Origin: a virus
DNA: 26,789 nucleotides
Strand: one strand, 5' to 3'
IMG/VR virus record: IMGVR_UViG_3300017960_000052
Location: 1 to 26,789 of that record
The position numbers and the translations under genes were made by a program. The notes beneath the pieces were generated by a model. That model searched no databases, had not been told where the DNA came from, and saw only the letters and a program-made list of their open reading frames with translations. Of the stretch, positions 1 through 26,789 are shown in pieces (positions within the stretch are counted from its first letter, which is position 1; each line of letters opens with the position of its first letter).

Positions 1-2
1 CC

Positions 3-470
3 ACCACCTCCGCGATGCAGGCGCAGGCGCAGGCCGACATGGCCAAGCGCTCCGCCAAGGACGCCCGGCGGAACGAGCAGATCCAGCAGGAGACGCTCCG
101 CACCCGGGCCCTCCAGGAGGCCGATGCCGCGAACCTCCGCAAGCAGGCGCTCACAGACTCCGCTCGTGAAGCCCTTGCCGTCGCAGACGTAAGCGCCGGG
201 GAAGGCGGGGTCGGAGGCAACTCCGTCCGTGCCATCGCCCGGGACATCGAGCGGCAGCGCCTTGCCGGCATCAACGCCGTAGAGCGCAACGATGACGCGA
301 CCCAGGAGCAGCTCGCCCTCGAGGCGCGAGGTGTGCGTGCCCGCGCCGCCCGCGAGATCAACAGCCTGAACCCCGGGATGGGGCCCGGCCTCGCCGCCAC
401 CAACTCCGCCCTCCAGGGACTCGGAAACACACTCATGCTGACCTCGGCGGCCCAGAGTATCGAAACGTAG
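3..470 (+). CDS. Internal virion protein, gp14-like (5' end outside window)
   Basis: This is probably the T7 gp14-type internal virion protein, part of the inner core that is ejected to help DNA cross the cell envelope. The reading frame is open to the window edge, so the first in-frame ATG at 15 may be internal; T7 gp14 is about 196 residues and 151 follow that ATG here. The visible part is a long, charged, Ala-rich helix followed by the motif VAAGEGG-like 'DVSAGEGGVGGNSV' (residues about 58-71 from the ATG), which is typical of gp14 homologues, and a second helix with many Arg and Glu. It is followed after 9 bases by the gp15-like gene, matching the T7 order 14-15-16. The family call is from motif memory and position. 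Confidence 0.75.
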   Translation, partial: TTSAMQAQAQADMAKRSAKDARRNEQIQQETLRTRALQEADAANLRKQALTDSAREALAVADVSAGEGGVGGNSVRAIARDIERQRLAGINAVERNDDATQEQLALEARGVRARAAREINSLNPGMGPGLAATNSALQGLGNTLMLTSAAQSIET

Positions 471-479
471 GAGACGACC

Positions 480-2672
480 ATGCCCCGCCTCATCGAGCCG
501 CCCGACGAGTACGTCGAGACGACGATCGCCGTCGAGGACAACGAGCGCTCCCAGCGGAGTACGGACCTCCCCGACCCCGAACCCTTCCGACCCCAGGCAT
601 CCCCCGTCGACCTCTCGCGTGGGGCGCCCGGGCGTTCCAAGCTGGCGATGCTTCAGGGCATCAGTCAGATCCTCGAGTCCGCAGTCGGGACCACCCGGCA
701 GGGGCTCCAGTTCTTCGACGACCTTCAGGAGCGGACCCAGGCCGAGGAGCGTGACGAGGTTGGCCTTGCCATGCGACAGGCGGAGGTCATCGAAGCCTCC
801 CCGCCCGGCCCCGTGCGCCGCTTCTTCCAGGGAGCGAACCCCTTCATCGGGCAAGGCCGCAACGAGCAGTTCGGCGAGAACACCCGCATCCGGGCATCCG
901 CCGCCTTCGAGACCGCCCTCATCGCAGAGCGTCAGCGGCGAGCGGAGCTCCGAGAGAGGGGACAGGACGCCCCGTCCATCGAAACCCCCGAAGAAGTCCT
1001 CACCTTCGCCCAGGACTACTTCGACACGGAGATGCTCAACCACGAGCTCGGCCGTGATCCCCACTTCCAGCGCGGGTTCCAGGAGGACCTACGCGGTGAC
1101 CTCGAGGCCATCATCCAGCGGGAGGAAGTGTCCCGCCGTGAACGGATTGTCGACGAGGCCCACGAGGCCGGAGCCCAGCTCACTCGCGAGCTCACCGCCG
1201 CCATCCTCGACGACGTCACCGACTCGGTGTCCCCCACCGCCCTCGAGGAGGGCACGCGGACCTGGATCGAAACGAATGCCGCTGTCGGTCTGGGAACCAA
1301 GGACGAGCTCGCCGCCGTGGTCATCGCTTCCGCCGGGGTCGACCTCCTCGCCCGGGTGCGCCGTGGTCAGTGGGCCGACATCGGACCGCAGGAGCTCGGC
1401 AGCATCCGCTCTCAGCTGATGTCCGTGGCCGGCGCCGACACCGAGAACCGCTCTCGTGTCTCCGACGCGATCGAGCGAGTCCAGACCGCCATCGACACCG
1501 CTCAGTCCGACGCCGCCAAGGCCGACGAGGCATCGGACGACGCCTACCTCGAGAAGCTGGGGCGCGACCTCATCGTCGCCACCCAGGAGAACGACAGCCC
1601 CCGAGCCCGCCAGATCGCCAACGAGATCGCCCTGGTCTCCGGTGATCCCGGCGACGGGGTCAAGGCCCTCGACGACGCCCTCACTCTCGCTTCCTCCGTT
1701 GGAGCGACCACCGCCAACGAAGCCGCCTTCAATCAAGTCCTTGAGCAGATGGACCTGAACGGGTGGACCCTCAAGCAGGTGAATCGGTACGCACGGCAGC
1801 TGGAGGAGCTCGGTAACTTCGCATTCACGGCTGACCAGAAGTCCGAGTTCCGGATCGAGCAGAACCGGAACCAGGGACGCGGCCGTGTCCGCAACGACGA
1901 CTCCTTCAAGGCGGCCCGAGCCGAGCTCGTGACGCTCATCAAGCAGTCTGGCGGAGGCGACCTCAGCGACCCCCTCTCCGATATGTTCGGCGGACTGAGC
2001 AGGTCCCAGCTGGAGACGGCCGACGCCTACCGAGGCATCCTGCGCGCGTTCGACCAGCGGGTCATCGCCCATGCCATGGACGCGGGCGGCATCGAGTCCA
2101 TCCGTTCCTCCCCGGAGTGGAGCCGCGTCCTCCGTGCCGAGGCCGACAACGCCCTCGCGCGGATCGGCAACGTGGCTCAGGCGTCCGGCGCCCCTGATGG
2201 GGCTGCCAAGATCGAGCGCTTCAACGAGCGCCTCCAGAGCGAACAGCAGGGCCGGGACGAGGCCACAATCCGAGAGATCCGTGACGCGAACATCTCCGAA
2301 GAGGAGAAGGTGTCTGCCACCAAGGCGGTCCACCAGATTCAGAAGGTCGAGCGGATTATCCAGGCGTTCCCTGACGAACCCGACGGGACCGTCCCCTTCA
2401 TGGACCCGGGTGTCGCCCTTGCCATGAACGGCGTCGACAACGCCCTGGACGAGTTCGTCCGCCAACAGGACCTGCTCGAGACCCAGATCGCCTCGCTCCA
2501 GGGAGCCGTGCGCGAGATCGCGAAGGCCCCCAACGCCACCGGCTCCGCCCGAGCCCTGAAGCCTGTGCAGGAGCGGCTCGCGCAGCTCCAGTCTGCGCTC
2601 GACGAAGTCAACACCGAGATCGCTTCCCGGACGGCAGACGCCGACGGTGAGACCGAGATCGCCGCCAACTAG
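480..2672 (+). CDS. Internal virion protein, gp15-like
   Basis: This is the likely T7 gp15-type inner core protein, which with gp14 and gp16 forms the ejection channel through the periplasm. It has 730 residues against 747 for T7 gp15. The protein is mostly helical, rich in Ala, Glu, Arg and Asp, with long heptad-like stretches (for example residues about 320-350 and 640-720) and no signal peptide or membrane segment. The start ATG at 480 is preceded by GGAGACGACC, and the gene sits between the gp14-like and gp16-like genes with short spacers of about 10 bases. The assignment depends on order, size and composition, since gp15 proteins are poorly conserved in sequence. Confidence 0.75.
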   Translation: MPRLIEPPDEYVETTIAVEDNERSQRSTDLPDPEPFRPQASPVDLSRGAPGRSKLAMLQGISQILESAVGTTRQGLQFFDDLQERTQAEERDEVGLAMRQAEVIEASPPGPVRRFFQGANPFIGQGRNEQFGENTRIRASAAFETALIAERQRRAELRERGQDAPSIETPEEVLTFAQDYFDTEMLNHELGRDPHFQRGFQEDLRGDLEAIIQREEVSRRERIVDEAHEAGAQLTRELTAAILDDVTDSVSPTALEEGTRTWIETNAAVGLGTKDELAAVVIASAGVDLLARVRRGQWADIGPQELGSIRSQLMSVAGADTENRSRVSDAIERVQTAIDTAQSDAAKADEASDDAYLEKLGRDLIVATQENDSPRARQIANEIALVSGDPGDGVKALDDALTLASSVGATTANEAAFNQVLEQMDLNGWTLKQVNRYARQLEELGNFAFTADQKSEFRIEQNRNQGRGRVRNDDSFKAARAELVTLIKQSGGGDLSDPLSDMFGGLSRSQLETADAYRGILRAFDQRVIAHAMDAGGIESIRSSPEWSRVLRAEADNALARIGNVAQASGAPDGAAKIERFNERLQSEQQGRDEATIREIRDANISEEEKVSATKAVHQIQKVERIIQAFPDEPDGTVPFMDPGVALAMNGVDNALDEFVRQQDLLETQIASLQGAVREIAKAPNATGSARALKPVQERLAQLQSALDEVNTEIASRTADADGETEIAAN

Positions 2673-2683
2673 AGAGACCACCC

Positions 2684-5600
2684 ATGGCCGCATCCGACGT
2701 GAACCTTCAGAACGACAGCGTGGCAGCGGACATCAGCCGCCGCGCCCGCGACGAAGAGGACGCGCTGGACCGCGCTGTCCGACGCAGCGTGGCACCGGCC
2801 CCGGTCGACGACTCCGACATCTTCGGAGACCCGGCCGCACCCGCGGCAGGAAGCCCCTCCGCCGGTGGGGACCCGGGCGCCCGCCCCACCGACCCCGAAG
2901 GACGCCCGCTCATCGGGTGGGATGTCCTCGCGGCCCCCGTCACGGGGATCGTGCGGGGTGCGGCGGAGGCGGTCGACACCGTCGGCGACCTGATCGGTCA
3001 GGACTTCGATCTGTCCGGAGCGGTGGATGACGCCGCCGAGGGCACGGTCTTTGAGCTCGACACCCCCGCCGACCATCTCGTCGGGTCCCTCTCGCAGTTC
3101 GCCGTCCCCTTCGGCGCTGCGTTCAAGGGCCTGAAGATGATCAACTTCATGCAGAAGGGCTGGCGGGCCTCCGCAGCGGCCGGCGTCATCGCCGACTTCG
3201 CCGCCTTCGACCCCGACGAGGGCCGCCTCTCGGACCTCATCAACGAGCACTTCACCGCCCTCCAGAACCCCGTCACCGAGTGGCTCGCCACCGACGAGGA
3301 AGACACCGCCCTCGAGGGCCGGATGAAGAACGCCGTCGAGGGCCTCGGCCTGGGCCTCGTGGGGGAAGCGCTCGCCCGCTCCTTCCGCGGGAGCAAGGCG
3401 ATCAAGGGCGCGGTCGACGACCTGAACTTCAAGACCACGCCCGAAGACTTCGCGAAGATCGACCCCGAGTTCCGAACCGACCTGTTCGCCCAGGCGGAGA
3501 ACGTGAAGGTCGCCCGCGAGCGGGTCGACATCCTCATGTCCGCCCGCGAGCAGCTGATGGCTCTCGACGAGGCCGACCCTGCCTTCATCAAGGCCCGGGA
3601 GTACCTCAAGGCCAAGGCCGCCGGCAACGCCGACCTCCCCAAGCTCTCCGACGAAGCCGCCGCCCTGGTTGCCGACGCCGAGTACCGCGCCACCTCCTAC
3701 GGTGAAGATGCGCTGGGCGCCCTCAACGCCCGGGCTGCCTCCGCCCGCGAGCTCTCGCCCCTCGCCGCCCTCGAGAAGGACGACCCGAACCTCGCCAAGA
3801 CGGTTCGCGAACTGATCGACGACGAGGACCAGCTGGGCAGCCTCTCCAACACCTCCGAGCTCTCCAACTTCATCGCCGAAGAGACGGAGAACCTGAAGCA
3901 CGCCCTGGTGGAATGGGAGCGTGTCCGCACCGACGCCCGGTGGGACGAGCTCGCCCCCGGCATCCAGCGCTCCATCGACGAGGGGGTGACGGCCAACCGC
4001 CGAGCTCCCGACTCCGGCTTCCGCTTCCTCCAGATCGAAAGGGACTCCGATGACCGCATCCGCTCCGTCCTCGAAGGACAGGGCCGCAGCGCCTCAGCCC
4101 CCGGACAGCTCCGCATCATCGACGATGCGGGAACGCCTCGGGCCGGTGTGGTGGAGCCTCGTCGCGTCTCTCGAACGAAGGGCGTACTTGGCGGCGCTGC
4201 GCGTCTCGACCCTGAGCAGCTCACTCGCCTGAACCGCGCCGTTCAGGAGGGCGACGCCCAGGGTGTCGGCGCGATCCTCGCCGAGGGGACGAACATGAAC
4301 TACGTCCTCTCCGACGACAACCGCGTGCGGAACCTCTACGCCGAACTCGGCCGCATGTACGACGACGCCGGCAAGGGGACCAAGCGCTCCCTCGAGGAGA
4401 CCCGAAAGCGGGCCGACGAGCTCATGGCCGACATGGGCCGCTCCGCCAACGAGGACCCCGCTCAGCTCGAGCGCTTCCTCGACGAGGTCATGCCCGGGAG
4501 CAACCTCCCGTCCGACGTGAAGATCACCGCCCTCCGGACCATGGAGGCGATGACCATGCAGCGCACGATGGAGCTCACCGAGCAGGTCCTGAACGGAGCG
4601 AGCAACGCCCGCACCGTGGCGGAGATGATGCAGGCTTCCCAGGCCGCCCTCCGCCTCAACGACGCCCGCCGCTTCCTCTCCGCCGACCTCGCCCGGGGCC
4701 TGAACGCCCACAAGATCCCCGTGCTGGGAGAGGGAGCTCTGCCTCCCCAGGCCATCGAGATCATCCGCGAGGGCGGAGACCCTACCTTCATCGCCAAGCG
4801 AATGCGCGCGGCCATGCAGGGTGGGCCCGACGCCATGACGAGCCTCCGCAAGGAGCTCGAGAACCCGAAGATGAAGGCGCTGTCCGGCTACTGGTACGCC
4901 TCCCTCCTTTCGGGACCCATCACCCACATGGTCAACATGGGCTCGAACGCCGGCATCGCCGTGCTCCGGCCCGTCGAGGACATCGTGGGTGGGCTGGTCG
5001 AGGGCGCCTTCAAGGGCGACTTCCGCCGGGCCCAGGAAGGTGTCGAAGCCGTCCATGACCTCGTGCGTTCCCTGCGCGGCAGCTTCAAGGCTGCGGCCAT
5101 CGCGTTCGACGTGGGCGAGTCCCAGCTGGGCAAGGCCATCACCCCGTTCGATGCCCCCGAGCTCGCCTCGCGTGGCCCCCTCCATGCCCTGACGGAGGGC
5201 AAGAACGGGCCCCTCTACTCCATGACCCGGGCCTTCTCCACGGTCCTGGGCGTCCCCGGCCGCCTCCTGGTGGCAGAGGACGAGATGTTCCGAGGGGTCA
5301 ACTACTTCGTTCATGCCCGCCGGGCCGCGCGCCGCCACCTCCGGCAGACCCAGCCGAACCTGAAGGGGTCGGACTTCGAGAGCCAGCTCGAGCAGCTGAC
5401 CCAGGATGCCCGCCACTGGTCCGAGTTCTCCAACCGCCTGTCGGTCGAGAAGCGGGCCGAGCTCCGGGCCATCCACGAGGGAGCCCTCAACGAGGCCCGG
5501 TACAGCACCTTCACCAACGACCTCGAGTACGGGATTGGCAAGAGCCTCCAGACCTTCCAGCACAACCACCCCTGGTTCCGCCTCATCATGCCGTTCGTCC

Positions 5601-6814
5601 GCACCCCGACGAACATCTTCCGGTTCGCCATGCAGCGAGTCCCGGGAGCGGGCCTGATCCAGCGGCAGAACCGCGAGCTCATGCAGGCGATCCGCGCGGG
5701 CAACCGCGATGCCATGCGGGACCTCGCAGGCCGGCAGATGGTCGGGATGGGCGTCACGATGGTGACGGCGGACCTGTTCGCGAAGGGCGCCATCACCGGG
5801 GCCGGACCGACGGACCCCGCCCAGCGGGAGCAGTGGCTCACCACCCACCAGCCCTACTCCATCCGGGTAGGAGACGAGTGGCTCGAATACCGCCGCCTGG
5901 AGCCCTTCGGGATGCAGGTCGGTCTGGTCGCCGATGCCCTCACCTCCTACAGCGAGCTCGAGTCCGACGAGCAGCTGGACGCAGCTGGCGTGATGGCCGG
6001 CACCACGGCCTCCATCATCTCGAACCTCTCGAGCAAGCGATACCTCCAGGGCATCACGCAGTTCCTGGGCATGGTCTCGTCGGGAGAACCCGAGGCGGTC
6101 AAGCGGTACATACTCTCCCAGGCGGGGAACCTCGTGCCGCTCGCCCAGCTGAACGCGCAGACGAACCGCGCCCTGGTGGACCCGCAGCTGCGGGAGCTCC
6201 AGAACGTGAGCGACTCCCTGCGTTCCCGCATCCCCGGCCTCTCGGACTCGGTCACCCCTCGCATCAACCTGTGGGGTGAGCCGATCAACCTCCCGCCCGG
6301 CTACCGCTACGACACGCTGGCGCCGCACCACAACGGCAACATCACGTTCACGAACGGCCTGGGCTCCCTCCTCATCCCCGCGAAGAACCGCAGCGTCCAC
6401 TCGACGCCCACGCGGGAGTGGCTGACGGAGATTGGCTTCTCGCTCGGCAACCCGTCCCGAACCTATTGGGGCCGGATGCGCGACGTGAAGCTGACGCCCG
6501 AGCAGCGGAACCGTTGGATCGAGCTCACCAACAACGCCCGGGGCTCCCGGACGTCGATGGAAGCGGAGATCGAACGCCTGCGGACCGACCCGCGAGTGGC
6601 TGAGCTCACCGATCAGGCGGCAGTGGACCTCGTCCGCGACATCATCCGCCGACGGAAGTTCCGTGCCGAAGTCCAGATGATGAAGGAGTTCCCCGAGCTC
6701 CGAGAGAAGGCCCTCGAGAAGAGGGTCCAGCGCATGATCCGCTCCCGGTCCGACGAGGAACGAGCGACGGAGCTCACCGAGCAGATGCGCGAGCGCCTCG
6801 CCGAAACCCTCTAA
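2684..6814 (+). CDS. Internal virion protein, gp16-like (large ejection protein)
   Basis: This is a 1376-residue protein in the gp16 position, close to T7 gp16 (1318). The N-terminal 60 or so residues are low-complexity and Asp/Pro/Ala-rich. A hydrophobic helical region follows (about 80-170). Around residues 735-770 there is the segment YWYASLLSGPITHMVNMGSN, typical of large phage ejection proteins and so-called polyvalent proteins. The C-terminal part has further amphipathic stretches (about 960-1060) and ends in a charged coiled-coil tail. No lytic transglycosylase (SLT) domain is visible at the N-terminus, although T7 gp16 carries one with a catalytic Glu there. The role would be DNA ejection across the envelope. 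Family confidence is good; the absence of the hydrolase is read by eye. Confidence 0.8.
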   Translation: MAASDVNLQNDSVAADISRRARDEEDALDRAVRRSVAPAPVDDSDIFGDPAAPAAGSPSAGGDPGARPTDPEGRPLIGWDVLAAPVTGIVRGAAEAVDTVGDLIGQDFDLSGAVDDAAEGTVFELDTPADHLVGSLSQFAVPFGAAFKGLKMINFMQKGWRASAAAGVIADFAAFDPDEGRLSDLINEHFTALQNPVTEWLATDEEDTALEGRMKNAVEGLGLGLVGEALARSFRGSKAIKGAVDDLNFKTTPEDFAKIDPEFRTDLFAQAENVKVARERVDILMSAREQLMALDEADPAFIKAREYLKAKAAGNADLPKLSDEAAALVADAEYRATSYGEDALGALNARAASARELSPLAALEKDDPNLAKTVRELIDDEDQLGSLSNTSELSNFIAEETENLKHALVEWERVRTDARWDELAPGIQRSIDEGVTANRRAPDSGFRFLQIERDSDDRIRSVLEGQGRSASAPGQLRIIDDAGTPRAGVVEPRRVSRTKGVLGGAARLDPEQLTRLNRAVQEGDAQGVGAILAEGTNMNYVLSDDNRVRNLYAELGRMYDDAGKGTKRSLEETRKRADELMADMGRSANEDPAQLERFLDEVMPGSNLPSDVKITALRTMEAMTMQRTMELTEQVLNGASNARTVAEMMQASQAALRLNDARRFLSADLARGLNAHKIPVLGEGALPPQAIEIIREGGDPTFIAKRMRAAMQGGPDAMTSLRKELENPKMKALSGYWYASLLSGPITHMVNMGSNAGIAVLRPVEDIVGGLVEGAFKGDFRRAQEGVEAVHDLVRSLRGSFKAAAIAFDVGESQLGKAITPFDAPELASRGPLHALTEGKNGPLYSMTRAFSTVLGVPGRLLVAEDEMFRGVNYFVHARRAARRHLRQTQPNLKGSDFESQLEQLTQDARHWSEFSNRLSVEKRAELRAIHEGALNEARYSTFTNDLEYGIGKSLQTFQHNHPWFRLIMPFVRTPTNIFRFAMQRVPGAGLIQRQNRELMQAIRAGNRDAMRDLAGRQMVGMGVTMVTADLFAKGAITGAGPTDPAQREQWLTTHQPYSIRVGDEWLEYRRLEPFGMQVGLVADALTSYSELESDEQLDAAGVMAGTTASIISNLSSKRYLQGITQFLGMVSSGEPEAVKRYILSQAGNLVPLAQLNAQTNRALVDPQLRELQNVSDSLRSRIPGLSDSVTPRINLWGEPINLPPGYRYDTLAPHHNGNITFTNGLGSLLIPAKNRSVHSTPTREWLTEIGFSLGNPSRTYWGRMRDVKLTPEQRNRWIELTNNARGSRTSMEAEIERLRTDPRVAELTDQAAVDLVRDIIRRRKFRAEVQMMKEFPELREKALEKRVQRMIRSRSDEERATELTEQMRERLAETL

Positions 6815-6838
6815 CCCTCCCCAGGAGCCCCCTCCACC

Positions 6839-7675
6839 ATGCCGCAGTCCAGAACAATCCACACCAGTGACGGGATCGTGCAACAGTTCGCTGTTTCGTT
6901 CCCGTACCTATCTAGGGACCATGTGAGCGTCACGGTGGAGGGGGTCCCCACCGCCATCACTTCGTGGATCGACGACTCGAATATCCAGATCACCCCGGCC
7001 CCGGCGGCAGGAACGGCGAACAACATCGAGATCCGCCGTACCACCCCGGACGGGCTCGTCTCCTTCTCGAACGGGGCGGCCCTGACGGAGGACGACCTCA
7101 ACACCGCCATCCTCGCTGCCCAGTATCAGACGGAAGAGGCGGCAGATGAGCAGGAGTCCGATGACGACTCGGCCACCTCGCGGCTGACGATCGTCGAGGC
7201 GCAGGTAGCGGTCATCTCTCCGAAGGTGACCGACTTCGAGGACCAGCTCGGGGCCGCCTTCGCCTTCCACTCCAACGGGGTCCAGACCAACTTCAACTCT
7301 GGCACCCCCACCCTGGTTCCCTTCGCCACCACGGAGCTCGGCGGGGCCTCGGCCGTGAACGGGGAGTTCACCGCCCCCTTCCACGGCTGCTGGCACTTCA
7401 CGGTCACGCTGACCCCAGACCCTGCCTCCCTGACCGCAGGAGAAGAGTGGATCGTGTCCGTCGGGACTTCCTCGTCCCCGTCGGCCCGCCGGACGTGGTT
7501 CGAGGTCCAGGGGGACCCCGACCGCGACACCGTGACCCTCACCTGTGCCCTATTCCTCACTCAGGGTGCGGTCGTCGGCGCCTACGTACGCCGCTTCTCT
7601 GGGTCCGGGAACTTCCAGCTGAACAACCAGGGCGCGGACAACACGTTCACCGGGCTCTGCCTCGCGAAGTCCTGA
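6839..7675 (+). CDS. Tail fibre protein: T7-type N-terminal domain plus C1q-like tip
   Basis: This protein should attach to the tail and bind the host surface. Residues about 1-105 match the T7 tail fibre N-terminal domain (the part that docks on the tail): beta-rich, with the pattern QFAVSFPYLSRDHVSVTVEG and later FSNGAALTEDDLN. A short coiled coil follows (about 105-140). Residues about 140-278 look like a C1q/TNF-type trimeric head: FHSNGVQTNFNSGTPTLVPF, GEFTAPFHGCWHFTVTL and a final NTFTGLCLAKS are typical strands. At 278 residues it is half the length of T7 gp17 (553) because the fibre shaft is missing. It starts 24 bases after the gp16-like gene, with the RBS CAGGAG. Confidence 0.85.
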   Translation: MPQSRTIHTSDGIVQQFAVSFPYLSRDHVSVTVEGVPTAITSWIDDSNIQITPAPAAGTANNIEIRRTTPDGLVSFSNGAALTEDDLNTAILAAQYQTEEAADEQESDDDSATSRLTIVEAQVAVISPKVTDFEDQLGAAFAFHSNGVQTNFNSGTPTLVPFATTELGGASAVNGEFTAPFHGCWHFTVTLTPDPASLTAGEEWIVSVGTSSSPSARRTWFEVQGDPDRDTVTLTCALFLTQGAVVGAYVRRFSGSGNFQLNNQGADNTFTGLCLAKS

Positions 7676-7679
7676 GCCT

Positions 7680-7991
7680 ATGGACGGTGAAATCATCCCC
7701 AAGTGGTTTTGGAAGATCGCCGCCCTCTGCACCATCGGGGGCACCGTGACGCTGGTCACCGTGGGCTGGTCCCTCGGGTCCTTCATGTCGGAGACCCAGA
7801 CATGGCAGCGGGCCCAGGACGAGCGCTTCTTCTCGCACCTGGAAGCAAGCCGAGAGCTCCACACCCAGCTGATCGACTCCGTCACCTCGGTCCGCGACAC
7901 CGTCACCGTCAATGGCGAGTACGGGGCGAAGTTCAAGGCCCGTATGGACGTCATCGACCACCGCCTCAACCTCCTCGAGAACAAGGAATAG
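7680..7991 (+). CDS. Single-span membrane protein after the fibre gene, possible holin
   Basis: A 103-residue protein with one clear hydrophobic segment (about residues 8-34, WFWKIAALCTIGGTVTLVTV onwards) followed by a soluble, helical tail with heptad character. T7 has its class II holin gp17.5 (67 residues, one span) in this same place, directly after the fibre gene, so a holin or other lysis role is plausible. The protein is longer than gp17.5 and I do not recognise its family. The start overlaps nothing, lies 4 bases after the fibre stop codon and has no strong Shine-Dalgarno sequence, so it may depend on translational coupling. Confidence 0.6.
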   Translation: MDGEIIPKWFWKIAALCTIGGTVTLVTVGWSLGSFMSETQTWQRAQDERFFSHLEASRELHTQLIDSVTSVRDTVTVNGEYGAKFKARMDVIDHRLNLLENKE

Positions 7992-7998
7992 AAGACCC

Positions 7999-8184
7999 AT
8001 GGAATTTGATACCGCCACCATCCTCGGGGCCCTCGCGGCCCTCACCGCCGCCGTCGCTGGAATCGTCCAGGCCGGCAAGTTCTTCTCCCGCTTCACGGAC
8101 ACCACGAAGGACGACGAGTTCTTCGCCAAGGCCGAGGAAGTCATCGAGGGCCTGAGCCCCGAAGACGAAGCCCGCCCGGAGTAG
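7999..8184 (+). CDS. Small membrane protein, lysis-cluster holin candidate
   Basis: A 61-residue protein with a hydrophobic Ala/Leu/Val-rich helix at about residues 7-27 and an acidic helical C-terminus ending GLSPEDEARPE. Its size and single span fit a class II or III holin of the T7 gp17.5 kind, and it lies immediately before the spanin genes. The upstream gene ends 7 bases before its ATG, with a GAAGACC leader. It could equally be an antiholin or a partner of the preceding membrane protein; three small membrane proteins in this cluster compete for the holin role and sequence alone does not settle it. Confidence 0.6.
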   Translation: MEFDTATILGALAALTAAVAGIVQAGKFFSRFTDTTKDDEFFAKAEEVIEGLSPEDEARPE

Positions 8185-8188
8185 CTCC

Positions 8189-8467
8189 GTGAACATCGTC
8201 GCCGCCCTGGTGGCGGCCCTGCTCGGGTTCCTTGCCCTGGTCTTCGGCTACGGCAAGGTCCAACAGAAGAGAGGGCGGGCAGCCGAGCAGGCCCGCTTCA
8301 ACCAACTCGTCGCAGACCAGGAGGCCGTCAATGCCCTGCGTGCCGAATCGGTGGCTGCCGCTCCTCGTCGCTCTCCTGACGAGCTCGCTGCTCTCGTGCG
8401 CCACCTTGCTTCAGCCAGCCGCCGCCGAAAGGCCAAGTTGTCCGGCTCCCTCGAGCGAGGCGAGTGA
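8189..8467 (+). CDS. Inner-membrane spanin subunit (i-spanin, Rz-like)
   Basis: This is a 92-residue protein starting with GTG. Residues about 3-22 form an N-terminal membrane anchor (VAALVAALLGFLALVFGY) and the rest is a charged periplasmic helix with coiled-coil character (KVQQKRGRAAEQARFNQLVADQ). That is the Rz layout. Together with the lipoprotein encoded inside it in another frame, it would fuse inner and outer membranes in the last step of lysis. The position, between holin candidates and terminase genes, parallels T7 18.5. The start is 4 bases after the preceding stop. The nested lipoprotein makes the spanin call strong despite poor sequence conservation in this family. Confidence 0.75.
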   Translation: MNIVAALVAALLGFLALVFGYGKVQQKRGRAAEQARFNQLVADQEAVNALRAESVAAAPRRSPDELAALVRHLASASRRRKAKLSGSLERGE

Positions 8468-8591
8468 GGAGTTCGACGACCTCGTCTGGGACGGGCGCTA
8501 CTCCAACTTCGTCGGCTGGTTCGGGGACCTCCTCGAATACTGTTGGCACGAGGAGCTCGAGGAGGGACTCCATGTCTCGGACCCTCCGTGA
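8331..8591 (+). CDS. Outer-membrane spanin lipoprotein (o-spanin, Rz1-like), embedded
   Basis: This 86-residue protein is encoded in a different frame and starts inside the i-spanin gene, extending 124 bases past it. It has a lipoprotein signal: basic/hydrophobic start, a Leu-rich core and LLSC with the lipidated Cys at residue 23. After it comes a short Pro-containing stretch (LQPAAAERPSCPAP), as in Rz1 proteins, and then an unusual acidic and aromatic tail with two Trp-containing segments. A strong AGGAGG at 8319-8324 lies 6 bases before the ATG at 8331, which decides this start over an upstream ATG at 8232. Its 3' end overlaps the next gene by 20 bases. Confidence 0.75.
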   Translation: MPCVPNRWLPLLVALLTSSLLSCATLLQPAAAERPSCPAPSSEASEEFDDLVWDGRYSNFVGWFGDLLEYCWHEELEEGLHVSDPP

Positions 8592-8856
8592 GCGCGCCCG
8601 CGATTGGCGATGGTGGGGAGAGCAGATCGTCCACTTCGTTGCGATCGGTGCTGCTCCCGTCTCCCTCTCCCTCTGGGTGGCCCACTCGGTCCATCCGGTG
8701 GCGGGTGGAGCGGCAGGGGCGGCCTGGGTTGCAGGCGTGCGTGAGTTCGATCAGCGGCCCGTCGGCTCGTGGGGAGACCTGCTTGTCGATGTCGCCTTCA
8801 CCATCGCCGGCGGTGCAACTGCGGGCGCATTTCTCCTTCTGAAAGGAGGCCACTGA
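8572..8856 (+). CDS. Small multi-span membrane protein, holin candidate
   Basis: A 94-residue protein. I place the start at 8572 because GGAGGGA lies just upstream; an in-frame ATG at 8464 has no such site and would add a low-quality Ser/Thr/Gly stretch. Two or three hydrophobic segments are visible: about residues 17-38, a short Ala/Gly one at 45-56, and about 70-91. The pattern GEQIVHFVAIG, then REFDQRPVGSWGDLLVDVAF, resembles a common family of small phage membrane proteins of unknown function. Its location between the spanins and TerS makes it a holin candidate. It shares a weak layout similarity with the early gene at 17809. Confidence 0.6.
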   Translation: MSRTLRERARDWRWWGEQIVHFVAIGAAPVSLSLWVAHSVHPVAGGAAGAAWVAGVREFDQRPVGSWGDLLVDVAFTIAGGATAGAFLLLKGGH

Positions 8857-9098
8857 TGGCCACCCGTGAAGACCTACAAGACCTCCAGTCCGAGATGGTC
8901 TCCCTACTCCGGCAGAAGATCCGAGATGGGACGGCCACCGCCTCGGACCTGAAGGAGGCCAACTCCCTGCTCGGACGCAACGGGGTCCTCGCCCGGTCCT
9001 CCGACAGCGTAACCGAGCTCGCCGACGAACTGGCCGACGAGACGGGCGACTCCGGCCTCGAGAACCTGCCCCCGCCCGGGACCCACTACCACAACTAG
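8856..9098 (+). CDS. Terminase small subunit (TerS), gp18-like
   Basis: An 80-residue protein that should recognise viral DNA for packaging and work with TerL. The segment LLRQKIRDGTATASDLKEAN, followed by LLGRNGV (about residues 17-43), is the helical motif seen in T7 gp18-type small terminases, where a helix is followed by DGxATxxDLxxAxxxLxxNGI. T7 gp18 is 89 residues. The start is fixed by AAAGGAGG about 8 bases upstream, and the ATG overlaps the preceding stop as TGATG. The C-terminus is acidic and ends PPPGTHYHN. It is separated from TerL only by the small Acb2-like gene. Confidence 0.85.
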   Translation: MATREDLQDLQSEMVSLLRQKIRDGTATASDLKEANSLLGRNGVLARSSDSVTELADELADETGDSGLENLPPPGTHYHN

Positions 9099-9109
9099 GA
9101 GGAGAGCTC

Positions 9110-9331
9110 ATGCTCACCGACGAAGAGATCAGCGACCGAGTCAACTACCACACCCCCACGCCGAAGGGGGTCACCCGCCATGCGAAGCTGTCTGTCGCCG
9201 CAGAAGCCTTCATCCAGGAGATCAACAAGGTCGTCCCGGATGGCAGGGAGAAGAGTCTGGCGATCACCAACGCCGAACAGGCCAAGTTCTGGGCCAGCGC
9301 TGGTGTGGCCCGGAATCCAGACACGGTATAA
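9110..9331 (+). CDS. Acb2/Tad1-hairpin-type protein, predicted anti-CBASS cyclic-nucleotide sponge
   Basis: A 73-residue protein whose C-terminal half reads DGREKSLAITNAEQAKFWAS, followed by AGVARN (about residues 44-69). This matches the pattern I know for Acb2-family proteins, (S/G)REKSLAxTxLExAxxWANAxIARN, and the N-terminus with EEISDRVNYHTPTPKGV also fits (xxIxxRFxYHxPxxxQ). Acb2 proteins assemble as hexamers that sequester cyclic di- and trinucleotide signals, thereby blocking CBASS (and related) abortive defence. The gene has a strong AGGAGGAG before its ATG and lies between TerS and TerL, so it would be expressed late with them. The family call rests on motif recall; nucleotide specificity cannot be read here. 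Confidence 0.75.
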   Translation: MLTDEEISDRVNYHTPTPKGVTRHAKLSVAAEAFIQEINKVVPDGREKSLAITNAEQAKFWASAGVARNPDTV

Positions 9332-9343
9332 CAGGAGGCCCTG

Positions 9344-11134
9344 ATGGCCGAGTCCCCCAGCGAGAAGGCACGAGCCAAGAAGGAGTTCCGCGCCTTCCTC
9401 TACCTCATGTGGCGCTTCCTCCAGCTGCCCCCGCCCACCCGCTCCCAGCTCGCCTTCGCCGACTACCTTCAGTACGGCCCCAAGCGGAAGGTGCTCATGG
9501 CCTTCCGTGGCGTAGGGAAGTCCTGGGTCACCGCTGCCTACGTCATCTGGTGTCTGTGGAGGAACCCCCAGGAGAAGATCCTGATCGCCTCGGCCTCCGA
9601 GAAGCGGGCCGTGAAGTTCTCCTCCTTCGTCAAGCAGGTCCTCTTCGATTGGGAGATGGTGAAGGAGCTCCACCCCCGGTCCGGTCAGCGGAGCTCCATC
9701 CTCGCCTTCGACGTGGCCCCGGCCAAGCCCGCTCAGTCCATGTCGGTCATGTCCGTGGGCATCACCGGGCAGATGACGGGCGACCGTGCCCATCGGGTCA
9801 TCTTCGACGATGTGGAGGTCCCCAAGAACTCGGAGACCACCACCCAGCGAGAGAAGATCGGCGAGCTCGTCCGTGAGGCCGCCGCCCTCCTGGTCCCCGA
9901 CAAGGACCTCGAGGAGGGGTTCGAGACCGAGATCATCTACCTCGGGACTCCCCAGACCGAGGACACGCTCTACGTCAAACTGCCCGACCGTGGCTACTCC
10001 ATCCGCATCTGGCCGGCCCGCTACCCCGACCAGAAGATCCGGGACTCCTACGAAGCCCTGGGAGCGGAACTCTTCAAGGAGCTCCTCGACGACATGGAAG
10101 CGGGGGCCCGAGAGGGAGACCCCACCGACCCCGCCCGATTCGACGAGACCGACCTCCTCGAGCGGGCCAAGGAGTACGGCCCCGTCGGGTGGCAGCTCCA
10201 GTTCATGCTGAACCCCAGCCTGAGTGATGCCGAGCGCTACCCGCTGAAGCTCCGAGACCTCGTGGTCGCCGCCTTCGACCATGAGCTCGTCCCCAACAAG
10301 ATCGTCTGGTCTGGAGACCGGGAGTACACAGCGGAGGATCTAGTCTCCGTTGGGCTCTCGGGGGACAAGTTCCAGCGCCGCATGGTGGTCCGAGACTCCG
10401 ACGGCATCGAGGCGGGCGGCTACGCCCCCTTCGTCGGGGGACTCCTGACCGTTGACCCTTCGGGACGCGGCAAGGACTCCACCTCCTGGAACGTGACCAA
10501 GGTCCTCAACGGACAGATCTTCCTGGTCGCCAAGGGCCGCTTCCGCGGGGACGGCTACTCGGACACGGTCCTCGCCGGCCTCGCCCAGAAGTACGTCACC
10601 TACGGGTGCAACGCCGTCCGCATCGAGTCCAACTTCGGTGACGGCATGTTCACCCGCCTGCTCTCCCCGCACTTCGCCAAGGTGACCGGGAGGGGCCTCG
10701 ACCCCGAGGACGTCGACTTCAAGAACATGGGCATCCAGAAGGAGGCCCGGATCATCGACACCCTCGAGCCCGTGATGGCCCAGCACAAGCTGATCATCCA
10801 CGAGGATGTGGTCCGAGAGGACTACGACAAGGCCCCTCGAGAGGACCCCGATCGGCGCCACCACATGCTGTTCCACCAGATGACCCGGATCACCCGCGAC
10901 CGGGGCGCCCTGAAGTTCGACGATGACCTCGACTGCCTCGCCATGGCTGTCCACTACCACATGGAGGCCATCGGGAAGGACATCGACGAGGAGGTCCGGC
11001 AGCGGCGAGAGGACGCCCTCGACGCCGAGCTCAAGGCTTTCTCCGACGCCTACCATGCCGAGCACGGGATTCCTGTGCAGAACCGGACGTGGGGAGCTCA
11101 GGGAGGTGCGCTGGGACGGATGGGGTATCGCTAG
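9344..11134 (+). CDS. Terminase large subunit (TerL), gp19-like
   Basis: This 596-residue packaging motor (ATPase plus nuclease) matches T7 gp19 (586) along its length. The Walker A motif is FRGVGKS at residues 54-60, and Walker B is VIFDDVE at 152-158. FDVAPAKPAQSMSVMSVGIT (from about 122) and YLGTPQTEDTLY (about 202) are gp19 signatures. The RNase H-like nuclease half has LLTVDPSGRGKD with Asp371, AVRIESNFGDG with Glu428 and FDDDLDCLAMAVHYH with Asp526-530, the three acidic clusters expected for metal binding. The start has CAGGAGG just upstream. It is the last plus-strand gene before the long noncoding region, as in T7. Confidence 0.95.
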   Translation: MAESPSEKARAKKEFRAFLYLMWRFLQLPPPTRSQLAFADYLQYGPKRKVLMAFRGVGKSWVTAAYVIWCLWRNPQEKILIASASEKRAVKFSSFVKQVLFDWEMVKELHPRSGQRSSILAFDVAPAKPAQSMSVMSVGITGQMTGDRAHRVIFDDVEVPKNSETTTQREKIGELVREAAALLVPDKDLEEGFETEIIYLGTPQTEDTLYVKLPDRGYSIRIWPARYPDQKIRDSYEALGAELFKELLDDMEAGAREGDPTDPARFDETDLLERAKEYGPVGWQLQFMLNPSLSDAERYPLKLRDLVVAAFDHELVPNKIVWSGDREYTAEDLVSVGLSGDKFQRRMVVRDSDGIEAGGYAPFVGGLLTVDPSGRGKDSTSWNVTKVLNGQIFLVAKGRFRGDGYSDTVLAGLAQKYVTYGCNAVRIESNFGDGMFTRLLSPHFAKVTGRGLDPEDVDFKNMGIQKEARIIDTLEPVMAQHKLIIHEDVVREDYDKAPREDPDRRHHMLFHQMTRITRDRGALKFDDDLDCLAMAVHYHMEAIGKDIDEEVRQRREDALDAELKAFSDAYHAEHGIPVQNRTWGAQGGALGRMGYR

Positions 11135-11141
11135 TCGGGCC

Positions 11142-11351
11142 CTACTCGAGAACCCGAGGGTTCTTGGCTGCGTGCTTCAGCTCCTCGAGCAGTTCCTGTG
11201 CCCTCGCCTCATTCTCCACCTGATCCGCTGCGTCTTCAGCGAGCCAGTCCGTGGAGTCTAGGGCGGGGGCGGGATCAGGGGAACAGGCGGTGATCGCGAG
11301 GAGGAGGGTGAGGAGGAGTAGGTGGAATGGTTGGGGCTGGATCAGGGGCAT
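11142..11351 (-). CDS. Small lipoprotein, minus strand
   Basis: A 69-residue protein and the only convincing minus-strand gene in the window. It has a lipoprotein signal: a Leu-rich hydrophobic core (about residues 9-19) ending in the lipobox ITAC with Cys23, followed by Ser at +2, which in Gram-negatives favours the outer membrane. The mature part is about 47 residues, acidic and helical (ENEARAQELLEELKHAAKN). On the minus strand CGGAGG lies about 8 bases before the ATG at 11351. It converges with TerL. Phage-encoded small outer-membrane lipoproteins often block receptors or alter the host surface, but that function is only a guess here. Confidence 0.65.
   Translation of the reverse strand: MPLIQPQPFHLLLLTLLLAITACSPDPAPALDSTDWLAEDAADQVENEARAQELLEELKHAAKNPRVLE
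11149..11164. terminator. Short hairpin between converging genes
   Basis: AGAACCC and GGGTTCT form a 6-7 bp stem with a very small loop just after the TerL stop codon, at the 3' end of the minus-strand lipoprotein gene. Such symmetric hairpins between converging genes can end transcription in both directions. There is only a weak T-run on the plus side (TTCTTGG), so the call is tentative. Confidence 0.3.
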
Positions 11352-11470
11352 GGTTGGGGCCTCCGTTGGGGTATGGGCGGAGAGTGTACACCGCTCGATC
11401 TGATCAGCATTTCCGAAGACCCAAACGCATACTCTCGCCGCGCGCGTTCCCCCCGGTGGGGGTGGGCCTC

Positions 11471-11690
11471 GGCGTGCGTGTGCGCGCGTGCGCGTGACGC
11501 GGGCGGGCGCGTGCGGGCGTGCGTGCGGGCGCGTGTGTGCGCGTGCGGGCGTGCGTGTGTGCGCGTGCGGGCGCGTTACGCGCGCTGGCGGGCGCGTGCG
11601 CGCGTGTGTAGCCGCTAGGGGCTCGCAGTGGTGGGGGAACTACCAGCGCGGGCGCGTGCGTGCGTGCGTGCGCGCGTGCGCGGGGGTGGG
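11471..11690. repeat. Low-complexity GCGTGC tract
   Basis: The plus strand here consists almost only of G, C and T in alternating purine-pyrimidine order, built from variants of GCGTGC, GTGTGC and GCGGGC. One 20-base unit, CGTGTGTGCGCGTGCGGGCG, occurs exactly twice at 11532-11551 and 11554-11573. A second patch with GCGTGCGTGCGTGCGCGCG lies at 11652-11676 after a short break around 11610-11645. Nothing in it has coding character: frames are open only because stop codons cannot form. Alternating CG/TG runs can adopt Z-DNA. Its place after TerL suggests a link to genome ends or to replication. Confidence 0.8.
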
Positions 11691-11739
11691 CGCAGCTGCC
11701 ACGCCCGTCCGCCTAGCTCGCGAGCCCGATCCGACAGCC

Positions 11740-11763
11740 GTCCGCCATGGGGCGGGCCTTTTG
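11740..11763 (+). terminator. Rho-independent terminator
   Basis: GTCCGCC and GGCGGGC form a 7-bp stem (one T-G pair) around the tetraloop ATGG, followed at once by CTTTTG. This is the best intrinsic terminator in the window. It is oriented to stop rightward transcription coming through TerL and the GC tract, before the early region begins. Confidence 0.55.
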
Positions 11764-12266
11764 TCGATACCGGCCCGACTCTATGCATACCCCGAAGTCA
11801 AACCCAAGGCCCCGCTGGCCACGCCCCTAGGCGCATTTTCTTTATGAGCAATTCCAGGGGGTTACGACCGATTGTCACCCTCCGACCAAAAATACCCGTT
11901 GACTATGGGCGTCGAATGCCGAACCATTGGGACATCGCGAGGGCGACCCAGCCCCGCGACCATACGACAGCCCCCGGATAACCGGGCGATGCGAGTCGAG
12001 GCAACGCGGACTCCACATCCGCGCCGGTTACGGAGCCTCGCACGACCCACCGGCGGACACGAGAGCCGGACACCCGAGGGCAGCGGAACGGCCCGGGGGT
12101 GTGAAACCCGACACGCGGCTAACGCGGGGATCGGAGGGGGCCCGAAGGCATCGCGCCGCGGGTACGGATACGAGGCGCACCGATTCCGGCTCCGTCTCGA
12201 TTGAGTGTGTTCCAAGCGATCGGTCCGAGTGTGACGGGTGACGGCGCGGGAACGAAACGAAACGAC

Positions 12267-12413
12267 GGCAAGCGGCCCGCGCTAGTGGGCAGCAAGCTAG
12301 GACCCTCGCCCGGTCCCCACGCGAGTCCGCGAGTCCTGCGTCCACGAGACGAGGCCGGACGGCACGGGACCATAGGGGCGGGGTAGCGCGTCCACCGACG
12401 CGGGCCGCTTGCC
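12267..12413. repeat. 15-bp inverted repeat, outer pair
   Basis: GGCAAGCGGCCCGCG at 12267-12281 is the exact reverse complement of CGCGGGCCGCTTGCC at 12399-12413. The similarity extends weakly outwards, since AACGAAACGAAACGAC precedes the left arm and TTTCGTTTTAG follows the right arm. The part CCGCTTGCC is repeated directly at 12473-12481, next to the second inverted repeat. The arms enclose about 117 bases without coding signals. Confidence 0.7.
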
Positions 12414-12504
12414 TTTCGTTTTAGTGCTAGGCGCGTCTTTCGATGAGCGGGGCCAAAGCGCCCGTAAGACTACCGCTTGCCGCGTCTAGCACTGAAACGA
12501 AAGG
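12412..12504. repeat. 24-bp near-perfect inverted repeat before the first early gene
   Basis: CCTTTCGTTTTAGTGCTAGG (start of the left arm, 12412-12435) pairs with the right arm at 12481-12504, which ends ACTGAAACGAAAGG. Twenty-two of 24 positions are complementary, and the loop is 45 bases. The right arm ends in AAAGG, which is part of the ribosome-binding site AAAGGGGA of the first early gene (ATG at 12513). The structure could therefore affect its translation as well as act as a protein-binding or processing site. Confidence 0.75.
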
Positions 12505-12512
12505 GGACCGAT

Positions 12513-12713
12513 ATGAGCTGCGACTATTTCGACCTAGGGACCGATGGGGCGCCCGCGTGGCACCGCATCGCGGAGGCTGCCGGGGAGCTGCTTTTGGATG
12601 CGGGGAATCTTGACCGCGCAATCTCGCGAGCCGAGACGATGGCCGCACGGCACAAGGACACCGACGGGCGCGACTTCTACGAGGCCGCGGCCGCTTGCTT
12701 GAGGGGGATGTGA
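12513..12713 (+). CDS. Hypothetical early protein (66 aa)
   Basis: This is the first gene of the early block. Its 66 residues are helical and Ala-rich with an acidic start (MSCDYFDLGTDG), and no family is recognised. The ATG at 12513 is preceded by AAAGGGGA at a normal distance; an ATG at 12477 in the same frame lies inside the inverted repeat and lacks a ribosome-binding site. Its stop overlaps the next start as TGATG, so the two genes are probably translated together. By position it corresponds to the first T7 early genes, which often counter host functions. Confidence 0.65.
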   Translation: MSCDYFDLGTDGAPAWHRIAEAAGELLLDAGNLDRAISRAETMAARHKDTDGRDFYEAAAACLRGM

Positions 12714-13114
12714 TGAGGGTTAGGGCAACTCAGCCGGTGAAATTCCGGCATCACGATGGTACGGCGGGACGCATCGGTAACGCGATCCACATCGCTAATC
12801 CACACGATAAGACGTGGCACAGTCACCGCTTCCTATTCCAATTCGGGGCGATCGGCACGACATATGTACTTGTGTACGAAAACGAGCCCTGCGCCGCATT
12901 GGAAGAAGCCGCGGGGTTTCTCCTTGACGCTGGCTGGTTCGGGCACATCACCCCACACGAGGCGCCCCAAGACGCACTAGGGTGCGACTGCGCCGACCCC
13001 TACGAGTGCGAGGCCCATACCTACACCGAATCCGGCTGGCTCACATCGTGGGAATGGACGTTAATCGAGGACCCAACGAACGCCGAGCTGCGCGCCATCC
13101 ATCACAACAGCTAG
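12713..13114 (+). CDS. Hypothetical early protein (133 aa)
   Basis: A soluble protein of 133 residues with no recognised family. The N-terminal half is beta-like with several His residues (KFRHHDGTAG, HIANPHDKTWHSHRF). The C-terminal half has a cysteine group, GCDCADPYECEAH, which might bind metal, and ends with an acidic, Trp-containing stretch. The start ATG at 12713 overlaps the preceding stop and has GAGGGGG about 6 bases upstream, preferred over an in-frame TTG at 12695. It is followed by a 33-base spacer that holds a small repeated leader element. Confidence 0.65.
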   Translation: MRVRATQPVKFRHHDGTAGRIGNAIHIANPHDKTWHSHRFLFQFGAIGTTYVLVYENEPCAALEEAAGFLLDAGWFGHITPHEAPQDALGCDCADPYECEAHTYTESGWLTSWEWTLIEDPTNAELRAIHHNS

Positions 13115-13119
13115 AACGA

Positions 13120-13140
13120 GTGGCCATAGCCACAGGAGGA
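13120..13140 (+). promoter_or_regulatory. Repeated leader element with ribosome-binding site, copy 1
   Basis: GGCCATAGCCACAGGAGGA lies just before the gene at 13148. GTGGC and GCCAC form a 5-bp stem with loop CATA directly ahead of the Shine-Dalgarno AGGAGGA. A nearly identical copy (GGCCATAGCCACGGAGGA) precedes the gene at 15026. Confidence 0.5.
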
Positions 13141-13147
13141 CCGGTAC

Positions 13148-13447
13148 ATGATCTACACCACACCCGACGGCTACACGCTGCGAGTCTTCTCCAGCATGTA
13201 CATCGACTGGGGCCTGTCCATCGACGGGCCGAACGGGGAGGAGCTGTTCTACAGCCCCCACGCGCTGAGTATCGAGTCCTACGGGCTCAAGCCAGCCGCC
13301 CGCTTCGACTCCTGGGAGGACGCGGAAGAGGCATTCAACAACGGCCAGAGCGATGCGATCGAGGACTGGACCCACGAGGACTGGACCGAGTGCTTGGAGA
13401 GCGAGGCGTGGGAGCTGATCGAGGCATTCGTGCCGGAGGAGGACTGA
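13148..13447 (+). CDS. Hypothetical acidic early protein (99 aa)
   Basis: A strongly acidic 99-residue protein without a recognised family. The first half is beta-like (YTLRVFSSMYIDWGLSIDG), and the second half is rich in Trp, Glu and Asp (WTHEDWTECLESEAWELIEA). Strong negative charge is common in phage proteins that mimic DNA or bind basic host proteins, but nothing specific supports that here. The start is fixed by AGGAGGA at 13134-13140. The gene ends in codons for PEED whose bases GGAGGAGGAC also serve as the ribosome-binding site of the next gene, 3 bases after the stop. Confidence 0.65.
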   Translation: MIYTTPDGYTLRVFSSMYIDWGLSIDGPNGEELFYSPHALSIESYGLKPAARFDSWEDAEEAFNNGQSDAIEDWTHEDWTECLESEAWELIEAFVPEED

Positions 13448-13450
13448 GAC

Positions 13451-13765
13451 ATGGCAAGCGAGTACACCCTAGAAACCTACACGCACGAGGACGTTGAGTG
13501 GCTGGCTGAAGGCCACCGCGTCCGGCTGGTCTACGACGTGCACTACCAGACCGTTGGCTCCTACGCCTACGACACGGAAGAGGAAACCAAGGAGGCCGAG
13601 GACTACGAAATCGCGCAGCTCGAAAAACACGAGTGGGTCGCCCTGGGCCGTATCGAAGAAAAACCCTGCAACGGCGAGTGTGGCGGGTGGATCGTCGTAG
13701 ACAGCCTGTGGGGCATCGTCGTGGACAACACCGCAGAGGGATACCAGGAGGCAGCCACGCTATGA
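13451..13765 (+). CDS. Hypothetical early protein (104 aa)
   Basis: A 104-residue acidic protein, unrecognised. The N-terminal part has the pattern YTLETYTHEDVEWLAEGHRV followed by a beta-rich stretch; near residues 78-84 there is PCNGECGGW, a small Cys pair, then a beta-hairpin-like GWIVVDSLWGIVVDN. The start uses the ribosome-binding bases in the 3' end of the previous gene (GGAGGAGGACTGAGACATG junction). Its stop overlaps the next start as ATGA, so it is translationally coupled on both sides. Confidence 0.65.
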   Translation: MASEYTLETYTHEDVEWLAEGHRVRLVYDVHYQTVGSYAYDTEEETKEAEDYEIAQLEKHEWVALGRIEEKPCNGECGGWIVVDSLWGIVVDNTAEGYQEAATL

Positions 13766-14058
13766 GCGAGTACATCAGCTTCGACCCCTTCTACTTCGAC
13801 CCGGACGAGGACGTGGAAATGTCCGACCGGACGTGCTGGTCGGTCTACGGGTCCGACGTCCAAGGCGCGGGGCGCTTCGGACTGCACTACGGGGACGCCG
13901 AATCGTGGGAGTGCCTGCGATTCCTCTGCGACGAGCCAGAGGAAGACACCGGCTACGACAACACCACCCCAGGCGGAGCCTTCTGGCTGCCGACCTACTC
14001 CGAGGCGTACCCGTGGCTGGGCTGGGTTCACTTCCACCGCGGAGGGCTGGACGTATGA
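13762..14058 (+). CDS. Hypothetical early protein (98 aa)
   Basis: A 98-residue acidic, aromatic-rich protein (FDPFYFDPDEDVEMSDRTCW at the N-terminus; PTYSEAYPWLGWVHFHRGGL at the C-terminus), with no recognised family. It begins at an ATG overlapping the previous stop (ATGA) and has CAGGAGG about 10 bases upstream. Its stop again overlaps the following start as ATGA. The composition, with many Asp, Glu, Tyr and Trp, matches its neighbours, which suggests a set of small proteins of similar origin. Confidence 0.65.
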   Translation: MSEYISFDPFYFDPDEDVEMSDRTCWSVYGSDVQGAGRFGLHYGDAESWECLRFLCDEPEEDTGYDNTTPGGAFWLPTYSEAYPWLGWVHFHRGGLDV

Positions 14059-14165
14059 CCAGCGGACGCACCCTCATCCTACTACTCGCCTTCCTCGTCG
14101 GCTTCTACGCCGAGTGCCGGGAGATCGAGGGCACCACCTACGAACCGCCTTGCTGGGAGGACTGA
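14055..14165 (+). CDS. Membrane or exported micropeptide (36 aa)
   Basis: A 36-residue peptide with a short basic start, a hydrophobic core (about residues 6-18, LILLLAFLVGFYA), and a polar tail with two Cys (ECREIEG...PPCWED). It may be a single-span membrane peptide or a secreted peptide with a signal-like N-terminus. The start overlaps the preceding stop (ATGA), and GGAGGG lies about 8 bases upstream. The last codons (CWED) carry the GGGAGGAC that serves the next gene. Real coding is supported by coupling and by the uncharged core; its function is unknown. Confidence 0.55.
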   Translation: MTSGRTLILLLAFLVGFYAECREIEGTTYEPPCWED

Positions 14166-14168
14166 GAC

Positions 14169-14408
14169 ATGCCGCACCATCGCCCTATGCCGGACCACAG
14201 AGAGCGTGAGGCTCACCAGCTCTACGACGCAGCCCTCACACTACTCGCCTTCGGTGGAGTCTTCGACCGGGGAGCGTGCGCCGACGTTGCCGAGTGGCTC
14301 CGCCTCGAACGGGACAGAGGACCGGGGTACGACACGGATGAGGCCAATGAGGCCGAACTACACGAGGCCCTTATCTCCTTCTTCGAGAACGAAGCGCGGG
14401 GAGGATGA
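14169..14408 (+). CDS. Hypothetical early protein (79 aa)
   Basis: A small helical protein of 79 residues with a His/Arg-rich start and an acidic C-terminal half (DTDEANEAELHEALISFFEN). No family is recognised. Its ATG lies 3 bases after the previous stop and uses the shared junction GGGAGGACTGAGACATG. Its end, GGGGAGGATGA, provides the ribosome-binding site for the GTG-started micropeptide that follows. Confidence 0.6.
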   Translation: MPHHRPMPDHREREAHQLYDAALTLLAFGGVFDRGACADVAEWLRLERDRGPGYDTDEANEAELHEALISFFENEARGG

Positions 14409-14411
14409 ACA

Positions 14412-14516
14412 GTGAAGGTCGTTGTCTGGGACGGGCGGGTGTACCTCGTCCAATCCAACGGCATCGTGAGAGATATCACCATCAACAGCCCGGAGTTGCC
14501 GGGCATGGAGGACTAA
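14412..14516 (+). CDS. Micropeptide (34 aa), GTG start
   Basis: This is a 34-residue reading frame starting with GTG at 14412, directly after GGGGAGGATGAACA and filling the gap between two genes. The product reads as a small beta-hairpin (KVVVWDGRVYLVQSNGIVRD) with a short tail ending in GMED. Its last codons GGAGGACTAAGAC form the same junction type used for several genes here, feeding the ardA start 3 bases later. That fit on both sides is the main argument that it is translated. Confidence 0.5.
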   Translation: MKVVVWDGRVYLVQSNGIVRDITINSPELPGMED

Positions 14517-14519
14517 GAC

Positions 14520-15002
14520 ATGACCGACAAGAGACGAGTATTCCTGGCACCCTTCGCCCACCCGCTGGCTGGCCGCTGGGTGGACGCCTGCGATGCCGAG
14601 GAGGAGCTGGAGAGGCTCCAGGAGAAGTGGGGCGACGTGGACTTCGGGGCGATGGACTCCGAGGGGTTCGGGGGAGTGGTGAACGAGTACACCAGTGTGG
14701 AGGACATCCTCGCGCTGGACGAGGCCATCGAGCAGCACGGAGACAGCTTCGTGGCCTTCCTCCGGTTCAACGGGGGACCAGCCGCACAGTGGACAGTCGA
14801 GGACGCGGTGGCGCAGTACGAGGAGGAGTACGTCGGCCAGTACGATTCCACCCTGGACTTCGCCGAGGAGGTAGTCGATAGCTACGGCTACCTCGACGCG
14901 ATGCCCGAAAGCCTCCGCTCCTACTTCGACTATGCCGCCTTCGCCCGAGACCTGATGATGGACCACTACGAGCAGGACGGGTTCTACTTCCGGTTCTGCT
15001 AA
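14520..15002 (+). CDS. ardA: ArdA-like antirestriction protein
   Basis: A 160-residue acidic protein matching the ArdA family, which mimics bent B-form DNA and inhibits type I restriction-modification enzymes. Recognisable features: GRWVDACDAEEELERLQEKW (about residues 18-37) corresponds to the ArdA first domain; DSEGFGG and EYTSVEDILALDEAIEQHGD (about 45-75) to the second; and QYDSTLDFAEEVVDSYGYLD, followed by YFDYAAFARDLMMD (about 116-150), to the conserved C-terminal domain. The usual length is 160-190. It lies in the early block, where T7 carries Ocr (gene 0.3), another DNA mimic. The start has GGAGGAC 8 bases upstream. Confidence 0.9.
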   Translation: MTDKRRVFLAPFAHPLAGRWVDACDAEEELERLQEKWGDVDFGAMDSEGFGGVVNEYTSVEDILALDEAIEQHGDSFVAFLRFNGGPAAQWTVEDAVAQYEEEYVGQYDSTLDFAEEVVDSYGYLDAMPESLRSYFDYAAFARDLMMDHYEQDGFYFRFC

Positions 15003-15022
15003 GGGGCCATAGCCACGGAGGA
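15003..15022 (+). promoter_or_regulatory. Repeated leader element with ribosome-binding site, copy 2
   Basis: GGCCATAGCCACGGAGGA lies in the 23-base gap after ardA, just before the gene at 15026. It differs from the copy at 13120-13140 by a few bases, mainly in front of the Shine-Dalgarno sequence. Confidence 0.5.
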
Positions 15023-15025
15023 ACT

Positions 15026-15229
15026 ATGGGAGAACTGAAGCCGTGTAGTGAGTGCGGAAGCACTACCTACCGAATCCACACGACCGAAACCCGGAGCTAC
15101 GCCTGCACCGGGATGGACGAAGAGGGCTCACCGGACTACGGAGACGAGCTGGGCTTCTGCGGGGAGGTCATCGACGCCTACGTCCGCTGCGCCAACTGCT
15201 TCACCGAGTACCCCTACGAGGAGGACTGA
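15026..15229 (+). CDS. Small zinc-ribbon protein (67 aa)
   Basis: A 67-residue protein with two Cys knuckles, CSEC at residues 7-10 and CANC at about 56-59, spaced as in zinc ribbons; two more Cys (about 27 and 46) lie between. This is the first of five consecutive small proteins with Cys pairs. Zinc ribbons in phage early genes may bind nucleic acid or host transcription or translation proteins, but the target is unknown. The ATG is preceded by CGGAGGAAC. The C-terminus YEED carries the ribosome-binding bases for the next gene. Confidence 0.65.
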   Translation: MGELKPCSECGSTTYRIHTTETRSYACTGMDEEGSPDYGDELGFCGEVIDAYVRCANCFTEYPYEED

Positions 15230-15232
15230 CCC

Positions 15233-15604
15233 ATGCTGCCCATCGAACAGTACCGACACCGCAAGGCGCGGATGGCCGCACTCGGCCGTGACAACGCCAT
15301 CGTCACCTACTGCGACATCTGCGGGAGCGAGGAGGTGGAGGTCTGCGTCTCCGCCTTCATCGACCCCAACAACTGGTTCCTGGTGGACGACGGGAACGTG
15401 ATGGAGAACATCCACGAGACGTACTGCCGCCGCTGCGAGGAGGAGGAGAGGGACGGAGTGACCGTGCCCATCCGCCAGTTCAATCGAAAGACCGGGGACC
15501 GCAGCGCGCGGTGGACCAAGGAGAAGGAGTGGCACACCGACGAGCCCGTCCTGTGGCCCTGTGACCTGCCGACGACGCTGCGGCTGAAGGAGGAACCGGT
15601 CTGA
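15233..15604 (+). CDS. Zinc-ribbon-like hypothetical protein (123 aa)
   Basis: A 123-residue protein with CDIC (about residues 27-30) and CRRC (about 65-68), arranged as a probable four-Cys zinc site, with an acidic middle (FLVDDGNVMENIHE) between them. The N-terminal helix is basic (YRHRKARMAALGR), and the C-terminal 50 residues have no clear motif. The family is unknown. Its start follows the junction GAGGAGGACTGACCCATG, and its stop overlaps the next ATG as TGATG. Confidence 0.65.
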   Translation: MLPIEQYRHRKARMAALGRDNAIVTYCDICGSEEVEVCVSAFIDPNNWFLVDDGNVMENIHETYCRRCEEEERDGVTVPIRQFNRKTGDRSARWTKEKEWHTDEPVLWPCDLPTTLRLKEEPV

Positions 15605-15786
15605 TGCCCACCTACGACTACCGCTGCGACCACTGCGGCCACGAGTCCGAGGCCACGCAGGCCATCACCGAGGAGCCGCTCCGCATGTGCCTGAACTGCG
15701 GGCGGCTGGAACTGAAGCGCCTCATCTCCCTGGGCACGACGTTCGCGCTCAAGGGAGGGGGCTGGGCGAAGGATGGATACCGATGA
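15604..15786 (+). CDS. FmdB-type zinc-ribbon protein (60 aa)
   Basis: The 60 residues begin MPTYDYRCDHCGHESEATQ and contain a second knuckle CLNC at about residues 30-33, then LKRLISLGTTFALKGGGW. This is the standard layout of the small FmdB-family putative regulatory proteins (CxxC...CxxC, then a serine/glycine-rich 'fxlkGxGW' end), which are widespread in bacteria and phages and thought to bind zinc. No biochemical role is established. The start overlaps the previous stop (TGATG) and the stop overlaps the next start (ATGA). Confidence 0.8.
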   Translation: MPTYDYRCDHCGHESEATQAITEEPLRMCLNCGRLELKRLISLGTTFALKGGGWAKDGYR

Positions 15787-16064
15787 GCGCCGCACCCGAG
15801 CCCGGCTTCCGGCTCCTCACGCGCTACCTCCAGGAGAGACTGAACGGAGGGGCACCGAAGAACGCCGGCGAGACGGGCGTGTCTTCCACCCGAGTCTCCG
15901 ACGGCGGAGCAAGGCGGCTGGCTGAAGACCTGGGCTGCGAACTGAAGATGGAATGGAACGGAGCCCGCTTCGTCTGCGCCATCTGTGGGCCCAAAGCACC
16001 CGTGGGTCTATGTGACCGAGACAAGCACGACGCCTACTACGAGGCGCTCGAAAGGAGACCGTGA
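15783..16064 (+). CDS. Hypothetical protein with Cys pair (93 aa)
   Basis: A 93-residue protein. An N-terminal helix (FRLLTRYLQERLNGG) is followed by RVSDGGARRLAEDLGCELKM and then FVCAICGPKAPVGLCDRDKH (about residues 63-82), with Cys residues that could form a zinc site. The family is not recognised. It starts at an ATG overlapping the FmdB-like gene's stop, and its own stop overlaps the next ATG, so the zinc-ribbon genes 15604-16324 form one coupled chain. Confidence 0.6.
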   Translation: MSAAPEPGFRLLTRYLQERLNGGAPKNAGETGVSSTRVSDGGARRLAEDLGCELKMEWNGARFVCAICGPKAPVGLCDRDKHDAYYEALERRP

Positions 16065-16324
16065 TGTCCATGCCCATCTTCCCCGAGGAGGACGACACCT
16101 GTCCCGAGTGCGAGGGCCACGGCTACGCCGCATTCACCACCTGCTCGCCCGACCACACCGGCGTCGAGCTGCAACGCTGCGACTCATGCAGCCAGCTTGC
16201 GAGTGACGACTGCGCCGCCATGCGCTTCGTCCGCGAGCTGGAAGCCGCCGACCCCTGGGCCCAGGACATGGCCCGCTTCATGCTCCAGTACGGGGCACCC
16301 ATCCACACCTCAGAGGAGGACTGA
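16064..16324 (+). CDS. Zinc-finger-like hypothetical protein (86 aa)
   Basis: An 86-residue acidic protein with CPEC at about residues 13-16 and CDSC at about 39-42, plus further Cys and His (CSPDHTG), consistent with one zinc ribbon. The C-terminal half is a helix (CAAMRFVRELEAADPWAQDM). I choose ATG 16064, which overlaps the previous stop and has AAAGGAG 6 bases upstream; a GTG at 16061 in frame is the alternative. The gene ends SEED with the ribosome-binding bases for the following gene. Confidence 0.65.
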   Translation: MSMPIFPEEDDTCPECEGHGYAAFTTCSPDHTGVELQRCDSCSQLASDDCAAMRFVRELEAADPWAQDMARFMLQYGAPIHTSEED

Positions 16325-16329
16325 GACCG

Positions 16330-16560
16330 ATGACCGAACTGCACACGACCGAGATGACCAGCACCAAGCACGACACATTCACCGAACACGACTGCCGAGA
16401 GACGGCGGACTACCTCATCACCGACGTGGGATGGGCCGAGGCCAAGGCGTTCGCCGACCTCGCCGAAGTCTTCCACGACGACCGGCGGGACCACTACATG
16501 GCCTCCTTCTGGGAGATGGTGTCGAGCATCCTCGACGGGGAGAACCCGGCGTATGCGTGA
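16330..16560 (+). CDS. Hypothetical early protein (76 aa)
   Basis: A 76-residue acidic helical protein rich in His, Thr and Asp at the start and with a Trp-containing helix (AEAKAFADLAEVFHDDRRDH). No family is recognised. Its start is served by the junction GAGGAGGACTGAGACCGATG, and its end overlaps the next gene by 8 bases. Confidence 0.6.
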   Translation: MTELHTTEMTSTKHDTFTEHDCRETADYLITDVGWAEAKAFADLAEVFHDDRRDHYMASFWEMVSSILDGENPAYA

Positions 16561-16855
16561 GGTGATGGAAGCGATCCCGGGAAGGTTCCGCACCCGGACC
16601 AAGGCCAAGGCGAAGCGGGGGAACCATCCGCCGAACAGCTGGGGACCGTACGCCAACCACGAGGATGGGCCGACGCTCCACGAGCAGCGGTGTACCGCCT
16701 GGGGATTCCTCCTCGCGGCGGCGTGGTTCAAGAACGAGCTGATCGACCCGCCCACGAAGGAGTACCTGGAGGTCTTCGCTGACCTGCATGGGCTGGCGGT
16801 GCCGGGGTTCAGTGAGTGCGTGCTCGAGATGCACGAGGGAGGAGGTGAGGAATGA
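16553..16855 (+). CDS. Hypothetical early protein (100 aa)
   Basis: The protein has 100 residues: a basic N-terminus (GRFRTRTKAKAKRGNHPPN) followed by a neutral helical region with Trp and Phe (WGFLLAAAWFKNELID) and an acidic end (EMHEGGGEE). The basic tail might bind nucleic acid. No family is recognised. It starts within the previous gene (8-base overlap), with GGGGAG about 9 bases upstream, and its 3' end GGAGGAGGTGAGGA feeds the next start, which overlaps its stop as ATGA. Confidence 0.6.
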   Translation: MREVMEAIPGRFRTRTKAKAKRGNHPPNSWGPYANHEDGPTLHEQRCTAWGFLLAAAWFKNELIDPPTKEYLEVFADLHGLAVPGFSECVLEMHEGGGEE

Positions 16856-17268
16856 CCAACATCGACACCATCGCCGCGCGGAACAAGCGCATCCAGGATC
16901 TGGAAGACGAGCTGCGCCGTCGTCAGGAGATCATCGACGACGCACGCATCCGACTCGACGATCGACTCCATCGCGCCGAAGCCGCCGAGGCCCGAGTCGC
17001 CGAGTTGGAGCGGCAAAACATCGAGCTAGAGGAAAAAGCCCGCGTGGCACCAGGGCAGTCGGTGGCACTCGTGAAGCGGACGGAGGCCAAGCTCGCCCGC
17101 GCGGATCGGCTGGCGGAGGAGGCGCAGGAGTGTATTGAAGAGCGGGAGAGCTACTGGGGCAGCCAGGAGGGGATGCACAGACACAACCCGGAGTATGAGC
17201 GACTAGAGCGAGCCCTCTCCGACTACCGCTCCGACTCCCGACCTAACAACGAAGGAGAGGAGTCATGA
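16852..17268 (+). CDS. Coiled-coil protein (138 aa), paralogue family member 1
   Basis: A 138-residue protein with an almost continuous coiled coil (residues about 8-110) rich in Arg, Glu, Ala and Leu: KRIQDLEDELRRRQEIIDDA, EARVAELERQNIELEEKAR and KLARADRLAEEAQECIEE. Part of it is shared with the genes at 18172 and 18401, including a 29-base identical stretch, so the three are copies of one ancestor. A structural or adaptor role is likely, but no partner is known. The start has GGGAGGAGG upstream; start and stop overlap the neighbouring genes. Confidence 0.65.
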   Translation: MTNIDTIAARNKRIQDLEDELRRRQEIIDDARIRLDDRLHRAEAAEARVAELERQNIELEEKARVAPGQSVALVKRTEAKLARADRLAEEAQECIEERESYWGSQEGMHRHNPEYERLERALSDYRSDSRPNNEGEES

Positions 17269-17576
17269 AGTTCCGAAAGAAGCCGGTCGTGATCGAGGCC
17301 ATGCAACTCAAGAGGGAGTCGTGCCCCAAGGTCTGCGAGTGGGCCGACCTGCCCCATAGTCCCAATCTGACGGACCGATGCGGCGAGCTTCCCATTTACA
17401 TCAACACACTGGAAGGCGAGATGAGAGCCGACCCCGGCGACTGGGTCATCCGTGGCGTTAATGGCGAGTTCTACCCATGCAAGCCGGACATCTTCGAGGA
17501 GACTTACGAACCAGCCGACTCCCCGCCCCAGGGCGAGGCGATCGACGCAGCGCAGGAAGCGGAGGGGGAGGAGTGA
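17265..17576 (+). CDS. Conserved phage protein of unknown function (PGDW/GEFYPCKPDIF family)
   Basis: This 103-residue protein matches a protein very common in phages of many types, which starts MKxRKKPVVIEAxQ and contains PGDWVIRGVNGEF and then YPCKPDIFEETYE (about residues 57-83). Its function is not known to me. The last 15 residues (QGEAIDAAQEAEGEE) are an added tail not typical of the family; its DNA is repeated at the end of the next gene and contains the ribosome-binding site GGGGGAGGAG for the GTG start overlapping its stop. Confidence 0.8.
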   Translation: MKFRKKPVVIEAMQLKRESCPKVCEWADLPHSPNLTDRCGELPIYINTLEGEMRADPGDWVIRGVNGEFYPCKPDIFEETYEPADSPPQGEAIDAAQEAEGEE

Positions 17577-17816
17577 GGCTGCTCAATCTGTCGCCCGTAT
17601 CGCGGGTCAACGAATGGAAGTGGCATCCGTGGTTCGCGTGGAGACCTGTCGAAACTCGCTCCTCTGAGTGGGTTTGGGCCGAGTCGATCTACCGGCGGCG
17701 GGTGCAGGCGAAGATACCCGGCGTGGCTTCCTACTTCGAGTATGAGAGACATCAAAGCAAGCACATGGACGTGGTATTCCACGCAGCGCGGGAAGCGGAG
17801 GGGGAGGAGTGAAGCT
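17546..17816 (+). repeat. 35-bp direct repeat at two gene junctions
   Basis: CGCAGCGCRGGAAGCGGAGG followed by GGGAGGAGTGARGCT is present at 17546-17580 and 17782-17816, with 33 of 35 bases identical. Each copy encodes the C-terminal AAxEAEGEE of one gene, its stop codon, and the overlapping GTG start of the next gene. It is therefore a repeated 'end plus ribosome-binding site plus start' unit. Confidence 0.8.
17573..17812 (+). CDS. Hypothetical early protein (79 aa), GTG start
   Basis: A 79-residue protein rich in Trp, Arg and Ser (VNEWKWHPWFAWRPVETRSS), basic in the first half and acidic at the end. No family is recognised. It starts with GTG at 17573, overlapping the previous stop, with GGGGGAGGA immediately upstream. 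The C-terminal tail AAREAEGEE is a copy of the tail of the preceding gene and is encoded by the repeated 35-base unit, which suggests that the 3' ends were exchanged or duplicated. Confidence 0.55.
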   Translation: MRLLNLSPVSRVNEWKWHPWFAWRPVETRSSEWVWAESIYRRRVQAKIPGVASYFEYERHQSKHMDVVFHAAREAEGEE

Positions 17817-18072
17817 CTACAACTTCATGCAGGACGAGAAGTGGTACGAGGACGTGGGGCACATCCTGATCGGGCTGTGCCTCCCGTTCTATGGGTGGTG
17901 GCGCGAGCATCGGCAGTGGCCTCCAGGGGACCCTCACTTTATCGACCACCTGTTCGAGGACGTGGGGTATCGGCACAGCCGCGTCGCCGACAGCTACCGG
18001 GACTTCCTGGGCTACGCGATCGGGGACGTGCTCCGAACGGCCATCCTCGCGGGGGTGATCTTCTTTGCCTGA
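17809..18072 (+). CDS. Small membrane-associated phage protein (87 aa), GTG start
   Basis: An 87-residue protein with a hydrophobic segment at about residues 16-29 (GHILIGLCLPFYGWW) and another at the C-terminus (about 68-87, YAIGDVLRTAILAGVIFFA). Between them is REHRQWPPGD, a motif seen in a group of small phage membrane proteins; the late protein at 8572 has a similar RExxQxPxxS/D arrangement. The start is a GTG overlapping the previous stop within the repeated 35-base unit. After it comes the first larger gap in the operon (about 100 bases). Confidence 0.6.
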   Translation: MKLYNFMQDEKWYEDVGHILIGLCLPFYGWWREHRQWPPGDPHFIDHLFEDVGYRHSRVADSYRDFLGYAIGDVLRTAILAGVIFFA

Positions 18073-18171
18073 GTACTTGCTCGACGCTGGAGAGTTCGCG
18101 TCGAGAGCAACTACGGAGGAACGGTCGTGCATCGTCACTATCGGGACCTCCAACACAAGGATGATTGAACA

Positions 18172-18408
18172 ATGCCCAACACAAGCGCACTCGCCGAAAA
18201 GAATTGGCGGATCAAGGATCTGGAGTCCAAGCTCGCCCGCGCGGATCGGCTGGCGCAAGTGCTTCGCATGGTCGAGCAGGCGATCGAAGAGGACGGGTGG
18301 CATGACCACGTAGACGATCAGGCGCATACGGTTGCCGAGTTGGTCGTCCACGAAGTCCGCGAAGCTCTCGCCGCCTACAAAGCCGGGGAGGACGAGAACA
18401 GTGACTGA
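18172..18408 (+). CDS. Coiled-coil protein (78 aa), paralogue family member 2
   Basis: A 78-residue helical protein with RIKDLESKLARADRLAQVLR (about residues 13-32) and a C-terminal VVHEVREALAAYKAGED. The DNA around LARADRLA is identical over 29 bases to that in the gene at 16852, and the end EALAAYKAGE is repeated as EALAAYEAGE in the next gene. So it is part of a duplicated coiled-coil family. The start ATG has only AAGGA about 10 bases upstream. It overlaps the following GTG start by 8 bases. Confidence 0.6.
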   Translation: MPNTSALAEKNWRIKDLESKLARADRLAQVLRMVEQAIEEDGWHDHVDDQAHTVAELVVHEVREALAAYKAGEDENSD

Positions 18409-19060
18409 CGAGATGTACGACGGACTCGACGAACGCACGCGCAACGAACTGAAGCTGGAGGCCGCCGAGGCTCGGGTAGCGGAGTTGGAGCGCAAGCTCA
18501 CCAACGCCGACCGGCTGGCGGAGGCGGTGCGCTCGATGAACGTGGCCCGATCAGCGGACACTGAGAACGTGACGGAGTGGGTGGCGGGCTACCAATCGGC
18601 GGACGCGGAGATCCGCGAAGCTCTCGCCGCCTACGAGGCCGGGGAGCCGGTGGTGCATCCGGACACGTCCGGCGGCGGCGCCGCGAACACGAAGGAGACG
18701 ACCTGTTTCCTGCAAGATAGGTCTCCGACCCACAGTCTCGGGAATCAGGGTAAACCCCCTATTGCACTCCCTGACACACCATCAGACTCTCCCCGAGTTG
18801 GACGTCACCACCCTACCGGAGCCTCCATGCTACTACTCACCCACCGCCAACCCACCACACCCTTCTTCCGGGAGTTTCGATTCGACATGCGATTCCGATC
18901 CAAGCGGTACGAAATCTGCCGCTTCCCTGACCAGGAGATCCGTCTCCAGTGGGTCACCGAACCCAAGACCGGAGACTTCTGGCTTTGGTGGGGCGCTTGG
19001 CGCCTCGTCATCTTCAACATCAGGGCCCGTCGCCCGTCCAGAATGAGTGGACAAGGGTGA
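18401..19060 (+). CDS. Coiled-coil paralogue fused in frame to a second small domain (219 aa)
   Basis: The first 95 or so residues are coiled-coil paralogue 3 (EARVAELERKLTNADRLAEA, EIREALAAYEAGEPV). Then comes a Pro/Ser-rich stretch (about 103-142) whose DNA has the look of an intergenic region, and then a distinct C-terminal part of 77 residues from an internal ATG at 18827 that is basic and aromatic (FRFDMRFRSKRYEICRFPDQ, DFWLWWGAWRLVIF). There is no stop between them. It may be one fused protein, or two genes, with the second starting at 18827 behind CGGAG. The start GTG at 18401 follows GGGGAGGA. No function is recognised. Confidence 0.5.
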   Translation: MTDEMYDGLDERTRNELKLEAAEARVAELERKLTNADRLAEAVRSMNVARSADTENVTEWVAGYQSADAEIREALAAYEAGEPVVHPDTSGGGAANTKETTCFLQDRSPTHSLGNQGKPPIALPDTPSDSPRVGRHHPTGASMLLLTHRQPTTPFFREFRFDMRFRSKRYEICRFPDQEIRLQWVTEPKTGDFWLWWGAWRLVIFNIRARRPSRMSGQG

Positions 19061-19075
19061 TGAGTGCCCGCTATG

Positions 19076-19115
19076 GTCCGCCCCTTCGGATAAACCGAAC
19101 ACCACTGTGGCGGAC
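19076..19115. promoter_or_regulatory. Inverted repeat before the MarR-like gene, possible operator
   Basis: GTCCGCC at 19076-19082 and GGCGGAC at 19109-19115 are exact reverse complements lying just ahead of the ribosome-binding site of the regulator gene. A MarR-type dimer could bind such arms for self-regulation. The arms are short and widely spaced, so this is only a candidate. Confidence 0.3.
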
Positions 19116-19133
19116 ACCGAAAGGACACCCCCC

Positions 19134-19481
19134 ATGGCAACGCACTCGACAGCCTCCTTGATCACGCTGCGTAGACAGCTGAAGGAGCTCCACGACATCG
19201 ACCCCTCGATGGCGGTCACCACCGCTCTGGCTCTGGTTGAGGTGGCATACCAACACCCCGAGCCCGTGAGCAGCCTGGACATCAGCCAGATGCTCGACAT
19301 CGACTACTCGGGGCCGACCCGCATCATGGACCTGCTCACCGACCGGGGCCGGAAGGGCCGCGCGAAGGAGGGGCTGGGTCTGGTGACGGACTACGCCGAC
19401 GAAGAGGACCGGAGGCGCCGGCTCTACGCCCTGACCGACAAGGGCAAGCGGGCCGTGAAGAGGCTGATCAAGAGGAACTGA
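19134..19481 (+). CDS. MarR-like winged-helix transcription regulator (115 aa)
   Basis: A 115-residue DNA-binding protein. The core reads TTALALVEVAYQHPEPVSSL, then DISQMLDIDYSGPTRIMDLL (recognition helix region, about residues 50-68), and the wing DEEDRRRRLYALTDKGKRAV (about 88-107), the standard winged-helix pattern of MarR proteins (DRR...LT.KG). At 115 residues it is shorter than full MarR (about 140) and lacks most of the dimerisation helices. ATG 19134 has AAAGGA upstream and is preferred over an in-frame start at 19047. Its position before the integrase suggests control of the lysogeny decision or of early genes. Confidence 0.75.
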   Translation: MATHSTASLITLRRQLKELHDIDPSMAVTTALALVEVAYQHPEPVSSLDISQMLDIDYSGPTRIMDLLTDRGRKGRAKEGLGLVTDYADEEDRRRRLYALTDKGKRAVKRLIKRN

Positions 19482-19517
19482 TAGGCCGCAGTTACATGAA
19501 ACGTGTACGGGATACCG

Positions 19518-19623
19518 CCTGGGAAATCAGCTAGTTACGGCCATTCTCCCCCTGGGACACCACAGTTCTCGCTCTGTTGTGTCTCCCGGGACTATGGTCA
19601 CGGAACTGGCTGATTCTCCTGGG
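19518..19623. repeat. 106-bp imperfect palindrome before the integrase genes
   Basis: Two concentric inverted repeats share one centre near 19570. The inner arms are CCCTGGGACACCACAG (19550-19565) and CTGTTGTGTCTCCCGGG (19574-19590), separated by the 8-base spacer TTCTCGCT. The outer arms are 19518-19544 (AAATCAGCTAGTTACGGCCAT) and 19594-19623, which pair except for a few mismatches and gaps. The inner part has the geometry of a tyrosine-recombinase core site (two arms and a 6-8 base spacer). It could be attP, an operator for the MarR-like protein, or a structured transcript end; no T-run follows. Confidence 0.7.
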
Positions 19624-19656
19624 CTTCTTCCATCGCCCATGGTAGAACTGTACCCA

Positions 19657-19685
19657 TTGACACAGAATGCAGAGCCGCGTACGGT
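19657..19685 (+). promoter_or_regulatory. Candidate sigma70-type promoter of the integrase unit
   Basis: A perfect minus-35 TTGACA (19657-19662) is followed after 17 bases by TACGGT (19680-19685), a weak minus-10. It lies 26 bases before the small basic protein gene and would drive it together with the integrase from host polymerase, as needed in a lysogeny module. Confidence 0.35.
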
Positions 19686-19710
19686 GCGCGGGCTGCGGAG
19701 GCACTCCCAC

Positions 19711-19896
19711 ATGACGTACCACGGGCGGAAAGCCCTGCCCCCGGCTCGAGATGGGGACACGACCGACGCCTTCAGCCGGACGTGGCGGCGCCTGCTGTGC
19801 TGCCTGGACCGACCGGGCGTCATCAAGAAGACTCGACGGCGCTTCCACAAGAAGGTCCGACGGACTGCGAAGAAGGAGCTGCGGCATGAAGGATGA
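19711..19896 (+). CDS. Small basic protein before integrase, possible excisionase or DNA-binding factor (61 aa)
   Basis: A 61-residue protein, very basic in its second half (KKTRRRFHKKVRRTAKKELR). I choose ATG 19711 because GGAGG lies about 9 bases upstream; the same frame is open further back to 19579 but runs through the palindrome. It overlaps the integrase start by 11 bases. Recombination directionality factors are often small basic proteins encoded next to the integrase, so this is a candidate, but no excisionase motif is visible. It could be a nonspecific DNA-binding peptide. Confidence 0.5.
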   Translation: MTYHGRKALPPARDGDTTDAFSRTWRRLLCCLDRPGVIKKTRRRFHKKVRRTAKKELRHEG

Positions 19897-20986
19897 GCAG
19901 GCCGAGAGGCTGATCCAATCCATCGACGCTCTCACGTCCGCTGTGAGGGCCTTATCTCTGAACCCTACCCACCCCACCAGTGGCATCGAGATCGCCCAGC
20001 CTGGGCCATCCTCCGCAGCCTCGTGGGAATCTAGTGCCCATAGTCCCTCGGTGCAGGAGATGGTCGACCGCTACATCAGCGAGCGGACATCCTCGGGGGA
20101 ATGGGGCGACGGTCACCGCGAAGCAGTCACCCACTGGCTGGGTCATATGACCACGTTCCTGGGTCCGGACAAGCCGATCGTCATGGCCGACCGGGCCGAG
20201 CTGCTCCGCTACCGGCAGCACCTCGTCGAGAACCCCAAGCGGAACGGGAAGGAGCGGCGGGCGGCGTCCACCGTGAACACCATCCTGATCCACGTCGGGG
20301 CGTTCTTCCGGTGGTGCCGGGACACGGCCGAGGTCATCGAGAAGGACCCGACGGTGAAGCTGCGGCTGAAGACGGCAGGCCGAACCCGAGAGCCCTTCAC
20401 GGATGGGGAAATCGAGAAGGTCTGGACCCGGCTGCGGGCAGATGCCCCGACCCCTGCCCACTACTGGATTCCCACCATCTGCCTCCTCACGGGGGCCCGG
20501 CGGGAGGAGGTGGCGCAGCTGAAGCGGAGCGAGGTGCTGGTGGAGGACGCCAACGGCATCCTCTTCATCGACTTCGCGGGGGCAGCGCAGGACGAGCGGG
20601 GGCTGAAGACTGCGGCCAGCGCTCGCCGGGTCCCTGTCCATCCCCACCTCCGGGGCCTCGGGCTTCAGGCGCTCGTGAACCAGGAGACGCAGGGCGAGTT
20701 CCTGTTCGATGCGTGGTGCCCGCTCAAGGCCAATGGCCTCCGGGCGGGGGCAGTGGGGGTCTGGTTCAACCAGCGTCTGCGGAAGCTGAAGGTCCCCAAG
20801 TCCAAGGTCCTGCACTCCACCCGCCACACCATGGCGACTCGGCTCAAGCAGCTGGGGGCGGAGGACTACATCATCGCCCAGATCCTGGGGCACGAGAACC
20901 CCAACATCACCACGGGACACTATGGCCACGAGGTGGACTTGGAGCCCCTGGATACATGGATTCAGCAGGTGGGATTTCCCCTCTAA
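19886..20986 (+). CDS. int: Tyrosine recombinase/phage integrase (366 aa)
   Basis: This would integrate the phage genome at an att site. The arm/core-binding part (about residues 50-150) has the SAM-like helical layout (VQEMVDRYISERTSSGEWGD, TILIHVGAFFRWCRD). The catalytic domain has all expected residues: TGARREE with Arg205, Lys241 in the beta-hairpin, HSTRH with His310 and Arg313, LGHENPN with His336 and the nucleophile Tyr346 in TTGHYGH. So it should be active. ATG 19886 has AAGGAG 8 bases upstream. Placement directly before the RNA polymerase matches other integrase-bearing T7-like phages. Confidence 0.95.
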   Translation: MKDEQAERLIQSIDALTSAVRALSLNPTHPTSGIEIAQPGPSSAASWESSAHSPSVQEMVDRYISERTSSGEWGDGHREAVTHWLGHMTTFLGPDKPIVMADRAELLRYRQHLVENPKRNGKERRAASTVNTILIHVGAFFRWCRDTAEVIEKDPTVKLRLKTAGRTREPFTDGEIEKVWTRLRADAPTPAHYWIPTICLLTGARREEVAQLKRSEVLVEDANGILFIDFAGAAQDERGLKTAASARRVPVHPHLRGLGLQALVNQETQGEFLFDAWCPLKANGLRAGAVGVWFNQRLRKLKVPKSKVLHSTRHTMATRLKQLGAEDYIIAQILGHENPNITTGHYGHEVDLEPLDTWIQQVGFPL

Positions 20987-21298
20987 TCCATAGTGGCCAT
21001 CAACGAATAGAGAGAGGGCCGGCCAACCTATAGGGTAACCCTGATGGGAGCCCTCGGAGAGGGGGAAGATCAGGGGAGCCCATGAGGAATGGATTCCTGG
21101 AGGGGGGAGATTCTCTCTCTCCTCTCCCCCCTAGTAAGAGTCCCCCTAGATCCAACCCTAAGGGTAACCCTAAGTGAACCCCTAGTAGGGGAATGGATTC
21201 GAGGAGAACAGACAGCGGGCACACCTATCCACAGGTCCGAAGCAGCGAAGCTGCAACCCATGGGGAACCCCAAGGGTACACCAAGTAGGAGGAACGAG
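20987..21298. promoter_or_regulatory. Int-RNAP intergenic region with repeats and a G/C hairpin
   Basis: This 312-base gap has no gene. AGGGTAACCCT occurs at 21032-21042 and 21161-21171 within a similar 22-base context (CCAACC before it), and related CCC/GGG palindromes (CCCCTAGTAGGGG near 21179-21191, CCCATGGGG near 21258) fill the rest. AGGGGGGAGA (21101-21110) and TCTCCCCCCT (21123-21132) form a perfect 10-bp stem with a 12-base loop, with no T-run. CTATAGGG at 21029-21036 looks like the start region of a T7-class promoter, and CATAGTGG lies at 20990. Likely roles are control or RNA processing ahead of the polymerase gene. Confidence 0.5.
21101..21132. terminator. Strong G/C hairpin between int and RNA polymerase genes
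   Basis: AGGGGGGAGA and TCTCCCCCCT pair perfectly over 10 bp with a 12-base CT-rich loop. A terminator needs a T-run, which is absent, so an RNase III-type processing site, as found between T7 early genes, or an attenuator is equally possible. Confidence 0.35.
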
Positions 21299-23755
21299 AT
21301 GGAAGACTTCCTGGCAGACCGGCAGGTCCAACTCGAGATTGAAGCCCGCGACAAGGCGGCTCAGGAATACCTCGCCAAGGTGGAGTTCCTGTCCCGAGAG
21401 GGGAACCCGGGGAACGTCGCATCCCGCCGAGCCATGACTAGCTCCAGCGTTGCCCCGCTCACCCGGGCCATCGACCGCTGGAAGGATGAGTGGGAGGCCG
21501 CCTCGGGGCGACGGCTCGGGGCCTACGCCCTGGTGAAGGACTGCCCCTCCGACCGGCTGGCCTTCCTCACGCTCCGGACCTTCCTCACTAAGGCCACCGC
21601 GCAGGGGGCCCCGCCGGCTACCGCTACCGCCACCTCGCTGGGCCGCTCGGTCGAGCGAGAGATGTGCTTCGAGAAGCTGCGGGTGGAGAAGCCCGGGGTG
21701 TGGAAGTGGCTGAAGAACAACGGGCGTCTGGATGGGGCTGCCTTCCGGTGGAAGGGGAAGGCGCTGAAGCGGGCCGCGCAGTGGGGCAACCTGGACTGGA
21801 CACCGTGGACCACCAAGCAGCAACTCCTGGTGGGTATCCACCTCCTGAACCTGCTCGAGCAGTCCCTCGGCATCTGTGAGCTCATCACCGAAACGGGCAA
21901 GGCCCACCCCCACGCCCCGCTCCGGAAGCGGAACGTCTACCAGCTGACCCCCAAGGCCCTGCGCTGGCTCGAGCAGCAGGACTACCATGACGCCTGGGCC
22001 CACCGAGTCCTGTTCCCGATGGTGGAGGAGCCGGTGCCCTGGACCGAGCCCGATGACGGGGGCTACGTCCTGTACCGGGAGTCCTTCTGCAAGACCCGGA
22101 ACCTGGAGTGGCTCGTGGACCAGACGGGGCGGGACCTCAGCGTGGTCTACTCGGCCATGAACGCTGTGCAGAGGACCCCCTTCGCCATCGTGGAGGATGT
22201 CCTCATCACCGCCGAGCACGCCTGGACGGCGGACTGGAGGGTGAAGGGGACGGCCGAGCTCGACGAGGTCCCGCTGCCCCCGGCACCCGAGGGTGTGGAG
22301 CAGGGCTCGGACGATTGGAAGATGTGGAAGGTCATGCTCGCGAAGACCCACGCCCAGAACAGGCGCCAGCGGTCCCGGAGGTTCTCCCTCCTCGCCACGC
22401 TGAAGCAGGCCAAGCACCACCGAGACGACCTCGTCTACTTCCCGGCTCAGGTGGACACGCGGGGGCGGCTCTACACCATGCCCACGGACCTGACGCCCCA
22501 GGGGCCTGACGTCCAGCGCGGGCTGCTCACGTTCGGGGAGCACAAGCGGCTGACCGACCCGGAGCAGTGGGCGTGGCTCAAGCGGCATGGGGCGAACTGC
22601 GCCGGCCACGACAAGCTGCCCTTCGCTGAGCGGGAGCAGTGGGTCGACGACAACGTGGACCTGATCGAGGCCATCGCCAAGGACCCCTTCTCCCAGCGGG
22701 AGTGGACACAGTTCGACAAGCCCTTCTCGTTCCTGTCCTTCGCCCTGGACTACGTCCATGCCCTGGAGACGGAGAGGTCCGCCCTGCCCGTCGCCATGGA
22801 CGGGACGTGTTCGGGGCTCCAGCACTACTCGGCCATGCTGCGTGACCCGCAGGGGGCGGCGGCAGTGAATCTCGCGCCGGGAGATCGGCCGAGCGACATC
22901 TACGGCACGGTGGCCACCCGGCTCGAGGCCCTACTTCAAGAGCCCTCCAAGGAGGACAGTCCCGAAGGCAGCCTCGCCCGGCAGTGGCTCGCCTCGGGGC
23001 TGGTGACCCGGACCCTCTGCAAGCGGCCCACCATGACCACACCCTACGGGGTGACGGCTCACGGTGTGCTGGCGCAGACGACCGACCTGATTCGTGGCAT
23101 CCAGCTGGAACTAGGGAGGCTCCCCTTCGAGGACGACACGGGGTGGACGGCGGTGCGGTACATCTCGCCGCTCATCCTCCAGGCCATCCACGGGGTGGTG
23201 CCCAAGGCGCTCGAGGCGATGCACACCATCCGGGCTGCGGCCGGTGCCCTTGCGGGGGCCGGGATGCAGGCGGGCTGGGTCATCCCCTCGACGGGGTTCC
23301 ACGTCCAGCAGGAGTACATCCGTGCGGCCTACCAGCGCGTCCGGACCCACCTCAATGGGGAGATCCGTTCGTTCAGGCTGCGGCTCGAGAAGGAGGACCG
23401 GAAGGTGGCCCGGGGGAAGGCAGTCGCAGCGTCGGCGCCGAACCTCGTCCACTCCCTGGATGCGGCCCACCTGATGATGACGGTGAACGCGATGGAGGCG
23501 CAGGCCCCGACCCCGGTGTCCTACGCCATGGTCCACGACTCGTTCGCCTGCCATGCGGCCGACGCCCCGCTCATGGCCCAGGTCCTCCGCGAGGAGTTCG
23601 TGCGTCTGTACGAGGGGGACCACCTTCTGGCGAACCTGATGGGGCAGATGCGGGAGGGGCTCGAGGACAAGCACCTGGAGAACTACCCGGAGGTTCCCAC
23701 CCAAGGGGACTTCGACCTCGAGCTCGTCAAGCAGAGCCCCTACTTCTTTGCCTGA
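21299..23755 (+). CDS. T7-type single-subunit DNA-directed RNA polymerase (818 aa)
   Basis: This polymerase transcribes the middle and late genes. It has 818 residues against 883 in T7. Catalytic residues are present: Asp501 in AMDGTCSGLQH (T7 D537), Lys575 in LCKRPTM (T7 K631), Tyr583 in TTPYGVT (T7 Y639), and His746-Asp747 in MVHDSF (T7 H811-D812). DTRGRLY, LKRHGANCAG and the final PYFFA (T7 ends FAFA) also match. In the promoter-reading loop, the T7 R746/N748/R756/Q758 positions appear as H/N/R/R. ATG 21299 is fixed by TAGGAGGA upstream; an in-frame ATG at 21089 would run through the repeat region. Confidence 0.97.
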   Translation: MEDFLADRQVQLEIEARDKAAQEYLAKVEFLSREGNPGNVASRRAMTSSSVAPLTRAIDRWKDEWEAASGRRLGAYALVKDCPSDRLAFLTLRTFLTKATAQGAPPATATATSLGRSVEREMCFEKLRVEKPGVWKWLKNNGRLDGAAFRWKGKALKRAAQWGNLDWTPWTTKQQLLVGIHLLNLLEQSLGICELITETGKAHPHAPLRKRNVYQLTPKALRWLEQQDYHDAWAHRVLFPMVEEPVPWTEPDDGGYVLYRESFCKTRNLEWLVDQTGRDLSVVYSAMNAVQRTPFAIVEDVLITAEHAWTADWRVKGTAELDEVPLPPAPEGVEQGSDDWKMWKVMLAKTHAQNRRQRSRRFSLLATLKQAKHHRDDLVYFPAQVDTRGRLYTMPTDLTPQGPDVQRGLLTFGEHKRLTDPEQWAWLKRHGANCAGHDKLPFAEREQWVDDNVDLIEAIAKDPFSQREWTQFDKPFSFLSFALDYVHALETERSALPVAMDGTCSGLQHYSAMLRDPQGAAAVNLAPGDRPSDIYGTVATRLEALLQEPSKEDSPEGSLARQWLASGLVTRTLCKRPTMTTPYGVTAHGVLAQTTDLIRGIQLELGRLPFEDDTGWTAVRYISPLILQAIHGVVPKALEAMHTIRAAAGALAGAGMQAGWVIPSTGFHVQQEYIRAAYQRVRTHLNGEIRSFRLRLEKEDRKVARGKAVAASAPNLVHSLDAAHLMMTVNAMEAQAPTPVSYAMVHDSFACHAADAPLMAQVLREEFVRLYEGDHLLANLMGQMREGLEDKHLENYPEVPTQGDFDLELVKQSPYFFA

Positions 23756-23772
23756 TGTGTGCCCAAAGTACC

Positions 23773-23827
23773 CCGCTGGCTATAGTGGTCAACAATGAAA
23801 TAACAGTTTTCGATCCAGAGCCAGCGG
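23773..23827 (+). promoter_or_regulatory. Inverted repeat that covers a ribosome-binding site, with promoter-like core
   Basis: CCGCTGGCT (23773-23781) and AGCCAGCGG (23819-23827) are exact reverse complements. The right arm includes the beginning of GCGGAGG, the ribosome-binding site of the gene at 23836. CTATAGTGG, which resembles a T7-class start region, begins in the left arm. The loop is the most AT-rich stretch nearby (CAACAATGAAATAACAG). Confidence 0.5.
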
Positions 23828-23835
23828 AGGTACGG

Positions 23836-24132
23836 ATGGCCCGGACAGGCTTCGCGATGGACGTCTTCTACTCGCAGCGTCACGCCGACGTGGCAGCGGG
23901 GGCGTTCCAGATCCTGTCGACCCTTCAGGGGAAGGCGGAGTACATGGTCGCAGCGACGGGAGCCCTGTTCCTGCTCGCGTGTGAACGGTTCCAGGTGGAG
24001 CCGAGGGATGCGATGACGGCGGTCGCCCGGATGCTGCGAGATGCGCGGCTCCAGGATGGCGGCGGCCACTACGACGCGATCCGGCGGACGCTGGAAGACG
24101 CGGGGATGTTCAAGGGAGGATTCCGACAGTGA
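23836..24132 (+). CDS. Hypothetical protein after RNA polymerase (98 aa)
   Basis: A 98-residue helical protein, for example AAGAFQILSTLQGKAEYMVA and FLLACERFQVEPRDAMTAVA, neutral to slightly basic and ending FKGGFRQ. No family is recognised. ATG 23836 has GCGGAGG 5 bases upstream; an in-frame ATG at 23755 overlapping the polymerase stop is possible but would run through the leader hairpin. Its 3' end supplies GGGAGGA to the next GTG start, which overlaps its stop. T7 has small genes of host takeover (gp1.x, gp2) in this location. Confidence 0.65.
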   Translation: MARTGFAMDVFYSQRHADVAAGAFQILSTLQGKAEYMVAATGALFLLACERFQVEPRDAMTAVARMLRDARLQDGGGHYDAIRRTLEDAGMFKGGFRQ

Positions 24133-24320
24133 AGATTCTGATCGACGAGGATGAGGTGCTGAGCCGTGTCCTGAAGGCTGCGCTCGACGGCGACGGCGCG
24201 TTCTACCAGGGGCCGAAACTTCAGCGGGCGGCACAGACGGGCGAGCTCCAGGCGTACTTCACCGGCCTCGACGGCGAGCTCCAACTCGTGCTCGACGTGG
24301 GCGAGGACCATCCGGAATGA
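24129..24320 (+). CDS. Hypothetical protein (63 aa), GTG start
   Basis: A 63-residue acidic protein starting with GTG overlapping the previous stop, with GGGAGGA about 7 bases upstream. It consists of an N-terminal strand and helix (KILIDEDEVLSRVLKAALDG) and a later beta-like end (ELQLVLDVGED). No family is recognised. In this position T7 encodes gp2, an inhibitor of host RNA polymerase of 64 residues, but no sequence similarity to it is evident. Confidence 0.6.
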   Translation: MKILIDEDEVLSRVLKAALDGDGAFYQGPKLQRAAQTGELQAYFTGLDGELQLVLDVGEDHPE

Positions 24321-24505
24321 GGGACTTCCTCGACATCCCCGACATCGTGGCGGAGGTCTACGAGGAGGGGCTCGAGTGGTTCCTCGACAACCCCGGGGAG
24401 GACAACCTCCCCTTCCACATCGTGGAGAACATGAATCTGGCGGGGCTCGACCCCGACCGGACCACACTGCGCTTGCTCATGGAGCGCGACCGACTCAACA
24501 GCTAG
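24317..24505 (+). CDS. Hypothetical acidic protein (62 aa)
   Basis: A 62-residue acidic helical protein (DIPDIVAEVYEEGLEWFLDN), coupled to the preceding gene by an ATGA overlap. It has no recognised family. It is separated by a 29-base spacer, which contains GCGCAGAGCGCC, from the SSB gene. Small acidic proteins between the RNA polymerase and SSB genes are typical of T7-like phages and are often host-polymerase or nuclease inhibitors, but that is only context. Confidence 0.6.
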   Translation: MRDFLDIPDIVAEVYEEGLEWFLDNPGEDNLPFHIVENMNLAGLDPDRTTLRLLMERDRLNS

Positions 24506-24534
24506 AGGGCGCAGAGCGCCACAAGGAGGCCCAC

Positions 24535-25200
24535 ATGGCCAACCCCTTCAAGGACGGCAAGAAGCCGATCAAGTTCACCACCCCCGTCGGCGATGCCGGC
24601 TTCACCGCGCTCAGCGAACCGTTCAAGCGGGACGGCGACGAGAACGGGAAGTACGAGTGCAAACTGCGGTTCGAGGGCGAGGACGCCGACGAGATGGTCG
24701 CGCTCCTCGACGACCTCTGCGAACAGGACAAGGCCGACCGGGGCAAGAAGACCCAGAAGCCCTACGTCTGGGAGGAGGACGAGGAGACCGCGGAGAAGAC
24801 GGGGGTCCTCATCGTCAACTTCAAGGCCACCGCAGGGGGCGTCATCAAGAACGGCAACCGGGCCGGCGAGGTGTGGGAGCACCGCATCCGCATCCGCCAG
24901 CCGGAGCCGGGGAGGATCGGGGCCGGGTCGAAACTCGCGATCCAGTTCACCGTCCGGCAGACGGAGTTCGGGAAGAAGCACTTCCTGAACCTCCAGCCCG
25001 TGGCGGTCAAGGTCCTCGAGCTCGTTCCCTTCGCATCCGGCTACGACGACGAGGGCTTCTTCGACGACATGGACGACGACGCGATCGAGGCGGACTCCGT
25101 CTTCGACGCCCCGTCCTCGGATCGAAAGCGTGACCAAGGCCACTCGGGGTCCGGCGACTCGGACGACGAGGAAGACGACGACGAAGACGAGGACTTCTGA
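24535..25200 (+). CDS. Single-stranded DNA-binding protein, gp2.5-like (221 aa)
   Basis: This is the likely T7 gp2.5 homologue (232 residues), which coats single-stranded DNA and organises the replisome. An OB-fold-like body (KFTTPVGDAGFTALSEPFKR at the N-terminus, VLIVNFKATAGGVIKNGNRA in the middle, FTVRQTEFGKKHFLNLQPVA later) is followed by a very acidic tail from about residue 175 ending DDDEDEDF. The C-terminal Phe after acidic residues is the known feature that contacts the polymerase and helicase. The start has AAGGAGG 5 bases upstream. Next come a micropeptide and endonuclease I, the T7 2.5-3 order. Confidence 0.85.
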   Translation: MANPFKDGKKPIKFTTPVGDAGFTALSEPFKRDGDENGKYECKLRFEGEDADEMVALLDDLCEQDKADRGKKTQKPYVWEEDEETAEKTGVLIVNFKATAGGVIKNGNRAGEVWEHRIRIRQPEPGRIGAGSKLAIQFTVRQTEFGKKHFLNLQPVAVKVLELVPFASGYDDEGFFDDMDDDAIEADSVFDAPSSDRKRDQGHSGSGDSDDEEDDDEDEDF

Positions 25201-25277
25201 TGGACGGGATGCCCTACCTGGGCCTCTTCGTCTTCACGCTCGTGGCCTTCGCCTACTACATCAACGAGGACATCTGA
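25200..25277 (+). CDS. Membrane micropeptide (25 aa)
   Basis: A 25-codon frame whose ATG overlaps the SSB stop (TGATG) and which ends one base before the endonuclease I start. It is almost one membrane helix (MDGMPYLGLFVFTLVAFAYY) with a short acidic end INEDI. The codons AACGAGGAC also provide the ribosome-binding site for the next gene. The exact fit between two genes and the clean hydrophobic composition argue for translation; its function is unknown. Confidence 0.5.
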   Translation: MDGMPYLGLFVFTLVAFAYYINEDI

Positions 25278-25278
25278 C

Positions 25279-25713
25279 ATGCCGCCCCGCTTTCCGAAGC
25301 GGGTGAAGGCTGACGTTGCCGGGGACGGGGTGGAGCGCAGCTTCCGCTCAGCGGGAGAGCTCCGCCTCGCCCGGCAGCTTCAGGACGCCGGTGTCCGGTG
25401 GGAATACGAAACCGAGTCTCTTCCCTTCGTTGTCGAGCACAAGTACGTGGTCGACTTCGTCATCCCGGACCTCGGCTTCCGGGTGGAATACAAGGGGTGG
25501 ACTCCGGGCTGGGCCGATGGCTCTGACCGGAAGAAACTCCTTGCCATCCGTCAAGCCTTCCCCGACCTGGACCTTCGCATCGTCTTCGACAACGAGCGCT
25601 TCGCCCACTCCCCCATCCGCAAGGGGAGTCGCACGCGCAACATGGATTGGGCCGACAAGCATGGCTTCGAGTGGGCCGTCGGCGAGGTCCCCGAGGAGTG
25701 GCTTCATGGGTAA
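25279..25713 (+). CDS. Endonuclease I, gp3-like Holliday-junction resolvase (144 aa)
   Basis: This matches T7 gp3 (149 residues), a junction-resolving and host-DNA-degrading nuclease of the PD-(D/E)XK type. FRSAGELRLARQL aligns with T7 FRSGLEDKVSKQL (Glu27 for E20). YVVDFVIPDLGFRVEYKG aligns with TPDFLLPNGIFVETKG, giving Asp59, Glu70 and Lys72 as the active site. DRKKLLAIRQAFPDLDLRIV matches DRKKHLLIREQHPELDIRIV, and the C-terminal PEEWL matches PAEWI. The active-site residues are all present, so it should be active. Its 3' end overlaps the following HNH gene by 8 bases. Confidence 0.95.
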   Translation: MPPRFPKRVKADVAGDGVERSFRSAGELRLARQLQDAGVRWEYETESLPFVVEHKYVVDFVIPDLGFRVEYKGWTPGWADGSDRKKLLAIRQAFPDLDLRIVFDNERFAHSPIRKGSRTRNMDWADKHGFEWAVGEVPEEWLHG

Positions 25714-26101
25714 GGGGCAGGACATGATCCGCAAGAGGCGAACCGACATGGTGATTCGAGCGAAGGAGCGCGCGGCCAGAGCCGGCCTCCCCTTCGACCT
25801 CCATGTCGACAGCCTCGAGTGGCCTGACCGCTGCCCCGCCCTCGGCATCCTCATCGACTACGGCCCCCGCTACGGCCACAAGCAGGCGCGCGGACAGGGC
25901 CCGGAAGAGAACAGCCCGAGCATCGACCGCATCGACCCCGACCTCGGGTACGTCCTGTCTAACGTGCAGGTGGTCTCGATGCTCGCCAACCGAATCAAGA
26001 GTTCCGCGGAGGCATGGGCCATCCGCAAGGTGGCCGACTGGCTCCACGCTCTGGAGGACCACGAGGAACCATGGCCCGAGATCGAGAGAGCACCGACCTG
26101 A
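25706..26101 (+). CDS. HNH-type phage endonuclease (131 aa)
   Basis: A 131-residue protein of a phage family with a C/P-rich first part (DRCPALGILIDYG, about residues 41-53) followed by NSPSIDRIDPDLGYVLSNVQ, then VVSMLANRIKSSA (about 69-101). That second block is the conserved part of small phage HNH / endonuclease VII-like proteins (SxDRIdp..GYv.gNvq.vs...N..K). It may cut branched DNA, nick DNA, or act as a homing-type nuclease. ATG 25706 has GAGGAG 7 bases upstream and overlaps the end of endonuclease I; its own end overlaps the amidase gene by 31 bases. Confidence 0.75.
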   Translation: MGKGQDMIRKRRTDMVIRAKERAARAGLPFDLHVDSLEWPDRCPALGILIDYGPRYGHKQARGQGPEENSPSIDRIDPDLGYVLSNVQVVSMLANRIKSSAEAWAIRKVADWLHALEDHEEPWPEIERAPT

Positions 26102-26520
26102 TCATCGTCCACTGCTCAGCCACGACACCGAAGATGACCACGACCATCGCGGACATCCATAAGTGGCACCTGAACCGCGGCATTCGCAGCGACCGCGGGC
26201 GGACCGGATACAACTTCGTCATCGAGCGAACCGGGAAGATCGAGCAGGGACGCGAGCTGCTAGAGCAAGGCGCCCACGCACGCGGGTATAACCACCGCAG
26301 CGTGGGCGTCTGCCTTGTTGGAGGAGTGCGCCGAGTGGACGGAAAGCTCGTCCCGGAGGCCAACTACACCCCCGCTCAGTGGGACGCCCTCGAGGTTCTC
26401 GTCGGCGGCCTGTGGCTGAAGTTCGACACGCCTGTTGTCACCGGCCACAACTCGCTGAGCAACAAGGACTGCCCCTGCTTCAACGTGGAAGAGTGGGCAT
26501 TCGAGAAAGGATTCCTTTGA
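26071..26520 (+). CDS. N-acetylmuramoyl-L-alanine amidase, T7 lysozyme (gp3.5)-like (149 aa)
   Basis: This zinc amidase cuts the peptidoglycan amide bond and is the probable endolysin; in T7 the same protein also inhibits the phage RNA polymerase. It has 149 residues against 151 in T7. Conserved: RESTDLIIVHCSA with His14, Tyr47 in TGYNFVI, GAHARGYNHRSVGVCLVGG, and GHNSLSNKDCP with His126, Lys132 and Cys134 (T7 H122, K128, C130). So both the zinc ligands and the catalytic pair are intact. No signal peptide is present, so export needs a holin. The start has ACGAGGAA upstream; it ends overlapping the next start. Confidence 0.95.
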   Translation: MARDRESTDLIIVHCSATTPKMTTTIADIHKWHLNRGIRSDRGRTGYNFVIERTGKIEQGRELLEQGAHARGYNHRSVGVCLVGGVRRVDGKLVPEANYTPAQWDALEVLVGGLWLKFDTPVVTGHNSLSNKDCPCFNVEEWAFEKGFL

Positions 26521-26789
26521 TGAGGATCTTCCGATTCATTCCCGCACTCGTGCTTACCACGCTGTGCCTCACCTGTGGGCTGTCTCCCGCCCTCGCACAG
26601 CTGGCCACTCCGGCCACTGGCTTGGGTGATGCAGTCCGGGCGACTGACAGCGGCGGGGGCGGCGGAGCCTTTGCGGGGACGGCCGACTACCTCGTGGCAG
26701 GGGAGGACGGCGTAGCAGACGCGGCGGACCCTCGTGATGGCGATGGCAACGGTACATACGACGATGCCATCGCCTGCAACGCGACGTTC
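26520..26789 (+). CDS. Secreted protein of unknown function (3' end outside window)
   Basis: The frame is open from ATG 26520 (overlapping the amidase stop as TGATG) to the window edge, at least 90 residues. It begins with a clear Sec signal peptide: basic start, hydrophobic core (about residues 8-20) and SPALA as a likely cleavage site near residue 26. The rest is Gly/Asp/Ala-rich and contains DPRDGDGNGTYDD, which looks like a calcium-binding DxDxDG loop, with a Cys shortly after. Such an exported protein just after the lysozyme is unusual for a T7-like phage. Confidence 0.7.
   Translation, partial: MRIFRFIPALVLTTLCLTCGLSPALAQLATPATGLGDAVRATDSGGGGGAFAGTADYLVAGEDGVADAADPRDGDGNGTYDDAIACNATF

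What the first reader, a model, noticed from the sequence alone, without database searches (positions are those of the whole stretch)
9110..9331. Predicted Acb2-type anti-CBASS sponge between TerS and TerL
The 73-residue protein has the REKSLAxT...E.A..WA.AG.ARN pattern of Acb2/Tad1-hairpin proteins, which sequester cyclic nucleotide alarm signals. Its place inside the packaging genes of a T7-like phage means it would be made late, when CBASS is normally triggered. Seen: the motif and the strong ribosome-binding site. Known: family function. Inferred: activity and timing.
Basis: partly seen in the sequence, partly recalled or inferred. Interest (0 to 1): 0.75.

Follow-up and report, generated by a model that had tools for sequence, protein, structure and literature searches.

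The report
Acb2-family phage signal sponge gene
A T7-like phage carries, squeezed between its two DNA-packaging genes, a tiny gene of a known family of proteins that mop up the chemical alarm signals bacteria use against phages; the family is known, but its exact target here is not, and its place in the packaging operon recurs in other phages.

Summary
Window 9110-9331 (+) encodes 73 residues, with a strong ribosome-binding site, between TerS (8856-9098) and a T7-type TerL (9344-11134). It matches Pfam PF24729 (Acb2/Tad1 hairpin) at E=6.5e-14, 52.3 bits against a 27-bit cut-off; T4 Acb2 itself scores 71.4 in the same model. AlphaFold2 (pLDDT 95) gives the Acb2 architecture; the best PDB matches are Acb2 homolog 43 and T4 Vs.4.

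Two corrections. (1) 'Anti-CBASS' is too specific: the nearest solved relative was crystallised with the Thoeris-type signal 3'cADPR. (2) The window belongs to an eight-member subclade that lost a basic residue (PaP2 Acb2 K26) kept in nearly all relatives and gained a lysine across the hairpin (S28/K59), suggesting a remodelled pocket. Y13 (T4 Y8), R46 and T53 (T4 T68) are kept.

The gene is a cassette: a sister phage (TerL 69% identical) has the same gene order without it. Relatives lie near terminase genes more often than random placement predicts (10 of 27 long contigs; 2.75 expected). In staphylococcal phages this region makes the RNA that triggers CBASS, so the placement is suggestive, but no RNA structure was found here. 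Verdict: new member of a known sponge family, with a modest variant twist.

The parts
9097..9104 (+). Shine-Dalgarno-like AGGAGGAG of the sponge gene (overlaps the TerS stop codon)
   Evidence: sequence
9110..9331 (+). 73-aa Acb2/Tad1-hairpin family protein, candidate nucleotide-signal sponge
   Evidence: PF24729 6.5e-14, 52.3 bits; phrog_1454 6.7e-17; AF2 pLDDT 95.2 and fold matches
9146..9313 (+). hairpin domain proper (residues 13-68): Y13 = T4 Y8, S28 = PaP2 K26, R46 = PaP2 R67, T53 = T4 T68, K59 charge swap
9333..9338 (+). Shine-Dalgarno-like AGGAGG of TerL
   Evidence: sequence
8856..9098 (+). TerS (T7 gp18-like), upstream neighbour in the same operon
   Evidence: PF11123 28.0 bits against cut-off 27.5; phrog_891 2.3e-5
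9344..11134 (+). TerL (T7 gp19-like), downstream neighbour
   Evidence: PF22530 1.2e-27; phrog_38 3e-109

Best explanation
It is a phage immune-evasion sponge of the Acb2/Tad1 hairpin family. It is made with the packaging proteins and binds a small cyclic nucleotide alarm signal without cleaving it, so that the host's death effector is not switched on. SHOWN here: family membership by profile, the predicted short helix plus two long antiparallel helices, conservation of residues equivalent to T4 Y8 and T68, its position between TerS and TerL, and its absence from a sister phage with the same gene order. INFERRED: assembly into a hexamer with pockets between protomers; ligand binding; late expression; which signal is bound. 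My split for the ligand, given that it is a sponge: CBASS cyclic di- or trinucleotides about 0.6, Thoeris-type cADPR about 0.3, other or both about 0.1. The lysine at position 59, opposite the lost basic position 28 in the hairpin, probably keeps a positive charge in the pocket but with shifted geometry, so the ligand preference may differ from that of PaP2 or T4 Acb2.
For: PF24729 52.3 bits against cut-off 27, the model in which T4 Acb2 (Vs.4) scores 71.4. Family profile against PDB: Acb2 homolog 43 at 3e-9 and Tad1 at 1e-4. AF2 pLDDT 95.2, helices 4-11, 18-41, 46-68. Foldseek top hit 9ptq, TM 0.74, rmsd 1.4 A, probability 1.0, then 7uq2 (T4 Vs.4-cGAMP). VIA-align Z 8.3 (9ptq), 6.9 (7uq2), 6.3 (8h2x Acb2). 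T4 Y8A abolishes nucleotide-dependent activity (PMC12657218, PMC12657230) and T68M is reported to lower affinity (PMC12657230); the equivalent Y13 and T53 are kept, T53 in all 77 relatives. Position 28 is basic in 71 of 77 relatives and in T4, PaP2, 9ptq and Tad1; all 10 members of the alignment without it carry a basic residue at 59. Cassette present here, absent in sister L093.
Against: No binding data. phmmer with the single sequence finds PDB relatives only weakly (9ptq E=0.037), and the family profile does not reach PaP2 Acb2 by sequence. Foldseek E-values are weak (0.2), as expected for a 73-residue hairpin, and unrelated helical hairpins score up to Z 6.5. The CDN-pocket basic residue is lost at its usual place, and T4 F82, which stacks on the bound dinucleotide, is Ala67 here (PaP2 also has Ala). 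The phage record is incomplete and the host, hence its CBASS or Thoeris content, is unknown.
Confidence: 0.78

Rival explanations
1. It is an anti-Thoeris rather than an anti-CBASS sponge: the pocket holds a cyclic ADP-ribose signal, as in Acb2 homolog 43.
For: Best sequence and structure match in the PDB is 9ptq, solved with 3'cADPR. Loss of the canonical CDN lysine position would fit a changed ligand.
Against: Identity to 9ptq is only about 25-27 percent; 9ptq itself keeps the basic residue at position 28 (K) and lacks Y13 (T), so it is not a close functional proxy. Residues of the CBASS-type pocket (Y13, R46, T53) are kept.
Confidence: 0.25
2. The sponge sits in the terS-terL region because that region makes the CBASS trigger: RNA from it activates the host cyclase in staphylococcal phages, so trigger and antidote would be co-transcribed.
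For: cabRNAs of diverse staphylococcal phages all map to terS/terL (PMC10686824). Hairpin-family genes lie within 2.5 kb of TerL on the same strand in 10 of 27 contigs of 25 kb or more (2.75 expected, P 2e-4) and 19 of 39 in all (8.8 expected). In the window's subclade L104 (TerL-sponge-portal) and L011 (TerL-x-sponge pair-portal) repeat the pattern; the more distant L105 fuses the hairpin to a protein just upstream of TerL.
Against: The RNA of the junction folds no better than shuffles (z +0.64). The family is also found in tail, lysis and nucleotide-metabolism regions. Enrichment may only reflect packaging-module ends being common slots for accessory genes; some contigs are near-copies. Host and trigger are unknown.
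Confidence: 0.1
3. A structural or packaging accessory (for example a terminase cofactor or small virion protein) that happens to share the hairpin fold.
For: Its position in the packaging operon and the repeated adjacency to TerL or portal.
Against: A sister phage with the same gene order lacks it; relatives occur in many unrelated genome positions and in the same Pfam family as proven sponges.
Confidence: 0.08
4. A degraded or non-binding family member kept by chance.
For: Loss of the otherwise conserved basic residue 28, and Ala at position 55 where relatives have L, I or V.
Against: Open frame, strong ribosome-binding site, invariant family residues kept, a possibly compensating lysine at 59, and a supported subclade of eight (97 SH-aLRT) with the same change.
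Confidence: 0.06

Closest known systems
Acb2 homolog 43 (PDB 9ptq, with 3'cADPR)
   Same: Closest solved relative by sequence (profile E 3e-9) and by fold (TM 0.74, Z 8.3); same short hairpin without the long loop of T4/PaP2 Acb2; shares the P.GREKS....T.LEEA motif of the family
   Different: About 25-27 percent identity; has T at the position of Y13, keeps K at 28, has F at W61; ligand of the window protein unknown
T4 Acb2 / Vs.4 (PDB 7uq2)
   Same: Same Pfam family (71.4 bits); Y8=Y13, T68=T53, W76=W61
   Different: 88 aa with a long loop between the helices; K23 replaced by S28, F82 by A67, no Arg at the R46 position; its gene lies among regB and vs genes, not in a packaging operon
PaP2/PaMx33 Acb2 (PDB 8h2x, 8h2j)
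   Same: Y11=Y13 and R67=R46 by the end points of the structural alignment and the phmmer-bridged alignment
   Different: K26 replaced by S28 (lysine at 59 instead); longer inter-helix loop; no direct sequence match
Tad1 (PDB 7uav, 8kbf)
   Same: C-terminal hairpin is homologous (profile E 1e-4; Z about 5) and carries a similar RE..xALT..EEA..W motif
   Different: Tad1 has an N-terminal beta-sheet domain that this 73-aa all-helical protein lacks
phrog_1454 proteins of actinophages and Paenibacillus phages (for example Jasmine gp9, Pharaoh gp43)
   Same: 36-45 percent identical, same motif
   Different: Basic residue 28 kept, no K59; mostly unannotated or misnamed; host and phage type differ

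Membership tests
PF24729 Acb2/Tad1 hairpin | Score above the curated cut-off over the whole domain | tested here: met
   52.3 bits against 27; profile positions 2-58 of 58
[quoted passage not shown]
   AF2 pLDDT 95.2, H4-11, H18-41, H46-68; matches 9ptq, 7uq2, 8h2x
Acb2 | N-terminal tyrosine of the dinucleotide pocket (T4 Y8 / PaP2 Y11) | tested here: met
   Y13; 70 of 77 relatives have Y
Acb2 | Basic residue on the first long helix (PaP2 K26 / T4 K23) | tested here: not met
   S28; a lysine at 59 across the hairpin may replace it. That K26 contacts the ligand is from memory of Huiting et al. 2023, not re-read
Acb2 | Arg at the start of the second long helix (PaP2 R67), supposed trinucleotide pocket | tested here: met
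   R46, invariant in 77 relatives; T4 lacks it. The role of R67 is from memory
Acb2 | Homo-hexamer | not testable with these tools
   Only single chains could be predicted
Acb2 | Binds cyclic di- or trinucleotides and inhibits CBASS in vivo | not testable with these tools
   Needs ITC/EMSA and phage challenge
Tad1 | N-terminal antiparallel beta-sheet domain before the hairpin | tested here: not met
   73 residues, all helical in the model

The most novel reading that the evidence does not exclude
Phages repeatedly place a signal sponge inside the terS-terL-portal operon because the CBASS-activating RNA is born there, so alarm trigger and antidote are made from one transcript. The window's subclade additionally moved the ligand-binding charge from helix 2 to helix 3 to change which signal is caught.
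Probability: 0.1. Interest if true: 0.75.

Novelty: new member of a known kind. Interest (0 to 1): 0.4.

Why it matters
It adds a probably temperate T7-like phage to the carriers of hairpin sponges and defines a subclade with a remodelled pocket (S/T28 with K59) that predicts altered ligand choice. It also gives a quantitative hint that sponge genes favour the packaging module, the region from which a known CBASS-activating RNA arises. Each point is directly testable with a small protein and existing assays. It also warns that 'Acb2 family' should not be read as 'anti-CBASS'.

Tried and rejected
No NCBIfam or PADLOC model fits; PHROGs lists the family as of unknown function. The junction RNA has no unusual structure, so a cabRNA-like element is not supported here. 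No sigma-70 promoter was found around the operon, uninformative for a phage with its own polymerase; repeats gave no convincing phage promoter. The residue 28-59 link is strong by Fisher test (2.7e-12), but this ignores kinship: the tree needs only 3 changes at 28 and gives 2-3 independent pairs, nearly all in the expected direction, too few for significance. Pair 28-59 ranks 34th of 1891 by corrected mutual information; 28-63 ranks second. One exception: the second hairpin copy in L011 (2563-2772) reads T28 and A59, with a lysine at 63, and was not in the test; L106 has K59 with an uncertain R28. TerS could not be confirmed by profile in L001, L103, L105 or L107. Papers with the key mutational data on PaP2 Acb2 and the survey that probably produced 9ptq (Hadary et al. 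2025; the link is my guess) are not held.

Full report
WHAT IS THERE. The window is one whole IMG/VR record of 26,789 bases. ORF 9110-9331 (+) encodes 73 residues, MLTDEEISDRVNYHTPTPKGVTRHAKLSVAAEAFIQEINKVVPDGREKSLAITNAEQAKFWASAGVARNPDTV. Its ribosome-binding site AGGAGGAG overlaps the TerS stop, and TerL follows 12 bases after its own stop. TerS is a weak but above-cut-off match (PF11123, 28.0 against 27.5 bits); TerL is clear (phrog_38, 3e-109). The gene therefore sits in a tight TerS-sponge-TerL operon.

FAMILY. The protein matches PF24729 (Acb2/Tad1 hairpin) over positions 2-58 of 58, 52.3 bits, E 6.5e-14. T4 Acb2 scores 71.4 bits in the same model. PHROG 1454 gives 6.7e-17 and is listed as unknown function. 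tblastn finds relatives in 403 phage records at E<=10, mostly of Mycobacterium, Gordonia, Paenibacillus and Streptomyces, and a profile finds at least 497 in viral contigs. The nearest are L001 (64 percent) and L107 in a bacterial MAG (58 percent).

FOLD. AlphaFold2 on 61 window and viral-contig sequences gives pLDDT 95.2 with helices 4-11, 18-41 and 46-68, the architecture described for Acb2 (PMC12043709, PMC10419184). Foldseek ranks 9ptq first (Acb2 homolog 43 with 3'cADPR; TM 0.74, rmsd 1.4 A, probability 1.0), then T4 Vs.4 and Tad1. VIA-align gives Z 8.3, 6.9 (T4 Vs.4), 6.3 (8h2x Acb2) and about 5 (Tad1); unrelated helical hairpins reach 6.5, so fold alone is weak evidence. The sequence profile carries the case.

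POCKET RESIDUES. The alignment, the Pfam coordinates and the end points of the structural alignments agree on these equivalences: Y13 = T4 Y8 = PaP2 Y11; S28 = T4 K23 = PaP2 K26; R46 = PaP2 R67; T53 = T4 T68; A67 = T4 F82. T4 Y8A destroys nucleotide-dependent activity (PMC12657218, PMC12657230), and F82 stacks on the bound dinucleotide (PMC12657218). T68M is described as lowering affinity (PMC12657230, Extended Data Fig. 7). The roles of K26 and R67 are from memory of Huiting 2023 and Cao 2024, which are not held here.

CHARGE SWAP. Position 28 is Arg in 71 of 77 relatives and Lys or Arg in T4, PaP2, 9ptq and Tad1. The window and seven others (L001, L011, L012, L014, L103, L104, L107) form a supported clade (SH-aLRT 97) with S or T at 28, K at 59 and S or T at 63. 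L058, far away in the tree, has G28 with R59; L105 has a non-basic 28 with K59. The helix ends (41 and 46) place 28 opposite 59 in an antiparallel hairpin (28+59 = 41+46), so a positive charge seems to have moved across the hairpin. This is inference: coordinates of the model were not available for measurement, the phylogenetic test has only 2-3 independent events, and a second copy of the gene in L011 has T28 with K63 instead.

CASSETTE. Sister phage L093 (TerL 69 percent identical over residues 11-444, same order of tail fibre, small membrane proteins, spanin-like genes, homologue of ORF 8464 and TerS) goes straight from TerS (stop 3947-3949) to TerL (start 3959-3961), with no PF24729 match in its 12.6 kb. 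So the gene is an accessory insert, gained here or lost there.

PLACEMENT. Of 39 records in which both genes were found, the hairpin gene lies within 2.5 kb of TerL on the same strand in 19 (8.8 expected at random); for contigs of 25 kb or more it is 10 of 27 (2.75 expected, P 2e-4) (from coordinates). Some contigs are near-copies and the null model is simple. Examples: L104 has TerL-sponge-portal with overlapping stop and start codons; L011 has TerL, one gene, two tandem hairpins, portal; L013 has the gene before a portal-like head-tail connector; L105 has the hairpin fused into a 172-aa protein just before TerL; Arthrobacter phage Jasmine has it one gene before TerL. Other relatives lie in tail genes (S-2L), between endolysin and holin (Jace), or beside thyX and ribonucleotide reductase (Remus, Pharaoh). 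In staphylococcal phages the CBASS-activating RNA comes from terS-terL (PMC10686824). A link is possible, but the junction RNA here is no more structured than shuffles.

FUNCTION. Best reading: a sponge of a nucleotide immune signal, encoded with, and probably made with, the packaging proteins. CBASS is the more likely target class from the retained pocket residues, but the nearest solved relative holds a Thoeris-type signal, and Tad1 sponges take both kinds (PMC12043709). The ligand must be measured. Such a sponge could also trigger Panoptes-type defence (PMC12657218), a simple readout.

VERDICT. Observation confirmed; interpretation right on family, over-specific on target and untested on timing. 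Kind: new member of a known family, with a subclade-specific pocket change.

Noticed in passing
window 19751-20986 and 21089-23755: A tyrosine integrase (PF00589 41.3 bits, phrog_1) directly before the T7-type RNA polymerase: this T7-like phage is probably temperate. The record runs from structural genes through TerL into early genes, so it spans a genome-end junction and is partial.
   Followed up: partly
window 21032-21042 and 21161-21171: AGGGTAACCCT occurs twice near the integrase-polymerase junction (within the D19 repeats; 0 of 100 shuffles reach the count); possibly integrase arm sites, att or a phage promoter.
   Followed up: no
window 11448-11700: GC-rich, GT-rich repetitive stretch just after TerL, about where a T7-type genome would have its terminal repeat.
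   Followed up: no
window 17082-17125, 18222-18265, 18487-18530; also 17531/17767 and 18356/18612: Repeated segments shared by small early-region ORFs (ARADRLAE-like motif), suggesting recently duplicated early genes of unknown function.
   Followed up: no
L011:2563-2772: A second, diverged hairpin gene (T28, A59, K63) lies directly before the first, between TerL and portal; record G009 (L018) also holds two PF24729 matches.
   Followed up: partly
L105:3129-3647: Hairpin domain forms the C-terminal part of a 172-aa protein immediately upstream of TerL.
   Followed up: partly
L006:2501-2701 (Cyanophage S-2L) and L005:1495-1710 (Paenibacillus phage Heath): Family members missed or misnamed in public records: unannotated among S-2L tail genes, and called 'putative phosphomannomutase' in Paenibacillus phages.
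   Followed up: no
window 8856-9098: The TerS also matches the T4 RIIA.1-like model (PF24210, 19.4 bits, below cut-off) and phrog_1683 in the same stretch.
   Followed up: no
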